Shown piece after piece: positions 1-64,000 of a stretch of DNA of 64,000 bases (positions within the stretch are counted from its first letter, which is position 1; every line of letters starts with the position of its first letter). The DNA lies in contig NZ_CALFBQ010000009.1 in assembly GCF_937951745.1 (NCBI RefSeq), positions 1 to 64,000 of the forward strand, in the 5' to 3' direction. The notes under the pieces were generated by a model. It worked only from the letters and a program-made list of their open reading frames with translations. It ran no database searches and was not told where the DNA came from. A program made the position numbers and the translations under genes. The DNA is from an uncultured Chloroflexus sp. Lineage in GTDB: Bacteria; Chloroflexota; Chloroflexia; Chloroflexales; Chloroflexaceae.

Positions 1-1482
1 AGCGTCGCCGCTACTCGCGCCTCGAACCGGTTTGGCGTGCCGGCGTTGATCCTGTTTATGGCGGTCGGTATGCTGGCCGGTTCTGATGGGCCGGGTAGGA
101 TTGTCTTCAATGACGCTGCTCTAGCTCAACTGATCGGCGTGATCGCCCTAATCTATATTCTCTTTTCTGGTGGGCTAGATACTGACTGGACGAATATTCG
201 TCCGGTGCTGCTCGAAGGTCTCGTACTTGCGAACGTTGGAGTACTAGTCAGTACAATCATTGCCGCTGTCGGTGCGTGGCTGATCCTTGGTTTTGATTGG
301 CCGCTCGCGCTCTTGCTTGGGGCAATCATCTCCTCAACAGACGCAGCAGCAGTGTTTAGCGTGATGCGCACACGCGGTATTCATCTCAAGCACCAGCTCG
401 AACCGCTGATTGAACTCGAATCGGGTAGTAACGATCCGATCGCGGTCTTTCTCACTATTGGGATTACCCAATTACTTATCAACCCACAGGCTTCGATCTT
501 CGATCTCGTGCCGGCATTTATTTTCCAAATGCTGCTGGGCGTAGCCGGCGGCTACGCTTTTGGCCGCTTGATGATCTGGGTCATCAACCGTATCCGGCTG
601 CAACAAGAGGGGCTGTACGTTGTCTTAACAATGGCGCTAACGCTGCTCACGTATGGCTTTACCGCCCTCATTGGCGGCAACGGCTTTTTAGCGGTCTATC
701 TAGCCGGCATCATGCTCGGCAATGCCAACATTGTGCATAAGCGCTCGATCCTGCGCTTTCACGACGGGATTGCGTGGCTTAGCCAGATCGCAATGTTTCT
801 GGTGCTTGGGCTACTCATCTTCCCCTCGCAATTACCGGCAGTAGCCGGGCAAGGGTTGGCAATGGCACTGTGGCTCGTCTTCGTCGCCCGCCCACTGTCA
901 GTGATCATCTCGCTCGGTTGGACACGCCGCTCGCTCGCGCAACTGCTCATGATTTCGTGGGCCGGCTTGCGCGGTGCAGTCCCAATTGTGCTAGCTACCT
1001 TTCCCCTGCTAGCCGGCATTCCCGATGCACCACTCCTGTTTAACCTTGTCTTCTTTATCGTGCTAGTATCAGTGTTAGTCCAAGGCGTCTCGATAAGCTG
1101 GGTTGCCCGATGGCTCGGCGTGATGAGCGATCGACCGGAAAGCACCGATAGCCATCTCTTTGTGCCTGAAGTCAGTGGTGCCAGCCAAATTCTTGAAGCG
1201 CATATTCCGCCTGATTCGACGCTAGTGGGTAAATCGCTGATCGACGCTGATCTGCCACGCGGGTTGCTGATCGTTCAAATTCAACGCGAAGGCGGCTATA
1301 TTATCCCTAACGGCAGCACCGTCTTCGCACCGGGCGACCGGCTCGTCTTGCTGGTTGCGCCAGCAGCGTTACCGGCGATTACCGACCTCTGTGCGAGTTG
1401 CAGTCTCAAGCCGATTGGGCCGATCCAGATCGGCGCGCAGGGGCAAGTGCAGGCGCGGGAAACAAACGTCAGTGCGGATTGA
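1..1482 (+). CDS. K+/H+ antiporter, CPA1 family with TrkA-C domain (5' truncated)
   Basis: The reading frame is open from the first base, so the gene starts upstream of the window. About 12 hydrophobic segments are followed by a soluble tail. The CPA1 ion-binding region is seen as STDAAAVFS and ESGSNDPIAVF, the latter with the Asn-Asp pair typical of Na+/H+ and K+/H+ exchangers. The last 100 residues (from LEAHIPPDSTLVG to PGDRLVLLVAP) look like an RCK_C/TrkA_C regulatory domain, the layout of NhaP2/CvrA potassium-proton antiporters. It would exchange cations for protons across the cytoplasmic membrane, with the tail sensing nucleotide or cation. It converges with phoU across a perfect hairpin. 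Family assignment is firm; K+ over Na+ specificity is inferred from the tail. Confidence 0.88.
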   Translation, partial: SVAATRASNRFGVPALILFMAVGMLAGSDGPGRIVFNDAALAQLIGVIALIYILFSGGLDTDWTNIRPVLLEGLVLANVGVLVSTIIAAVGAWLILGFDWPLALLLGAIISSTDAAAVFSVMRTRGIHLKHQLEPLIELESGSNDPIAVFLTIGITQLLINPQASIFDLVPAFIFQMLLGVAGGYAFGRLMIWVINRIRLQQEGLYVVLTMALTLLTYGFTALIGGNGFLAVYLAGIMLGNANIVHKRSILRFHDGIAWLSQIAMFLVLGLLIFPSQLPAVAGQGLAMALWLVFVARPLSVIISLGWTRRSLAQLLMISWAGLRGAVPIVLATFPLLAGIPDAPLLFNLVFFIVLVSVLVQGVSISWVARWLGVMSDRPESTDSHLFVPEVSGASQILEAHIPPDSTLVGKSLIDADLPRGLLIVQIQREGGYIIPNGSTVFAPGDRLVLLVAPAALPAITDLCASCSLKPIGPIQIGAQGQVQARETNVSAD

Positions 1483-1503
1483 GGGCACAGCAGCGCTGTG
1501 CCC
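1483..1503. terminator. Perfect hairpin between convergent genes
   Basis: A 9-bp perfect stem (GGGCACAGC / GCTGTGCCC) with a 3-nt loop begins directly after the antiporter stop codon and ends 15 bases before the phoU stop. It has no T-tract on either side. It probably serves as a bidirectional 3' end or RNA-stabilising structure and resembles other GC hairpins found after genes in this window. Confidence 0.5.
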
Positions 1504-1518
1504 GTACCGCAGAGGCGA

Positions 1519-2169
1519 TTAATCGTTCAATTCAACCTGATCGCCGCTGGTGGTGAAGATGATCTTTTCGGCCATGTTGAGCGCTCGGTCAGAGACCCGC
1601 TCGAAGTTGTGAGCAATGAAGAGCAGATCAGCGGTTTCGGGAGGGGTGAGTTTGGCAACCAACGCGCGCTTCAACTGCTTATACTCATGGTCGATCTCAT
1701 CTTCGTGGGCGATAATGTCTTTGATCACATCGGTGCCGCCGTTCTCGAGCGCCGCCAATATGCGATCAAGGTTCGCCCGTGCCGTCTTGCCTAACGTCAC
1801 CAGCTCGTTAGGCGCGACCAATGGCCCCCGATTAGGATCAGGGCTACCGGCTACCATCTTGGCAGTGCTTTTGGCATAATCGGCGATCCGCTCCAACTCG
1901 TAACTCATTGCCATTGCCGCCACAATCCGCCGCAGATCGCGCGCCACCGGCTGCTGGGTCGCGATCAGGTTAATGGCCTGCTGCTCGATTGCCCCTTTGG
2001 CTACGTTGAGTGCTGCATCGCCTGCCACCACCGCCTTGGCTAATTCAACATCGCCGCGCTCTAGCGCCGCAATGGCCTGCTCAAGCGCCGCACTCACGGC
2101 GCGCCCCATTTCCACCACCTGCTTGCGCAGGGCATCCAATTCCTGATCAAAGTGTTCACGCGGTCGCAT
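1519..2169 (-). CDS. phoU: PhoU-type phosphate signalling protein
   Basis: A 216-aa all-helical protein made of two similar three-helix halves. Acidic ExxxD-type metal-binding motifs are visible, for example in HEDEIDHEYKQLK and in the YELERIADYAKSTAK and NFERVSDRALNMAEK helices. PhoU proteins restrain the PstSCAB phosphate importer and the PhoR/PhoB signal. The chosen ATG is preceded by AGGAAGGAG at good spacing; an upstream ATG adding 16 residues lacks this support. No pst or phoBR genes lie nearby, so it stands alone here, facing an ion antiporter. Family is certain; its partners cannot be read from this window. Confidence 0.92.
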   Translation of the reverse strand: MRPREHFDQELDALRKQVVEMGRAVSAALEQAIAALERGDVELAKAVVAGDAALNVAKGAIEQQAINLIATQQPVARDLRRIVAAMAMSYELERIADYAKSTAKMVAGSPDPNRGPLVAPNELVTLGKTARANLDRILAALENGGTDVIKDIIAHEDEIDHEYKQLKRALVAKLTPPETADLLFIAHNFERVSDRALNMAEKIIFTTSGDQVELND

Positions 2170-2250
2170 GAAGGCTACTCCTTCCTCATGTACTGCTCCC
2201 GTATTTCTAGCATACACGCTTTACCGCAATTCCGCTAGTAGGGACAATGA

Positions 2251-3639
<1,389 letters not shown>

Positions 3640-3642
3640 GAA

Positions 3643-3722
3643 GGGGCAGCGCGGCGCTTTGCCCCCAATATGAACAAGCGTTGCGTTACCCGACACAAGG
3701 GGCGGAGCGTTGCTCCGCCCCT
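3643..3722. repeat. Two tandem GC hairpins between eno and citrate synthase
   Basis: The first (3643-3665) is an imperfect hairpin starting GGGGCA and ending TGCCCC, four bases after the enolase stop. The second (3698-3722) is a perfect stem AGGGGCGGAGC / GCTCCGCCCCT with a GTT loop. The second strongly resembles the hairpin after GAPDH at 20730 (AGGGGCGGG / CCCGCCCCT). These are recurrent gene-end hairpins that may act as factor-dependent terminators for both convergent genes. Confidence 0.5.
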
Positions 3723-3741
3723 ACGATTTATTACCGCTTTA

Positions 3742-5028
3742 TTACCGCTGATCGACGGGGACGTAATCACGCCGCTGCGGGCCGATGTACACTTGCCGCG
3801 GGCGGGTGATCTTCTGCTCGGGGTCTTCAAGCATCTCAAGCCACTGCGCCAACCAACCCGACGCGCGCGGAATCGCGAACAGGAAGGGGAAGTACTCGAT
3901 TGGGAAGCGCAACGCCTGATAGATCAAGCCGCTGTAGAAGTCCACATTCGGGTAGAGCTTGCGCGAGATGAAGTACTCGTCTTCCAACGCCGTCCGCTCT
4001 AGCTCCATCGCCACATCGAGCAGCGGGTTGGACGCCGTGGCCGCAAAGACTTCGTGCGCGATCTTGCGGATGATCTTAGCGCGCGGATCGTAATTCTTGT
4101 ACACGCGGTGACCGAAGCCCATCAGGCGCATTTCACCCTTCTTCACCCGCTCGATGAATCCCGGCACATTCTTGGGATGGCCAATCTGCTGCAACATCCG
4201 CAGCACTGCCTCGTTGGCGCCGCCGTGGAGCGGGCCATAGAGCGCCGCCGCCGCCGCCGCCAGCGCATTGTAGGGATCAGCATGGCTTGACCCGACGCTG
4301 CGCATCACCGACGTCGAGCAGTTCTGTTCGTGATCGGCGTGCAGAATGAAGAGCACGTCCAGCGCTTTGGCCAGCACTGGGTTGACCTCGTAATCGCGCT
4401 GGTTCATGTAATCCATCATATAGAGCAGGTTGGCGGTATAGCTGAGCGAGCTGTCGGGCAGGTTGAAGGGCCGGCCAATCCGGTGGCGGTAAGCGAAGGC
4501 GGCAATGGTCGGAATCTGGCCGATAATGCGCCAAATCTGCTTCTCGCGCACCGCCGGATCGTGAATATTCTTTGCTTCGGGATAAAGGGTTGACATCGCC
4601 GCGACCGAGCTGATCAGGATGCCCATCGGGTGTGCGTCGTAGCGGAAGGCTTGGATCAGCTCGACGAGGCTGTTGTGTAGGAAGAGGTGCCGACTAATGC
4701 GGTACTCCCACCATGCGAGCCGCTCTTTGGAAGGCAATTCACCGTAGAGCAGCAGATACGCTACCTCAAGGTACGAGCTTTGCTCGGCGAGTTGCTCGAT
4801 CGGGTAGCCGCGATACTCCAAAATCCCTTTATCACCGTCAATGTAGGTAATGCTACTCTTGCACGAAGCGGTATTGAGGTAGGCCGGATCATACGATACT
4901 AAACCGAAATCGTCATCATCAACTTTGATCTGCCGCAGGGCAGTGGCGCGAATGGTACCATGCTCAATCGGGATTTCATACGTCTTACCGGTGCGATTGT
5001 CGGTAACGGTGAGGGTGTTTTTGCTCAT
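3742..5028 (-). CDS. gltA: Citrate synthase
   Basis: Condenses oxaloacetate and acetyl-CoA to citrate, the entry step of the TCA cycle. The 428-aa protein is a hexameric-type bacterial citrate synthase with a beta-rich N-terminal extension (KTYEIPIEHGTIRAT). Active-site blocks are HADHEQNCSTS (catalytic His), the signature GFGHRVYKNYDPRAK (second His), and PNVDFYSGLIY (catalytic Asp). HGGANEAVL is also conserved. The start at MSKNTLTV is chosen by family alignment; a longer frame adds 30 poorly conserved residues. The upstream Shine-Dalgarno site is weak (AAAGAG). With sucA, sucB and acnA further on it supplies most of the oxidative cycle. Confidence 0.96.
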   Translation of the reverse strand: MSKNTLTVTDNRTGKTYEIPIEHGTIRATALRQIKVDDDDFGLVSYDPAYLNTASCKSSITYIDGDKGILEYRGYPIEQLAEQSSYLEVAYLLLYGELPSKERLAWWEYRISRHLFLHNSLVELIQAFRYDAHPMGILISSVAAMSTLYPEAKNIHDPAVREKQIWRIIGQIPTIAAFAYRHRIGRPFNLPDSSLSYTANLLYMMDYMNQRDYEVNPVLAKALDVLFILHADHEQNCSTSVMRSVGSSHADPYNALAAAAAALYGPLHGGANEAVLRMLQQIGHPKNVPGFIERVKKGEMRLMGFGHRVYKNYDPRAKIIRKIAHEVFAATASNPLLDVAMELERTALEDEYFISRKLYPNVDFYSGLIYQALRFPIEYFPFLFAIPRASGWLAQWLEMLEDPEQKITRPRQVYIGPQRRDYVPVDQR

Positions 5029-5214
5029 AGCCGTGCTCTTTCGTAATACAACTGCATCGCCATTGATACGTCTGGCCGTCCACGCTGATGCCGGCGGCTC
5101 GGTAGCGACGGCACGCATGTTATATGGCGTTGTGGTTTAATGCTATTGTACCAAAAGTTGTAACAGATTGCACAGGCTTGCCGAAAAGTGACTGCAACCG
5201 GTCTAATCGGGTTG

Positions 5215-8184
5215 TTAGGCGTCATCCGGCACAATGACTTCAACAGGAATGCGCCACACCGGTTCGCTGGCGTCGCGCAATGTCACCAACTCGAGCGAAG
5301 GCCAGCGGTAACTGCCCACCACCAGCCAGTAGCGACCCGGTGGCAGATTGGCGGGCATGGCTAGCCGGCGATCATCAATGATCACTTCACCAGCTTGCCA
5401 CAAGCTGGTCGGGCGCCCGCCAGCCGCCGGCGGACCATCGGCATCAGCGATTCGCTCATCGCGGTCGTTACGTAGCTGGAGCATCATGCTGCGTTCATCG
5501 AGATTGCTACGCAACGCCTGCCACCAGAGCGTGATGGCCACTGTATCGCCGGCAGTGACTCGTTCGGCGAGCAGATCGTAGCCGCGCAATAGTATATCTT
5601 CGCCAAATTGGGCCGCGAGCGGTTGCAGCGGACGATCGATACGGGCTGCCATGAGCGGGTATTGGGCCACCCAATCGAGCGTGATACCGCCGACGCGATC
5701 GATCGTGAAGGCGAAGAGGTCAACCGGCGTGAGCAGCGCCCGTTGGTCGGTGCCGACCCATAAGCGGGCAGTGTACGATCCGGGCAAAACTGCACCTTGC
5801 TGTACCCCCAACGGCAATGGCTCACCGGCAGCGCTGTAGGCGGCCGACGCACCGGTTGCAAGATCAATCGCCACCGTTGCCGGTTGGGTTGTCACTGCTG
5901 GCCCAAAGCGCAGGCCGTAGCGACCAAAGAGCGTTCCTTGTCGCCGATCCCATAGTTCGAGCGCCACCACCAACGGCCCGCTGTCAGGATTGAGCATTGT
6001 AATCGTAGTGGCGACACGTAACCCATCGGCCACACTTGCCGCGCTGAGCGCGACACTGTGGGTAATCTCGCCGGCGCTGGCAGGCGGTATCGCCAGCAGA
6101 CTCACCGCCCGCAACTGGATAGGGGTAGCGCCGGCTTGGATGGCGAGGGTGTGCGGCGTGGTCAGCGGCCCAATCGTGATTGCGCCAAGACCTGCCGGTA
6201 CCGCGTAACGCTGGCCATCAATGAACAGCTCAGCCGGGGTGAGGGTGACGGTTTGGAGCTGAATCCAGCGCGTTGCCTGCTCTTGATTGGAGAATGGGGT
6301 GGCGAGAGACAGCCGATTGGCAGATAGCGAAATGGTGACGGATTGCCCCCCATCCACCATCTGCACTAACCGCACATGGGAAAGCAACCCTTCTGGTCGC
6401 TGGTAGAGCCGGTACGATCCGCCGCTCCATATCGGCGGATCGGCGTAGCCCCACAGGGTCGGGTCTTCGTCGCGTTGTAAGAGAGCATAATCGGCGACGG
6501 CATCGGGTTCGCCCGCACTCGATGAGGCGTAGCCGGTGCGCACATCACCCCAGACAACAGCGTGATCGAGCAGATAGGCCGCTAGACCACTGGTGACACC
6601 TTGCACGCGCGGGTCGCTAGTCAGCCAGACGGTGCTGCCGGCAGGCACCAAGCGACGCAATTCGCCCAGCGCAGGCAATTCGTTGGCAAACAGGCCGGGT
6701 TGTGACCAATGATCGGCCACTACTCGCCCGCCGGTGAAGGCTACGGCGCCGCCGATGATCACGGTTGTGCCGCCGGCAACCAACCGGCGCAGCCATTGCG
6801 GGCGCGTGGGCAGACGTTCGAGCGTCGCCTGCAAACCGCTAGCCGCCAACGCGCCGGCCAACCAACCCACATACGCCGCCGCCTTGAGGTAGCCATAGTG
6901 GTATTCCGCCCCAAAGCGCAAGTAGAGCAGAAACCCGCCTGCGCCGGCCAGCAGGCCAAACCAGCGACCGCGCTGTGGCCCGGCTAGCAAGCCATAGCCG
7001 GCGAAACCCGCTAACGTGATTGCTGCCAACCAAGTGAACAGAGAAAGGGGTTCGGGCGCTTCGCGCAGGCGGAAGAGAGTCAACCCCACAATATCACTCA
7101 GCGGTACGAAGCGAAACAAGCCGAGCGTGGTCAGCGGCAGGCTGTAGCGAAATTTAAACCCGGCGAAATAGTCAGGAATGGTCGGAGCGGCCAAGACTAG
7201 GGTCATGAGGACAAGAATCAGTGCCCGCCGGATCAACGGCCAACGTAGGGGCGTTTGCCAGAGCGTGACGATCCCACTGCCGGCGGCCATCAACCCGATT
7301 GGGCCAAGGGCCGGGTAATAGGCAACTGGAATGGCGGCCAAACCGATGGCGGCGGCGATTAAGGTATGAAACTGCTGACCGGAAGCCGGCTGCACCACGG
7401 CCAGACCGAGGGTAAGCGCCAGCGGAATGAGCGGCCACGCCGCCAGTTGCATGCCAAAATTGAAAAAGCTTGTCCAGAGCAACAGGCCGTTGAGCGCAGC
7501 CAGCAGCGCGCCGAAGGCTGCCGGACCGCGCCGCAGTTCAAACAGCGCCTGCAAGAGCACATAGATGCCAATCACACCAAGCGCGCGCAGCCATGCCAGC
7601 AGCGGGGCAAAACTCAACAGCGGTTCGCCGCCGCTAAGGAGATCAACGCACCCTTGCCAGACACTGAAACCGAGCGTCAAGCCAATGCGGGGAGGGTCAG
7701 CATTAATATCGCGCAGGGGGTTGGCGGGTGCGGTTGCAATCGCGCTCACCGGGCCGTGAGTGAGATAACGCGCGGTCGGCCAGTAGTTTTCGACATCCCA
7801 GCCACCGCCGATGGGAGCGGCATAACCGTAGTTAACGAGTGGGGCGACGCCGATAGCGACACCGACCAGCGCTGCTAGCAGCGCCGGCCAATGCATGCGC
7901 AGCGCTGCGGCGAGGTTGGGAGGGCCGGTGCGCCGCCACGCCAGCCCATTAAGCAGGCCGCCGAGCAGGAGCAGTAACCCTAACGCCGGTCTTAATCCGC
8001 CCACCAACCGCACCACCCAATAACCAGCGAGGATGGTGAGGGTATAGCCTAGCAAAGGCGCCAACAATGGCCGCCACGGTTGCAAAGTGGCCGGCAGCAA
8101 CAACCGCGCTAAGCCCCAGCCATTCCAGAGGGCAAGGGCGCTGGCGACGAACAGGGTCAACCCAACGTGCATAATCTCATTCAT
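5215..8184 (-). CDS. Large membrane protein, GT-C-like glycosyltransferase candidate
   Basis: 989 residues. Roughly residues 1-480 form about 12-13 membrane helices; the remainder is mostly extracytoplasmic beta-rich sequence. The first large loop holds GGGWDVENYWPTARYL, an Asp in the place where GT-C family (lipid-linked sugar) transferases keep their catalytic acid. The C-terminal part (LLRGYDLLAE, GDTVAITLWWQ, LPPGRYWLVVGSYRWP) resembles the beta-sandwich tail common on long Chloroflexota membrane proteins. I cannot assign a donor or acceptor. It is the last gene of the run headed by the kinase at 15.5 kb, 57 bases after the MFS gene, and may act in envelope glycan synthesis. GT-C is an inference from topology and one motif. 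Confidence 0.6.
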   Translation of the reverse strand: MNEIMHVGLTLFVASALALWNGWGLARLLLPATLQPWRPLLAPLLGYTLTILAGYWVVRLVGGLRPALGLLLLLGGLLNGLAWRRTGPPNLAAALRMHWPALLAALVGVAIGVAPLVNYGYAAPIGGGWDVENYWPTARYLTHGPVSAIATAPANPLRDINADPPRIGLTLGFSVWQGCVDLLSGGEPLLSFAPLLAWLRALGVIGIYVLLQALFELRRGPAAFGALLAALNGLLLWTSFFNFGMQLAAWPLIPLALTLGLAVVQPASGQQFHTLIAAAIGLAAIPVAYYPALGPIGLMAAGSGIVTLWQTPLRWPLIRRALILVLMTLVLAAPTIPDYFAGFKFRYSLPLTTLGLFRFVPLSDIVGLTLFRLREAPEPLSLFTWLAAITLAGFAGYGLLAGPQRGRWFGLLAGAGGFLLYLRFGAEYHYGYLKAAAYVGWLAGALAASGLQATLERLPTRPQWLRRLVAGGTTVIIGGAVAFTGGRVVADHWSQPGLFANELPALGELRRLVPAGSTVWLTSDPRVQGVTSGLAAYLLDHAVVWGDVRTGYASSSAGEPDAVADYALLQRDEDPTLWGYADPPIWSGGSYRLYQRPEGLLSHVRLVQMVDGGQSVTISLSANRLSLATPFSNQEQATRWIQLQTVTLTPAELFIDGQRYAVPAGLGAITIGPLTTPHTLAIQAGATPIQLRAVSLLAIPPASAGEITHSVALSAASVADGLRVATTITMLNPDSGPLVVALELWDRRQGTLFGRYGLRFGPAVTTQPATVAIDLATGASAAYSAAGEPLPLGVQQGAVLPGSYTARLWVGTDQRALLTPVDLFAFTIDRVGGITLDWVAQYPLMAARIDRPLQPLAAQFGEDILLRGYDLLAERVTAGDTVAITLWWQALRSNLDERSMMLQLRNDRDERIADADGPPAAGGRPTSLWQAGEVIIDDRRLAMPANLPPGRYWLVVGSYRWPSLELVTLRDASEPVWRIPVEVIVPDDA

Positions 8185-8241
8185 AGTGCGATAGGTAGGG
8201 CCGCCCGGCTAGGTGCCCTATCACCGTTGTCAACCGATCGA

Positions 8242-9426
8242 TTACCGTTGCAGCGCCGCCCCCGGCTGGCGCACCATCAACCACAAAACCACGACCGCCG
8301 CCAGATTCAAACTGACCGCCACCCCGATCAACAGCGGCAGTGAGACATCGTACAACACGCCAAGTACGGCGCTGCCAGCAAACCAGCTCAGACCAAAGCC
8401 GGCGTTAAACAGACCATAGGCCGCACCACGGCGCTCAGCCGGCGCTAACTGGGCCACTGCCGCGCGCAGGATCGATTCCTGCGCACCAAGCGCAATCCCC
8501 CAGATCATCACGCCGAGCACTGCCGCAATCAGGCTAGCACTAAAGAGCAGCGGTGCGCTCAACGTCGCCAGCGCCGTCACGCCAATCAACGTCTGCAAAC
8601 CGATCCGATCGTAGAGAATGCCAAAGCCTAACGCCGCTACCGCGTCAACCACCATCGCCAGCGCATAGAGCGCCGGGATCGCGGCAGCGGGCAAGAGCTG
8701 GGTGCGCTGGAAATGGAAAGCGGCGAGCGCAAAATCAACGCTGGCAGCGGCAAACAAGCTCACACTGACAATGTAGAGCCAAAAGCGACGGTTAAAGCCA
8801 GTTGTAGTAAGCGACGGTATCTTGCCAGCCAAATCAGCCGGCTGCGGAAACATTGCTCTCGCCGCCAACAAGACGGCCAGACAGAGCAAGCCGGGCACGA
8901 TCAGAATCCCAAATGCGAACTGAAAGCTGCCGCCAGCGGCCAGCACCGCCGCCAACGCAAGCGGCGCCGCCACTGCCCCCACCTGATCGAGCGCCTCGTG
9001 CAAGCCAAACCCCTTGCCGGAACCAACCCGATCGGCGGCATACGAGATCAGCGTATCTTTGGCCGGGCTGCGCAACGCCTTGCTAAGCCGCTCGACCATC
9101 AACAAGCCAACCGCCAGCGGCCACGCATTGGCCAGCGCCAGCATCGGCACTGCGATGATGGTCAGCGTATAACCAAGGATGGTCATTAGCCAATAGCGCC
9201 GGGTGCGATCGCTGAGATAGCCAAACACCAAGCGCAAACCATAACCGATCAACTCGCCAACGCCGGCGGTAATCCCCACCACAGCACCACTCGCGCCAAG
9301 CAAAGCCAAATACTGCCCGCTCAAACTCCGCCCGCCTTCATAGACCATATCGGCCAGCAGGCTCACTACCCCCATCAGCACAATAAATTGCACCGCGCGC
9401 CGGTGCGTAACAGTCAGGGTTTGCAT
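8242..9426 (-). CDS. MFS transporter
   Basis: 394 residues with about 12 transmembrane helices in two similar halves, typical of the major facilitator superfamily. A basic cytoplasmic loop between helices 2 and 3 is visible as GYLSDRTRRYWLM, matching the MFS motif A pattern GxLaDrxGrr. No substrate can be named. The start ATG is preceded by AAGGATT. It lies 15 bases after the arginase-fold hydrolase gene in the same direction, so it may export or import a compound related to that enzyme. Confidence in the family is high, in function low. Confidence 0.85.
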   Translation of the reverse strand: MQTLTVTHRRAVQFIVLMGVVSLLADMVYEGGRSLSGQYLALLGASGAVVGITAGVGELIGYGLRLVFGYLSDRTRRYWLMTILGYTLTIIAVPMLALANAWPLAVGLLMVERLSKALRSPAKDTLISYAADRVGSGKGFGLHEALDQVGAVAAPLALAAVLAAGGSFQFAFGILIVPGLLCLAVLLAARAMFPQPADLAGKIPSLTTTGFNRRFWLYIVSVSLFAAASVDFALAAFHFQRTQLLPAAAIPALYALAMVVDAVAALGFGILYDRIGLQTLIGVTALATLSAPLLFSASLIAAVLGVMIWGIALGAQESILRAAVAQLAPAERRGAAYGLFNAGFGLSWFAGSAVLGVLYDVSLPLLIGVAVSLNLAAVVVLWLMVRQPGAALQR

Positions 9427-9441
9427 AGCTAATCCTTTACA

Positions 9442-10392
9442 TCAAGCACGTCTGCGCTCAGCAAACGCTGCCAGCGCATACCATAGTGCGACTGCTGCCA
9501 GCCGGGCTGTGCGGTCATCAATATCGTACTGCGGATTCAGTTCGCTAAACTCGATCAGGCGCGTGCGCGGATCAGCACCGGCCACCATTGCCAGCGCCAC
9601 CAGCTCATCGCCGCTCATGCCAAGCGGGTTAGGCGCGCTCACGCCGGGCGCTTCGGCAGATTGTACCACATCTAGATCGAAGCCCCAGCCTATACTGGCC
9701 GCATCGCTGGCAGCTAACAATGCCCGCACCGTCGCTGCAACACCAGCGCGACGCGCTTCGCTCAGCTCGACGATCGTTGCGCCGCGTTCACGCAAATAGG
9801 CGGTATACACTGGCGAATTGGCATGGAGTTGTGCGCCAATCACCCAATACCGGTGCGGGTCAATCAAGCCAGATTCGATCAATTGGCGATAAGGAGTGCC
9901 GCTATTGGCCGGTTGATCGGCACGCACATCATAGTGAGCATCAATATTGATCGCTAGAGCAGGCACTGGCGCAGCGACAGCCAACGCTGCCATATCGGGG
10001 AGACTGATGTCATTACCGCCGCCGAGACTCATCAACAATTTGCCGTCAGCGATAATCTGGGCAGCCACGTCACGGTGAAGAGCATGAATCGCCTCAAGCT
10101 CGCCCTCAACCGGCACATCACCGAGATCGCAGATGGGCAGATCGACCATCCCGGCCACACCGAGGCGGTAGAAGCAACGCCGGATTGCAGTTGGCCCTTG
10201 GGCAGCGCCAGCCCGGCCCCGATTGCGTTGCACGCCAAGGTCTTGCGGGCAACCGAGGATCACCACCGCAGCAGAATCATAACCGGCGACGCCGGGGATC
10301 ACCACCTCACCCAGCCGCCGGTCGTTGGGGTCATCACGGCGATAAAACAGCTCACTTGCGGGCACAATGAGCTGTTGGAAGAGCGGATTCAC
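9442..10392 (-). CDS. Ureohydrolase (arginase/agmatinase/formimidoylglutamase) family protein
   Basis: A 316-aa arginase-fold enzyme of the family that hydrolyses guanidino or formimino groups with a binuclear Mn site. Metal motifs: GGGNDI where most members have GGDHS or GGGHE, INIDAHYDVR (the canonical DAHxD), and GFDLDVVQS (SxDxDxxDP-like). The first His ligand is thus replaced by Asn, which should alter or weaken one metal site. It starts with GTG overlapping the stop of the 81-aa gene by four bases (GTGA), so the two are translationally coupled. The substrate may be formimidoylglutamate, a guanidino compound, or something new; no hut or arginine genes lie nearby. Confidence 0.75.
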   Translation of the reverse strand: MNPLFQQLIVPASELFYRRDDPNDRRLGEVVIPGVAGYDSAAVVILGCPQDLGVQRNRGRAGAAQGPTAIRRCFYRLGVAGMVDLPICDLGDVPVEGELEAIHALHRDVAAQIIADGKLLMSLGGGNDISLPDMAALAVAAPVPALAINIDAHYDVRADQPANSGTPYRQLIESGLIDPHRYWVIGAQLHANSPVYTAYLRERGATIVELSEARRAGVAATVRALLAASDAASIGWGFDLDVVQSAEAPGVSAPNPLGMSGDELVALAMVAGADPRTRLIEFSELNPQYDIDDRTARLAAVALWYALAAFAERRRA

Positions 10393-10634
10393 TGGCGGAA
10401 GAAATCGATCACTTGGCTGCGTTCTTCTTCGCTCGGCATCAACTCAATGAACGTGATCCGATGCCACGGAAAGATCACTGCTTGCACACCCGCAGCCAGA
10501 TAAGGCACCGGCTTGCCATCACGCTTGCGCATATTGGTGACTTTGATAAAGAGATCGCCGGGCTGTGGTTCCTGATCTATATCGGCCAGCAGCGGATCCT
10601 CGCCAGTGAGATGCAGAATGACGGTTTTTGGCAT
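10389..10634 (-). CDS. Conserved-looking 81-aa hypothetical protein
   Basis: Not recognised. A small soluble acidic protein with alternating hydrophobic segments (TVILHLTGED, GDLFIKVTNMR, AVIFPWHRITFIEL) suggestive of a small beta-barrel, ending in a charged helix. It sits 23 bases after the FHA gene and its stop overlaps the GTG start of the ureohydrolase. Tight packing between two real genes and codon use like its neighbours make it a credible gene. It may be a small adaptor of the signalling cluster or a partner of the hydrolase. Confidence 0.7.
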   Translation of the reverse strand: MPKTVILHLTGEDPLLADIDQEPQPGDLFIKVTNMRKRDGKPVPYLAAGVQAVIFPWHRITFIELMPSEEERSQVIDFFRQ

Positions 10635-10657
10635 AGCAAAGCCTCCGCGAACACAAC

Positions 10658-11179
10658 TTACGAACTCACTTCAAAACGCACCAGCAACATCCCAAACTGC
10701 ACCTCATCACCGTGCTGCAACGGCATTGGCTGGCCGGGAGGCAGGCGCTGGCGGTTGAGAAACGTCCCATTTGAGCTACCGAGATCTTCGAGGGCGTAAT
10801 GATTGTGTGAACACACGATCCGGGCATGGCGGCGCGAGACACCGGCATCATACCCGCCATCGAGACTGAAATCAACATCGGGGAAAAAGCCGCGCTGCTG
10901 GTCTTTGCGCCCGATCAGCAATTCCGGCGCCGCTGGCAACTCAATCCGCCGGCCCGAACTCAGTACGACCAAGGCAATGGCCGGCCCAGTCGCCGGGTTC
11001 GCCGGCGCGGGCAGAACGGTTGGCTCATCTTCAATCTGGGGTGCTGCTTCAGCAGCCGCTCGATTAAGCGAAGCGGTGGTTTGGCGTTGCGGTTTGGTAC
11101 TGATCAGGCTGGCACCGCAGACGGTGCAGAAAATCGTGCCATCGAGTTGTTGGGCTTGACAGTAGCTACAAATAATCAT
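10658..11179 (-). CDS. Zinc-ribbon and FHA-domain protein
   Basis: 173 residues. The N-terminus is a short zinc ribbon (CSYCQ ... CTVCG, two CxxC pairs), followed by a flexible linker with DEPTVLP, a likely phosphorylatable Thr of the GarA type, and a C-terminal FHA domain (about residues 80-173). FHA hallmarks are LLIGRK, VSRRHARI and SSNGTFLN, which include the Arg, Ser and Asn that hold phosphothreonine. It is a phosphothreonine reader, downstream of a kinase, a phosphatase and a VWA protein in the same run. The start is set at the Cys-rich segment, with GGAG about 13 bases upstream; a longer open frame has no family support. Confidence 0.9.
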   Translation of the reverse strand: MIICSYCQAQQLDGTIFCTVCGASLISTKPQRQTTASLNRAAAEAAPQIEDEPTVLPAPANPATGPAIALVVLSSGRRIELPAAPELLIGRKDQQRGFFPDVDFSLDGGYDAGVSRRHARIVCSHNHYALEDLGSSNGTFLNRQRLPPGQPMPLQHGDEVQFGMLLVRFEVSS

Positions 11180-11198
11180 TGTGGTCGTTTGCTCCGGC

Positions 11199-12455
11199 CT
11201 ATGATTGCTCTTCGCGCCCAATAAGGCCACGAGTGCCATACTTGATCCGTTTACGCCCTTCAGCGCTCGCCTGCCCGGAACGGAGCAAGCGGGTCGCCTC
11301 TTCCTGCACGGTGCGGGCCAATTCAACTTGCCCCGCTTCAAAGAGGCGCGTGCCGGCCATTTGCAAGCGCCGGGTTGCCTCTTCTAGTTTGCCTTCTTCG
11401 GCGGCTTGCCATGCACTGGCCTGCAACCGGTAAGCCACCAACCGTTCCAACCAGTGCTTGACTGTAGGGTCAACATCATCACCAACCTCATCAGGATCGC
11501 GAAACGCGACCGGCAGCGCCTGCTCGTGGCTCTGGGTCGCGCTATCGCTGCCCGGTGTGCGGTAACGCAGATTGAGGCGCAGCAAGGTATGGCGGCCAAC
11601 TGGCCACGGTGGCACGACCATTTCCAGCAACAACGCTTGGGTGTCGCTCTCAGGCCAATCGCCGAGCGCCGCCGTCCAGACAAAATCAGCCTCTTCAATC
11701 ACCGGCAGCGGCCCGATAAACGGGCGCACCCGATCGAGCGAGCGCACCAACGCCTGCGGTGGCAAGGCCAGCCGCACATGCACATCTTGCGCAAACAGAT
11801 TCTGCATGCGCTCAACTTCAGCGGTGAAGATTTTCGTAATTTCGCTAGCAGAAGTGATGTAGTGGGTACGACTATTCTCGCGGGCGGCGATCGTCTCAAG
11901 CAGGTCTTCATTCCATTCGCTGCCGATGCCCAGTGCCGTAATTCCGATCCCGCGCGCCTGCGCGCGGCGGGCAATCTCGACACAGCGACCTTCATCGCCA
12001 TAAGTACGGCCATCGGTCAGCAACAACAACCGATGGACCGCGCGCGGCATCATGGCCCGTTGCAATTCTTGCACCCCCAGCGCCAACCCGGTTGCCATCT
12101 CGGTACCGCCGGTAGCCTCAATCGCGCTGATGTGGCGCTTCATTTCCTGCCGCGCCCGCGCAAGTTGAGCGGGAATCACTACCTCGGCGCGATCGTTAAA
12201 TGTTACCAGCGCAAAGCTTTCGTTATCGCCAAGCAGGTCGAGGATCTGCATCGCCGCCTGCTTGACCTGCTGCAACCGTTCGCCACGCATCGAGGAGCTA
12301 CGATCAATCACCAAACAGAGGTTGAGCGGCAAGCGCGGCATCTTGGTCGCACCACCTTGCGCCGACAATTCGATCAGCGCATAGAGCAACTGCGACTCGG
12401 CGATCGCCGGCAATACACTACGGCTTGGCGTGATGCGCACGTCAACCTTGCTCAT
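11199..12455 (-). CDS. VWA-domain protein (MIDAS intact)
   Basis: 418 residues. A von Willebrand A domain occupies about residues 40-220 with an intact metal-ion-dependent adhesion site: VIDRSSSMRG (DxSxS), the Thr in EATGGTEMA, and LLTDGRTYGDE. A beta-rich region follows, then a helical C-terminal tail (YRLQASAWQAAEEGKLEEATRRLQ). There is no signal peptide, so it acts in the cytosol as a binding scaffold. Its ATG overlaps the stop of the PP2C gene by four bases, indicating coupled translation. VWA-PP2C-kinase triads are known from TerY-P systems; this set looks like a variant with an added FHA reader. Confidence 0.92.
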   Translation of the reverse strand: MSKVDVRITPSRSVLPAIAESQLLYALIELSAQGGATKMPRLPLNLCLVIDRSSSMRGERLQQVKQAAMQILDLLGDNESFALVTFNDRAEVVIPAQLARARQEMKRHISAIEATGGTEMATGLALGVQELQRAMMPRAVHRLLLLTDGRTYGDEGRCVEIARRAQARGIGITALGIGSEWNEDLLETIAARENSRTHYITSASEITKIFTAEVERMQNLFAQDVHVRLALPPQALVRSLDRVRPFIGPLPVIEEADFVWTAALGDWPESDTQALLLEMVVPPWPVGRHTLLRLNLRYRTPGSDSATQSHEQALPVAFRDPDEVGDDVDPTVKHWLERLVAYRLQASAWQAAEEGKLEEATRRLQMAGTRLFEAGQVELARTVQEEATRLLRSGQASAEGRKRIKYGTRGLIGREEQS

Positions 12456-13408
12456 CGCTGGCCCTCATCGAGCGGCAACGACACCACGACTGCTGAGATA
12501 TTGTCATCGCCGCCGGCCAAGTTGGCCAGCGCGATCAACTCGCGGCAGACATCGTGCGGCCATGGACTATGCTGCAACGCCTGTTCAATCGCCTTTTCTT
12601 CAACCATGCTCCACAGGCCATCACTACATAAAACGATATGAGAGCAATTATTGAGCTGGTGATAGACGAAATCGACCGCTACCTGCGGCTGCTGCCCCAC
12701 AGTCCGATAGAGCTGGTTACGCAACGGATGCTCACGCGCCTCGTCAGGATCGAGCTGACCAAGCGCAATCAACCGTCCCACCGTTGAATGGTCGGTCGTG
12801 AGTTGGCGCAACCCGCCCGGTTCGCAGACGTAGCACCGCGAATCACCGACGTGCGCAACGTAGAGACCGTGACCAATCACCAACGCCGCTGTGCAAGTCG
12901 TCCCCATATCGGAACCGAGCGCCTGAGATTCGCGCCAAATCGCGGCATTCGCCTCTTGTACCGACTCGATCATCAGCGGTTGCAACGCCTCGAGCAAGCC
13001 ATCTTCGATCACCGGTAAGACGAGGCGTTCCAACACATTGGTCAACACCGTTTGCACCGCCAACCGGCTCGCCACTTCGCCGCCCTGATGGCCGCCCATG
13101 CCATCAGCTACGACAAACAAACCCACCGGTACATCAGCGCCTTCACGCGGCAGGGTCATAATCATTGCTAACACGCAATCTTGATTCGTTTCCCGCACCC
13201 GGCCAATATCGCGTAGCGCGGCAGCGGCAAAGCCTTGCGCCGAGCGATGCAGTGTCAACGCCGGTTGGGAATCTTGCCCAATCTGGCGAGTGCCATCTTC
13301 TTCGGGCGGGGTCAGCCCCATCTGTACCAACCGTTCTGACGGTAAGACCACCGGAAACGACGGTTGCGTGGGGGAGTCATCGTGAGCTGGCACAGTTTCG
13401 TCCGGCAT
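12452..13408 (-). CDS. PP2C-type protein Ser/Thr phosphatase
   Basis: 318 residues. The PP2C/PPM catalytic domain covers about residues 55-318, with metal-binding motifs RETNQD, VADGMGGHQGGEVAS, HVGDSRCYV, LCSDGLW and AGGDDNIS. The N-terminal 50 residues are a disordered, acidic leader that contains EDGTRQI around Thr40, the same motif found three times in the neighbouring kinase. It would remove phosphates placed by that kinase. The stop overlaps the VWA start, and the gene lies 27 bases after the kinase. No membrane segment is seen. Confidence 0.94.
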   Translation of the reverse strand: MPDETVPAHDDSPTQPSFPVVLPSERLVQMGLTPPEEDGTRQIGQDSQPALTLHRSAQGFAAAALRDIGRVRETNQDCVLAMIMTLPREGADVPVGLFVVADGMGGHQGGEVASRLAVQTVLTNVLERLVLPVIEDGLLEALQPLMIESVQEANAAIWRESQALGSDMGTTCTAALVIGHGLYVAHVGDSRCYVCEPGGLRQLTTDHSTVGRLIALGQLDPDEAREHPLRNQLYRTVGQQPQVAVDFVYHQLNNCSHIVLCSDGLWSMVEEKAIEQALQHSPWPHDVCRELIALANLAGGDDNISAVVVSLPLDEGQR

Positions 13409-13435
13409 AGCGACACCATTCCCTTACCCTGCAAA

Positions 13436-15502
13436 TCACGCTTTGAGCGCATAGAGATGATGATCCATTGAGCCAATATAGACCACGCCATTGACAATCA
13501 TCGGTGATGAGACGATTGGGCCATCGGTGAGGTATTTCCAGATCAATTGGCCGCTGCCGGCATCGAGACAGTAGACTGCCTGATCAACAGCACCAAAATA
13601 GAGCCGGCCACCTTCGGCTCGCGGTGACGAGGTAATCTGGCTGCCAACCTCATACTTCCAGACCAAACGCCCGTTCTTGGTGTCGAGCGCGTACATATTG
13701 CCATCGACACCGCCGACAAACACCCGCGTGCCAACCACGAACGGCGAGGAGTTGATGTAATGGCCGGTGCGGAAGCGCCATGCCGGCCAGCCGCCTTCGG
13801 CATCGAGCGCATAGAGGTTTTGGTCGAGCGAACCGACAAAGACCAACCCATCACTGTAAGCCGGCGACGAACGCACCGGCTGTTGGGTGCGCTGCTTCCA
13901 CTTGACGGCGCCAGTGCGCACATCGAGGCAATAGACATTGCCATCATCACCGCCGATAAAGATTGAAGAACCATTGATACACGCCGACGAGCGGATCGGA
14001 TTCCACGTGCGGTACTTCCAGATCAACGTGCCTCGGAGACCATCGATCGCATACACATGTTGATCATCTGAACCGACAAAGATCACGCGGTCTTCAACGC
14101 GCGGCGACGAACGGATCGGCTTATCGGTGCGGAATGTCCAGCGCGGGTTGCCGCGCCGCATATCGAGCGCATAGAGCGAACCATCTTCCGAACCGATATA
14201 GACCATATCTTGCCAAACGACCGGCGACGAGCTGATGCCGCCTTGAGTGGCATACTTCCAACGAAACTCGCCGCGAGCGGCATCAACCGCATAGATATTG
14301 GTATCGTAGCAGCCGACAAAGACCAAACCGCCGCTAACGAACGGTGATGATCGCACCTCGTCTTCGCACTTAAACCGCCAGACCAGCTCAGTTGTTTGCC
14401 CGCTTTTCCCTTTCCCGACTGCCGGAACAGCAACTACCGGCTTCCCCCCAACCGTCTCGGCCAAGGATGGCACGGTGAGCAACGCCTGCCGGAACTCTTC
14501 GGCGCTCTGCCAGCGGGCCGCCATGTCATATTCGAGCGCACGCATCACCACGGCTTCCATTTCTGGCGAAACCGCGGGGTTAATCTGGCGGATGGGACGT
14601 TCTTGGAAGGTGAAAGGCGTTTCGAGGCGCGGATCAGTATTTGTGAGCAGATGGTGCAACGTCGCGCCGAGCGCATAAATATCGCCGACCGGCTCGGCCA
14701 CGCCACGGTACTGTTCGGGCGGCGAGTAGCCTTCGGTGCCGATCATTGTGCCCTTGCGATCAATGCGGTTGAGGTTGCGAGCAATACCAAAGTCGATGAG
14801 CACAATCTGATCATCGTCGACCACCATCACGTTTGATGGCTTCATATCACGAAAGACGATTGGTTCCGGCTTATGATTGTGCAAGTATGAAAGCACCTCG
14901 CAGATCTGCAATGCCCACCGCGCAACCCGTGCTTCGTCAAGCGGCTTGCCGTTTTCTTCCAACACCGTCTCAAGGTCTTTGCCGGGGATAAATTCGAGGA
15001 CGAGGTAGACTTTGCCGTGCTCTTCAAAGAAGTCGTAGACTTTAGGAATAGCAGGGTGTTGCAGGGTAGCCAACAAACCAGCTTCGCGCTGAAAATTCTT
15101 GAGATTGAGCAAACGTGTTTGTGAGTCGGGCGCGCTCTGCGCCATTTCTTTAATCGCACAATAGCGGACAACATCTTTGAACCGCAAGTCGCGCCCACGG
15201 TAAACGACGCTCATACCGCCAATACCGATTGGCCCCTCGACATAGTAACGCCCTTGGAGAACGGTACCGGCGTTGAGCATGACCGGCGTTACCGGCGCTG
15301 GCTGACCAGCGGGCCGCGCCGCCATCTGGCGCGTGCCATCGTCTGCTTCGCTAATAGGCCGCGCCGCCATCTGGCGCGTGCCATCGTCAGGCGCAGATGA
15401 CGGCGTAGATGGGCTGATCTGGCGCGTGCCATCATCAGCAGCGCCGCCTTCGGGAGGTTGTGCGTTGACAGATTTGGTACCAACCCGCTTGATCAAACCC
15501 AT
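13436..15502 (-). CDS. Cytosolic Ser/Thr protein kinase with PQQ-type beta-propeller
   Basis: 688 residues. Residues 1-70 are disordered with three repeats of DGTRQ(I/M) (Thr26, Thr42, Thr57). The kinase domain (about 85-345) has a Gly-rich loop (GIGGMSVVYRG), Lys in CAIKEM, the catalytic loop VFRDMKPSNVM (Phe in place of the HRD His), DFGIARN and a GTEGYSPPEQY activation segment. From about 375 onwards eight repeats of pattern W-K-Y...SSP...VYIGS-D...YALD build a PQQ-type propeller, here probably a protein- or ligand-binding module. No transmembrane helix is present, unlike PknB. It heads the 10-kb run and has its own promoter. Propeller ligand is unknown. Confidence 0.94.
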   Translation of the reverse strand: MGLIKRVGTKSVNAQPPEGGAADDGTRQISPSTPSSAPDDGTRQMAARPISEADDGTRQMAARPAGQPAPVTPVMLNAGTVLQGRYYVEGPIGIGGMSVVYRGRDLRFKDVVRYCAIKEMAQSAPDSQTRLLNLKNFQREAGLLATLQHPAIPKVYDFFEEHGKVYLVLEFIPGKDLETVLEENGKPLDEARVARWALQICEVLSYLHNHKPEPIVFRDMKPSNVMVVDDDQIVLIDFGIARNLNRIDRKGTMIGTEGYSPPEQYRGVAEPVGDIYALGATLHHLLTNTDPRLETPFTFQERPIRQINPAVSPEMEAVVMRALEYDMAARWQSAEEFRQALLTVPSLAETVGGKPVVAVPAVGKGKSGQTTELVWRFKCEDEVRSSPFVSGGLVFVGCYDTNIYAVDAARGEFRWKYATQGGISSSPVVWQDMVYIGSEDGSLYALDMRRGNPRWTFRTDKPIRSSPRVEDRVIFVGSDDQHVYAIDGLRGTLIWKYRTWNPIRSSACINGSSIFIGGDDGNVYCLDVRTGAVKWKQRTQQPVRSSPAYSDGLVFVGSLDQNLYALDAEGGWPAWRFRTGHYINSSPFVVGTRVFVGGVDGNMYALDTKNGRLVWKYEVGSQITSSPRAEGGRLYFGAVDQAVYCLDAGSGQLIWKYLTDGPIVSSPMIVNGVVYIGSMDHHLYALKA

Positions 15503-15564
15503 GAGTCACCTCGTCCATTAGGTATGCCAGCAATAGTGAGACATATTGGCAAATCTGTCCCTCT

Positions 15565-15593
15565 ATTATAGAAGGTGTTGTTCGCTTCGGCAA
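15565..15593 (-). promoter_or_regulatory. Promoter of the kinase operon
   Basis: On the minus strand TTGCCG and a perfect TATAAT are separated by exactly 17 bases, with the -10 box about 63 bases upstream of the kinase ATG. No other good promoter is visible between here and 5.2 kb, which supports one transcript for the eight following genes. Confidence 0.6.
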
Positions 15594-15619
15594 CCGTATC
15601 AAGGCACAATACAGAGCGG

Positions 15620-15663
15620 CGCACGGCTGTGCGGCGGCAACGGAGACGCACGGCCGTGCGTCT
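15620..15663. repeat. Pair of ACGGCTG-type palindromes
   Basis: Two palindromes lie 10 bases apart between the kinase promoter and the sugar-kinase stop codon: CGCAC-GGCT-GTGCG (15620-15633) and a perfect 20-bp palindrome at 15644-15663 with centre CACGGCCGTG. They share the ACGGCYG core with elements at 17268, 17314 and 50488. Confidence 0.55.
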
Positions 15664-15671
15664 GGACAGAA

Positions 15672-17174
15672 CTAGCGCGGCGGTTGCCACCCTTGCACGC
15701 GGGCAATCGCCATCCGCCACCGTTCGGCACGGGCCTCCCGTTCGGCGGCGGTTGTGCGCGGCCTAAACCGCGTAGCCGTATCATCAACTAGCGCCGGTAA
15801 GGTCTGCAGCGACCACACACCGGCCCCGATCCCAGCTAGCAGAGCCACACCGCGGGCCGTGGTTTCGGTATCGCGGGCGCGCACGAGCGTCACCCCGCTC
15901 AGATCGGCTTGAATTTGGCAAGCCAGATCGCTGGCCGCCAAGCCGCCGCCTACCCGCAATTCGGCAATCGTTAACCTAGCCTCGGCCTGCATCGTCGCTA
16001 GAATATCGGCCAATTGAAAGCCGATCGACTCGTAGAAGGCGCGGGCGATATGGCCTACTTTCACGCCCAACGCCAAGCCAAAGAGCGCGCCGCGCGCACT
16101 GCGATCTTCGCTCGGCACGCCTAACCCATTAAGCGCGGGCACAAAAACCACACCGCCACTGTCGGGCACCGTCGCCGCTTGCCGGTCAAGATCGGCGACG
16201 CGCCGCACCAAACCAAGCTCACGTAGCCAATTGGCCGCCGCGCCGGTGGTCGTCATATCAGCTTCGAGGGCATAGGTTGGCGCACCGCCAATTTCCCACG
16301 CCAAATAGGTCTTGCAGATACCTTGCGGCGGCGCATGCGGGCCAACCACTGCGTTCACAAACGAGGCGGTGCCGTGGGTCGCCGCCGCTTGGCCGGGAGA
16401 ACGGCAATCGTAGCCAAACAGGGCCGATTGCTGGTCGGTGATCATTGCCAACACCGGCACGGCTGTACCATCGATGTGCAACTCGCCGAACTGGTGAACC
16501 GTCGGGCGAGGGATAGGTAGTGCCGCACGCGGAATCTGTAGCGCTGCGATCCACTCATCCCACAGAGCGCGCCGGCGTGGATCATAGACGGTCATCGCCT
16601 GCAACAGCGAGTGGTCGAGCGCGTGCTCTGCCGGGCAGCCGAGCGCCTGTACGATCCACCCAGCGGCCAACGACACCCGCAACACACCTTGCTCGGCGGC
16701 ACGGCGAAACGCGGTATCGTGCTGCATGCGCCATGCTAGGTGCATCGCGCTGGCATACGGGCCGGGAAACTGGCCCAACCGTTCGCGCCGCTGCGGCCCC
16801 AACGGCGTATCAGCCAACGCCGCCACCAATGGCGCAGTGCGTAAATCTTGCCACGTGATTGCATTGCCAATTGGGCGACCGGTGCGGGCATGCCACGCAA
16901 AGACGGTATCACGCTGCGAGGTGATCCCGCAGGCGATCAGATCATTGCCACGCACGCCAGCGCGGGCAAGCGCCTCATTGATCGCCTCGGCTACGCTGCG
17001 CGCAATCGCGCGCGGTCGCTGCTCGACCCAACCCGGCTGCGGATAGACCCGGCCTACTGCACGGTAGCCATACCCTCGCACTTGGCCTTCATCATCGTAG
17101 ATTACGGCGCGGCTGCCGCTGCCGCCTTGATCAATAGCAAGAATGTAACGTTTGGTCACGCACTGCCCCGTCAT
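15672..17174 (-). CDS. FGGY-family carbohydrate kinase, glycerol kinase-like
   Basis: 500 residues of the FGGY sugar-kinase fold. The N-terminal phosphate loop reads LAIDQGGSGSRAVIYD (glycerol kinases have DQGTTSSR). Other family blocks are WQDLRTAPL, CGITSQRDT, MITDQQSALFGYD, ATHGTASFVN and the C-terminal GGLAASDLACQIQADLSG signature. It phosphorylates a polyol or sugar with ATP; glycerol is likeliest by overall pattern but the altered phosphate loop leaves room for another substrate. No glpF or glpD is near. A GTG start five codons in, giving MTKRYILAID, has GGGGC upstream and fits the family better than the listed ATG. Confidence 0.85.
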   Translation of the reverse strand: MTGQCVTKRYILAIDQGGSGSRAVIYDDEGQVRGYGYRAVGRVYPQPGWVEQRPRAIARSVAEAINEALARAGVRGNDLIACGITSQRDTVFAWHARTGRPIGNAITWQDLRTAPLVAALADTPLGPQRRERLGQFPGPYASAMHLAWRMQHDTAFRRAAEQGVLRVSLAAGWIVQALGCPAEHALDHSLLQAMTVYDPRRRALWDEWIAALQIPRAALPIPRPTVHQFGELHIDGTAVPVLAMITDQQSALFGYDCRSPGQAAATHGTASFVNAVVGPHAPPQGICKTYLAWEIGGAPTYALEADMTTTGAAANWLRELGLVRRVADLDRQAATVPDSGGVVFVPALNGLGVPSEDRSARGALFGLALGVKVGHIARAFYESIGFQLADILATMQAEARLTIAELRVGGGLAASDLACQIQADLSGVTLVRARDTETTARGVALLAGIGAGVWSLQTLPALVDDTATRFRPRTTAAEREARAERWRMAIARVQGWQPPR

Positions 17175-17194
17175 ATATTAGGCGAATGAGGGGC

Positions 17195-17203
17195 ATTATA
17201 ACA
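17195..17203 (-). promoter_or_regulatory. Extended -10 for the FGGY kinase
   Basis: Minus-strand TGT-TATAAT, about 20 bases upstream of the listed ATG. The predicted transcript would have a leader of only about 14 bases before that ATG. Confidence 0.4.
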
Positions 17204-17267
17204 CGTTGCAGCACGCGATCAGGGGCTGCGCAGATGTCTATGCAATCGATTATAATATCGCCATTGG

Positions 17268-17336
17268 GAGCCGCACGGCTGTGCGGCTCTACGGTTGTTC
17301 AAAGATTAGATGGGCAGCCGCACGGCTGTGCGGTGC
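17268..17336. repeat. Two ACGGCTG-loop palindromes upstream of tgt
   Basis: A perfect 9-bp stem GAGCCGCAC / GTGCGGCTC with loop GGCT (17268-17289) is followed 25 bases later by a second copy (17314-17336) with the same CCGCACGGCTGTGCGG core and one-sided mismatches. Both end in CTAC-like flanks. They lie in the presumed 5' leader of tgt; the second ends 14 bases before its ATG. Confidence 0.65.
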
Positions 17337-17349
17337 TACGATAGGAATT

Positions 17350-18561
17350 ATGGCTCACTTTATTATTACTGCGCGCGATCCGGACAGCCGCGCCCGCGCT
17401 GGCGTGTTGCAAACCGCTCACGGCGCGGTCGCGACGCCGGTCTTTATGCCGGTCGGCACGCGCGCCACGGTCAAATCACTCAGCCCGCACGAACTGCGCG
17501 ACCACGGCGCGTCAATCATTCTCGGCAATACCTACCATCTCTATCTCCAGCCCGGCCACGAGCTGATCGCACGCCACGGCGGTCTGCACGGCTTTATGAG
17601 CTGGGACGGCCCCATCCTAACCGACAGCGGCGGGTTTCAGGTCTTTTCGTTGGTCTACGGCGGGATTGCCGACGAGGTCAAAGGCCGCCGGCCTGCCCAC
17701 CCATCCCGCTTGAACGATATGGTGACAGTGACCGAAGAGGCGGTTATCTTCAAATCGTACCTTGACGGATCGCGCCACGTCTTTACGCCGGAACGGAGCA
17801 TCGAGGTGCAACACCATCTAGGCGCTGACGTGATCGTCTGCTTCGATGAACTGCCGCCGTTCCGAGCCGGTTACGACTACACTGCGCAAAGCATGGCCCG
17901 CACGCACCGCTGGGCCGAACGCTGCCTCACAACGCACCAGCAGCGTAACCGTGCCGCGTTGCCCAACCCCGACCAATTGCTGTTTGGGATCGTCCATGGC
18001 GGCATCTTCCCTGATCTACGCCGCACGAGCGCCGAAGTCATCGGGAGTATGGGCTTCGATGGTCTTTGTATCGGGGGATCATTAGGCGCGAACAAAGAGC
18101 AGATGTACGAGGTCGTGGATATGACTGTGCCCTACCTGCCCGACAGTATGGCTCGCCACCTTTTGGGAGTCGGCGATGTCGATGATTTGTTGGAAGGAGT
18201 GGCGCGGGGCATCGATATGTTCGATTGCGTCAGCCCAACCCGGCTAGGGCGGCACGGCGCGGCGCTGGTGCGCAACCGCGAGCGGAATTGGCGGCTCAAC
18301 GTGACTAATGCCTCATTACGCGATGATCCGGGGCCGTTGCAAGCCGGCTGCACCTGCTATACCTGCCGCCACTTCTCGCGCGCCTACATCCATCATCTCT
18401 ACCGCTCGAAAGAGCTGCTCGGCATCAGGCTGGTCAGCCTGCATAACGTCGCTTTCCTGCTTAACCTGATGGCCGAAGTGCGCGCGGCGCTAGCAGCCGG
18501 CAGGTTTGGCGAATTGTATGCCGAATGGTTGGGGAAACCGTTGATCAGCGTGACGCGGTAA
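17350..18561 (+). CDS. tgt: tRNA-guanine transglycosylase
   Basis: Exchanges guanine-34 for the queuosine precursor preQ1 in GUN-anticodon tRNAs. 403 residues, a typical bacterial length. Key features: the substrate pocket LTDSGGFQVFSL with the general acid/base Asp, GGSLGANKE, the nucleophilic Asp region MFDCVSPTR, and the zinc site CTCYTCRHFSRAYIHHL (three Cys and one His). The start at MAHFIITARDP matches the family; AGGAA lies four bases upstream. The frame is open further upstream through two palindromes, which is not coding. No other queuosine genes are in the window. Confidence 0.96.
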   Translation: MAHFIITARDPDSRARAGVLQTAHGAVATPVFMPVGTRATVKSLSPHELRDHGASIILGNTYHLYLQPGHELIARHGGLHGFMSWDGPILTDSGGFQVFSLVYGGIADEVKGRRPAHPSRLNDMVTVTEEAVIFKSYLDGSRHVFTPERSIEVQHHLGADVIVCFDELPPFRAGYDYTAQSMARTHRWAERCLTTHQQRNRAALPNPDQLLFGIVHGGIFPDLRRTSAEVIGSMGFDGLCIGGSLGANKEQMYEVVDMTVPYLPDSMARHLLGVGDVDDLLEGVARGIDMFDCVSPTRLGRHGAALVRNRERNWRLNVTNASLRDDPGPLQAGCTCYTCRHFSRAYIHHLYRSKELLGIRLVSLHNVAFLLNLMAEVRAALAAGRFGELYAEWLGKPLISVTR

Positions 18562-18602
18562 TATCCCGCGATAGAAGGCGGACAGCGCGGCAGACCACCC
18601 AA

Positions 18603-19208
18603 TTATCGCCGCCGTTCGATCGCGCGATTGATCTGTTCGAGCACTCGCGAATGTGCCTCTTGAACCGAACGAGGCGCATCAGCGCGTAGCTGACGCTCAG
18701 TGTGAAATTGGTGAATGCTGCGCAGCACGAGCATAACTCCGCCGAGTATCGTCAGTACCAGCATCCCCCACGGCAAAAACAGGATCACCATTGGTGTCAA
18801 GATAGCTGTTTCAATCCGTTCAGCGATCGCAACTTCCGACCACGCAATTCCAGCGTAACGCACCAGATACGTAATAACGAGTGCCGCATTGACAATCCCG
18901 AGTATTGCACCGATCAGACGATGCGACCACTCGTAGGCATTTTCCAGCCCCATCTCGATAATGATGTCAATGTTATAGCCAACAATCAACGCCAGCAGGA
19001 GTAAACTGTTCAGCGCGAGAAAGAGTGGCCAGCCGCCGGCAAATCCGATCCGCGCCAGTAGATTCACGACCCCGTCACGCCAGAGATCTACTAACACGGT
19101 GCCGATAAGTGTGCCGCCCAAGGCAAACCCGCTCGGCCATGCGCCACGGCGCAATCCGATAACGGTGAAAAGGATGAGGATTGCTAGCGCACCCGCATCG
19201 ACAATCAT
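18603..19208 (-). CDS. CvpA-like small membrane protein
   Basis: 201 residues with about five hydrophobic helices (ALAILILFTVIGLRRGAW, PLFLALNSLLLLALIVGY, ILGIVNAALVITYLV, LVLTILGGVMLVL), then a basic cytoplasmic tail of 40 residues. The N-terminal pattern of a helix ending in GLRRG and a later helix before an amphipathic loop resembles the CvpA/colicin-V-production family of unknown biochemical role. The match is loose. It stands alone, convergent with tgt and divergent from GAPDH. Confidence 0.55.
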   Translation of the reverse strand: MIVDAGALAILILFTVIGLRRGAWPSGFALGGTLIGTVLVDLWRDGVVNLLARIGFAGGWPLFLALNSLLLLALIVGYNIDIIIEMGLENAYEWSHRLIGAILGIVNAALVITYLVRYAGIAWSEVAIAERIETAILTPMVILFLPWGMLVLTILGGVMLVLRSIHQFHTERQLRADAPRSVQEAHSRVLEQINRAIERRR

Positions 19209-19684
19209 GCTACCGCTCCTTGTTGATGAAATACTAGATTACTACATATTGTAGCACAACGGTCAAACAAGTGAGCCACTGAAGAGGTACGATGATATGG
19301 TGTGAGGTCGTTGTTTATTGAACCCTATTGCTGCATGGAGTGTCTGCTCAGGTGGGACGATCGCGATACGGGCACCTGACTCTCAATCATATCGCACCAG
19401 AGACATCATCGACATTTGAAATACGTGCTCTTTCTTGTGGCATCGCCAGCAAAGACCATTCTCCGGCGAGCACCACTATCAGAGCGCACAACCTTTCGGC
19501 ATCCTCCTACGTTACGGTAGGCGATTGAGTAGGCATTTCTTCACCTGACGGGCAAGAATTCGGTATGCGAGCCGCTGCGCAAAGATGCTATAATGACCGC
19601 GTTAGACAATGGTTGTCTGCCGTAACATTGCTGCTTGCGGTGTAGGTGCCGAAGCGCAATTGTTTGAGTGCTAAGGAGGCTTAC
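19209..19684. other. 476-bp intergenic region upstream of GAPDH
   Basis: Between the divergent membrane-protein and GAPDH genes. The right end holds the GAPDH promoter and Shine-Dalgarno site. The left and middle parts contain no gene I can support; a 66-codon frame at 19328-19528 has no ribosome site and unlikely composition. Confidence 0.5.
19586..19594 (+). promoter_or_regulatory. GAPDH promoter, extended -10
   Basis: TGC-TATAAT, a perfect extended -10 box 91 bases upstream of the GAPDH ATG. No convincing -35 is seen, as expected for extended -10 promoters. The same TGCTATAAT string precedes the lipoprotein gene at 46992 and (minus strand) aconitase at 32863. Confidence 0.6.
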
Positions 19685-20710
19685 ATGGTTCGCGTCGCTA
19701 TCAACGGTTTCGGCCGGATCGGGCGCCAGAGCTTCAAGGCGATGCTTGAGTATTACCCCGAAGAGTTTGAGATTGTCGCGATTAATGACCTCACCGACGC
19801 CAAGACGCTGGCGCATCTCTTGCGGTACGATTCAACCTACGGCGCCTTCGATGGCGAGGTGACAGTGACCGAGAAGGCGATTGTGGTTGAGCAGGATGAT
19901 GTGCGCTACGAGTTGCTGACGCTCGCCGAGCGTGATCCGGCGGCGTTGCCGTGGAAGGATCTAGGGGTCGATATCGTGATCGAGTCGACCGGGCGCTTTA
20001 CCGATGCCGAGAAGGCCAAGGCTCACCTCGCCGCCGGCGCCAAGAAGGTGATCATTACGGCCCCAGCAAAAGGCGAGGACATCACAATCTGTTTGGGTGT
20101 CAATGACGCGAAGTATGATCATGAGAAGCACCACATCATCTCGAACGCCTCCTGCACGACCAACTGCCTTGCTCCGGTGGCAAAGGTGCTCAACGATCGC
20201 TTCGGCATCGAGCGTGGCTTGATGACGACGATCCACTCGTATACGATGGATCAAAACTTGCAGGATAACGTCCACAAGGATCTACGCCGGGCACGGGCAG
20301 CAGCGATCAATATGGTTCCCACCACCACTGGCGCCGCCAAAGCCGTAGCGTTGGTCATTCCTGAGCTGAAGGGCAAGTTCCACGGCTATGCGGTGCGTGT
20401 GCCGACACCGACCGTCTCGATGGTCGATTTCTCGGTCTTGCTTAGCACCAAGACCTCGGTTGAAGAGATTAACCAAGCCTTCATCGAGGCAAGCGAGAGC
20501 GAGGAGCTGGAGGGCATCCTCGGCGTCAGCCACGATGAGTTGGTCAGCACCGACTTTATCGGCACCACCTACAGCAGCGTGGTTGACCTGCCACTGACGA
20601 TGAGCATGGGTGATGATTTCTTCAAGATCGTCGCGTGGTACGACAACGAGTGGGGGTATTCGGTGCGCGTCGCCGATCTGACGGCGTTGGTGGCCGATCG
20701 GTTTGAATAA
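19685..20710 (+). CDS. gap: Glyceraldehyde-3-phosphate dehydrogenase, type I
   Basis: Oxidises glyceraldehyde-3-phosphate to 1,3-bisphosphoglycerate with NAD+. 341 residues. The NAD fold starts [13 protein letters not shown], with Asp in INDLTDA favouring NAD over NADP. The catalytic Cys lies in [12 protein letters not shown], the paired His in [13 protein letters not shown], and the C-terminal [12 protein letters not shown] is conserved. AAGGAGG sits five bases before the ATG. Monocistronic: a hairpin follows the stop and the next gene is on the other strand. No phosphoglycerate kinase is adjacent. Confidence 0.97.
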
Positions 20711-20729
20711 TTCGGACGGGCGATGGGGC

Positions 20730-20754
20730 AGGGGCGGGTTTGTTTCCCGCCCCT
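20730..20754. terminator. GC hairpin after GAPDH
   Basis: Perfect 9-bp stem AGGGGCGGG / CCCGCCCCT with a TTTGTTT loop, 20 bases after the GAPDH stop. Its last bases overlap the stop codon of the convergent 1201-aa gene, so it marks the 3' end of both. It matches the hairpin at 3698-3722 in arms and CTAC flank. Confidence 0.55.
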
Positions 20755-23700
20755 ACCGCCACTGTTGCAACCGCGCTGCCCAATCGCGCCCTGCCCGGCG
20801 CAATTGCTCTTGTTGTCGTTCTAACACAACGTAGGCCAGCAACATCAGCAACCCCAATAATCCCAACAGCAGCCACTGATTGAGCAGGCGCGCCGCATTG
20901 GCCGCTAGCCACAGTACACTTAACACAAAACTGGCAACTCCACCCACAAACGGCACCCGTAAGCGGGCGAGCGCACCGTAGGTAGCAACCAGAAGCGATT
21001 CACCGCCAACCCAGAGAATATAGCCGATATTGTCCGGCGATCCGGCGGCTTGGAAGAAGGTTGCGCCGAGCAATACCACCACGCCGCTGGTATCGATCAA
21101 ACGGGCTAGTTGATCTTGGCGTTGGAAGTGTCGGATGCCATTCGCAAGAGCCAATAGATAAATCCCGACAGGGATCACATAGAACTGCATCTCACGCAGA
21201 TCCCAGACGAAGAATTGACCGAGACTGGCGGCAACAAAAGCCGCACCGGCCAGATAGGCATATTCGCTGCGCCGCTCACGCACCGTCACCGTGACGAAGC
21301 CAACGCCAGCATTGATCAGCGCCACGACCAGCGCGCGTAGTTCGCCGGCGGCAATCACCACCGCAATTATTGTTACGACCAACGGCAACTGGAAAGTTGC
21401 GTACTGCCAGATGGCGCCAAGCGCCAGCCGGCGTATGACCCAACCGGCAACTATCACCGGTACGAGGGCCAACGCCAACCACGCCGCTTGCCATGGCACG
21501 GTGAGGCCGGTCTGCGCCAGCCAGCCGGCGATGCTGCCGATCAAGGTCGCAATGCTGAGCTTTGCGCCGATCTCGCTCTGCTCAACCGTTGCAATGAGAC
21601 CAATGACGAGCGCGTAGATCACCAACGGCCAAGCAAGGCTGCTCAAACTACCGTTAAAGAGCATTACGAGCGCGATCAATCCGGTCAAACCGCCAATCCC
21701 ATAACTATCCGTTCCTAGCGTGCGCCAGACCGCTTGCGATCCCCAGCGGCGCTCGCCTGCCCCGATCAACCCAAAGATGGTCGCGGTCACCAACAGCGTC
21801 CATCCAATCACCAGAGCATGATGCGGGAAGCGCCAATTGGCAACGCCGCCAATCGTCACCACCAACTCAACCAAGGCGAGACTCACGATCCGCCAGCGCC
21901 GGTAGGCTGCCGCACCCACCGCGAGAATCAGCGTTGCGCCGCCGGCAGCTAATGGCAGATTAGCGTCAGACTCCGGCGTCACAATGGCCATCAAGAGCGC
22001 CGGCAAAGGCAACCCTAGCGCCGTCGCCAAGGCCAACTGCGCATACGGACGGTCAAATCGCGGCCAGCGGCGCAGGATCAGCGCCATCAACCCAGCGCCA
22101 GCGCTGAGCGGCAACGCCAGCACCGCCAGCGCATCCAACCCGCCTTCCCAGCGTAGAAACTCGCCGGCCACCGCCAGCAACCATGCCCAAGCGAGCATGA
22201 ACGCCGCCGGATAGCCAAGCTGCCAGCGTTGCCAAATAAAACTCAACGCTAGCCACACCGCACTCGCAATGAGCGCGACGCTCAGAGCGGCCAGACTCGG
22301 ATCGAAAAGCGCGCCGATCAGTAACAACGTGCTGCTGCCACCGAGCACCCCGCCCCAAAAGAGCGCCGGTAACGTCCAGTAACCAAACGTACCGCGCCGA
22401 AACAGACTGCCGCCAATGCCATAGATGCTCGCCACCACCGTACCGGTAAGGAGGTAGTGGTCAAACGTGACAAGCCACCCTGCTCGTTCGATCACACTTG
22501 CCACCACGCCCAACACTGCTGTCAGGCTAGCGAGCGCCCAAAAGTTATCGCGCTCGCGGAACGCATTCCAGCCATAGAGCGCAGCCGCCAATGCCAACGC
22601 CGGTATGCGCAAAGCCGGATCAAGCCATGCTGTGACGAGCGCGCCCAACCCGATCAACGCCGCCCCAAGCCAGCGTAACACCGGCGGGGCATAGCTGACG
22701 CGGCTCGTGAACTGTGCAGTGTGCAAGCTAAATCCAATACAGCCAATCACGAGCGTGATCAACCCACGGTGCGCCCCTGTCTCGACAAACGAGGCTGCCC
22801 ACACATTCAACAACAGGATGGTCAGACCTAAACCAATGCTGCCGGCCAGCGCGCGGTTGGGTTGCAACACCGCCAGCCGCCCGCGTTCGAGCAGCCCTAT
22901 CACCAACCCACCACTCAGCAGCAGCAACGGATAGCTCTGACCGATAGCCGTTCGATCGGGCGCACTCACCAGCACAACCACCAGCAACAATGGCGCGATG
23001 GCCAACAATGGCGTCGCATACGCCTGCGCCCACCGCTCAACCAGCGCCGCCATTCCCACATACCCCAACAAGAGGGCGGCAAAGCTCAGATTAACCCAAC
23101 GCATGCCAAAATCGGGCAGAGCCACCCCGATCAAGGCCGCTACCGGCAAGGTCAGTGCCATCGCCCACATCCACTGCGGTTGCCGTTCGAGCCATGCCGC
23201 AACCGCGCTAAACGCGCTACCCACGCCGAACGCGATCATCGCCGGCAAGGCAGACGTAGCGATTGGATCGGCCAAAAAGAGACTCAGGCTGACTAGGAGC
23301 GATAGCGGCGGCCCGGCCCATTGGACAATACGCGGCCCCAATGCGAGTGGAGCCGCGCTGCTGCGGGCCAACCAGCGGGCAACCAACAGCGCAATAAACC
23401 ACAACCCAAACGCCCAAACCGGTTGCCAGCGAACGGTAACCTCCCACTGCCAAAACGCGCTGCCCAACGCGCCAACCGCGGCAGCACTAGCCGCCACGCT
23501 GTAGAACACGCGACGCGTGGCATACGCACCGCCGATGTACAGCAGTATGCTCAGGCTACTCACCGCCAGCAACGCGGTATTGGTATTGAGATCGAGCAAG
23601 CCAGGCCGGGTGAACGAGAAGACAACGATCGGCACCAACAGCGCCGCCACCGAACTGAGATTGCGCCCGGCGGCGGCAAAACCTTCCCGCTGCTCAACCC

Positions 23701-24358
23701 AGCGCCCTAATCCCCACAACCCACCGGTCAAGACGGCCAATATCCCCACTTGGACGATGGGAAGGAAGCTGTTCCAGTTAAAGATCACCAACACCAAACT
23801 GGAAATAACCACCAAAAACGCGCCGATCACCAACAACATCCGGCGCGTACCGAGCGAGAGCAACGCAGCAAACATCGCCGGAATCCGATCAGCGCGCGAT
23901 GGTTGGGGAGGGAGCGGCGGGGACGGCGGAACACTGAACGGCACAACCGATTCGGCGGTAACCGGCGGTGACGGAGCCATACTTGACGGCGCAACTGCCG
24001 GTTCGATCGCTGTCGGCATCATACTCGGCGGCACGATCGACGGGCTTGAAACCGGTGTAACCGGTTGTTCAACCTCAGACACTGGCGGCGGCTCAGGTTG
24101 GTTTGGAGCTGGCGGCGCAGCGGAAACATCTGCCGGCGCAGTGGTACCCTGTTTTTGTAACAGCAAGAGCACCTGTTCGGCGGTAGCGGCATCAATTTGT
24201 TTCGTTTGCAGCCAAAAACGCACCAAATTAGCGAATTGAACCTCCGGTTTGATCTTAAAACTTGTCGCCATCAATCCCATGCCAAATCCTATGCCCCATG
24301 CGGTGAGCAGCATTGGTAGCAGGCAACATAAGACCAGCAAGAGCAGACTGTTTTCCAT
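20753..24358 (-). CDS. Very large polytopic membrane protein (SCO7613/DUF2157-like)
   Basis: 1201 residues. An N-terminal anchor helix, a short helical segment (FWLQTKQIDAATAEQVLLLLQ, similar to the N-terminus of DUF2157 proteins), a Pro/Ala/Val-rich linker (about 75-155), then about 30 closely spaced hydrophobic helices to the end with very short loops and a basic C-terminus. The overall look is that of SCO7613-type membrane proteins of unknown role. No catalytic motif stands out, and charged residues within helices are few, so it may be structural or a lipid or small-molecule channel. Monocistronic with a TGC-TATGAT-type extended -10 on the minus strand near 24396-24404. Confidence 0.75.
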   Translation of the reverse strand: MENSLLLLVLCCLLPMLLTAWGIGFGMGLMATSFKIKPEVQFANLVRFWLQTKQIDAATAEQVLLLLQKQGTTAPADVSAAPPAPNQPEPPPVSEVEQPVTPVSSPSIVPPSMMPTAIEPAVAPSSMAPSPPVTAESVVPFSVPPSPPLPPQPSRADRIPAMFAALLSLGTRRMLLVIGAFLVVISSLVLVIFNWNSFLPIVQVGILAVLTGGLWGLGRWVEQREGFAAAGRNLSSVAALLVPIVVFSFTRPGLLDLNTNTALLAVSSLSILLYIGGAYATRRVFYSVAASAAAVGALGSAFWQWEVTVRWQPVWAFGLWFIALLVARWLARSSAAPLALGPRIVQWAGPPLSLLVSLSLFLADPIATSALPAMIAFGVGSAFSAVAAWLERQPQWMWAMALTLPVAALIGVALPDFGMRWVNLSFAALLLGYVGMAALVERWAQAYATPLLAIAPLLLVVVLVSAPDRTAIGQSYPLLLLSGGLVIGLLERGRLAVLQPNRALAGSIGLGLTILLLNVWAASFVETGAHRGLITLVIGCIGFSLHTAQFTSRVSYAPPVLRWLGAALIGLGALVTAWLDPALRIPALALAAALYGWNAFRERDNFWALASLTAVLGVVASVIERAGWLVTFDHYLLTGTVVASIYGIGGSLFRRGTFGYWTLPALFWGGVLGGSSTLLLIGALFDPSLAALSVALIASAVWLALSFIWQRWQLGYPAAFMLAWAWLLAVAGEFLRWEGGLDALAVLALPLSAGAGLMALILRRWPRFDRPYAQLALATALGLPLPALLMAIVTPESDANLPLAAGGATLILAVGAAAYRRWRIVSLALVELVVTIGGVANWRFPHHALVIGWTLLVTATIFGLIGAGERRWGSQAVWRTLGTDSYGIGGLTGLIALVMLFNGSLSSLAWPLVIYALVIGLIATVEQSEIGAKLSIATLIGSIAGWLAQTGLTVPWQAAWLALALVPVIVAGWVIRRLALGAIWQYATFQLPLVVTIIAVVIAAGELRALVVALINAGVGFVTVTVRERRSEYAYLAGAAFVAASLGQFFVWDLREMQFYVIPVGIYLLALANGIRHFQRQDQLARLIDTSGVVVLLGATFFQAAGSPDNIGYILWVGGESLLVATYGALARLRVPFVGGVASFVLSVLWLAANAARLLNQWLLLGLLGLLMLLAYVVLERQQEQLRRAGRDWAARLQQWR

Positions 24359-24793
24359 CTAGCACTCCGGGCCTGACAACCGGTACGATAAGCCCATCAT
24401 AGCACGCAGAAAACGCTGAAACGGTAACATTTTTGCAAAATTCTTGGACGAGCGGATGAGTGCGCACAGCCCCTCCCCTCGCCGTCCCCCGCTGGGGGAG
24501 GGAGGCACACCCCGACGCACAGTGCCTGCCGGCAGGGTACGGGGCGCGTAGCCTTCTGTCACTGCGAGGGCGCGCAGCGCCCGAAGCAGTCTCCCGCTTC
24601 TGCGGAATGCATGCCTGAAGTAGATGGCTCCCGCTCTTGGGGGAGATTGCTGCACCATGCTCTGCGCGGCTCGCAATGACATGGGGGGACGGGGGAATCT
24701 TCCCTAGAACCGGTGAGCATCACCCCTAGCCGGTAATGATATTAAGTGAATATCATCAATATATCGAGTAATACACAAGCAAGCGAGGCGAGG
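24359..24793. other. Intergenic region with a repeat element
   Basis: Contains the minus-strand promoter of the 1201-aa gene at its left end, a GC tract CCCCTCGCC..CCCCCGCTGGGGGAGGG near 24475-24505 like one at 29720-29850, then the TGTCA-ended element. No gene other than the small one starting at 24794 is supported. Confidence 0.5.
24557..24681. mobile_element. MITE-like element with TGTCA(T/C)TGCGAG ends, copy 1
   Basis: 125 bp bounded by inverted ends TGTCACTGCGAG and CTCGCAATGACA (one mismatch). The interior shares ATGCCTGA-GTAG-T-(G/C)CTCCC and GGAGATTGCT-CACC with the copy at 28052-28172. No coding capacity. Size, inverted ends and dispersed copies fit a non-autonomous, long-inactive element; no parental transposase lies here. 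Confidence 0.65.
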
Positions 24794-24940
24794 ATGCAGG
24801 AAGAGCGAGTTACGTCTGTTTCAAAACCAGCAACCCGGTTTGAGATATCCTACCGGCTAGCGCAATTTTTGGCCGTTCTGATCACAATTAGCGCGATGTT
24901 GGGCATAGCAGCGGCCTGTAACGCAATCACCGGCCTATAG
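24794..24940 (+). CDS. Small single-span membrane peptide (48 aa)
   Basis: Starts at MQEERVTSVSKPATRFEISY, after a purine-rich GAGGCGAGG. A charged N-terminal half is followed by one hydrophobic helix (FLAVLITISAMLGIAAACNAI). A frame upstream would allow 64 aa, but the downstream ATG has the ribosome site. A strong intrinsic terminator lies 30 bases after the stop, good evidence that a short transcript ends here and does not run into sucA. The function is unknown. Confidence 0.5.
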   Translation: MQEERVTSVSKPATRFEISYRLAQFLAVLITISAMLGIAAACNAITGL

Positions 24941-24969
24941 AATCTCGTACTTCTCGAACCTGCTTGAAA

Positions 24970-25001
24970 ACGATGCGGCATGATGCCGCATCGTCTTTTT
25001 T
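24970..25001 (+). terminator. Intrinsic terminator after the 48-aa gene
   Basis: An 11-bp perfect stem (ACGATGCGGCA / TGCCGCATCGT) with a TGA loop, followed by CTTTTTT. This is the clearest Rho-independent terminator in the window. Confidence 0.88.
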
Positions 25002-25026
25002 GCCTTGAAACGCTATGCAGCCGGCG

Positions 25027-25035
25027 TGGTACAAT
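25027..25035 (+). promoter_or_regulatory. sucA promoter, extended -10
   Basis: TGG-TACAAT, about 105 bases upstream of the sucA ATG and just past the preceding terminator. TTGAAA at 25005-25010 gives a long 19-base spacer, so the extended -10 probably carries recognition. Confidence 0.45.
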
Positions 25036-25140
25036 AAGGAACAGGAACGTAGCACATGGTGCTGTGCAACCACTATTATTTGTGATTTTAATAACAAATA
25101 ACTGACCACCAACCATCTGCAACCAAGGAGCGGGCGAGGC

Positions 25141-27966
25141 ATGAACGAATGGAACGGCTTTTACGGCCCCAACGCCGGCTATCTGATCGAGTTGTACGAG
25201 CGCTATTGCGCCGATCCCAATTCGGTCGATGAGGCAACACGAGCCTTTTTTGCCCAATGGACACCACCCGGCGAAAGCGCAGTCTCCACCGGTGAGGCCG
25301 GCCAACCACCGCTCGACGTAACGCGCATCGTCGGCGCGGCACGCTTGATCCGGTATATTCGCGAACTCGGCCACCTCGCGGCCCGGATCGATCCGCTAGG
25401 CAGCGACCCACCCGGCGACCCCGGCCTTGAGCTGGCTACTCACGGCGTAACGCAGGCCGATCTGGCGGCGCTGCCGGCCCATATTGTACGCGGGCCAATT
25501 GCAGCACAGGTGCGCAATGCTGCTGAAGGCGTCGAACGGTTACGGCAAGTCTATTCCGGCTCGATCGGGTATGAGACCGATCAGATTCAAGATTACCGCG
25601 AGCGGGCGTGGATCCGCGAAGCCGCTGAGGATCGCCGCTTCTTTGGCGGGCTCGATGCCGAGCGCCAGCGTGAATTGCTCGACCGCCTCACCGAAGTAGA
25701 GACCTTCGAGCGGTTTCTCCACAAGACCTTCCCCGGCCAAAAGCGGTTTTCGATCGAGGGGTGCGATATGCTGATCCCGATGATCGATGCGATTATCCGC
25801 AATGCAGCGGTGTCTGGGACGAAAGAGATTGTGATCGGGATGGCCCACCGTGGTCGGCTCAATGTGCTCGCCCACATCCTTGGCAAACCTTATTCGATGA
25901 TCTTGACCGAGTTTCACTCACCCGACTATACCAAAGATACGTATGACGGCTGGACGGGCGATGTGAAGTACCATCTCGGCGCACGTAAGGCCTACCGCGA
26001 GAGCGGCATCGCCGAGATGCCGATTACGTTGGTACCCAACCCCAGCCACCTTGAGTTTATCAATCCGGTTGTTGAAGGCCGCGCGCGCGCCGCCCAAGAG
26101 CGCCGCCACCGGCCCGGCTTCCCCGAAGAAGATGAGAAGGAGTCATTGGCGATCTTGATCCACGGCGATGCTGCCTTCCCCGGCCAAGGGATTGTCGCCG
26201 AGACGCTCAACCTCTCGCGCTTAAAGGGTTATCACATTGGCGGTACGATCCATATTATTATCAACAACCAGATCGGCTTTACGACCGACAGCAACGACTC
26301 GCGTTCGACGCTGTACGCCAGTGATTTGGCCCGTGGTCTCGAAATACCGGTGGTGCATGTCAATGCCGATGATGTCGAAGCTTGCGTCGCCGCTGCCCGC
26401 ATGGCCTCGGCCTACCGCGAGAAGTTCCAGAAGGATTTCTTGATCGACCTTGTTGGCTACCGGCGGTGGGGGCATAACGAAGGCGATGAGCCGGAGTTTA
26501 CCCAGCCCAAGATGTACGAGCGGATCCGCAATCACCCGACGGTGCGCGAGATTTGGGCACGCGAGCTTGAGCGACGCGGGATTATTACGCGCGAAGAGGC
26601 CCAAGCACGGGTTGATGCAGTGATGAATAAGTTGCAGCAGGCTTTCGAGAAGGTACGTGAGCGACAGCGTTTGGCGGCATCGTTGCCACCCGCTCCGCCG
26701 CCTGCGCCCCCACCGCTGCCACGCCGCCCACCGATCTTTGCCCGTCCGGTTTCAGCCAAGACGTTGCTCGAACTCAACGAGGCGCTGCTTGACCGGCCTG
26801 AAGGCTTTACTGTTCACCCTAAGCTGGAGCGAACTCTGCAACGCCGTCGACAAGCGATCTACGAAGAGAACGGGATCGACTGGGGACACGCTGAAGCACT
26901 AGCGTTTGCCAGCATTCTCGCCGATGGCACTCCCATCCGGCTGACCGGCCAAGACAGCGAGCGCGGTACGTTCAGTCATCGCCACGCGGTGCTGCACGAT
27001 GTGGTGACCGGTGAGCGCTTCATTCCGCTCCACGCAATTCCGCAAGCACGCGCCTCGTTTGCCGTCTATAATAGCCCGCTCTCGGAAGCGGCAGTGCTGG
27101 GGTTTGAGTATGGTTACAGTTCCCACGCACCCGACACGCTGGTGCTGTGGGAGGCGCAGTTTGGCGATTTTGCCAACGGCGCGCAGGTGATTATTGACCA
27201 GTTTATTGTCAGCGGCCATGCCAAGTGGGGCCAGAACCCTTCATTAGTGATGTTGTTGCCGCACGGCTACGAGGGTCAAGGCCCCGAACATTCGAGTGCC
27301 CGGCTTGAGCGGTTTTTACAACTAGCCGCCAACGATAACATTCGCATCGCCAATTGTACAACTGCGGCACAATACTTCCACCTGCTGCGCTATCAAGCCG
27401 CTTCGCTCTACGCTGATCCCAAGCCGCTGATTGTCATGACCCCCAAGAGCTTGCTGCGCCACCCGCGCAGCAGCTCATCATTGCGTGACTTGACCGACAA
27501 TCGCTTCCAACCAATATTGGGATTGGGAGCTGAAGCGCCGGAGCCTGAAGGCGTAACGCGCCTGATCCTATGTTCGGGCAAGGTCGCTATCGATCTGATT
27601 TCCAGCGCCGAATGGGAGAAGACCGGCGGTAGAGCTGATCTGCTGCGGCTGGAGCTGCTCTATCCCTTCCCGGCGGAAGAGTTGCGCGCGGCGCTGCAAC
27701 GCTACCCCAACCTGCACGAGGTGGTTTGGCTGCAAGAAGAGCCGCAGAATATGGGAGCGTGGACGTTTGTCTGGCCGCGGTTGCAGCAGTTGTTGCCGGC
27801 GGGCGTGAAGTTGCGCTACGTGGGTCGGGCCGAGTCGGCCAGCCCCGCTGAGGGTCTGCATAGCATTCACGTGCGCGAGCAGGCTCGCATCCTGCGCGAA
27901 GCGGTGGCTGATCTGCCGGAAACGCCTACACCAGCGGTGACCGGGGGAGAGTCGCTAGCGCGGTAG
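25141..27966 (+). CDS. sucA: 2-oxoglutarate dehydrogenase E1 component
   Basis: Thiamine-diphosphate-dependent decarboxylation of 2-oxoglutarate in the 2-OGDH complex, passing succinyl to E2. 941 residues. The N-terminal E2-binding segment (NAGYLIELYERYCADPNSV) is present, as are GMAHRGRLNVLAHILGKPY, the ThDP motif HGDAAFPGQGIVAE to IIINNQIGFTT, and the C-terminal transketolase half (SHRHAVLHD, FEYGYSSHAPDTLVLWEAQFG). A Pro-rich stretch after residue 515 (PPAPPPAPPPLP) is an unusual flexible insert. AAGGAG lies upstream of the ATG. It is followed by sucB after a repeat element; no E3 gene is nearby. Confidence 0.96.
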   Translation: MNEWNGFYGPNAGYLIELYERYCADPNSVDEATRAFFAQWTPPGESAVSTGEAGQPPLDVTRIVGAARLIRYIRELGHLAARIDPLGSDPPGDPGLELATHGVTQADLAALPAHIVRGPIAAQVRNAAEGVERLRQVYSGSIGYETDQIQDYRERAWIREAAEDRRFFGGLDAERQRELLDRLTEVETFERFLHKTFPGQKRFSIEGCDMLIPMIDAIIRNAAVSGTKEIVIGMAHRGRLNVLAHILGKPYSMILTEFHSPDYTKDTYDGWTGDVKYHLGARKAYRESGIAEMPITLVPNPSHLEFINPVVEGRARAAQERRHRPGFPEEDEKESLAILIHGDAAFPGQGIVAETLNLSRLKGYHIGGTIHIIINNQIGFTTDSNDSRSTLYASDLARGLEIPVVHVNADDVEACVAAARMASAYREKFQKDFLIDLVGYRRWGHNEGDEPEFTQPKMYERIRNHPTVREIWARELERRGIITREEAQARVDAVMNKLQQAFEKVRERQRLAASLPPAPPPAPPPLPRRPPIFARPVSAKTLLELNEALLDRPEGFTVHPKLERTLQRRRQAIYEENGIDWGHAEALAFASILADGTPIRLTGQDSERGTFSHRHAVLHDVVTGERFIPLHAIPQARASFAVYNSPLSEAAVLGFEYGYSSHAPDTLVLWEAQFGDFANGAQVIIDQFIVSGHAKWGQNPSLVMLLPHGYEGQGPEHSSARLERFLQLAANDNIRIANCTTAAQYFHLLRYQAASLYADPKPLIVMTPKSLLRHPRSSSSLRDLTDNRFQPILGLGAEAPEPEGVTRLILCSGKVAIDLISSAEWEKTGGRADLLRLELLYPFPAEELRAALQRYPNLHEVVWLQEEPQNMGAWTFVWPRLQQLLPAGVKLRYVGRAESASPAEGLHSIHVREQARILREAVADLPETPTPAVTGGESLAR

Positions 27967-28280
27967 GAGATGTAGCGCAGAGGGAGCCGAGCATCAAGGC
28001 AGGATGGCGGAAACGACCGAACGAGAACGATGGCGGCGGACTGTCCCAATGTGTCATTGCGAGGGTATTGCACGCCCGCAGCAATCGACCGCATCAGCAG
28101 AACGTATGCCTGAGTAGGTACCGCTCCCCGTGGAGGAGATTGCTTCACCGCCTCTGGCGGCTCGCAATGACATACATGGAGTAGAGGCGAAGCCTCGCAG
28201 CAATCGCTCGAACAAACATCATGACAGTGTGGGATCACTCCATCCTAGTTCACAATAGATAAGTAGAGGTAGGTTACGGC
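27967..28280. other. sucA-sucB intergenic region with a repeat element
   Basis: 314 bases containing the second TGTCATTGCGAG element. The sucB Shine-Dalgarno region (AGAGGTAGGTTACGGC) lies at the right end. No gene is supported. The insertion separates two genes that normally are adjacent in an operon. Confidence 0.55.
28052..28172. mobile_element. MITE-like element with TGTCATTGCGAG ends, copy 2
   Basis: 121 bp with perfect 12-bp inverted ends TGTCATTGCGAG / CTCGCAATGACA, sharing internal blocks (GTATGCCTGAGTAGGTACC, GAGATTGCTTCACC) with the copy at 24557. It lies inside the probable sucAB operon and would fold as a long hairpin in that mRNA. Confidence 0.7.
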
Positions 28281-29606
28281 ATGGCATACGAAATCCGAGT
28301 ACCGTCGCTCGGTGAGTCGATTGTCGAGGCGACGGTAGCGCGCTGGTTAAAGCGCGAAGGGGAAGCAGTCGCTACCGGCGAGCCGGTGGTCGAACTGGAA
28401 ACCGATAAGGTTAATCTGGAAGTGGCTGCTGATCAGAGCGGGGTACTGGCAAGCATTGCCTGCCCCGAAGGCACAACTGTAGCGATCGGCGATCTGCTTG
28501 GAACAATCGAGGCTGGTGCACTGCCAAAGGAGCCACCGGCAGCAACAGCGCCGGTGGCCGCTCCCGCGCCGGCAGTAGCGGCAACGCCAGTAACTGAGGT
28601 GATGGCGACGCCGGTCGCACAGAAAGTGGCCGCCGAGCACGCGATTGATTTGCGCACGGTGCCGGGCAGCGGCCCCGGCGGAAGGGTGACGAAGGAGGAT
28701 GTGCTGCGTTTGGTGTCGAGCGCCGGGCCGAGCGAGTCTACGGCGAAGGCTGACGAAGCGCGCGTACAGGTCACCCATCCCGCTCCAACTGTGATCGAGA
28801 CCGCGCCGCCGCGGCCCACTCCCCCGCCAGCGCCGGCGACTCCGCCGCCACCTCCGCCACGGCCCGCCCCCGCGCCTCCTGCGCCGGTCATCTCGACTAA
28901 TGGCGACCGACGCGAAGAGCGACAACGGCTCAGCCGTCGCCGCCAGACCATCGCCCGCCGCTTGGTCGAGGCGCAACACACTGCCGCAATGCTCACTACC
29001 TTTAACGAGATCGACATGAGCGCGGTGATGGCGTTGCGCGCCCGCCATAAAGACTCGTTCAAAGAGCGGCATGGCGTTGGTCTTGGCTTTATGTCGTTCT
29101 TCACCAAGGCAGTAGTTGGCGCACTCAAAGCCTTCCCGATCGTCAACGCCGAGATTCAGGGCGACGAGGTTGTGATCAAGTACTACTACGACATCGGTAT
29201 CGCGGTTGGCGTCGATGAAGGGTTAGTGGTACCAGTTGTACGCGACGCCGATCGTAAGACTTTTGCTCAGATCGAACGCGAAATCGCCCAACTCGCCAAG
29301 AAGGCGCGCGAGGGTACACTGAGCCTTGCCGAGTTGCAAGGGGGCACATTTACGATCACCAATGGCGGTGTCTACGGATCATTAATGAGCACGCCAATCC
29401 TCAATGCGCCGCAGGTCGGCATTCTCGGCATGCACAAGATCGAAGAGCGGCCAGTCGTCGTTGGCGGGCAGATTGTCATTCGCCCAATGATGTACGTTGC
29501 CCTCAGCTACGACCATCGCCTGATCGATGGCAGCACCGCAGTGCGCTTCCTTGTGAAGGTGAAGGAGTTGATCGAGGATCCAGAGGCGTTGCTGCTAGAG
29601 GGGTAA
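28281..29606 (+). CDS. sucB: Dihydrolipoamide succinyltransferase, E2 of 2-OGDH
   Basis: Core of the 2-oxoglutarate dehydrogenase complex, transferring succinyl from lipoate to CoA. 441 residues. The lipoyl domain (1-78) carries the lipoylated Lys in [12 protein letters not shown]. After an Ala/Pro linker comes an E3/E1-binding domain ([20 protein letters not shown]), then a second very Pro/Ala-rich linker and the catalytic domain from about residue 215. Active-site motif [16 protein letters not shown] contains the catalytic His. It follows sucA in the same direction. The C-terminal domain matches succinyltransferases better than acetyltransferases ([14 protein letters not shown]). Confidence 0.95.
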
Positions 29607-29629
29607 GGCGTTAGCGGGGGGATGTTGTT

Positions 29630-29688
29630 TTACCGCAGCGGGCGCAGGGGACGCAGAGGATGATCACCATCCCACATCCCTCTGCGCC
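29630..29688. repeat. 59-bp direct repeat, copy 1
   Basis: Begins TTACCGCAGCGGGCGCAGG and ends CATCCCTCTGCGCC; an identical copy lies at 29895-29953. Each contains inverted arms (GGCGCAGGGG...CCTCTGCGCC), so each can fold as a hairpin. Confidence 0.8.
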
Positions 29689-29894
29689 TTTGCTCGCTTG
29701 ACAGCATTGGCATCGGCCTTCACCCCCTCTCCCACCTGACGGCGGGAAAGGGGAAGCTGCGGGTTTTCGCGACAGGCACTAGTTGAGCGAAACATAGTAG
29801 CGCCCCTCTCCGGCACCAGTGGGAGAGGGGCTAGGGGTGAGGGTTCACCCCTCCCATAGCGGGTTCAAGGGCAGGGATAGGGGCTGCATGATCC

Positions 29895-29953
29895 TTACCG
29901 CAGCGGGCGCAGGGGACGCAGAGGATGATCACCATCCCACATCCCTCTGCGCC
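29895..29953. repeat. 59-bp direct repeat, copy 2
   Basis: Identical to 29630-29688 over its length. The 206 bases between the copies contain a separate GC inverted repeat, consistent with duplication or serial insertion. Confidence 0.8.
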
Positions 29954-30061
29954 CGCTGCGCTCCTTTGCGCCTTTGCGTTCTACCCTCTGCACCTTAACT
30001 CCCTTTGCGGCTTCGCATTGCACCTCAACCGTTGGGGGTAAGGCACCCCTGTGCGGCGAGA

Positions 30062-32803
30062 TTAGCCTTGGCGATCTTCAGCCAGTAGTTGGCGCAACAC
30101 ATACTGCAAGATACCGCCATGGCGATAATACTCGACCTCTTGCGGGGTATCAATCCGAGCACGGGTCTGGAACTCGCGCACTGTGCCATCGGCAGCAGTG
30201 ACGCGCACGGTGAGGATTCGGCCATTGGCGAAGCCGCTGGCAATCGCATCAGCCAAACCGATCACATCGTAGACCTCGTGGCCAGTCAAGCCAAGGCTGG
30301 CTGCGCTCTCGCCGGGCATAAACTGGAGCGGCACGATCCCCATCCCGACCAGATTCGAGCGATGGATGCGCTCGAAGCTCTCGGCGATCACCGCCTTGAC
30401 CCCCTGCAAGTAAGGGCCTTTCGCAGCCCAATCGCGCGACGAGCCGTTACCGTACTCTTTACCAGCAATCACGATCAGCGGTGTCCCATCGGCCTGATAG
30501 CGCATCGCTGCGTCGTAGATGGTCATCACCTCGCCGGTAGGCAGGTAGGTGGTAAAGCCGCCCTCGGTGCCCGGTGCCAACTTATTGCGCAGGCGAATGT
30601 TAGCGAAGGTGCCACGCACCATCACCTCGTGATTGCCGCGACGGGCACCATAGCTGTTGAAATCAGCCGGAGCAACGCCATGCTCAATCAGATACTTGCC
30701 GGCAGGCGAGTTAATCTTGATGCTGCCGGCAGGGCTGATATGGTCGGTGGTGATGCTATCACCGAGCAACGCCAACACCCGCGCGCCGTGAATCTCGGCC
30801 ACTCGCGCAGGCGGGTTCGGACTCATCTGATCGAAGTAAGGCGGTCGCCGGACATAGGTGCTGGCAGGATCCCACGCGAAGCGATCGCCGGCCGGCACCG
30901 GAATGTTTTCCCAGCGCTCATCACCGACAAAGACGCTAGCATACGAGCGGCGATACATCTCGGACTGGACCGCCGTCTCGATCGTCTGCTGTACTTCAGC
31001 CTGCGACGGCCAAATATCACGCAGATAGACCGGCTGGCCATCCTTACCAATCCCCAACGGTTCTTTATCCAGATCAATATCGATCCGACCAGCAATAGCG
31101 TAAGCAACAACCAACGGCGGTGACATCAGATAATTGGCCTTTACATCTTGTTGCACCCGCCCCTCGAAGTTACGATTGCCAGAAAGCACTGAAACGGCCA
31201 CTAAACCCGACTGATCGATCGTCTGACTGATTTCCGGCGCCAGCGGGCCAGAGTTGCCGATGCAGGTCGTGCAGCCATACCCGACCACGTGGAAACGTAA
31301 CGCTTCGAGATAGGGCAATAGGCCAGCGTTCGCAAGATACTCGGTCACCACCTTTGAGCCGGGGGCGAGCGAGGTCTTGACCCATGGCTTGACGGTCAAA
31401 CCAGCTTCGACTGCTTTCTTGGCCAACAGACCGGCAGCCACCATCACCGACGGGTTGGAGGTGTTGGTGCAGGAGGTAATAGCGGCGATCACGACCGAAC
31501 CATGGTGCAGCTTATAGCCAGCGCCGGGAACCTCGACCGCAGTAGCGGCGAAATCAGCCGCCGAGAGCGCGGTATCGGGCTGGGCCGGATTGATAATCGC
31601 CGGCACAGCCATGTGGAAGGTGCGGTTGACCTCGGTCAGCGACACCCGACCTTCGGGACGTTTGGGGCCAGCCACGCTCGGCTCAACGGTGTTCAGATCC
31701 AGCTCAAGCACGGTCGAATACGCGGCTTCGGGGGTATGCTCATCGTGGAAGAGGCCCTGCTCTTTGAAGTATGCCTCAACCAGCGCCACCCGCTCTTCGC
31801 TGCGGCCAGAGAAACGCAGATAACGCAGCGTCTCATCGTCAACCGGGAAGATACCGCAGGTTGCGCCGTATTCGGGGGCCATATTGGCGATGGTGGCACG
31901 ATCGGCCAGCGGCAGATTGGCCAAACCGGGGCCAAAGAACTCGACAAACTTGCCGACCACCCCCAACTTGCGCAACATCTGGGTAACAGTCAGCACCAGA
32001 TCGGTTGCCGTCGCCCCCTCGCGCAGACGACCGGTCAGCTTAAAGCCCACCACCTGCGGGATCAGCATCGAGAGCGGCTGGCCGAGCATCGCTGCCTCGG
32101 CTTCAATGCCACCGACACCCCAACCCAACACACCGAGACCATTGATCATCGTAGTGTGCGAGTCGGTACCGACCAGCGTATCGGGATAGGCTTGCACTGG
32201 CCCGCTCGCGCGCGGATTCTCGTCGCTAGTAAAGACCACGCGGGCCAGATACTCAAGGTTGACCTGATGCACAATCCCGTTGCCGGGAGGCACGACTTTG
32301 AAATTATCGAACGCAGTCTGGCCCCAGCGCAAGAACGCATACCGCTCGACATTGCGCTGGAACTCAAGGTCTTTGTTGATCAGCAGCGCCGCCTCCGAGC
32401 CATAGGCATCGACTTGCACCGAGTGGTCGATCACCAATTCAACCGGCTGCAACGGATTGATCCGGCGCGGATCGCCGCCCAACTCGGCCATAGCATCGCG
32501 CATCGCCGCCAGATCGACCACGCACGGCACGCCGGTAAAGTCTTGCAGAATGACGCGGGCCGGCATAAAGGCTACTTCGCGGTCGGGTTCGGCTTGGGGC
32601 TGCCAATTGGCTAGGGCCAGAATATCATCGGCAGTGACGGTGCGGCCATCTTCGTGGCGGAGTAGATTTTCGAGCAGGATACGCAGCGAGTAGGGCAAGC
32701 GGGCGAGGTTGACGCCGTAGTTGGCGAGGGCGTCAAGGCGGTAGATTTCATAGGTGCGGCCGCCGACCGTCAAGGTCGAGCGAGCGCCGAAACTGTTGGC
32801 CAT
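30062..32803 (-). CDS. acnA: Aconitate hydratase
   Basis: Isomerises citrate to isocitrate via cis-aconitate using a [4Fe-4S] cluster. 913 residues, the AcnA/IRP1-type length. Cluster ligands lie in [13 protein letters not shown] and [13 protein letters not shown]. Other conserved blocks are [21 protein letters not shown] and the C-terminal swivel domain [17 protein letters not shown] and [24 protein letters not shown] precedes the ATG. Transcribed towards sucB. With citrate synthase and 2-OGDH it supports an oxidative TCA cycle. An inverted repeat beside its -10 box suggests regulation. Confidence 0.97.
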
Positions 32804-32862
32804 CGTTCATCTCCTTCGGCTGACCTCTGTAACGGAAGGCCATTCCATGTTGTGGTAGAGCG

Positions 32863-32892
32863 ATTATAGCACGAACTGTCACAATGTTGTGA
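32863..32892 (-). promoter_or_regulatory. acnA promoter with adjacent palindromic operator
   Basis: On the minus strand an extended -10 (TGC-TATAAT, plus-strand bases 32863-32871) is preceded by TCACAA-CA-TTGTGA (32879-32892). The dyad occupies the -35 region, where a bound repressor would block polymerase or an activator would replace the poor -35. Confidence 0.5.
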
Positions 32893-33264
32893 TTTGCCGC
32901 ACAAACCGTGCAAAAGGTTGATAGACCACTGAAATTATACCAAATTCACCCGTAGGGCACGAGAATTGTCCCCCGCGCAGCACACAGCATTATGTCGCGT
33001 TAACCTAGATAAGACGCATTACTGTCGTATGAGTGCATGACATTCGCACCGCGCTGCGATTGCTACCGGACAAAATGATGGTGCGTTTGATCCGCACAGT
33101 GAGCGGAAGACGCACGCTTGCATCACAATCCGGTACCAATGGGTGATTATTTCTGTTGGGATCTTCGTTTAAGATCATGAGAACCTGAAACGCGCCATTA
33201 CACATCCTCTCTCTTCGCATATCGCTTCAGGTCACGGATCCGCGTATATCGAGGAGGGATCACG
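32893..33264. other. Intergenic region between divergent acnA and secreted-protein genes
   Basis: No coding frame is supported. Contains the upstream part of the acnA regulatory region and, at its right end, GAGGAGGG before the ATG at 33265. I see no clear promoter for the rightward gene. Confidence 0.45.
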
Positions 33265-35400
33265 ATGAACATGGTCGTTCGCACGCGTGGATGGTTGGCG
33301 CTGTTCGTTATCGGAATGCTGTGGGTTGCACTATGGCCACCCACACCAACCCCAGCTCAGGGGCCAAACCGGCTACCAGTCTTTCAGTTAACCAAAATTG
33401 CTGTTAGCGACGATACTACTCAATTGTTAGGCGGCACACTTGAGGGCATCGGACGTGCAGCCCAAACCGGGCAAGACGAGTTTCGCGGCAAGAACCGCTT
33501 TTTCCGATTGAACGAGCAAAACCGCACCGTGCTGACCCAATACGAAGCATCGGGCGGTTTCTTTGCGTATGACCTTGATGATCTCGGACGCGAAACACCT
33601 GCTGGTACCATCAACGACGAAACAGCCAAGCGATTAGCCTGCCAATTCCTCGTCAACAACAACTTCGTTGGACGCGACGGTACACTGGCGAGCAACGGCC
33701 AGAGTAATTATCCGGTGCGGCTACCGGTGACCCCGGGACAATGCGATGCAACGAAAGACTTTGGCCGTGTCTCACTGATCCGCGCTGCCCAAGTCGCAGC
33801 CAACGACCCCACTTTAGGTCAAGTAAGCCAGTCGATCGTCGGAGTCGTGGTCGAAGTGCCGTTTGGTTTTGTCAACAACCAACAGTTTATCCCCATCGGT
33901 GGTGCGGGCGGCCACATCTCGTTGCTCTTCACCACCACCGACACAACCACACCGCAAAATGGCAGCACCTCACTTGACAGCGGCGTCCCCGGACTAGCCG
34001 CCGTAGCAATGCCTTTCTTTGGACGTACCCTTGAGTTTCGTGGTACGGTACCGGTGCGCGACCTAAACCAAGTGCGCAGCGAGGTTGAATCACTCATCCG
34101 GGCAACGTATCCCGACGCAGCCAACCTGAATGTGCCGGTGCCGGTGTTAACGTACATGGTTGACGATGCTTCGTTCGAGCAAACTATCATCGAGCCGGAA
34201 GCCGTCTTCGATAATATTACGGTCACACTGCCAAGTGGCGAGGTGATAGTGCTACGCTCGTTCTCAACCCCGTTGGCTGTAGGTGGATCGGGAGGGTTTG
34301 GACCAACTGTCACCATCACTGCGCCGGCCAACGGCAGCTCCTTCCCCACCACCGGCGCAATCAACCTCACCGGAACCATTACCGACGGCACCGCGCCCTA
34401 CACCTATCAATGGCTCCTCGGCGACGGAACCCCGCTCAGCAGCCCGACCACACTCAATGCACCCGGCTCGGTCAGTCGTTCGGTCACCTTACCGGCTGCG
34501 GTGCGTGAAACGACCCCAGATGCGGTAACCATCATCTTACGCGCAACCGATGCAAATGGAGTACAGCGGGAAGCAAGCATCAGCATCACACCGGATTACC
34601 GCTTTGTGTACGTACCAACCATCATCCGTAGCGGGAGCAGTCCGGCGGCGTTACCAGACATCGAGCTGAACCAATCGTCCAGCTACACGTTTGGTGTCGA
34701 AGGCAACTGGGACTACCAGCCCTACGGGCCGGGTGGTTCTGACTTACCGGGAGTAATCCCGGATGTTAACGGCTTTCACAGTGGCATGAGCGATTACGGC
34801 TACACCTCGCGCTTCTTCTGGGCGAATGCGAGCGCTTGGGAACGCGACTGGCGCGATGTGAGTTTGGGCGGGATTGACAGCACAAGTGGCGTCGATCGGG
34901 CGGCCTTCGTCTACTATGCTGGCCATGGCGGCGCCGGCAGCATCGTGATGACCTCGAACCAAGACAGCACATGGTTCGATGCCACTAAGGCGCGCTATCA
35001 AAATCTGCGCTGGGTTGGGTTTGCTTCGTGCCAGACACTGCGGGTGCAAGGCTACACGGTGGGCAACGAACCGATCCGTAGGTGGTTCAACGCCTTCCAA
35101 GGCGCGCACATGCTGCTCGGTTTCAACAGCAACATGAAAGATGTCGCCTTTGGCGGCAATTTGGTAGCAAACATGCGCATGCCATCATTTCTAGGCATCG
35201 ACTTGCCATGGGCACAGTTGACCATCGCACAGGCCTGGGTCAAGACGGCGTTTGATATGAACGCCGGCAAGCCAGCGTACATCTATGCCCGCAGCAGCTC
35301 GGTCAATCCGTTGAACGACAAACTACCCAAACCGGGCACAGCAATGCCGCCGCGACCATTGCCGGTCATATCATACCATTGGGTGTGGTGGGAGTTTTAG
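33265..35400 (+). CDS. Secreted protein with Ig/PKD-like domain and caspase-like (DUF6345-type) domain
   Basis: 711 residues. A Sec signal peptide (basic MNMVVRTRG, hydrophobic core, cleavage near PTPAQG) is followed by a mixed N-terminal domain, a PKD/Ig-like domain at about 350-440 (VTITAPANGSSFPTTGAINL, YTYQWLLGDG), then a C-terminal domain of the type called DUF6345. That domain has VYYAGHGGAG (His554) and FASCQTL (Cys589), the strand-end His and Cys pair seen in clan CD (caspase, gingipain, CHAT) peptidases. An exported cysteine protease or relative is likely but unproven. GAGGAGG precedes the ATG. It is monocistronic, with no partner evident. Confidence 0.7.
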   Translation: MNMVVRTRGWLALFVIGMLWVALWPPTPTPAQGPNRLPVFQLTKIAVSDDTTQLLGGTLEGIGRAAQTGQDEFRGKNRFFRLNEQNRTVLTQYEASGGFFAYDLDDLGRETPAGTINDETAKRLACQFLVNNNFVGRDGTLASNGQSNYPVRLPVTPGQCDATKDFGRVSLIRAAQVAANDPTLGQVSQSIVGVVVEVPFGFVNNQQFIPIGGAGGHISLLFTTTDTTTPQNGSTSLDSGVPGLAAVAMPFFGRTLEFRGTVPVRDLNQVRSEVESLIRATYPDAANLNVPVPVLTYMVDDASFEQTIIEPEAVFDNITVTLPSGEVIVLRSFSTPLAVGGSGGFGPTVTITAPANGSSFPTTGAINLTGTITDGTAPYTYQWLLGDGTPLSSPTTLNAPGSVSRSVTLPAAVRETTPDAVTIILRATDANGVQREASISITPDYRFVYVPTIIRSGSSPAALPDIELNQSSSYTFGVEGNWDYQPYGPGGSDLPGVIPDVNGFHSGMSDYGYTSRFFWANASAWERDWRDVSLGGIDSTSGVDRAAFVYYAGHGGAGSIVMTSNQDSTWFDATKARYQNLRWVGFASCQTLRVQGYTVGNEPIRRWFNAFQGAHMLLGFNSNMKDVAFGGNLVANMRMPSFLGIDLPWAQLTIAQAWVKTAFDMNAGKPAYIYARSSSVNPLNDKLPKPGTAMPPRPLPVISYHWVWWEF

Positions 35401-35425
35401 GATTGGCGGGCGTGGCGCAGGCGCG

Positions 35426-36838
35426 TCACGCCCAAATATTGGCCATCTCCCACGCACGCATCGCCACTACCTCAACAGAACCACCTTCAGCTTGCAAGGC
35501 GATACCAACACTATCAAGTCGAGTGGGGTAGATACGACTGGTGATCGAGCGACGTTCGTTCGCAAAGACCTCGATCAGCGAGCCATCGAGGAAAATGCGT
35601 AGATATAGTGGTTCATCGCGCGATAATGGCACATAAGTACGGTGTGCATCACGCCAAACATCCCTTGCTAGACTCGATCGACTACGATCGAGGATCAGAG
35701 TCGCCGTAGCGCTCTCGTAGCGCACAATCGTCGCTTCAGCGCCGTCAGGGCTGGCGCGCAGCCACACGCTACATGTACCTTGTGGCGGCGGCAGCAGGGT
35801 CGCCTCTAGCTCAAGATGCGCACCACGAATCGGCACCCACTGCGGCGCACTAGGATCAATCGTACCGGGAGCCACGCGCTGTTCCGCCCCCCGCAATTGC
35901 CGCACTTCGGCGATCGGCAACGCCACAACACGACCATCACTTGTTAATCGCACTTCGCGCGGCAACGACATCACCCCGGCCCAACCTGCGGCTAACACCG
36001 CTGACTCGCTGCGTCCCTCCATCACCCAACCAAACATAATCCGGCGACCATCGCAGATCGGCATCGTCTGCGGCGCATAGAAGTAGGCATCACCGTCATC
36101 AAGCTTATGGATCGTCTGTGGGGTAAACCGGCCACCGTAATAGTTGCCACGCATCGCGATTGTATAGTACGGACGCTGATCCCACACCGAGCAGATAAGA
36201 ACGTGCTCCTGACCTATGGCAAAGAAATCTGGGCACTCCCAGAGTGTACCCGTCCAGATCGGCGCAAACTGACCGGCATCACCTACCAACAACGGCCCGC
36301 CATACTCCCACCGCCGCAAATCTGACGACCGGTACAGCAGAGCCGTGCCACCCTGCCCGCGAATACCAGCGCCGATTAACATACACCAGCCGTCATCCTC
36401 GCGCCACACCGAATGATCGCGAAAACCGAGCAGATCGAGATCGGAGGGCGGCATAGGAATAATCGGTTCTGGCCACTTTTGCCACGTCAACAAGCCATCG
36501 TGGCTCACAGCCAGACAGGGCGTCTGCCTATCGGGCAGACGGAAACCAGTGTAGATCAACGTAGGAATACCGTGATCATTAATGGCACACCCCGACCAGC
36601 AGCCATCAGCATCGAGGCCACCCGGCGTTGGGGTAAGCGCAATTGGCTGATGTTGCCAATACAACAGATCGGCGCTCGTCGCATGCCCCCAATGGATATT
36701 GCGATGACAAGTTCCCGTAGGATTGTACTGATAAAAAAGATGGAATATCTCGCCCCACTGGATCAGACCGTTGGGGTCATTCATCCACTTAGCCGGCGGC
36801 AAAAAGTGATAGCGCGGGCGATGCGGGTCGCTGGTCAT
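35426..36838 (-). CDS. Glycoside hydrolase family 32 (sucrose/fructan hydrolase)
   Basis: Hydrolyses beta-fructofuranosidic bonds. 470 residues: an N-terminal five-bladed propeller and a C-terminal beta-sandwich. The three catalytic acids are seen in KWMNDPNGLIQW (nucleophile Asp), GFRDHSVW (transition-state stabiliser) and WECPDFF (acid/base Glu). No signal peptide, so it works in the cytosol on sugar brought in by the neighbouring ABC importer. Start chosen at MTSDPHRPRYHFLPP. It lies 177 bases after the second permease in the same direction, separated by two repeats of a CCACGAT-containing sequence. Sucrose, sucrose-6-phosphate or short fructans are possible. Confidence 0.93.
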   Translation of the reverse strand: MTSDPHRPRYHFLPPAKWMNDPNGLIQWGEIFHLFYQYNPTGTCHRNIHWGHATSADLLYWQHQPIALTPTPGGLDADGCWSGCAINDHGIPTLIYTGFRLPDRQTPCLAVSHDGLLTWQKWPEPIIPMPPSDLDLLGFRDHSVWREDDGWCMLIGAGIRGQGGTALLYRSSDLRRWEYGGPLLVGDAGQFAPIWTGTLWECPDFFAIGQEHVLICSVWDQRPYYTIAMRGNYYGGRFTPQTIHKLDDGDAYFYAPQTMPICDGRRIMFGWVMEGRSESAVLAAGWAGVMSLPREVRLTSDGRVVALPIAEVRQLRGAEQRVAPGTIDPSAPQWVPIRGAHLELEATLLPPPQGTCSVWLRASPDGAEATIVRYESATATLILDRSRSSLARDVWRDAHRTYVPLSRDEPLYLRIFLDGSLIEVFANERRSITSRIYPTRLDSVGIALQAEGGSVEVVAMRAWEMANIWA

Positions 36839-36860
36839 ACCGTTCTCTTTCTGCAAAGAA

Positions 36861-36929
36861 ACAGTAACATCGTGGAGCGCGGCAGGAGAACTACCGCACA
36901 CCGTATCAATACAGCGTTACTATCGTGGA
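36861..36929. promoter_or_regulatory. Two direct repeats upstream of the GH32 gene
   Basis: ACAGTAACATCGTGGA (36861-36876) and ACAGCGTTACTATCGTGGA (36911-36929) share CAG..GT.AC.ATCGTGGA about 50 bases apart, 25 to 90 bases upstream of the GH32 start. They contain GTTAC/GTAAC half-sites like the operator upstream of the local LacI gene, so regulator binding here is plausible. Confidence 0.35.
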
Positions 36930-37015
36930 ATGCAGCAGTATCACTGCCGCACTCCATACGCGACCTATGCCGGCCTGATCACAACGGTCGCTACGTAGAG
37001 GTTGTTGATGCCAAT

Positions 37016-37936
37016 CTACCCTTTCACCGAACCAGCCATCAAACCACGCACGAAGAAGCGCTGCAACGAGAAGAAGACGATCAGCGGCACAATCATCGAA
37101 ATAAACGCACCGGCAGTCAATAGATGCCACTCTTGGCCGAACTGACCAAGCAGACTAAGCAAGCGCTGCGTCACCACCTGTACTCGCGGCTCGGCACCGA
37201 GGAAGACCAGCGCCACCAGCAAGTCATTCCACGTCCAGAGAAATTGAAAAATAGCAAAGCTAGCCAACGCTGGCATGGAGAGCGGCAGTATCAGGCGGGT
37301 GAAGATGGTAAAGTGCGTCGCACCATCGAGAAACGCCGACTCAAAGATATCGCGCGGGATAGTGCTGATGTAGTTATAGAGCAGATAGACCGCGAGCGGC
37401 AGACCGAAGCCGGTGTGAGCCAGCCAGACGCCGAGGTATGTGCCGCCCAATCGCAACGCTACATAATCACGTAAAATTGGCACCAACGAGATTTGCAACG
37501 GCACCACCAGCATTGCCACCACGAGAATAAACAACGGACGCCGTCCGGGAAAATCGATCCATGCAAAACCATAGGCAGCGAAGGCTGCGATCAAAATTGG
37601 GATAATGGTCGCTGGCAACGCCACTGTCAACGTATTGATCAGCGCCACCTCCATACCGACCCGAGTACCCCCGCCGGGAGCAGGTCGGTCAGGAATTGGA
37701 ATACCAAGCACCACTCGATAGTTATCGAGTGTAAAGCGAGCCCGCTCCGGATTCGTCACAACTGTCCACCAACCGCTGGTCTTAACATCATCGGCCGGAC
37801 GGAATGAACTGACCAACAAACCAATCGTCGGCGTAATCCAGAGCAAGGTAATTGCAATCATAACCACATAGACCATTACCCTGCCGAAGCGAAAGCGACG
37901 GTGACGGCGCGGTGCAGCAAGAGTAGCACTTGTCAT
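37016..37936 (-). CDS. ABC sugar transporter permease, MalG type
   Basis: 306 residues, six transmembrane helices, CUT1 carbohydrate uptake family. The EAA loop that contacts the ATPase reads ESAFLDGATHFTIFTRLILPLSMPA. The N-terminus is basic and faces the cytosol. Its ATG overlaps the stop of the MalF-type gene by four bases. It pairs with that permease, the binding protein and an ATPase encoded elsewhere. Substrate is inferred from the GH32 gene: sucrose or fructo-oligosaccharide. Confidence 0.94.
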   Translation of the reverse strand: MTSATLAAPRRHRRFRFGRVMVYVVMIAITLLWITPTIGLLVSSFRPADDVKTSGWWTVVTNPERARFTLDNYRVVLGIPIPDRPAPGGGTRVGMEVALINTLTVALPATIIPILIAAFAAYGFAWIDFPGRRPLFILVVAMLVVPLQISLVPILRDYVALRLGGTYLGVWLAHTGFGLPLAVYLLYNYISTIPRDIFESAFLDGATHFTIFTRLILPLSMPALASFAIFQFLWTWNDLLVALVFLGAEPRVQVVTQRLLSLLGQFGQEWHLLTAGAFISMIVPLIVFFSLQRFFVRGLMAGSVKG

Positions 37937-39069
37937 CGAAAAGCCTCCGTCTGCTTATTAAACTGACGCAAGTTGTAGTACATCACTGGTAGCACGGCCA
38001 AGAGCAAGATAATGGCAATTGCCGCCGCCCGGCCATTATGCACCTGTCGAAAGAGCTGAACAAACTGGACATTAGCGATTACCTGCGTACCGAAGTTACC
38101 ACCAGTCATTGACTGCACAATATCGAAGATTTTCAACGTGAAGAGAATAATAGTCGTCGTCACTGTGATCAGAGTACCTTGAATCGACGGCAAAATAATG
38201 CTGCGAAAGATCTGGAACTCATTTGCGCCGTCGATCCGACCAGCTTCAAGAAGATCAGAAGGAATACCCTTGATCGCCGCAGAAAGAATCACCATCGAAT
38301 ACCCAGTCTGCAACCAGACCATAATGATCACAAGGAAGAGATTATTCCACGGCTGTATTAACAACCAGCCCTGCGACTCAAACCCTAGCGCAGTGATAAT
38401 GCCATTGAGCAGACCGATTTGCGTTGAACCGGTTGGGCGATACTCATAGATGAACTTCCAGATAACTGACGCTCCCACGCCTGAGATGACCATCGGCATA
38501 AAGATTAGTGCTTTACAGATAGTTTCAAATACAGGATGGGTGCGATCAACAAGCACAGCAATTAGTAAACCAAACCCAACACTCATACCGGTGCCAAAGA
38601 TCATCCAGAAAAGGAAGTTATTACGGTACGACTGCAACATCTCTTGACTGGTGAAGGCATAGATATAGTTGTCTAGCCCTACAAAATTGATCCCACGCGC
38701 ATCGTAGAGGCTGGCAATAAGGGAACGGATCGTCGGCAACACAAGATACCACGTCAAGATAGCCAGCGCCGGCCCCACAAAAACAAAAGGGATCAAACGC
38801 CGACGCCATGTTGGTTCTAACTGTTCGATTAGATAGTTCGAGAGGGTAAAGAGTGCCAACACGCCGCCGACACCCCACAAAATCGCGATGATCGCCGTAA
38901 TCCATTGCGGGATCTGGGTATCGCGCAAAAAGATAAAGATTTGGTAGAGCACCAGAAAGGTGATCGCCGGCACAAAGAGCGACACGATCAGACGGCCAAG
39001 CGTTGTCGAGAGAAAAGCGCCAATACCACGCGGTTCAGGGGATCGGGTAATCTCACGTGTTGGTCGCAT
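37933..39069 (-). CDS. ABC sugar transporter permease, MalF type
   Basis: 378 residues of the CUT1 MalF family with eight or so transmembrane helices: two at the N-terminus before the conserved six. The EAA loop is EAGRIDGANEFQIFRSIILPSIQGT. Start chosen at MRPTREITRS with GGAGGAG at ideal spacing; an upstream ATG adds 13 residues. It overlaps the MalG-type gene by ATGA and follows the binding-protein gene after 240 bases that contain stable hairpins. Confidence 0.94.
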   Translation of the reverse strand: MRPTREITRSPEPRGIGAFLSTTLGRLIVSLFVPAITFLVLYQIFIFLRDTQIPQWITAIIAILWGVGGVLALFTLSNYLIEQLEPTWRRRLIPFVFVGPALAILTWYLVLPTIRSLIASLYDARGINFVGLDNYIYAFTSQEMLQSYRNNFLFWMIFGTGMSVGFGLLIAVLVDRTHPVFETICKALIFMPMVISGVGASVIWKFIYEYRPTGSTQIGLLNGIITALGFESQGWLLIQPWNNLFLVIIMVWLQTGYSMVILSAAIKGIPSDLLEAGRIDGANEFQIFRSIILPSIQGTLITVTTTIILFTLKIFDIVQSMTGGNFGTQVIANVQFVQLFRQVHNGRAAAIAIILLLAVLPVMYYNLRQFNKQTEAFR

Positions 39070-39242
39070 TAGGACTCCTCCTTGAGAGGCAATATTTCTG
39101 GTGAACATCTATTAGAAAGGTATACGGACAGTTTATATGGGAACGGTGCGTTTTGCCACCCCCATTACTGCATCGTTAGGACGAGAAGTAGGGTACCGCT
39201 GAAGAGGTTGACAGGCAAGAACGCTGTAACGCATGGCTACCC

Positions 39243-39298
39243 ATCCTCGCATATACGAGGATCAAGGACGCGGCGGGTACAAATCTACCCACCGCGTC
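39243..39298 (-). promoter_or_regulatory. Two mRNA hairpins between binding-protein and permease genes
   Basis: Directly after the binding-protein stop (minus strand) is a 12-bp stem with one unpaired base on each side (GACGCGG...CCGCGTC, 39267-39298), then a 7-bp stem ATCCTCG / CGAGGAT (39243-39262). There is no T-tract. This placement matches the 3' stabilising structures known between malE-like and malF-like genes, which keep binding protein in excess over permease. Confidence 0.55.
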
Positions 39299-39309
39299 GC
39301 AGCTTGCAC

Positions 39310-40623
39310 CTACTGATTGTACGCAGCATCGATCTCAGTTAGGACTTGTTCAAGCGTGCGATTGCCGCTTGCCCAGTCGGTCATTCCTTTCCAGAACGCA
39401 GCATTCACCGCAGCCAGCATTGCGTCGGAAGCATCGAAACGCGCCGCCTGTGCTGCAAGAATGGCCTCGGCGACCTGCCGCTCAATCGAGGTCGGGTAGA
39501 CGGTCAAATCTTGATCCTTGTGCGGGAAGACACCACCACCTAGCCGTGCCCACGGCGTGGCCGATGCCCCAGTCGCCATGAACTCCATGAACTTACGCAC
39601 TTCCGGTCGGTCGCGACCCTTAAGTACCACAAATACATCACCACCGACCTCTAACGCTGGAGTGACATTCGGATCAATCGGCGGCATCACAAAGAGGCCA
39701 ACTTTGTTATCAAGGTCGGCCTTAACCGAGTCTTGGAAGAAGTTGGTGACGAAGCTGCCTTGCATGTGCAGCCAACAGTTCGGCGGATCGGTGAAGAGGA
39801 AGGTTGCCGCATCACCAAAGTTGGTCAAGACGATTGACTGGCGGCCACCGTAGACATTACCATCGGTGAACCACAGCTCACCCAAAATCTCGAAGGCGCG
39901 CCGCACTTCTGGTGAGCTAAAAGCCACTTCACCCGCAATCCAACGATCGTACACATCAGTAGTCTGCGTGCGCAGCATAATATTCTCAATCCAGTCGGTA
40001 CCCTTCCAACCGGTCGCTGCACCCGACTCGATCCCTTCGCACCACGGCGTATGGCCATTGGCCTTCATCTGCTCAGTCAACGCTTTCAGCTCATCCCACG
40101 TTGTTGGGACAGTATATCCAGCCGCTTCAAACGCAGGCTTGTTGTACCAGATAAAGCCTTTTGCATTGACACGGTGAAAGACACCGTAAGGAGTACCGCC
40201 AAAAGTACCTAGCTCTTTCCAAAACGGTGCGTAATTCTGGTCGATCAGCGTCAACACCTCTGGCCACAACGGCACTAGGTTGCCCTCAGCAGCCAATCGC
40301 GCCGCGCCACCCGGCTGCGGGAACCCAGCGATATCGGGTGGATCACCAGCTTGCACACGCACGACAATCTGAGTATCAAAATCATTGACACCAGTATAGA
40401 CTACATCAATATCGGGATTGGCCGCCTCGAACACTTTGATCACCTCTTCAAACGCATCGGCCTCACCACCACCAAATGCGCCGAGAATGGTGACCCGCTT
40501 TTTTTCGCCACCGGTCTGACCGGTTGAGCCATTAGACTGAGTTGCCGAACCACCACACGCGGCCAACACAAAGCTGACCACGACCATCAATGAAACAAAC
40601 AAGGTCAATCGCGAACGATGCAT
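39310..40623 (-). CDS. Extracellular sugar-binding lipoprotein of ABC importer
   Basis: 437 residues, solute-binding family 1 (MalE-like). The signal peptide ends in a lipobox (FVLAACGG), so the mature protein is attached to the outer leaflet of the membrane by a Cys. A Gly/Ser/Asn-rich tether follows. Family blocks include FEAANPDIDVVYTG, WDELKALTEQMKANG and FMEFMATGASATPWA. AAGGAG precedes the chosen ATG; the frame allows six more residues. It is the first gene of the transport operon, read toward the permeases and GH32 gene. Confidence 0.93.
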   Translation of the reverse strand: MHRSRLTLFVSLMVVVSFVLAACGGSATQSNGSTGQTGGEKKRVTILGAFGGGEADAFEEVIKVFEAANPDIDVVYTGVNDFDTQIVVRVQAGDPPDIAGFPQPGGAARLAAEGNLVPLWPEVLTLIDQNYAPFWKELGTFGGTPYGVFHRVNAKGFIWYNKPAFEAAGYTVPTTWDELKALTEQMKANGHTPWCEGIESGAATGWKGTDWIENIMLRTQTTDVYDRWIAGEVAFSSPEVRRAFEILGELWFTDGNVYGGRQSIVLTNFGDAATFLFTDPPNCWLHMQGSFVTNFFQDSVKADLDNKVGLFVMPPIDPNVTPALEVGGDVFVVLKGRDRPEVRKFMEFMATGASATPWARLGGGVFPHKDQDLTVYPTSIERQVAEAILAAQAARFDASDAMLAAVNAAFWKGMTDWASGNRTLEQVLTEIDAAYNQ

Positions 40624-40655
40624 TGTTTCGGCTCCTTCCACTGGATACTAGTCAC

Positions 40656-40666
40656 CATTGACAATG
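40656..40666. promoter_or_regulatory. Short palindrome upstream of the binding-protein gene
   Basis: CATTG-A-CAATG, 33 to 43 bases upstream of the start of the transport operon, between it and the regulator's stop codon. A candidate operator, low certainty because the dyad is short. Confidence 0.3.
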
Positions 40667-40743
40667 TTATGAAGAACGGCAAATGGGATATATACGCCTC
40701 CTTTCTAACGCGTTGCTATGCTGCGCCAAACAACTGGCAGCAA

Positions 40744-41775
40744 CTAAATTGACGCCCGTTCAACCAGCGGGCAGGGAAGGTAATGCTGTGTTGGTGGTAC
40801 ATTCTCGCCAGCAGGCGAGGCTTGCAACAACTCAACCGCACGCCGACCCATCTCGTAGTGGGGTAATGCAATCGTTGTCAGCGGTGGATAAAGTTGCGCA
40901 GCGATCAATTCAAGGTTATCGAAACCGATCACTGCCACATCCTGCGGTATCCGCAAGCCCAGTCGTTTGATGGCATCGTAAACACCCATCGCCATCTTGT
41001 CGTTAAAGCAGAAGATCGCCGTCGGCCGATCTTCACGCTCGAGCAAAGCGAATGCGACGGCAAAGGCATCGTGAGCGTTGGAATGGCAACTCCGCACTAA
41101 CGTTGGATCAAACGGCAAGCCATAATTGGCAAGTGCCTGCCGATAACCTTCCAAGCGCCCAAACAGTGCCGGCATCGGGATCACCTCGTTGATAAAAGCG
41201 ATCCGATAGTGGCCACGTTGAATGAGCGCTTCGGTAGCGGTATAGCCCCCCTGCACCTCATCAGGAATGATCGCTGGCAATGAACGGTCGGCAACAAAAC
41301 AATTGACAAGTATTACCGGTACCGATTGCAGCTCAGGTGGAGGGACAACTTCGTGATGGTACATAGTCGCATACATCAACCCCTCCACTCGCCGTTCCAA
41401 CATGAAACGCAATGCCGTTTGCTCAATATCACATTGGCCACTTGTATTCACCACTAATAACATCTGTTGCCCTACCCATGCGGCTTCTTGCGCTCCAAGG
41501 ATTATGCGTACCGCATACGGCGAGGTAACAACTTCGTCAGAGATTAACCCCAATGTTTGTGAATGGCGTGTCCGTAAGCTACGCGCCATTGCATTGGGCC
41601 GCCAGCCAAGAGCATGAACCGCAGCCCAGACGCGATCGCGCGTCTCTTGACTGATGGCAGCACTCGCGACGTTGTTGACCACAAACGATACCGTTGTCTG
41701 TGAGACACCGGCCAACCGGGCAACATCGTACATTGACGGTAGTCGGTTGCGTTTTGTGCGAGTGATCTCGTCCAT
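40744..41775 (-). CDS. LacI-family transcriptional regulator
   Basis: 343 residues. The helix-turn-helix is SMYDVARLAGVSQTTVSFVV and the hinge helix ends GWRPNAMARSLRTRH. The remainder is a periplasmic-binding-protein-like effector domain. It lies 120 bases upstream of the binding-protein gene in the same direction and probably represses the sucrose/fructan uptake genes until the sugar or a derivative binds. A dyad 16 bases upstream of its own ATG suggests self-regulation. Confidence 0.93.
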   Translation of the reverse strand: MDEITRTKRNRLPSMYDVARLAGVSQTTVSFVVNNVASAAISQETRDRVWAAVHALGWRPNAMARSLRTRHSQTLGLISDEVVTSPYAVRIILGAQEAAWVGQQMLLVVNTSGQCDIEQTALRFMLERRVEGLMYATMYHHEVVPPPELQSVPVILVNCFVADRSLPAIIPDEVQGGYTATEALIQRGHYRIAFINEVIPMPALFGRLEGYRQALANYGLPFDPTLVRSCHSNAHDAFAVAFALLEREDRPTAIFCFNDKMAMGVYDAIKRLGLRIPQDVAVIGFDNLELIAAQLYPPLTTIALPHYEMGRRAVELLQASPAGENVPPTQHYLPCPLVERASI

Positions 41776-41790
41776 TACGTGTTTCTAGTC

Positions 41791-41808
41791 TAGTAACATG
41801 AATTACTA
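41791..41808. promoter_or_regulatory. Candidate LacI-family operator
   Basis: TAGTAA-CATGAA-TTACTA: 6-bp perfect arms around a 6-bp centre, 16 to 33 bases upstream of the LacI-type gene start. Size and position fit an autoregulatory operator. Confidence 0.5.
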
Positions 41809-42102
41809 ATTCGATTTATCAACGAAGACAGTCGTACCGTGCCCGTCAAGAGAATACATGGCTTATCGGTATGATATCAGACTTGTCAATAGTTCGGGAA
41901 GGATCATGAGATTGCAGGGATACATGACACCGTTACAACTAGGAAACAGAAGCCTCATAAGGTGACAAGGTTTGATGTGACATGCACTGTTGACGTTCTG
42001 ATTCCCAGCTTTGCGCAAATAAAGTCGCTATCGGTAGCGAGCAGTGGCGACGCACAGCTATGCACCGCTATACTCGCTTTGTTCCCCTCAGACAGCCACT
42101 CC
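41809..42102. other. Intergenic region upstream of the LacI gene
   Basis: AT-richer than the surrounding genes. A degenerate GCGACGCACAGCTATGCACCGC palindrome lies at 42047-42069, a worn relative of the ACGGCTG-loop family. No gene is supported. Confidence 0.35.
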
Positions 42103-42804
42103 TCACACCCCCCCGGCCCGGATCAACCCGGCCAAATTATTACGTCCCTGATCGGCCAGCAAAGTTGCTTGGGCAATAAACAACTGCGCAGTAGTCACTG
42201 CGTCGTTGAGGGCATTGTGCTGGGCATAGATCGGCAACCCCAGCGCGCTTACCAACCCGCGCAACTCAACCGCTGGCGCCGGCATATCACGCGACTGTTC
42301 ACCGAGCCACTGCGCATTCAGGTGCAGGGTCATCGCCAAACGGGCCGTATCAAGGATGGGCCGGCGCAAACGGCCACCAAACGGTTTGAGCGCCGCGTTG
42401 ATAAAGCGCACATCAATTTCGGCCACATGCACCACCAACACCCGCCCGGCAATCCGCTGCAACAACTCGGCGAGCACCGCTTCGGGTGGCGGTGCATCGC
42501 GCAACTCTTCCGGGGTGAGGTGATGAACGCGAATGCTCTCAACGCTCGGCTCGCGATCAGATGGCGGGCGAATGAGCGAATACCACGTCTGTTTCAGCAA
42601 GACGCGCCCATTCTCAACATTGACGGCGCCAATCGCAATCAGCGCATCGTGACGCGGATCGAGGCCGGTGGTTTCGACATCGATCACCGTATAGGGCACT
42701 TCCCGCCACGGCAAGCGCCGGTCAGGTTCGGGGAAGGCTTCGTAGGCCCGCACAAAATCGGCGGGAGGCGTGCGCTGAAAGAGGCGTGACCAAAGCGAAA
42801 GCAT
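42103..42804 (-). CDS. DEDDh 3'-5' exonuclease, DnaQ-like
   Basis: 233 residues with an RNase-T/DnaQ exonuclease domain (about 38-210). Exo I is YTVIDVETTGLDP (Asp, Glu), Exo II is VVHVAEIDVRFIN (Asp), and Exo III is HNALNDAVTTAQ, giving the DEDDh set with His and Asp. It degrades DNA or RNA from 3' ends; the fold alone does not say which. It lies 19 bases after the CBS/DUF294 gene and is probably cotranscribed; that pairing recurs widely in bacteria. Start chosen at MLSLWSRLFQR after GGGAGAG. Confidence 0.88.
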   Translation of the reverse strand: MLSLWSRLFQRTPPADFVRAYEAFPEPDRRLPWREVPYTVIDVETTGLDPRHDALIAIGAVNVENGRVLLKQTWYSLIRPPSDREPSVESIRVHHLTPEELRDAPPPEAVLAELLQRIAGRVLVVHVAEIDVRFINAALKPFGGRLRRPILDTARLAMTLHLNAQWLGEQSRDMPAPAVELRGLVSALGLPIYAQHNALNDAVTTAQLFIAQATLLADQGRNNLAGLIRAGGV

Positions 42805-42823
42805 AGTCTCTCCCGTGCAAGCG

Positions 42824-44665
42824 TCACGCCAACCGATCGGTCTGGAACACGAGCGCCACCCCGCGCTGCACCGAGGCAATCGCCTGCAATGACTCTTTGA
42901 TCTCGCGCCGTTCGCGCGGGCCAAGCTGGTGGAAATTGACGAGATTATCTGGGGTTAAGCCATTGGCAATCTGCTGCTGCTGATGCTGCAAACGCAACAT
43001 CGAGAGCAGTTCAAACGCGCTAATCAGATTATCACCGTCTTCGCGGCTCAACACACCAGCGGCCATCGCCGCGCGCAAGCGCGCGATCGTATTGGTCTCG
43101 TTACTGCGCGCTTCCAGCCCAAACAGACGGGCAATATCAACCACCATTGCCGTGCCGCGCAGCTTCAGATCGAGCAGATCGCGCTGCTCACCGCGCCGTT
43201 CGAGCGCCACTTGGCGGAAGAAGGTGAGCGGCGCAGGTTGGCGAAGGGCGGCGCGGGCAAGGCGGGCCATAAAGATGCGATGTTCGGCGGCGTGTTGGGT
43301 AATCGTGCGCAGGATCGGCTCAGCCGGCAAGGCGCCATAGACTTGGCGGTAATCGAAAAAGATCGCCGTGCGCAGCAACGACTCCTCATCGGGCACTTCG
43401 ATCCAGCGCCGGAAGTAGCGTTGCCAGACCGACAGCGGCTGGCGCCATTCGGGATTGGTAGCCATCACATCGCCGGGGCAACGGGGGAAACCGCACTCAA
43501 CCAGCCAACCTACCACCAATTCGGCCAACCGTTCAAAATAGTGTATCACTTCAGGCGAGGCTTCATCATCATACACCAGCGCATTATCTTGATCGGTGCG
43601 CAGGGTCTGCTCATAGCGACCTTCCGAACCGAGCACCAGCCATGCGTAAGGTGCGGGGGGCGGCCCCAATTCGGCCTCAGCATCGTGCAGCAACCGTTGC
43701 AACAAGGCATCGTGGGCAACGGCCACCACGCGGCCAATATCGCTGACACGAGCGCCGGCAGCCATCAACGTATTAACCGCATCAGCCACCTGATCGGTAT
43801 AACGGCGCAGATCGGCCAGCGAGGTCGCTCGTTGCAACAGACGCGGCAAAAAGAGCGGACTATTGCTCTGGCGACGCAAGATATCGGTATGCGTCACCAA
43901 GCCGATCACGCGATCGTGATCAACCAACGGCAAATGGTGAATACCGCGCTCGAGCATAAGCAATAAGCCCTCGAAGGCCAGCGCATCAGCCGAGATAGTC
44001 GTCGCCGGCGCGCTCATCACCTGCCGCACCAACGTCGTATCAGGCAAGCCTTCGGCCAGCACGCGATTGCGCAGATCGCGGTCGGTAATAATGCCGGGCG
44101 GAGACTGATCAACAATCAATGACGAAATCCGTTCGGCGCGCATCAAGCGCGCGGCATCCCCCACCGTGGCATCGGCGCTGATAAACACCGGCGGGCGAGC
44201 GATCAAATCGCGCAGGCGGGTTTGAAACAGAGCCGGGTTCGATTCAGCTTGGCGGGACTGGATCGCATGCCCCAGCCGTTCGATCACCGAGGCGGCAAAA
44301 AAGGCGGCGAACTGTGGCTGTTCGGCGCGCAAGCGATGAAAAATCGCCCCCGGCAACAAGTAGAGCAGCGTATCGGTATGGGCACGCACCGTCACCAACG
44401 GCGGCTGGCCGCGGATGAGGGATGGATGGCCGAAGGCTTCACCGGGACCGAGCGTATCGACCACCTGATCGCCGCTGCGCAGCAGATCGACCGAACCCTT
44501 ACACACAATATACAGAAACTGGGCCGGCTCGCCGCCACGGGTGAGGATAGTCTGGCCAGCGCGGACGAACTCAATCTGCAACTCACCGGCAATCTGGTGA
44601 ACGACGTGATCGGGCAGGCGATCAAACGGGGGGTAAGAGCGCAAAAAGCGGGCGATCTCGTCCAT
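42824..44665 (-). CDS. cNMP-binding/CBS/DUF294 nucleotidyltransferase-like protein
   Basis: 613 residues in four parts. A cyclic-nucleotide-binding domain (about 10-130: IQFVRAGQTILTRGGE, LGPGEAFGHPSLI) is followed by two CBS domains (about 155-270: ADATVGDAARLMRAERISSL, LMLERGIHHLPLVDHDRVIG), a DUF294 nucleotidyltransferase-like domain with LGSEGRYEQTLRTDQDNAL (GSxGR and DxD), and a helical DUF294_C. It resembles GlnD-like or adenylyltransferase regulators controlled by nucleotides. No membrane segment. It sits between spoVS and the exonuclease. The target of any nucleotidyl transfer is unknown. Confidence 0.9.
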   Translation of the reverse strand: MDEIARFLRSYPPFDRLPDHVVHQIAGELQIEFVRAGQTILTRGGEPAQFLYIVCKGSVDLLRSGDQVVDTLGPGEAFGHPSLIRGQPPLVTVRAHTDTLLYLLPGAIFHRLRAEQPQFAAFFAASVIERLGHAIQSRQAESNPALFQTRLRDLIARPPVFISADATVGDAARLMRAERISSLIVDQSPPGIITDRDLRNRVLAEGLPDTTLVRQVMSAPATTISADALAFEGLLLMLERGIHHLPLVDHDRVIGLVTHTDILRRQSNSPLFLPRLLQRATSLADLRRYTDQVADAVNTLMAAGARVSDIGRVVAVAHDALLQRLLHDAEAELGPPPAPYAWLVLGSEGRYEQTLRTDQDNALVYDDEASPEVIHYFERLAELVVGWLVECGFPRCPGDVMATNPEWRQPLSVWQRYFRRWIEVPDEESLLRTAIFFDYRQVYGALPAEPILRTITQHAAEHRIFMARLARAALRQPAPLTFFRQVALERRGEQRDLLDLKLRGTAMVVDIARLFGLEARSNETNTIARLRAAMAAGVLSREDGDNLISAFELLSMLRLQHQQQQIANGLTPDNLVNFHQLGPRERREIKESLQAIASVQRGVALVFQTDRLA

Positions 44666-44688
44666 ACCGATATGCTCATTGATACAAT

Positions 44689-44720
44689 GCGAGGCATCTC
44701 CGGAGGAGGAGATGCCTCGC
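44689..44720. repeat. 12-bp hairpin between spoVS and the CBS gene
   Basis: GCGAGGCATCTC / GAGATGCCTCGC, perfect, with an 8-nt loop. It is 24 bases upstream of the CBS/DUF294 start and 26 bases after the spoVS stop. No T-tract; it may set a processing or partial-termination point between the genes. Confidence 0.55.
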
Positions 44721-44746
44721 CAGCGACGACGGAACTACACAGGAGG

Positions 44747-45079
44747 CTACCGGCGTTCGATCAAGAGACGAATAGCTGTGCGTTCCTCGTCATCGATCGC
44801 GACATCGATAAACGACGGAATGCAAACAATATCGATCCCCTCCTCGCTCAGATAGGCGCGGGCAATAGCGACGGCCTTAATTGCCTGATTGGTCGCGCCA
44901 GCGCCAATCGACTGCACTTCAGCCGAACCATTCTCGCGCATAACACCGGCAATCGCGCCGGCAACGGCACTCGGCCGCGAGCGGGTCGAGACCTTAAGGA
45001 CCTCGGCACTGCGCTGCTGACGAGCGGGAACGGCGTTGCTATCACCGACAGCCCGCTCTAGCGGCTGGGCGTTGCTCAT
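44747..45079 (-). CDS. spoVS: Stage V sporulation protein S family
   Basis: 110 residues; the last 85 are the SpoVS domain (EVLKVSTRSRPSAVAGAIAG, VQSIGAGATNQAIKAVAIAR, IVCIPSFIDVAIDDEERTAI), an Alba-like fold thought to bind nucleic acid. The first 25 residues are a variable tail. AGGAGG lies upstream of the chosen ATG; longer frames exist but are not family-like. Chloroflexus does not sporulate, so the role must be more general. It follows the RNase Y gene by about 190 bases, as in Bacillus where rny, ymdB and spoVS are neighbours. Confidence 0.92.
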   Translation of the reverse strand: MSNAQPLERAVGDSNAVPARQQRSAEVLKVSTRSRPSAVAGAIAGVMRENGSAEVQSIGAGATNQAIKAVAIARAYLSEEGIDIVCIPSFIDVAIDDEERTAIRLLIERR

Positions 45080-45271
45080 AGCTTCCTCCTGTTGGTGAAG
45101 GGTAGATAGACGGCTCGCATCATCGGGCGGAGTTGCCAGGCTCATACCGGCGCAGCCTCCTCGTGTAAAAGAACCCTGATAGCCGACAACCGATGCGTGA
45201 GACAATTGTACCACACGGCATCGTGATTAGCAGACCAAATGGCAAGAATTTTTCGCCATTTGGCCTGTAGA

Positions 45272-46804
45272 CTACCGCGCATAATCCACTGCGCGGGTTT
45301 CGCGAATAATCGTGACTTTGATTTGGCCCGGATACTGTAAACTCTCCTCAATTTTCTTAGCCACATTCCGCGCCAAATGGATACTAGCCAGATCATCAAT
45401 CTGATCGGGTTGGACCATCACGCGCACCTCACGGCCGGCCTGCACCGCAAACGCGCGTTGCACACCGGGAAACGAAGTTGCAACCGTCTCTAGCGCTTCG
45501 AGGCGCTTAATATACAGATCAAGCGTCTCGCGTCGGGCGCCGGGGCGCGCGCCCGAAATGGCATCAGCCGCGATCACCAAAAACGCTTCGACGGTTTGCG
45601 GTTCTTCATCGTAGTGATGCGCAGCAATCGCGTGGACAATCGCCGGCGAACGGCCCAACCGGCGGGCAATTTCAGCACCGATCAGAGCGTGAGGGCCTTG
45701 CACTTCGTGATCGACCGCCTTACCAATATCGTGCAAGAGCGCCGCCGTTTTGGCAATATTCACATTAGCCCCTAATTCAGCCGCCATATGCGCGGCCAAC
45801 AGTGCGCATTCCAATGAATGCTGCAAGACATTTTGGCCATAGCTGGTGCGATACTTCAACCGACCTAGCAGCTTGATCAGATCAGGGTGCAACCCTTGCA
45901 CATTCGCTTCGTAGGCTACGCGCTCACCCTCTTCACGCATAATCTGCTCGATCTCAAGCTGCGTTTTGTGAACCACCTCCTCGATACGTGACGGATGGAT
46001 GCGACCATCCTTTAATAACTTCAGCAACGCCACCCGTGCCACCTCACGGCGCACCGGATCGTGGCACGAGAGCGTTACCGCTTCAGGGGTATCATCAACA
46101 ATAATATCAACCCCGGTGATCTGCTCAAACGCGCGGATATTTCGCCCTTCGCGGCCAATAATGCGTCCCTTCAGCTCTTCGCTGGGCAGATTCACCGTTG
46201 AGACGGTCATTTCCGCAACGTAATCGCTCGCGCAGCGCTGAATCGCTAAGCCGATAATCTTGCGGGCAATCTTATCGGCCTCTTCTTTTGTTTGCTGTTC
46301 GAGTTCGCGGATGCGGCGAGCGGCATCTTCGCGCGTTTCGCGTTCAACCTCGGCCAAAATAATCGACCGCGCTTCATCGCGCGACAACTGCGAAATGCGC
46401 TCGAGCTCTTGCGCCTGCTGACGCTTGAGCCGTTCCGCTTCTTGCGCCAGTTGTTCGATTTGGCGCTCGCGTTGCTGGATCAATCGCTCGCGTCGCTCGA
46501 TCCCTTCGAGTTTGCGATCGATATTTTCCTCTTTCCGTTGCAGCCGCTCTTCTTGCTTTTGCAGACTTTGGCGCGACTCGCGCAACTCAGCCTCGGCCTC
46601 GTTACGCAACCGCAACGCCTCATCTTTGGCTTGCAAGAGAATTTCTTTTTGCTGGGATCGCGCCTCTTCGATCAAGAGCCGCGCCTCAGCAGCTTTGCGT
46701 TGCACTAGTGAGCTGACCCCATTGTTCGCCCACCAAATGCCTATGCCGGCGCCGCCGGCCAACCCTGCAAGCAGGGCGACGACGGCCCAGAGTAGCTCTG
46801 TCAC
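45272..46804 (-). CDS. rny: Ribonuclease Y
   Basis: Membrane-bound endoribonuclease that starts mRNA decay. 510 residues: an N-terminal helix anchor ([20 protein letters not shown]), a long charged coiled coil (about 35-190), a KH RNA-binding domain (about 200-265, [20 protein letters not shown]), and an HD nuclease domain with [12 protein letters not shown] and HHYDEEP metal ligands. Length and order are canonical. Next downstream is spoVS. Confidence 0.97.
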
Positions 46805-47078
46805 GGTATCCTCCTATGCAGTTGTTAATGTGCATGGCGCCGAAGAATATATGCTCACCGGCGATATGCGAATAGAATATTGTAACTATGGATCATCAAT
46901 CCATTAGATAATCATCATCATACTGATCGATACCCTTGCTGTCAAGACTTTTGCCGCGAGTCAATGAGTTGAAGAGCGGTATTGCATCTGCTATAATCGA
47001 CCAAGGTACTAAAGCGCGCACCCTTGTTGTTGCGCGTCCGCTGTATTGTACGCACCATCCTGAGGAGGATGAAACTGC
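46805..47078. other. Divergent intergenic region between rny and lipoprotein gene
   Basis: Carries the rightward promoter listed separately and AGGAGGATG before the ATG at 47079. The rny side has AT-rich sequence (46855-46920) that should hold its promoter, but no clear box pair. No gene is supported. Confidence 0.45.
46969..46997 (+). promoter_or_regulatory. Lipoprotein gene promoter
   Basis: TTGAAG, 17-base spacer, then TATAAT preceded by TGC (extended -10). A near-consensus promoter 82 bases upstream of the ATG. Confidence 0.7.
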
Positions 47079-47903
47079 ATGCTTCGTTCATTATGGCGAG
47101 CCACGTTGCTCTTGCTTATCCTTGGCCTAAGTTTGTTGGCGCTGGCGACCTGCGCTAATCAACCAACGCTGGGAACGCCATTGTTCGTACAGCAATTGAC
47201 TGCGCAACCGAGCAATTATACCGGGCGTGAGGTGACGGTTGACGGGGCATACGTGTGGCGACCGGGCGATCCGTCGCTGTCGGTGCTGGCAGTGGGGGTC
47301 AGCACGCTTGACAATGGTCTCGATGCGCAGCCGATCGGCGAAGCGATTTGGCTGGAAGGCTTTCCGGCGGACGTGACTGAACATCTGCACCGGCCGGGTG
47401 ATGCAGTATACGGTTTTGTGCGTGTGCGTGGTCGTTTCGAGGCGAATGGCAACTATGGCCCCGGCGGCGCGTACCGCTTCTTGTTAACCGTCAGCAGCGC
47501 CGAACCGATCGAGCGCATTCGCCGCGTCGAGCAACGATTAACCGACCGTCCGCTCGGCGCCGATAAAGTGTCGTTTTTTGAACTACTGCGCAATCCGCAG
47601 CAATATCAGGGGCAACGGATCACGACGCAAGCGTACTATTTCTGGAATTCGATCATCTATGTGCTGGCCGAGGGCATCTCAACCGAAGAAGACGGTTCCA
47701 GCCCGCAGCCGGTCGGCGGTGCGATCTGGGTCGAGCAGTTTCCACCTGATCAGTCGGCGCTGCTAACAGTTGGGCCGAATAACAGTTTCGTATGGGGGCT
47801 GGTGGAAGTGACCGGCACCTTCCAGACCGGCGGCGGCTTTGGAAAGGACGGCGCCTACCAGAGCATCTTTTTCGTCGAATCGGCCCGGCCCGTGCAACCG
47901 TGA
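47079..47903 (+). CDS. Lipoprotein with two OB-like repeats
   Basis: 274 residues. A signal peptide (LLLLILGLSLLALATCAN) ends at a possible lipobox Cys. Two similar domains follow (about 38-155 and 172-270). Each begins with a L..P..Y.G..V/I motif (QLTAQPSNYTGREVTVDGAY, LLRNPQQYQGQRITTQAYY) and continues with IWLEGFPADV or IWVEQFPPD and a GxF...GGxxxxxGAY block, showing an internal duplication. It resembles OB-fold membrane-anchored proteins of unknown role. Function is not recognised. The RimI-like gene follows 30 bases later. Confidence 0.75.
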   Translation: MLRSLWRATLLLLILGLSLLALATCANQPTLGTPLFVQQLTAQPSNYTGREVTVDGAYVWRPGDPSLSVLAVGVSTLDNGLDAQPIGEAIWLEGFPADVTEHLHRPGDAVYGFVRVRGRFEANGNYGPGGAYRFLLTVSSAEPIERIRRVEQRLTDRPLGADKVSFFELLRNPQQYQGQRITTQAYYFWNSIIYVLAEGISTEEDGSSPQPVGGAIWVEQFPPDQSALLTVGPNNSFVWGLVEVTGTFQTGGGFGKDGAYQSIFFVESARPVQP

Positions 47904-47933
47904 GAACATTTATCACACAGCGAGGCGAGGGGG

Positions 47934-48596
47934 GTGTATTACTTCATCGAGCCGATGCGCGAAGATGACATCCCGGCTGTGCAAGTGATCGAACGGCAGA
48001 GCCAGATGACGCCGTGGTCGGCACAGACGTACCGGCGCGAGATCCAGAACCGGCAAGTATGCCGCTATGTGGTCGCCCGCGCCGATACGCGCCCGCCAAA
48101 CGGCGCACCGCCGCAACCCGATTATCCGTTATTGACACGCATGTTGCAACGACTTGGCCTGATTGGGCCATCGCCGGAACAACGCGCCCCGATCGTGGGT
48201 TACGGCGGCATCTGGCTGAATGAGACGAGCGGCCACATTACCACCATCGCCGTCGCCCCACCACACCGCCAGCGCGGCGTCGGCGAGCTGATCCTCAACG
48301 CCCTTATCGATGGCGCATATGAATTAAATGCGCAATACCTCTCGCTGGAAGTGCGGGTGAGCAATCTGACTGCCCAGCGCCTCTACCTCAAATACGGCTT
48401 TCGACCAGTCGGCCAGCGCGCCCATTACTATATCGACAATCAGGAAGACGCGCTGGTAATGTGGACAGATCCAATCACAACTAGCAGCTACAAAGAGCGT
48501 TTGCGGGAGTTGCGCCGCCGGTTATACGAACGCCTACGCCAGCAGGCCGATCAGGTCGTTGCCGATAATCCCAGCAGCGGCTCCAGCGTTGGGTAA
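47934..48596 (+). CDS. GNAT acetyltransferase, RimI-like
   Basis: 220 residues. The GNAT fold shows the acetyl-CoA motif IAVAPPHRQRGVGELIL and the later motif YLKYGFRPVGQRAHYY, like RimI, which acetylates the N-terminal Ala of ribosomal protein S18. It differs from standard RimI (about 150 aa) by an insert of about 35 residues near position 45-80 (RPPNGAPPQPDYPLLTRML) and a basic, helical C-terminal tail. The start is GTG after GAGGCGAGG. The last 46 bases overlap the convergent radical SAM gene. Substrate could be S18 or another protein. Confidence 0.8.
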   Translation: MYYFIEPMREDDIPAVQVIERQSQMTPWSAQTYRREIQNRQVCRYVVARADTRPPNGAPPQPDYPLLTRMLQRLGLIGPSPEQRAPIVGYGGIWLNETSGHITTIAVAPPHRQRGVGELILNALIDGAYELNAQYLSLEVRVSNLTAQRLYLKYGFRPVGQRAHYYIDNQEDALVMWTDPITTSSYKERLRELRRRLYERLRQQADQVVADNPSSGSSVG

Positions 48597-49615
48597 AGCG
48601 GGCTTTGGCGAAGGTCGGCGGCGCGGAACCGACCACGATAAACAGCATCGGCCAATTCGCGATGAAGCTGGGACAGCCGGTCGCGGCCCTGCACGCGATC
48701 GCGAAACGCAGCATGGCGCAAGAGTAATGCCGCTTCGTTGCGCGGTGAGAGTTTGCCGGCAAAGATGCGGTGCGGCGCGCGTGACGCCAACCCCACCTCA
48801 TCACAACGGGCTAAGAGTTCGCGGTCGCGATCTTGCCGGTAGAACGGGTTGACCGTCGCTTGATCGCGGTACATGTCGCGATAATAGCGCGGCGGGTACG
48901 AGCCGAGCTGGCTGAGCAAGACATTGATCCGGTGACGGTGGCGTTCGTTCGGAATATGCAGGTAATCCCAGACGACGAAATCAACGCCGGCTTCGGCGCA
49001 GGCTTGCAACACCCGGCGGAGATTGAGGTTGCTGTCGTTGATATAGGGCATAATTGGCAAAAGCGCCACACCGACCGGAATACCTGCCCGTTTCAGCTCG
49101 GCAATCATCTCAAGCCGTAACTGCGGCGACGGCGCGCGCCCCTCAAGGCGGACGGCGAGGTGCTGATCGAGCGTGAGCAGAGTTGTGACCACGATTGCCA
49201 AACTCTGCTCGTTGATTTTCTGCAACAGAGCGCGATCTTCCAACACCAGCGGGCTTTTGGTCATCACCAAACACGGCTGACCGTGTTCGGCAAACAGTTG
49301 CAATACTTGCCGGGTGATACGGTAGGTCTGTTCGGCAGGCTGATACGGATCACTCAGCGCACTTATCGCAATCAGATCACCGCGATCAATCGCCGGCAGC
49401 GCCGCTGCCAGCCGCTGCGGTAGATCAATCGGAATAGCAATTGTCTCGTTGAGCGGACGTTCGCTATACACCCAGCTATCGCAGTAGGGGCACCCCAGCT
49501 CGCAGCCGGTATAGATGCTCATCGTATAGGCCGAGAGGAAGTACTCGTTGATGAGTGAGCGGCGCGCGCTGAGCGGCGGCAGGTTAGGAGCAAGTTCACG
49601 TTGATAGTATGCCAT
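48551..49615 (-). CDS. Radical SAM protein (SPL/Rv2578c-like)
   Basis: 354 residues. The [4Fe-4S]/SAM motif is CELGCPYC, with Cys38, Cys42 and Cys45 (CxxxCxxC), inside SIYTGCELGCPYCDSWVY. Other blocks are IAISALSDPYQPAEQTYRITR and LVMTKSPLVLEDRALLQ, seen in the spore-photoproduct-lyase-like subgroup that includes Rv2578c and other uncharacterised members. Reaction unknown; DNA or RNA repair is only a family hint. Its 3' end overlaps the RimI-like gene by 46 bases tail to tail. The IMPase gene lies 9 bases upstream of its own start region. Confidence 0.85.
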   Translation of the reverse strand: MAYYQRELAPNLPPLSARRSLINEYFLSAYTMSIYTGCELGCPYCDSWVYSERPLNETIAIPIDLPQRLAAALPAIDRGDLIAISALSDPYQPAEQTYRITRQVLQLFAEHGQPCLVMTKSPLVLEDRALLQKINEQSLAIVVTTLLTLDQHLAVRLEGRAPSPQLRLEMIAELKRAGIPVGVALLPIMPYINDSNLNLRRVLQACAEAGVDFVVWDYLHIPNERHRHRINVLLSQLGSYPPRYYRDMYRDQATVNPFYRQDRDRELLARCDEVGLASRAPHRIFAGKLSPRNEAALLLRHAAFRDRVQGRDRLSQLHRELADAVYRGRFRAADLRQSPLYPTLEPLLGLSATT

Positions 49616-49624
49616 AGGCAGATC

Positions 49625-50416
49625 TTACCCATTGGTACGGTTGCGGCGAGCGGCGGCCAGCGCGGCGAGCAGTTCGGCATGAATAAGGCCGTTAGTAGCA
49701 ACGATCCGATCGTTGCTGAGCGGGCGCCAAGCCTCGCCTTGCCAGCCGGTGACCGTCGCGCCGGCTTCGAGCGCGATCAAACCGCCAGCGGCGACATCCC
49801 ACGGCTTAAGACCCAGTTCCCAGTGGCCATCGGTGCGGCCAGCCGCGACGGCGCAGAGATCGAGCGCCGCCGAACCGGGCCGGCGAATGTCTTGCACCAG
49901 CATCGCCAGATAGGTCATTTCGGCTAGATTGTTGTCGGGTTGTTCAAAGCGATCATAAGGCAAGCCACTGCTGAGCAGACTGCGGGCCAGCGCCGAGGTC
50001 TGCGAGACGCGCAAGCGGCGGCCATTGAGGAAGGCACCGTGACCACGCTCGGCGTAGAAGAGTTCGTTGCGCATCGGATCGTAGACAACGCCGAGCAGCG
50101 GTTCGTTGTAGGCGAGCAGGGCAATCGAGACGGCAAAGATAGGCAGGCCATGGAGAAAGTTGAGGGTGCCGTCGAGCGGGTCAATGAGCCACGTGTAGGG
50201 CGAGGACATACTGACGCCGCTGCCCTCTTCGGCGATGATGGCATGGTCGGGGTAACGGGCACGGATGGCGCCGACGATCAGGGCTTCGCTGGCCCGATCG
50301 ACTTCGGTGACGACATCGGCGTGTTGTTTTGGTTCGTAGCTGATATCACGTTCAGCCCCGGCGCGGATCAGCGCGCCGGCGCGATAGGCGAGTTCGATAG
50401 CGAAATCGAGCATCAT
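49625..50416 (-). CDS. Inositol monophosphatase family protein
   Basis: 263 residues. Mg2+ and substrate motifs are HAIIAEEGSG, LIDPLDGTLNFLHGLP and the C-terminal WDVAAGGLIALEAGA. It removes phosphate from inositol-1-phosphate or related small phosphates (NADP, PAP and fructose-bisphosphate are other options). Start placed at MMLDFAIELAYRAG after AGGG; the frame upstream is open but not family-like. The radical SAM gene begins 9 bases after its stop in the same direction. Confidence 0.92.
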   Translation of the reverse strand: MMLDFAIELAYRAGALIRAGAERDISYEPKQHADVVTEVDRASEALIVGAIRARYPDHAIIAEEGSGVSMSSPYTWLIDPLDGTLNFLHGLPIFAVSIALLAYNEPLLGVVYDPMRNELFYAERGHGAFLNGRRLRVSQTSALARSLLSSGLPYDRFEQPDNNLAEMTYLAMLVQDIRRPGSAALDLCAVAAGRTDGHWELGLKPWDVAAGGLIALEAGATVTGWQGEAWRPLSNDRIVATNGLIHAELLAALAAARRNRTNG

Positions 50417-50487
50417 AGATGGCAGCCCTATTGATGGTACAGTAGCAAACACCGTCTTCATTGTAATACCAAAATGCAAAGGCACCG

Positions 50488-50513
50488 TAGAGCCGGACGG
50501 CTGGCCGGCTCCA
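50488..50513. repeat. ACGGCTG-loop palindrome
   Basis: GTAGAGCCGG-ACGGCTGG-CCGGCTCCAC: 6- to 9-bp arms around the same ACGGCTG loop as the copies at 17268 and 17314. Lies between divergent IMPase and glycosyltransferase genes. Confidence 0.55.
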
Positions 50514-50599
50514 CAGAGGGCGTAAAGGAATATGAGGTTTGGGAACGGTATTCCGACCCACTGCACCTACCCCGTTGGGAGAAAGGGGTAAAGCGAGAC

Positions 50600-50628
50600 T
50601 TGCAAATTTGGCGGGGCGAGGCTACAAT
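50600..50628 (+). promoter_or_regulatory. Promoter for a leaderless glycosyltransferase mRNA
   Basis: TTGCAA, 17-base spacer and TACAAT. The -10 box ends 9 bases before the ATG at 50638, so transcription should begin within about 0-4 bases of the start codon. Confidence 0.65.
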
Positions 50629-50637
50629 CGGCCCGCT

Positions 50638-51615
50638 ATGGAACACACCTTGTCGCCGATTGGCGTTGTCGTCGTTTCGTATAATACCGCTCCCTTATTG
50701 CAGCGCTGTTTAGCGTCGTTGCAGGCATGCACGTTGCCGCTGCGGATTGTCGTGGTGGATAACGGCTCGCGGGATGAGAGCGTTGCTCTTGTGCGGCGTG
50801 AGTTTCCGGCGGTGACGGTGCGGGAACGGCTCGACAATCCCGGTTATGCAGCCGCGTGCAATGAAGGAATAAACTTGCTGGCAGATAGCTGCGAGGCGAT
50901 GTTGGTGCTCAACCCTGACACCGAGGTATTGCCGGGGGCGATTGAGGCGCTGGTCGCGTTCTTGGCCGCTCACCCGCGGGTTGGGGTCGTGGGGCCGCGA
51001 CTGCTCAACCCTGATCGCACGTTGCAACGGGCGGCGTTTCGCTTCCCCGATCTGATCACGACAGCGCTCGATCTCTTTCCGCCGGGCGAAGTGTTGCCCG
51101 GACGGTTGTACGACTCGTGGTGGCATGGGCGCTACCCGGCTGAACTTGGCACTGAACCCTTCCCGATCGATTATCCGTTAGGAGCGTGCATGCTGGTGCG
51201 CAGTAGTACGATCGCTGAAGTGGGCGGTATGGACGAAGGCTACTTCATGTACTGTGAAGAGATCGATTGGTGCCGGCGGATCAAGCAGGCGGGATGGGCG
51301 ATTTGGCAGGTACCGGCGGCTCAGGTGATCCACGTGGGCGGGGCAGCGACCGGCCAATTCCACTGGCGGATGCAGGTGGCGCTTTGGCGGGCGCGGGCGC
51401 GCTATATGGTCAAGTTCGCATCGCCGGCAATGCAGCGCGCATACCACCTGCTTGTCATGGTAGGCATGATCCGGCTGATAGGCAAGGCATGGTTGGCCCA
51501 CCTCAGCGGCCAGTGTGATCGTGATACGCTGCGCAGCCACATGCTGGCCTACAGCCTGATTCTCGGTGAAGCCGGCAGATTCGCGCCGATACCGGTTGCG
51601 CAGGTGACGCGCTGA
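50638..51615 (+). CDS. Glycosyltransferase family 2, rhamnosyltransferase-like
   Basis: 325 residues. GT-A fold: IGVVVVSYNTAPLLQRCLASL, VVDNGSRDES, NPGYAAACNEGI, and the metal-binding VLNPDTEVLPGAIEAL. The acceptor-side motif YFMYCEEIDWCRRIKQAGW is typical of GT2 rhamnosyl and related transferases. A hydrophobic segment at the C-terminus may bind the membrane. It transfers a nucleotide-sugar unit to a glycan acceptor. No Shine-Dalgarno sequence precedes the ATG; the promoter position predicts a leaderless mRNA. Confidence 0.9.
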   Translation: MEHTLSPIGVVVVSYNTAPLLQRCLASLQACTLPLRIVVVDNGSRDESVALVRREFPAVTVRERLDNPGYAAACNEGINLLADSCEAMLVLNPDTEVLPGAIEALVAFLAAHPRVGVVGPRLLNPDRTLQRAAFRFPDLITTALDLFPPGEVLPGRLYDSWWHGRYPAELGTEPFPIDYPLGACMLVRSSTIAEVGGMDEGYFMYCEEIDWCRRIKQAGWAIWQVPAAQVIHVGGAATGQFHWRMQVALWRARARYMVKFASPAMQRAYHLLVMVGMIRLIGKAWLAHLSGQCDRDTLRSHMLAYSLILGEAGRFAPIPVAQVTR

Positions 51616-51927
51616 TGCTATAGTAGCAGTAAGAGCAGGCGCTGTCTGGCGGGATAGCCCCTTCTCGAAAGCCATAGCGTGAAATTCTTTCGCGATTCAA
51701 GCCAAACCTTGTGAGGTTGGTTCGCGTGAACATACCGGCGCATTGCTCCACAACTCGCAATGATCATCGCCGCAACGCAACGTATGCCGATGCTGCTCAG
51801 GGTGAACAAGCCATTGGCTGCTGGTCTTTGCGGTAGGATTATCACCTTGTGTCTTGCGTGAGCTGGCGCCGATGCATGCTCCGCGCTCCGCCCTCTCCTA
51901 CACGCAACAGGAGCAGATCAGACAACG
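51616..51927. other. Intergenic region with remnant of the TGTCATTGCGAG element
   Basis: No gene supported. GCATTGCTCCACAACTCGCAATGA (51750-51773) and nearby GTATGCC echo the right end of the elements at 24557 and 28052, so this is probably a decayed fragment. Before the ATG at 51928 lies AGGAGCAGATC, a ribosome site at long spacing. Confidence 0.4.
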
Positions 51928-53805
51928 ATGTACGACCAAAAGCGACCTGATGTCGCGGTCTTCATCGACTTCGAGAACATTTATGTGAGCGTGCGCGACA
52001 AGCTCAACGCTACCCCCAACTTCGAAGCGATCATGGACCGCTGCAACGATCTCGGCCGCGTCGTGATTTCACGCGCCTACGCCGACTGGTACCGGTACCC
52101 TCGCATCACCAGCGCACTTTACGCCAACGCCATCGAACCGATCTACGTAGCTACCTACTATTACGACAAAGATGCCGGACGCACCGGGCGCGCGATCAAG
52201 AACAGCGTCGATATGAATCTATGCATCGACGCGATGAAAACGCTCTTTCTCCATCCAAACGTCGGCCGATTTGTGCTCGTCACTGGCGACCGTGACTTCA
52301 TTCCACTGGTGCATAGCATTCGCCAACAAGGCAAAGAGGTCTACATTATCGGCATCGGCGGCGCAGCCAGCACCCATCTCGCCCAAAGCGCCGACGAGTT
52401 TGTGTTCTACGAGCAGTTGATTGGCCGCCAGCCGAACGCGAGCGTCGCCGCCACGGCGATTGCCGGCCGGGCCACTGAATTGAACCGGGCGATTGAAGCG
52501 GCTGAGATAGCAGCCGCGCCGATTGCGCCCGCCGCGCCGATTGCACCGGTAGTGCCAGTAACGCCGCCACCTGCCGAGCCGGACATCTACGAGGTGCTAG
52601 TGCAGGCGATCCATCTGGCCCGTAAACGCGGGTATGTCACCACACTCGGCTCGCTCAAGATGCTGATGAAAGAGCTGATGGGAGGCGATTTCAAAGAGAG
52701 CCGGTACCGCGATCTGAATGGACGTCCCTACACCAAATTCAAAGATCTGGTAATGGACGCGGAACAGCGCGGGAAGGTGCAGATTTTCACCAAAGGTTCG
52801 GTGAACGAGGTCTTCTTGCCGGGTGAAGATCCACTCAAGCTGTCGCGGTTTGCGCCGTTGCTGACCGAGGAATTGCCGCCGGAGCCGGTGGTGCTTGATC
52901 CGCCGGTAGGGAGCAACGGCGAGGTGCAACTGGCTGAAATCAGCCCAGTAGTGATCGAAGAGGCGAAAGTCGCGGTAGCGGAGCCTCTGGTAACTGCTGC
53001 GCCGAATGGCAACCGCCGCCGTCGCCGCCGATCGCGGCGCAACAATCGCAACCGCGATGAGGCGCTGACTGTCAATAGTGTGATTGACGCTAGTGACGAA
53101 GATGAAGAAGCAGCGGATGAGCCAGAGTATAACCCGCCGCAGCTTGACGAACCTCTGCCAGCTATCGAAGCACTGCCGGCGCTAGCCGAACTGCCGATAA
53201 TAGAGGAGCTGCCAGTACCAGATGCGCTGCCAGCGATCGAGGAGCTGCCAGTACCAGATGCGCTGCCAGCGATCGAGGAGCTGCTCGCACCGGTTGAGTT
53301 GCCGGCGGTTAAGGAACTGCCAGTGCCGGTTACCCCAGCAGAATCGGCGGTCAGCAGCGAATCGCCGGCCAAGCCAAGCCGGAGCCGCCGCCGGCGGTCA
53401 CGCAAAGCTACGGCTGAGAGCGAGACGATCCCGGCTGAGGAAGTAGTTACCGCCGAGCCGGTCGCCGCCGAGCCGGTCGCCGCCGAGCCAGTCGCCGCCG
53501 AGCCAATCGCCGCCGAGCCAGTCGCCGCCGAGCCAATCGCCGATGGCAGCGCCGGCCACGTTGACCTGACGCTCGAATTCAGCGCCGAAGAGTGGGAACT
53601 ATTCCGCAACACGGTGCAAGCGCTTGGCAAACCGGCCACCTTCCAGCAATTGTTGAGCGCATTGCAAGCGGCGCGCAAGCAGCATAGCATGCCGCGCACA
53701 ACCGAAGAGAACCGCACGATGCTCAAGCAAGCCATTCATCACGGCATACTTGAGCGCACCACCCGGAATCGCCGCGTCTATTACACCCTAAAGACGAGTG
53801 AGTAG
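51928..53805 (+). CDS. NYN-domain protein with OST-HTH domain and Arg-rich repeats
   Basis: 625 residues. A NYN/LabA-type PIN-like nuclease domain (1-175) has acidic residues in VFIDFENIYV, NSVDMNLCIDAM and VTGDRDFIPLV. An OST-HTH/LOTUS-type domain follows (about 220-305: YEVLVQAIHLARKRGYVTTLGS, RDLNGRPYTKFKDLV). Then come a basic run (NRRRRRRSRRNNRNRDE), two acidic repeat blocks (ELPVPDALPAIE units; EPVAA units), a second basic patch and a C-terminal winged-helix-like segment (FRNTVQALGKPATFQQLLSAL to RRVYYTLK). This is an RNA-directed protein, perhaps an RNase scaffold like the RNase E tail. trpF overlaps its end by 8 bases. Confidence 0.85.
   Translation: MYDQKRPDVAVFIDFENIYVSVRDKLNATPNFEAIMDRCNDLGRVVISRAYADWYRYPRITSALYANAIEPIYVATYYYDKDAGRTGRAIKNSVDMNLCIDAMKTLFLHPNVGRFVLVTGDRDFIPLVHSIRQQGKEVYIIGIGGAASTHLAQSADEFVFYEQLIGRQPNASVAATAIAGRATELNRAIEAAEIAAAPIAPAAPIAPVVPVTPPPAEPDIYEVLVQAIHLARKRGYVTTLGSLKMLMKELMGGDFKESRYRDLNGRPYTKFKDLVMDAEQRGKVQIFTKGSVNEVFLPGEDPLKLSRFAPLLTEELPPEPVVLDPPVGSNGEVQLAEISPVVIEEAKVAVAEPLVTAAPNGNRRRRRRSRRNNRNRDEALTVNSVIDASDEDEEAADEPEYNPPQLDEPLPAIEALPALAELPIIEELPVPDALPAIEELPVPDALPAIEELLAPVELPAVKELPVPVTPAESAVSSESPAKPSRSRRRRSRKATAESETIPAEEVVTAEPVAAEPVAAEPVAAEPIAAEPVAAEPIADGSAGHVDLTLEFSAEEWELFRNTVQALGKPATFQQLLSALQAARKQHSMPRTTEENRTMLKQAIHHGILERTTRNRRVYYTLKTSE
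53205..53545 (+). repeat. Tandem repeats inside the NYN gene
   Basis: Two coding repeat tracts. Around 53205-53280 a 36-bp unit (ELPVPDALPAIE) occurs twice. Around 53455-53545 a 15-bp GCCGAGCC-type unit encoding AEPVA or AEPIA occurs six times. Such tracts vary by slippage and would change linker length. Confidence 0.8.
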
Positions 53806-54472
53806 GCTGATCAAAATTTGTGGTCTGCGCACGATCGATCTGGCGCTGGCAGCCGCCACTGCCGGCGCCGATCTGATCGGGCTAGTGTTGGCGCCGAGCC
53901 GCCGGCAGGTGACAGTGGCGGAAGCGCAAGCGATTGCGGCGGCGGTGCGAGCCTTGCCGCCGCCGCGTCCGTTGATTGTGGGATTGTTCGTAAACGAAAC
54001 GGCTGATGTGATCGGCCAGATCGCTCTTGCGGCGGGGTTAGAAGCGATTCAATTGAGCGGCGATGAGCCGGCTGATTTTCCCAACCAAACCGGGCTACCG
54101 CTGCTGAAGGCCATCCGCATGACTGGCGACGCGAACGAAACGGCATGGCTGGCGCGGATCGCAGCGGCGGGGCCGGTGACTGCCCCCGGTTTGCCAACGT
54201 TAACAGCACTGATAGACGCGCACGTTGCCGGGGCTTATGGCGGCACCGGCCAGCGAGCCAATTGGGAGCGGGCAGCACAATTGGCCCGGCGCGTGCCAAC
54301 GTTCTTAGCAGGGGGGTTGACGCCGGATAATGTGGCGCAGGCGATTGCGGCAGTCGATCCGTTGGGGGTGGATGTCAGCAGCGGCGTGGAGCGGGATGGG
54401 CAGAAGGACGTCGGATTAATGGCGGCGTTTGTGCGCGCCGCGCGAGGGTGGGGAGTAAAGAGTGGGGAGTAG
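53798..54472 (+). CDS. trpF: Phosphoribosylanthranilate isomerase
   Basis: Third specific step of tryptophan synthesis, an Amadori rearrangement. 224-residue TIM barrel. Catalytic Cys lies in LIKICGLRT, the acidic residues in IGLVLAPSRRQV and GVDVSSGVERDGQKD, and the phosphate-binding end in FLAGGLTPDNVAQAI. GTG start overlapping the NYN stop by eight bases indicates coupled translation. trpB lies 2.5 kb downstream on the same strand, separated by the metallophosphatase. Confidence 0.94.
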   Translation: MSRLIKICGLRTIDLALAAATAGADLIGLVLAPSRRQVTVAEAQAIAAAVRALPPPRPLIVGLFVNETADVIGQIALAAGLEAIQLSGDEPADFPNQTGLPLLKAIRMTGDANETAWLARIAAAGPVTAPGLPTLTALIDAHVAGAYGGTGQRANWERAAQLARRVPTFLAGGLTPDNVAQAIAAVDPLGVDVSSGVERDGQKDVGLMAAFVRAARGWGVKSGE

Positions 54473-54733
54473 GGCGTAGAGAGTGGGTTGCAGATACGGG
54501 GAGCGAGGGAGTCGGAGCGGGAAGTGCTACCTACGCTCCTATAGCCGGTACGGTTTCAGCGCGCAGCACGCCATCAGCGCCCCGTAACCGCTCCGCTATC
54601 CCGGTACAGGGTGGGTCTGGCACTGCAATCTGAATCACTCGACCCAATGCGCGGCAGGATTATCTGCACCCATGCATTGCACAAGCTGGAATGATGGTAA
54701 GCGGCGCGCGCAGCAACGGCATAGGTATAGAGC
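54473..54733. other. Intergenic region upstream of the metallophosphatase
   Basis: 261 bases with no gene. No Shine-Dalgarno site precedes the ATG at 54734; TAGGTATAGAGC directly before it is only weakly -10-like. Confidence 0.35.
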
Positions 54734-56662
54734 ATGCGGATACAACCACACAACCCATCCCCCCGTCCTACAAGACCGCGCGCCTTTACCACGAGATATG
54801 CGCGCCGGATCGTCATCTGGCTGCTTACGCTGCTGATTCGGTTCACTATTGCGGTTGCGCTCCTGTTGACCTTACGCTGGATCGTGCTGCGCTTCCGGCG
54901 GGTGCGCATCCGGCCCACCCCTTACGCCACACCGCCGATCGGGCCAGAGGCGATTGACACCAAACGCCGGCGAATTGTGCTCAGTGATTTGCATTTGGGC
55001 GGCGGCGACCGACGCGATGATTTTTGCGATGATGAAGTATTGATTGCCTTTCTCGAACATTACGTCGCGCACGAACCAACCGAACTCATTCTCGCCGGCG
55101 ACACGTTTGAGTTTTTGCAGATCAGTTTGCCCGACGTGGCCGATGATGAATGGTCGCAACGGGCTGCTGCCCGGCGCTTGCAAGCGATCATTGCCGCGCA
55201 TGCCGGCGTATTTGCTGCTCTACGCCGGTTTGCGCAGCAAGCTGGCAACCAACTGACAATCTTAATCGGCAACCACGACTTTGAACTACACTACCCAGCG
55301 GCCAAAGAGGTCTTGCGACAAACGCTGGGCCTACCGCCGGATGATCCGCGGCTGCGGTTTGGGATCAGCTATCACGGCGGCGGCGTCTATATCGTGCATG
55401 GAAACCAATTTGACCGCTGGAACCGCTTCGTCAATTTTGCCAGCATTAGCGAACCGTTTGAGGTCGTGCGCGGCACCCAGTTGGTCAAAGAGGTCATCAA
55501 CGAACTCGAAGAAGACCCCTTCCCGCTCGCGCCACTGGTTGACAACATCAAACCATCATCGGCGTTTTTTTGGTACTTGATCAGCTTGCAACGGTTGCGC
55601 GATCCGGCGGCGCGGCGGTTTGTCACCCGCGGCGTGATCGGCTTTTTGCAAGTCACGGCGTGGGCGCCGCCGCACCATCTGTCAAGCGAACCGGACGAAT
55701 GGTTGCAACGGTCGCCGTTGATCGTGCTGTGGCCACCGATTGCGGCTTTGCGCCGGCGACGGGTGGCACGCCATCAAGCGATTGCGCGCCAGTTTGGGGC
55801 GGCTGCCGAAGCGGTGGGTGATCTGCCAGAGATGGTTGATCAGGTGCGTGATGAAGCGCGCCGGCAAGCCAGCCGCGAAGTGGCCACCTTCAACGACGAG
55901 ATTGCGCGCGACATTGCACGGCTGGCCTGCCAGCCAGCCTACCGCGACGACCGACTGTTTGTGTGCGGGCATACTCACGTGGCGCGGGTGATCGATCTCG
56001 GCAATGGCCGTCGCTACATCAATGTCGGTACGTGGACTGATGTAGTATTTGATGTGGAGACGATGCGGCGACCGCGCCAACGCTACCCATTTCTCGAAAT
56101 CAGCAACGGCAGTGACGGCGCGCCGCACGGACGGCTGTTGGTCTGGTATGGGCCAGATCAGCCGCCACAACCGTGGTACGACGAGGAACCGCCGCGGCAG
56201 CGACGGCAAAGTCGTGTACAATATAGGCGCAAAGGAAACGGTGTAACAGCGCAAGCACGAAGTCGCGAAGACCATTCACAACGAGGGTACTACGTTAAGC
56301 AGGAGGGAACCATGAAACATGTGTTACGCATTCTCGGCATTGCAGCAGTGGTAGGGCTGGCAATTGCCATCTTCCGCGCCGTGCGCCAATATCAGGAGGA
56401 CAGTGTGTTTGACCTGACTCCGGCGACGAATACCAATACGGCGAACAATAGTGGGCAGCGTGGGAGCATTAGCCCTGAACTGCTCAGTATGTTGGCCGAT
56501 CCCGGCGACAAGGGGCCGGTTGAGCTGATGGTGGATGCGAACGGCAAGGAGTGGCTAGTGAACCGGCGCAACGGCTACCGCTACCCGATTGAAGACGGCA
56601 TTCCGATCATGCTGCTCGAAGAGGGTGAGAAAAACAAAGACGAGAGCCTGATCCAGAAGTAA
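54734..56662 (+). CDS. Metallophosphoesterase fused in frame to a Trm112-like membrane protein
   Basis: 642 residues. Residues 1-60 have a basic start and one membrane helix ([22 protein letters not shown]). The calcineurin-like phosphoesterase domain (about 78-475) has [39 protein letters not shown] and CGHTHVARV. After a basic, low-complexity linker the frame runs into an independent-looking module from residue 527 ([10 protein letters not shown], one membrane helix, then a Trm112/UPF0434-like end [18 protein letters not shown] to [15 protein letters not shown]). A good ribosome site (GGAGGGAACC) precedes that internal ATG, so the tail may also be made separately. Phosphoesterase substrate unknown. 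Confidence 0.75.
56312..56662 (+). CDS. Trm112-like single-span protein from internal start (alternative product)
   Basis: Within the long frame, ATG at 56312 is preceded by AGGAGGGAACC at ideal spacing. It would give a 116-aa protein with a membrane helix ([21 protein letters not shown]), an Asn/Thr linker and a Trm112/UPF0434-type C-terminus ([40 protein letters not shown]). The zinc Cys residues of some Trm112 proteins are absent. TACAAT at 56218-56223 could be a -10 box. Confidence 0.5.
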
Positions 56663-57018
56663 GGGCAGGCAAAGGCGCCGGGAGGGTTTCACGCCAAGGT
56701 GCGAAGAACGCGAAGCACGCAGAGGGTTTCACGCCAAGGTGCGAAGAACACTCAGAATGCAAAGTTTTGTTGTGGGGGCGTACACAGGCTGTAGGCTGCC
56801 TTGCAGGGTTCGGCGCGTGGTTGGCTTGGCTAACATTCCTTCCCCCTCCTCCGCTGGAGCAGGGGGATAGAACGCTAAAAGCACGAAGATTTGTTATAGT
56901 TGCGCAGCGCGCGAGTAGCACCCCTTTTCAAATCCTCAGTGACCTTTGCACTCTTTGCGTCCTTGCGTCAGGTTTGATTGCGCCCTTTGCGGCTTGGCTT
57001 CGACTAGAAAGTGTGGCT
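56663..57018. other. 356-bp repeat-rich region upstream of trpB
   Basis: GCAAAG/CTTTGCG mosaic, the 28-bp duplication, and a CCTTCCCCCTCCTCCGC / GGAGCAGGGGGA stem around 56840-56870. Although the trpB frame is open through much of it, composition is not coding and there is no ribosome site. Confidence 0.55.
56682..56749. repeat. 28-bp direct repeat
   Basis: Two copies of a sequence beginning GAGGGTTTCACGCCAAGG (56682-56709 and 56722-56749) lie 40 bases apart in the region before trpB, part of the purine-rich repeat mosaic. Confidence 0.7.
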
Positions 57019-58209
57019 ATGCAGGACGTGGTTTCGCGACCGGGGAGATTCGGCCCGTATGGTGGGCGATACGTGCCCGAAACGCTGATGCCGGCGGTCA
57101 CAGCGCTGGAAGAGGCATACGAGGTGGCGAAGGCCGACCCGTCGTTTTGGGAGGAGTTAGCGCTGCTGCACCGCACCTACACCGGCAGACCGACGCCATT
57201 GACGTTTGCGGCGCGGCTGACCGCCCACTGCGGCGGGGCGCAGATCTACCTCAAGCGCGAGGATTTGGCTCACACTGGCGCGCATAAGATCAACAATGCG
57301 CTGGGACAGGGGTTGCTGGCGAAGCGCATGGGTAAGCGGCGGGTGATCGCCGAGACCGGCGCTGGCCAGCACGGCGTGGCGACAGCGACGGTCTGTGCGC
57401 TGCTTGGGCTTGAGTGCGTGGTGTATATGGGGGTGGATGACATGGCCCGCCAGCGGCCCAATGTCTTCCGCATGCGTTTGCTGGGGGCCGAGGTGCGCGG
57501 CGTAACCAGCGGTTCGCGCACGCTGAAAGATGCGATTAACGAAGCGATGCGCGATTGGGTGACCAATCCCGATAGCTATTATCTGCTGGGATCGGCGTTG
57601 GGGCCGCACCCCTACCCAACGATGGTACGCGACTTCCAGCGCGTGATCGGTGTAGAAGCCCGCGAACAAATCCTCGCTGCAACGGGCCGGTTGCCGGATG
57701 TGGTGGTGGCCTGCGTCGGCGGTGGCTCGAACGCGATCGGTATCTTTCACCCTTTCCTTGACGATCACGAAGTAGCACTGCGCGGCGTTGAGGCTGGCGG
57801 CAGAGGTAAGGGGCTTGGCGAGCATGCGGCCCGCTTTCGCGCTGCGACCCCCGGTGTGTTGCAGGGCACCTATTCGTATGTGTTGCAGGATGAAGCCGGC
57901 CAGATTGCGCTGACCCACTCGGTAAGCGCCGGGTTGGATTATGCCAGCATTGGCCCCGAGCATGCATGGCTGCACGATAGCGGACGAGCAACGTACACCG
58001 CTGCTAGTGATGAGGAAGCGCTAGCTGCGTTCCAGTTGTTAGCGAAGCTAGAAGGGATCATTCCTGCCTTGGAGAGCGCCCATGCGGTAGCGGAGGCGAT
58101 CCGGCTTGCACCCACAATGCGGCCCGACCAGATTATTTTGATCAACCTATCGGGACGCGGCGACAAAGATATCTTCACCGTCGCCGATCTGTTGGGGGTC
58201 GATATCTAG
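57019..58209 (+). CDS. trpB: Tryptophan synthase beta chain
   Basis: Joins indole and serine to give tryptophan, using pyridoxal phosphate. 396 residues of the TrpB1 type. The N-terminus [19 protein letters not shown] is classic; the PLP Lys lies in [14 protein letters not shown]; the phosphate cup is GGGSNAIG; the C-terminal NLSGRGDKD is conserved. The start ATG gives [12 protein letters not shown]; the upstream ribosome site is weak. No trpA follows; trpF is upstream across the metallophosphatase gene. Confidence 0.96.
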
Positions 58210-58386
58210 AGGCGCAGAGGGAGCAAAAAACGCAAAGGCGCAGAGTTCGCACAGGACGCTGAAGATGTGAAGGCGAAGGCTATCAGTGCGCTTAAGTAGC
58301 CAAACCATCACAAATCTTTGCGACCTTCGCGTCCTTTACGTTAAAAAATCCTTTGCGTTACCGGCATCTTTTGCGTCTTTGTGTTG
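58210..58386. repeat. GCAAAG / CTTTGCG inverted mosaic, copy A
   Basis: Left arm GGCGCAGAGGGAGCAAAAAA..CGCAAAGGCGCAGAG; core GGCTATCAGTGCGCTTAAG...CCAAACCATCACAAA; right arm CTTTGCGACCTTCGCGTC..CTTTGCG. The core recurs at 59421 as GGCTACCAGCGCGCTTG...CCCAATCAC. Confidence 0.55.
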
Positions 58387-58410
58387 GTAGAGACGGACGG
58401 TCGTCTCTAC
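58387..58410. repeat. Palindrome before the lipid kinase
   Basis: GTAGAGACG / CGTCTCTAC perfect 9-bp arms, 6-nt loop GACGGT, 11 bases before the ATG. The GTAGAG..CTCTAC ends match the ACGGCTG-loop family. Confidence 0.55.
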
Positions 58411-58421
58411 AGGGTGTACGT

Positions 58422-59336
58422 ATGACAACGACGGTCATCTTGAATCCGGCGGCGGGGCGCGGGTTGGCGGGCCGGCGACGGGGCGCAATTGAAGCCGAAT
58501 TGCGTAAGCACGAGATTGAGTATGAAATCGTCACCACCCACGCTCGCGGCGGTGCGACTGAGCTGGCGATACAAGCTATGAATCGGGGTGCAAACCGGTT
58601 GGTAGCAGTAGGTGGCGACGGTACGATCAATGAGGTGGTCAACGGGATTATGGATAGCCGCAAAGGCGGGCAGGTTGCTCTAGGCATTATCCCGCTTGGC
58701 ACCGGCAGCGACTTCGTGAAATCACTGCCCGGCCTGCGTCTCGGCGATATTGCCGGCGCGGTGCAACGGCTGGCCAATAACCGCACGCAGGCGATTGATG
58801 TGGGCCGGATTCGGGTGGAAGCGGGCCGGTTGCAGCTTACCCGCTGTTTTATCAACGGCTTGGGCATGGGTCTCGATGCAGCGGTGGCAGTCGAGAGCCT
58901 TAAGATTAAGCGGTTGCGCGGCTTCGCGGTGTACTTGATCTCAGTATTCAAGGCGCTGGCCACGTACCGGCCCGGCCCGATGACGGTGCGTTTCGATGGG
59001 CAACGGGTCAGCCGCCAGCTTTTTTTTGCTAGCGTCGGCAATGGGCGTTGCCAAGGCGGCGGTTTCTGGATGACACCGGAGGCGAAGCTGGATGATGGTC
59101 TGCTCGATTTGTGTATCGTAGATACAATGCCGATCTCGCGCGCGCTGCGCAAGATTCCGTTGCTGATCCGCGGGGTGCATACCAACGAGCCGGAGGTGAC
59201 GATGGCCCGCGCGCGGCGGATTGAGGTGACGTGCCCGACGCCGATCCCGGTGGCGACCGATGGCGAAGTGATTGCGACGGCGGCGCAGCGGGTCGAGGTG
59301 GAGGTGTTGCCGCGAGCAGTGCGATTGGTGGTGTGA
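58422..59336 (+). CDS. Diacylglycerol/lipid kinase, YegS/BmrU family
   Basis: 304 residues. ATP-dependent phosphorylation of diacylglycerol or another lipid at the membrane. Motifs: ILNPAAGRGLAGRR, the nucleotide loop VAVGGDGTINEVVNGIM, and IPLGTGSDFVKSLPG. The C-terminal half is the beta-sandwich of the DAGK/sphingosine-kinase fold, with FASVGNGRCQGGGFWMTPEAKLDDG. The start gives MTTTVILNPAAG; an upstream frame crosses a palindrome and is not real. Monocistronic. Confidence 0.92.
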   Translation: MTTTVILNPAAGRGLAGRRRGAIEAELRKHEIEYEIVTTHARGGATELAIQAMNRGANRLVAVGGDGTINEVVNGIMDSRKGGQVALGIIPLGTGSDFVKSLPGLRLGDIAGAVQRLANNRTQAIDVGRIRVEAGRLQLTRCFINGLGMGLDAAVAVESLKIKRLRGFAVYLISVFKALATYRPGPMTVRFDGQRVSRQLFFASVGNGRCQGGGFWMTPEAKLDDGLLDLCIVDTMPISRALRKIPLLIRGVHTNEPEVTMARARRIEVTCPTPIPVATDGEVIATAAQRVEVEVLPRAVRLVV

Positions 59337-59548
59337 AAGGCGCAGAGAGGGCAGAGGCGCGCAGAGTCTAAACGCAAAGACGCTAAGATCGCAAAGAACG
59401 AGAAGGAATTTAATGGTGGGGGCTACCAGCGCGCTTGTACCCAATCACTAAAAAACCTTTGCGTCTTTGCGTTATTCCCTCTGTGCCCCGTGGCGTTCTG
59501 CTTGCGTTATCCCCTCTGCACCTTTGCCCACCTTGCGTCTCCATCTTA
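59337..59548. repeat. GCAAAG / CTTTGCG inverted mosaic, copy B
   Basis: Left arm GGCGCAGAGAGGGCAGAGGC..AACGCAAAGACGC, core GGCTACCAGCGCGCTTGTACCCAATCAC, right arm CCTTTGCGTCTTTGCGTTA and further CTTTGC runs. Same plan as copy A at 58210. Confidence 0.55.
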
Positions 59549-59577
59549 TTGACAAGCGGCTACCATCGCACTACAAT
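59549..59577 (+). promoter_or_regulatory. Promoter of tRNA-Sec
   Basis: Perfect TTGACA, 17-base spacer and TACAAT. The -10 box ends 7 bases before the first tRNA nucleotide, so transcription should start at or next to the mature 5' end. Confidence 0.85.
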
Positions 59578-59584
59578 CGCCGGC

Positions 59585-59678
59585 GAGAGCGCATGTAGCC
59601 CGGTGGCTGCCGCGGTCTTCAAAACCGTTGGGCGGAGTGACGAACTGCGCCGGTGGGTTCGACTCCCACGCGCTCTCG
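59585..59678 (+). tRNA. selC: Selenocysteine tRNA (anticodon TCA)
   Basis: 94 nt without an encoded CCA. The 8-bp acceptor stem GAGAGCGC / GCGCTCTC and discriminator G fit tRNA-Sec, which has 8 rather than 7 pairs. The D arm is TAGCC-CGGT-GGCTG, the anticodon arm GCGGT-CTTCAAA-ACCGT with TCA at 59619-59621, then a long variable arm (GGGCGGAGTGACGAACTGCGCC) and the T arm GTGGG-TTCGACT-CCCAC. It would read UGA as selenocysteine with SelB and a SECIS element. Its presence implies selA, selB, selD and selenoproteins elsewhere in the genome; none are recognised in this window. Confidence 0.92.
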
Positions 59679-59731
59679 CTGGGGCTGCCATCACGATCCG
59701 ACTGCTCTGTTAGGGAGAAGATTGCGCCTGT

Positions 59732-61171
59732 TTAGGATAAGACGTGACGCAGGGCTGGAAGCCGGCGGATGACGAGCCAGTCTAACACAACCACTAGCGC
59801 GAAAGAGAGACCGGCTAGCGGGAAGAGCGTCCCTAGCACGATAATAAGTATCAACAAGCCACGCATCAACGGAAGCTGTGGCATTGATGGCGCACCAAGG
59901 CGACCTTTTGGCCGACGCCGCCACCACATTACTGGCCCGGTGATTGACAGAAGGATCACCGTCAGCGCAGCAAAGAGCATGAGCAACTGATTCCAGAACC
60001 CGAAGAGACGCCCTTCATGCACGGCAATACCGGTCTCCACTAACTTCGGCACCAAGCCGTACTGCTCCCAGCCAATGTCAGCGAGTACACGACCACTATA
60101 CTGGTCAATATGAATTGTCCGGCTATTGGTCGGCTGATCGGCAAAGATAGTAATCGTGTAGACCCCTTCTGAACTACTTGGCGGCGTCACGCTGAATCCC
60201 ATCGGTACGCCTACTGCCTGCCCAAAGGCAACGACCGAGTCGATAGTGACTGGAGTGCTCACCGCCCCATGAGCAACGTTCGCGTTTGTGCTTGCACCCT
60301 CGCCTTGATGATCGGCATGCGGATTTGACTGTGGCAGAGGTGTGTCCTCAACTGCCCACGGCACGATCTTTTCAGAGCCGGTGTTCAAACTGGCCGCGGT
60401 CGTATCAGAAAGTGGCACATTCTCCCAAAGTTCAGGCGGGTATTGCGCCCAGACCCGCGCAAAGTTCGATCCCCAGAACGTCGCCCAAGGAAGACCGGTG
60501 ATAATGAGCAAAACTATGGCAAGTGAGGCCCAAACACCGGGCACTGCATGCAAGTCGCGCCAGAAAATCCGCCAGTTCTTGGTCGTAAGGCGGGGAAGCA
60601 ACACTCCCCAAATGGTTGATCCCTTCCTTGGCCACCAGAGGTAGAGACCGCTGATGGTCAGTATTAGACCCCAGCAAGCGGCAAGTTCAACTAGATAGTC
60701 GCCAATATCGCCGAGCAATAAACTCCCATGCAATTGAACCGCCGCCTCTTGCAGATTCCAGTCATCGTTGCGCTCACCGAGTATCTCGGCGGTATACGGG
60801 TTGACAAACACCGAGCGTGACTCGCCGCTTGCAGTACTGATCTTCACAATCGTGCTGCGATCCGCTGCCTTTGCGGTCTGAAATTCATTGAAGGTCGCAC
60901 CGGGATATTGCGCAAGCACGGCAGCGATTTGCACGCTTGGAGGTTGGACGGTTGTAGCGGGCGTAACCCGAGTGGGGTACATGAGGTCATCGAGTTGCGG
61001 TTTGAAGAGGTAGATGATACCAGTGATTGCCAACATGAGCATAAAAGGAAATACGAACAAGCCAGCATAGAAATGCCAGCGCCAAATGAGGCGGTAGAGG
61101 CGCGATGCAAGCGGAGTGTCGTTCCCCAAAGCAGTATCCGCCGATAGGGTTGTATCATTGGTAGTCAACAT
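59732..61171 (-). CDS. PepSY-domain membrane protein (iron-regulated PiuB type)
   Basis: 479 residues. PepSY_TM family: helix 1 follows RLIWRWHFYAGLFVFPFMLMLAITGIIYLF, with the His-containing WHFYAG motif. Periplasmic PepSY domains come between helices (LPQSNPHADHQGEG loop; YTITIFADQPTNSRTIHIDQYSGR). Further helices lie near residues 190-215, 240-260 and 395-470. Such proteins are often induced by iron limitation and take part in siderophore or metal uptake or ferric reduction. AAGAGG precedes the chosen ATG. A small membrane-protein gene lies 180 bases upstream in the same direction. Confidence 0.88.
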   Translation of the reverse strand: MLTTNDTTLSADTALGNDTPLASRLYRLIWRWHFYAGLFVFPFMLMLAITGIIYLFKPQLDDLMYPTRVTPATTVQPPSVQIAAVLAQYPGATFNEFQTAKAADRSTIVKISTASGESRSVFVNPYTAEILGERNDDWNLQEAAVQLHGSLLLGDIGDYLVELAACWGLILTISGLYLWWPRKGSTIWGVLLPRLTTKNWRIFWRDLHAVPGVWASLAIVLLIITGLPWATFWGSNFARVWAQYPPELWENVPLSDTTAASLNTGSEKIVPWAVEDTPLPQSNPHADHQGEGASTNANVAHGAVSTPVTIDSVVAFGQAVGVPMGFSVTPPSSSEGVYTITIFADQPTNSRTIHIDQYSGRVLADIGWEQYGLVPKLVETGIAVHEGRLFGFWNQLLMLFAALTVILLSITGPVMWWRRRPKGRLGAPSMPQLPLMRGLLILIIVLGTLFPLAGLSFALVVVLDWLVIRRLPALRHVLS

Positions 61172-61351
61172 GATGAACCTCTTGTGGATTGCATATCTTG
61201 TCTTGCTAGACACAGTGTCCCGTTCCGATTAATTCACGGCACGATGCTCATTCCCAACAGGAGACAAGTCGTATTCAGCAATATTGTGGATTGCTGAATA
61301 GAGTAACATCGGATAATGAGCGGTGAGACAATACTACAGTTGGGAAGAATG

Positions 61352-61789
61352 TTATGCAGCACGAGGTGGCGGAGAGAGCGGGGACATATCTAGATGGGAG
61401 AGATGTCCACCGAAGAGTTTTAAAGAGGTGATGAGAAGGGTCAGAAGAAATAACGCTACTATCGCCGAAGCAACTCCTTCGTAGACAGAACGTGGCAAGA
61501 GATTCGTTGCAGTAGAGGTTGTGAGTACATCCTCAGCAGCTATTTTGGGAGATGGCTGACTTGTGCGCCACAACATCTCACAAAGATAAAATGATATACC
61601 ATCATCACGTGCAGTATGCGTGGGAACCTGATGTAAGCGCATATCAATTGTTGCACAGTGGATGAGGCAGGCAAGTGGGTTGAGGATCGTGAGGATGAGT
61701 GCAATTAGGTATGCAAGGATAAACAACCATTTCCTTGCATTCGAGGGCAGTTCATATTGATAGTGAGGGTAACAAGCAGAAAGATGCAT
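61352..61789 (-). CDS. Small membrane protein with Cys/His motifs
   Basis: 145 residues with two hydrophobic segments (WLFILAYLIALILTILNPLACLIHCATID; VASAIVALFLLTLLITSLKLFGGH). Cys and His residues (ACLIHC, HLSACYPHYQYE, LCEMLW) and a short C-terminal HLSHLD suggest metal binding. The layout resembles small copper/iron-uptake-associated membrane proteins of the DUF2946 kind, but similarity is loose. AAGGTGAATT precedes the ATG. It lies just upstream of the PepSY gene, probably in one operon for metal handling. Confidence 0.6.
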   Translation of the reverse strand: MHLSACYPHYQYELPSNARKWLFILAYLIALILTILNPLACLIHCATIDMRLHQVPTHTARDDGISFYLCEMLWRTSQPSPKIAAEDVLTTSTATNLLPRSVYEGVASAIVALFLLTLLITSLKLFGGHLSHLDMSPLSPPPRAA

Positions 61790-61845
61790 AATTCACCTTA
61801 CTATAATGCTATAAGCATAACAACCATGTTGACATTTGTCAACCA

Positions 61846-62035
61846 ACGCGGGGCGCACCACAGGGTGTCGGGACGGGGCACCCCACGATACCCCCACGCC
61901 GGGGATACGACGCCCATCCCACGGTGCGGGACGCTAGGACGGGGTACCCCACACCGTGGGGGGCACCGCATGCGGTGCCCTTACGGGAACGGGGAACCCA
62001 CTCGGCGGGTACCCCACAGCGGGGCACACGGGCAT
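61846..62035. repeat. Cluster of GGGG/CCCC palindromes
   Basis: About ten short palindromes packed in 190 bases. Examples are GGGGTACCCC (61941-61950), CCCCACACCGTGGGG and the perfect 20-mer GGGCACCGCATGCGGTGCCC (61961-61980), with repeats of GGGGCACCCC, CGGGTACCCC and GCGGGGCACACGGG. The frame is open on several strands only because of base composition. It lies between the small membrane protein and the orphan gene, not in a coding sequence I can support. Confidence 0.7.
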
Positions 62036-62059
62036 TTGTTATTCACCTGTTGGCATTCG

Positions 62060-62947
62060 TCATCCGCCCGCTGCCAGCATTCGCAGTCGGCGATCAAGCG
62101 GGCCACTTGGGCGATACGCTGCGCTGTGCGCAGACCACGCTGGCAGGAGATCGCGCTCGATCCACATCCAGCGGTCGGTTGTGGTGGCGATGCTGCGCGC
62201 ACCGCTTAGTACTGTCGGTAGACCAAAGAAGGTGGAAAAGGATGGCCCACTAACCGGCCCGCCGCCGGTAAAGTCCATCCATGTTCCTAATGAGGCGATA
62301 AGACGGCCAAGGTCTGATAACTGTTCCATGTAGGGCGGTAAGATAGTCATCTGTTCGTGGCCGAGCAGCGTCATTGCAGCTTGGCTCACGAGTTCCCAGC
62401 CTTGCGTGAAGGTGGCCGGTTCACACAGAAGTCGGGCGCCTTCGTCGAGCAGGCGGAACGAGGTCAGGATGGCGTGATCGGCGTCAGTGGCGCAACGCTC
62501 TAGCTCGGCCAACCCGCCATGGATATACGCTAAATGTGCCCAGCCGGTATCTTGGAAGATAGCATCGTTGGCCTGTTTGATGACTAGTAAATCGGCTAAC
62601 AATTGGTCGGTAGCGGCTGTGTGCAGCAGCGTGGGTGCAAAGAGGGCAAGGGTTACACCACGCCCTACTAGATCGCCGAGGAGATCGAGAATGGCGGTTG
62701 ATGGCTGTAGCTGCGATGCGCCATTTGCGATTATCTGCTGAGGTGCGCGCAGTCGGTCGGCGAGAGCAATACCGATGCCGACTTGGGCCGAGGCAAATGC
62801 CGCGAGGCCGGCCCAACGGAAAAGCCATGGCTGGCGAAGGTACCAGTCGGCATAGGCAGCAGTAATAGCGCGATTGCGAGCGACGATCTGTTCCCGTGGC
62901 GGTAGATGTTGGTCGATGATGGCACACCAGTCAGCCTTGGTTGGCAT
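62060..62947 (-). CDS. Orphan 295-aa protein
   Basis: Not recognised. Mostly helical, with a Trp/aromatic-rich N-terminal segment (ADWCAIIDQHLPPREQIVAR, DWYLRQPWLFRWAGLAAF), a hydrophobic stretch (TLALFAPTLLHTAATDQLLADLL) and a GGGPVSGPSFSTFFGL loop. No signal peptide. The ATG at 62947 has GAGGAACCT at ideal spacing; an upstream ATG adds 9 residues. Codon use matches its neighbours. It may be a soluble or membrane-associated enzyme of a lineage-restricted family. Confidence 0.7.
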   Translation of the reverse strand: MPTKADWCAIIDQHLPPREQIVARNRAITAAYADWYLRQPWLFRWAGLAAFASAQVGIGIALADRLRAPQQIIANGASQLQPSTAILDLLGDLVGRGVTLALFAPTLLHTAATDQLLADLLVIKQANDAIFQDTGWAHLAYIHGGLAELERCATDADHAILTSFRLLDEGARLLCEPATFTQGWELVSQAAMTLLGHEQMTILPPYMEQLSDLGRLIASLGTWMDFTGGGPVSGPSFSTFFGLPTVLSGARSIATTTDRWMWIERDLLPAWSAHSAAYRPSGPLDRRLRMLAAGG

Positions 62948-63172
62948 AGGTTCCTCGGGGTAGTAGTGGGTCACCTAAAGGTGCGGAGGAGGTGAAGTGT
63001 GCAAGAGACGTTATACCGCAAAGCCGCCAAGGGCGCAAGGGTAGTAGGGTTATGGGCAAAGCGCGCATGCGACACCCTCCCCCCACCATCTTTTGCGCCT
63101 TCGCGCCTTCGCGTTTTACCTCCTTCACATCCTTCGCGTTTTGCCTCCTTCGTGCCCTTGCGTTGGATTCAT
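62948..63172. repeat. GCAAAG / CTTTGCG mosaic
   Basis: Left arm ACCGCAAAGCCGCCAAGGGCGC, right arm TTTGCGCCTTCGCGCCTTCGCG and CCTTCGTGCCCTTGCG. No gene. Another such region spans 63700-63835. Confidence 0.5.
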
Positions 63173-63658
63173 CTATAGTTTGTACCCGATCCGGCGTAAT
63201 AGGTCTTTACGCCACGCAATACCGGCATCGTCTTCGACGCCGAGCGGTGACGAGCCGTCGATCACACCGAGGATGCCACGGCCTTGATCACTTTCAGCGA
63301 TGATGACCTCAACAGGGTTGGCAGTAGCGCAAAAGATGCGGCATACCTCCGGTACCTGTTTTATGGCGTTTAACACATTGATCGGGTAGAAACCATTGCC
63401 GAGCACAATAATAAAGCTGTGCCCGGCGCCAATAGCCAACGCATTCTCACGGGCTAGCCCGATCAATGTTTCGTCGGTGCCACTCCAGCGCACGAGCCGC
63501 TCGCCTGACGCTTCACAAAAGGCGAGGCCAAAGCGGATACCCGGCACTGCGTTGACTAATGCTTCATGCAGGTCTTCGACCGTCTTGATAAAATGGCTTT
63601 GGCCGAGAATGATATTCAATTCGGCCGGCTTGGTAATCGAAACGAGATGTAGTTGCAT
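63173..63658 (-). CDS. Adenosine-specific kinase family protein
   Basis: 161 residues of the family named after an archaeal adenosine-specific kinase (DUF355-type). Conserved parts are ELNIILGQSHFIKTVEDLHEA, IRFGLAFCEASGERLVR, HSFIIVLGNGFYPINVLNAI and FCATANPVEVIIAESDQGRGILGVIDG. Kinase activity is known for an archaeal member only, so function here is tentative. It is cytosolic, and the next gene upstream on the same strand is incomplete. Confidence 0.85.
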   Translation of the reverse strand: MQLHLVSITKPAELNIILGQSHFIKTVEDLHEALVNAVPGIRFGLAFCEASGERLVRWSGTDETLIGLARENALAIGAGHSFIIVLGNGFYPINVLNAIKQVPEVCRIFCATANPVEVIIAESDQGRGILGVIDGSSPLGVEDDAGIAWRKDLLRRIGYKL

Positions 63659-63836
63659 TGTCCACCCTCAATTAGAAGACGCATAACTGACGATTGCCAC
63701 CACGCAAAGGCGCGCAGTGTATGTACTGCAAAGGCACGAAGGACGCCACGGGGCGTAAGGTCTTGTACGGTTAAGGGTGACGTAGGCGCGAGAATGCTCT
63801 ACCAACAACATCCTTTACACCTTTGCGCTAACAACC

Positions 63837-64000
63837 CTACCAAGCACCCATTTCTTTGATGTCGTTGCGGGTAGCAGCCACTTCACGCCGGTGTTCAGCG
63901 ATGAATGAAGCTACTGTTGGCGCAACTAGTCGGACAAAGTCGCTGTAAGGCAAACTCATAGCAGTAGTATGCTCGCCGGGTTGGATAAAGATGATTGGAT
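63837..64000 (-). CDS. C-terminal end of an unidentified protein (truncated by window)
   Basis: The minus-strand frame is open from the window edge to a TAG at 63837-63839, giving at least 53 residues that end PIIFIQPGEHTTAM ... EHRREVAATRND IKEMGAW. The start lies outside. The family is not recognised from this tail; the charged helical end is consistent with a soluble protein. The next gene downstream on this strand is the adenosine-specific-kinase-like one, 178 bases away. Confidence 0.6.
   Translation of the reverse strand, partial: PIIFIQPGEHTTAMSLPYSDFVRLVAPTVASFIAEHRREVAATRNDIKEMGAW

What the first reader, a model, noticed from the sequence alone, without database searches (positions are those of the whole stretch)
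10658..15502. Repeated DGTRQ(I/M) motif shared by kinase and phosphatase next to an FHA reader: a likely phosphothreonine switch
The kinase tail has three copies (Thr26, Thr42, Thr57) and the PP2C leader one (Thr40) of the acidic-flanked motif DGTRQI or DGTRQM. The two proteins are otherwise unrelated, so the motif is shared by function. T-R-Q-I places Ile at +3 from Thr, a known FHA preference (pThr-x-x-I/L). An FHA protein with intact pThr-binding residues is two genes downstream, with a VWA scaffold between. I infer that the kinase phosphorylates these sites, the FHA protein docks, and the phosphatase, tethered by its own copy, resets the switch.
Basis: partly seen in the sequence, partly recalled or inferred. 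Interest (0 to 1): 0.82.

Follow-up and report, generated by a model that had tools for sequence, protein, structure and literature searches.

The report
Shared phosphothreonine tag in kinase cluster
Four neighbouring signalling proteins of a Chloroflexus bacterium carry the same short threonine tag; it is conserved across relatives and resembles a tag that an archaeal phosphorylation switch is known to use, so it is probably a real but unproven molecular switch.

Summary
DGTRQ[IM] occurs three times in the kinase (N-terminal leader, not tail) and once in the PP2C leader, and nowhere else in the 4.2 Mb genome. In relatives the exact letters drift but the class T-[RKQH]-x-hydrophobic persists in 47 of 50 kinase leaders; Thr outnumbers Ser 80:1 and the hydrophobic residue is enriched at +3 only. 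The PP2C copy is weaker (29 of 50).

The VWA protein, called a scaffold, ends in KRIKYGTRGL; Thr408 and Leu411 are kept in 49 of 50 cluster-linked VWA proteins sampled across Chloroflexota, down to 25% identity, and Thr408 is never Ser. The FHA linker has a Thr-x-x-Leu too.

Sequence and fold searches identify the VWA and zinc-ribbon-FHA pair as bacterial homologues of archaeal ArnB and ArnA. There, phosphorylation of ArnB's C-terminal bundle, including two ETTRRI repeats, makes the ArnA FHA domain bind. That supports the phosphothreonine-switch idea but makes the VWA protein the likely main ligand. Phosphorylation and binding are unproven here, and Thr408 may be partly structural: AlphaFold puts it in a confident helix. 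A fifth conserved gene, 81 aa, follows the FHA gene. New variant of a known kind.

The parts
13436..15502 (-). Ser/Thr kinase (residues ~76-340) with C-terminal PQQ/BamB-like beta-propeller and a ~70-residue N-terminal leader
   Evidence: Pfam Pkinase and PQQ_2 hits; FRD[ML]KPSN and DFG present in 49 of 50 orthologues
15416..15433 (-). DGTRQI, Thr26 of the kinase leader
15368..15385 (-). DGTRQM, Thr42 of the kinase leader
   Evidence: inside a 32-nt repeat identical to the next copy
15323..15340 (-). DGTRQM, Thr57 of the kinase leader
15467..15484 (-). VGTKSV, Thr9 of the kinase: degenerate N-terminal copy matching the MxLIKKxGT[KT] start of orthologues
12452..13408 (-). PP2C phosphatase with ~65-residue leader
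   Evidence: Pfam PP2C; DGMGGH in 49 of 50 orthologues
13280..13297 (-). DGTRQI, Thr40 of the PP2C leader
   Evidence: class present in 29 of 50 orthologues
11199..12455 (-). VWA protein of ArnB architecture (VWA inserted in a beta-sandwich, C-terminal helical bundle)
   Evidence: AlphaFold2 mean pLDDT 92.6; PDB 4FX5 Z 37.8, ArnB 8S05_A Z 32.4 over model 2-412
11223..11240 (-). YGTRGL, Thr408 at the end of the VWA protein: most conserved copy of the motif
   Evidence: T408 94%, R409 92%, L411 94% of 53 VWA proteins; T408 and L411 in 49 of 50 cluster-linked ones
10658..11179 (-). zinc-ribbon plus FHA protein, ArnA-like
   Evidence: Pfam FHA and Zn ribbon; best PDB hits ArnA 5A8I and 8S05_C over ribbon and FHA; R91, S115, H118, N137 invariant in 41 sequences
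11066..11083 (-). QTTASL, Thr35 in the disordered ribbon-FHA linker
   Evidence: linker residues 29-50 have pLDDT below 50; [TS]Txx[LIMF] in 43 of 50 orthologues
10389..10634 (-). conserved 81-aa protein of unknown function, fifth gene of the cluster
   Evidence: 60 of 61 Chloroflexales loci within 400 nt of the FHA gene, same strand; no Pfam or NCBIfam match

Best explanation
The four genes encode a phosphothreonine switch built on a bacterial ArnA/ArnB-like pair. Inferred mechanism: the kinase phosphorylates threonines in the sequence T-[RK]-x-[ILM] on the C-terminal helix of the VWA protein (Thr408) and on its own leader. The zinc-ribbon-FHA protein then changes from weak, ribbon-mediated contact with the VWA protein to tight FHA-pThr binding, with the +3 hydrophobic residue helping recognition. 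The PP2C reverses this. Kinase leader copies, and the PP2C copies where present, bring writer and eraser to the same reader or compete with the VWA tail for it. The linker threonine of the FHA protein may bind its own FHA domain and turn it off, as the ETTS threonines of GarA do. Shown here: motif, conservation, gene linkage, folds and intact pThr-binding residues. Inferred: phosphorylation, binding, order of events and what is regulated downstream.
For: Motif class in 47 of 50 kinase leaders, 50 of 50 VWA tails, 43 of 50 FHA linkers and 29 of 50 PP2C leaders. T versus S in [DE]x[TS][RK]x[ILMV] of 52 kinase leaders is 80:1 against a background of 483:321; ILMV at +3 after T[RK] is 69% against 16% background, 6% at +2 and 18% at +4. 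In all four proteins of Chloroflexales, T is followed by ILMV at +3 far more than S is (T: 0.36, 0.33, 0.39, 0.55; S: 0.13, 0.07, 0.17, 0.00), with 0 of 2000 shuffles reaching the observed counts. Gene order is kept in nearly every locus. The VWA protein has the ArnB fold and the FHA protein is ArnA-like. In Sulfolobus, ArnC phosphorylates threonines of ArnB's C-terminal bundle and this makes the ArnA FHA domain bind, and PP2A reverses it (PMC12852372, PMC6509490, PMC7472852); ArnB contains ETTRRISESIETTRRI. Eight other kinases of this genome whose leaders could be read lack the motif. Cyanobacterial and Deinococcus VWA proteins next to FHA and PP2C genes carry the class in their tails (KTRQI, KTQTL); five VWA proteins not next to an FHA gene do not.
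Against: No phosphorylation or binding data exist for these proteins. AlphaFold2 places VWA residues 398-409 in a confident helix (block pLDDT 93), so part of the Thr408/Arg409/Leu411 conservation may be packing. The PP2C motif is absent in many lineages. FHA linkers outside Chloroflexales show no significant +3 signal (182 of 2000 shuffles reach it). A +3 hydrophobic residue may be a kinase preference rather than an FHA one. Counts are not independent, because the sequences are related. The FHA +3 rule itself is called controversial in PMC4037201.
Confidence: 0.62

Rival explanations
1. The motif is the kinase's preferred substrate sequence (autophosphorylation and substrate sites that act by charge or by activating the kinase), not an FHA ligand; the neighbouring FHA protein recognises something else.
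For: The motif is densest on the kinase itself (up to 5 copies counted per readable leader). Thr preference and a +3 hydrophobic residue would fit a Hanks-type kinase as well as an FHA domain (general knowledge of bacterial kinases, not tested here).
Against: Cluster-linked VWA proteins keep the motif while VWA proteins away from FHA genes lose or change it, and the homologous ArnA FHA domain binds phosphorylated ArnB (PMC12852372). Small samples.
Confidence: 0.2
2. The VWA tail motif is a structural helix end and the kinase leader copies are low-complexity tandem repeats; there is no common function.
For: AlphaFold2 helix 398-409 with high pLDDT; two kinase copies are a fresh 32-nt DNA duplication.
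Against: Thr is practically never replaced by Ser in either place; the +3 pattern recurs in four unrelated proteins; orthologous leaders differ in nearly all but the motif.
Confidence: 0.12
3. The FHA protein works mainly by intramolecular pThr capture, GarA-like, through its linker TTxSL site; the other copies are minor.
For: Linker [TS]Txx[LIMF] in 43 of 50 orthologues, disordered linker, FHA domain similar to GarA/OdhI.
Against: The VWA copy is more conserved than the linker copy; GarA lacks the zinc ribbon and VWA partner.
Confidence: 0.06

Closest known systems
ArnA/ArnB module with ArnC kinase and PP2A, Sulfolobus acidocaldarius
   Same: Zinc-ribbon plus FHA reader; VWA target with beta-sandwich and C-terminal helical bundle; threonine motifs in that bundle (ArnB has ETTRRI twice); kinase and phosphatase act on the pair.
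   Different: Kinase architecture differs (ArnC has OB and TPR-like parts, here a PQQ propeller); phosphatase is PP2C here, PP2A there; the kinase, PP2C and FHA linker also carry the motif here; bacterial, no archaellum.
GarA/OdhI of actinobacteria
   Different: No zinc ribbon, no VWA partner; targets are metabolic enzymes; below the NCBIfam OdhI cut-off here (47.9 against 200 bits).
PpkA-PppA-Fha threonine phosphorylation pathway of type VI secretion
   Same: Kinase, phosphatase and FHA reader; pThr of a target recruits Fha (TssL Thr14 in Agrobacterium, PMC3953482).
   Different: Controls secretion; the FHA protein here is far below the TagH cut-off (45.9 against 120 bits).
PknB-FhaA of Mycobacterium tuberculosis
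   Same: A kinase's own phosphorylated linker recruits an FHA protein (cited in PMC12077195), as proposed for the leader copies.
   Different: Transmembrane kinase, different FHA architecture, no VWA protein.

Membership tests
ArnA/ArnB-type pair | VWA domain inserted in a beta-sandwich with C-terminal helical bundle | tested here: met
   Foldseek and VIA-align: ArnB 8S05_A Z 32.4, 370 residues, model 2-412
ArnA/ArnB-type pair | Partner with N-terminal zinc ribbon and C-terminal FHA domain with pThr-binding residues | tested here: met
   Best PDB profile hit is ArnA over ribbon and FHA; R91, S115, N137 invariant
ArnA/ArnB-type pair | Conserved threonine motifs in the C-terminal bundle of the VWA protein | tested here: met
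   Thr408 in 49 of 50 cluster-linked VWA proteins
ArnA/ArnB-type pair | Phosphorylation-dependent complex of the two proteins | not testable with these tools
   needs purified proteins
archaellum regulatory network (full system) | ArnC-type kinase and PP2A phosphatase | tested here: not met
   Kinase plus PQQ propeller, and PP2C
GarA/OdhI | Match to the OdhI/GarA family model | tested here: not met
   47.9 bits against cut-off 200
[quoted passage not shown]
   Thr34-Thr35 conserved in Chloroflexales but no significant +3 signal farther out
T6SS threonine phosphorylation pathway | TagH/Fha family FHA protein | tested here: not met
   45.9 bits against cut-off 120.25
TerY-P triad (VWA, PP2C, kinase of ter operons) | Association with ter genes | not tested
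   considered from memory only; no ter-gene search done

The most novel reading that the evidence does not exclude
One FHA reader is controlled by a single pThr code written on all its partners at once: its main target (VWA tail), its writer (kinase leader, one to many copies), its eraser (PP2C leader) and itself (linker).
Probability: 0.25. Interest if true: 0.8.

Novelty: new variant of a known kind. Interest (0 to 1): 0.62.

Why it matters
It suggests that the archaeal ArnA/ArnB phospho-switch has bacterial homologues in Chloroflexota, and by gene order also in cyanobacteria and Deinococcus, with a short, testable phosphothreonine code. The 2026 ArnAB paper (PMC12852372) states that ArnB-type proteins elsewhere are mostly not in such phosphorylation-dependent processes; these clusters argue otherwise. 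A handful of peptide-binding assays would settle it.

Tried and rejected
Membership in the GarA/OdhI or T6SS TagH families: model scores far below cut-offs. Anti-phage system (PADLOC): only generic kinase and PP2C matches, none for VWA or FHA. Chance or composition as the source of the motif: rejected by shuffles and by the offset and Thr/Ser controls. Phylum-wide FHA linker signal: not significant, so not claimed outside Chloroflexales. Aligning the VWA tail to ArnB by sequence alone failed. Pfam ArnB_C was not among the matches of the VWA proteins. Paper searches for a described VWA-FHA-PP2C-kinase cluster in Chloroflexi found none; that library holds only open-access papers.
Full report
OBSERVATION. 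The window lies in a Chloroflexus genome: the closest PP2C orthologue found is 94% identical and comes from Chloroflexus islandicus. The minus strand carries kinase, PP2C, VWA and FHA genes in that order. It occurs nowhere else in the 4.2 Mb genome, and a reversed control pattern has no hit. The kinase copies are in the N-terminal leader, not a tail. Copies 2 and 3 share an identical 32-nt unit and are a recent duplication.

CONSERVATION. The four genes are kept in order in nearly all orthologous loci fetched from Chloroflexales and their order-level relatives such as Herpetosiphon and Roseiflexus. Kinase leaders differ in length and sequence but mostly keep the class [DE]-x-T-[RK]-x-[ILMV]: DDSTRQI, EEGTRTI, DATRGI, GDTRRGL, DATKNI. 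Among 50 distinct loci a Thr motif (T[RKQH]x-hydrophobic; for the FHA linker [TS]Txx[LIMF]) is in 47 kinase leaders, 50 VWA tails, 43 FHA linkers and 29 PP2C leaders. In 15 loci under 75% PP2C identity, kinase leaders have 30 T[RK]x[ILMV] sites against 2.1 by shuffling. Two internal controls are informative. First, in [DE]x[TS][RK]x[ILMV] Thr outnumbers Ser 80 to 1, against 483 to 321 overall. Second, the hydrophobic residue is enriched at +3 only (69% against 16% background; 6% at +2, 18% at +4). The same +3 signal after Thr, and not after Ser, appears separately in all four proteins. In the VWA tail alone +4 is also high, because GL[MIV] follows. These counts come from related sequences and are not independent events.

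THE VWA TAIL. Its last residues include KRIKYGTRGL. In an alignment of 53 VWA proteins from the phylum, down to 25% identity, Thr408, Arg409 and Leu411 are 94%, 92% and 94% conserved, the best-kept positions of the C-terminal domain together with four others, A348, L364, L379 and K402. Of the 50 grouped as cluster members, 49 have Thr408 and Leu411; three from a paralogous VWA group have lost Leu411, and two of them Thr408 as well. Thr408 is never Ser. Outside the phylum, VWA proteins next to FHA and PP2C (and usually kinase) genes on cyanobacterial plasmids and in Deinococcus wulumuqiensis end in runs such as LRKTRQISAGTRKTVKMGAKGKTVKMG and KTISLGTAKTLKIGAKTQTL, while five VWA proteins without an FHA neighbour have none. 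For one of the six cluster-type tails, L210, the record ends before an FHA gene could be seen.

WHAT IT IS. A profile of the FHA proteins finds Sulfolobus ArnA (5A8I, 8S05_C) as the best solved relative, matching both the zinc ribbon and the FHA domain. The AlphaFold2 model of the VWA protein (pLDDT 92.6) matches Catenulispora VWA 4FX5 (Z 37.8) and ArnB 8S05_A (Z 32.4) almost from end to end, including the C-terminal helical bundle. [quoted passage not shown]). The ArnB phosphopeptide region reads ETTRRISESIETTRRI, so Thr344 and Thr354 sit in E-T-T-R-R-I, which fits [DE]-x-T-R-x-I. The 2026 paper assigns the fast-phosphorylated residue of the second repeat to Thr353, the neighbour, so the register is not shown to be exactly the same. 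If the last residues align without a gap, Thr408 falls on ArnB Thr375, one of three threonines phosphorylated within five minutes; only the range ends are known, so this is a lead.

MECHANISM. Shown here: motif, conservation, gene linkage, fold, and intact FHA, kinase and PP2C signature residues. Inferred: the kinase phosphorylates Thr408 and its own leader, the FHA domain docks, and PP2C resets. The kinase-leader step has a precedent in PknB-FhaA and the FHA-linker step in GarA. The PP2C step is weakest: strict copies occur in 29 of 50 loci and Chloroploca has no leader.

CAVEATS. AlphaFold2 puts residues 398-409 in a confident helix, so Thr408 could be structural; in ArnB, Thr371-Thr375 are also buried and are thought to become exposed by stepwise phosphorylation, so this does not exclude the switch. 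A +3 hydrophobic residue could reflect kinase preference instead of FHA preference. FHA linkers outside Chloroflexales show no significant signal. No binding or phosphorylation data exist.

CONTEXT. The glycerol-kinase-like gene and the other flanking genes are linked almost only within Chloroflexus, so they do not point to an output. An 81-aa gene directly after the FHA gene is the fifth conserved member; it also exists in some genomes without a VWA match. A second cluster with PP2C, kinase, VWA and FHA genes on contig 18 of this genome has a VWA tail RYATRRL and a PP2C with TTQRL.

VERDICT. Observation confirmed; interpretation partly supported and redirected toward the VWA protein: a bacterial ArnA/ArnB-like phosphothreonine switch with the motif spread over writer, eraser, target and reader. 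New variant of a known kind.

Noticed in passing
10389-10634 (-): 81-aa protein directly after the FHA gene, conserved next to the cluster in 60 of 61 Chloroflexales loci and in most Anaerolineae-type clusters, 95-100% identical across Chloroflexus; no Pfam, NCBIfam or PDB relative. Possible output of the switch.
   Followed up: partly
L133 (own genome contig 18, 68000-84000): Second cluster PP2C-PP2C-kinase-VWA-FHA in the same genome; VWA tail ELRYATRRLTQRL, PP2C with PRTTQRL.
   Followed up: partly
L134 (own genome contig 18, 110000-120000) and relatives L163, L166, L169: VWA paralogue whose tail has changed to KTIKFxxRKTVRL[ST]D, like the cyanobacterial cluster VWA tails.
   Followed up: partly
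L207, L209, L211, L212: Cyanobacterial plasmids carry VWA-FHA-PP2C clusters (kinase annotated in L207, L211 and L212), mostly near extra VWA genes and a serine hydrolase gene.
   Followed up: partly
L065-L068: Herpetosiphon kinase leaders hold long arrays of DATRGI/DSTRSI-like repeats in the last 140 residues before the kinase domain; copy number differs strongly between genera.
   Followed up: no
PP2C leaders of L035-L080: A second conserved leader motif ETPT[EA]P[LM]S / TTAPLDPEQL, also Thr-x-x-Leu, reaching distant clusters (IETAPLSEEQL); the window's copy has lost the +3 residue (SPTQPS).
   Followed up: partly
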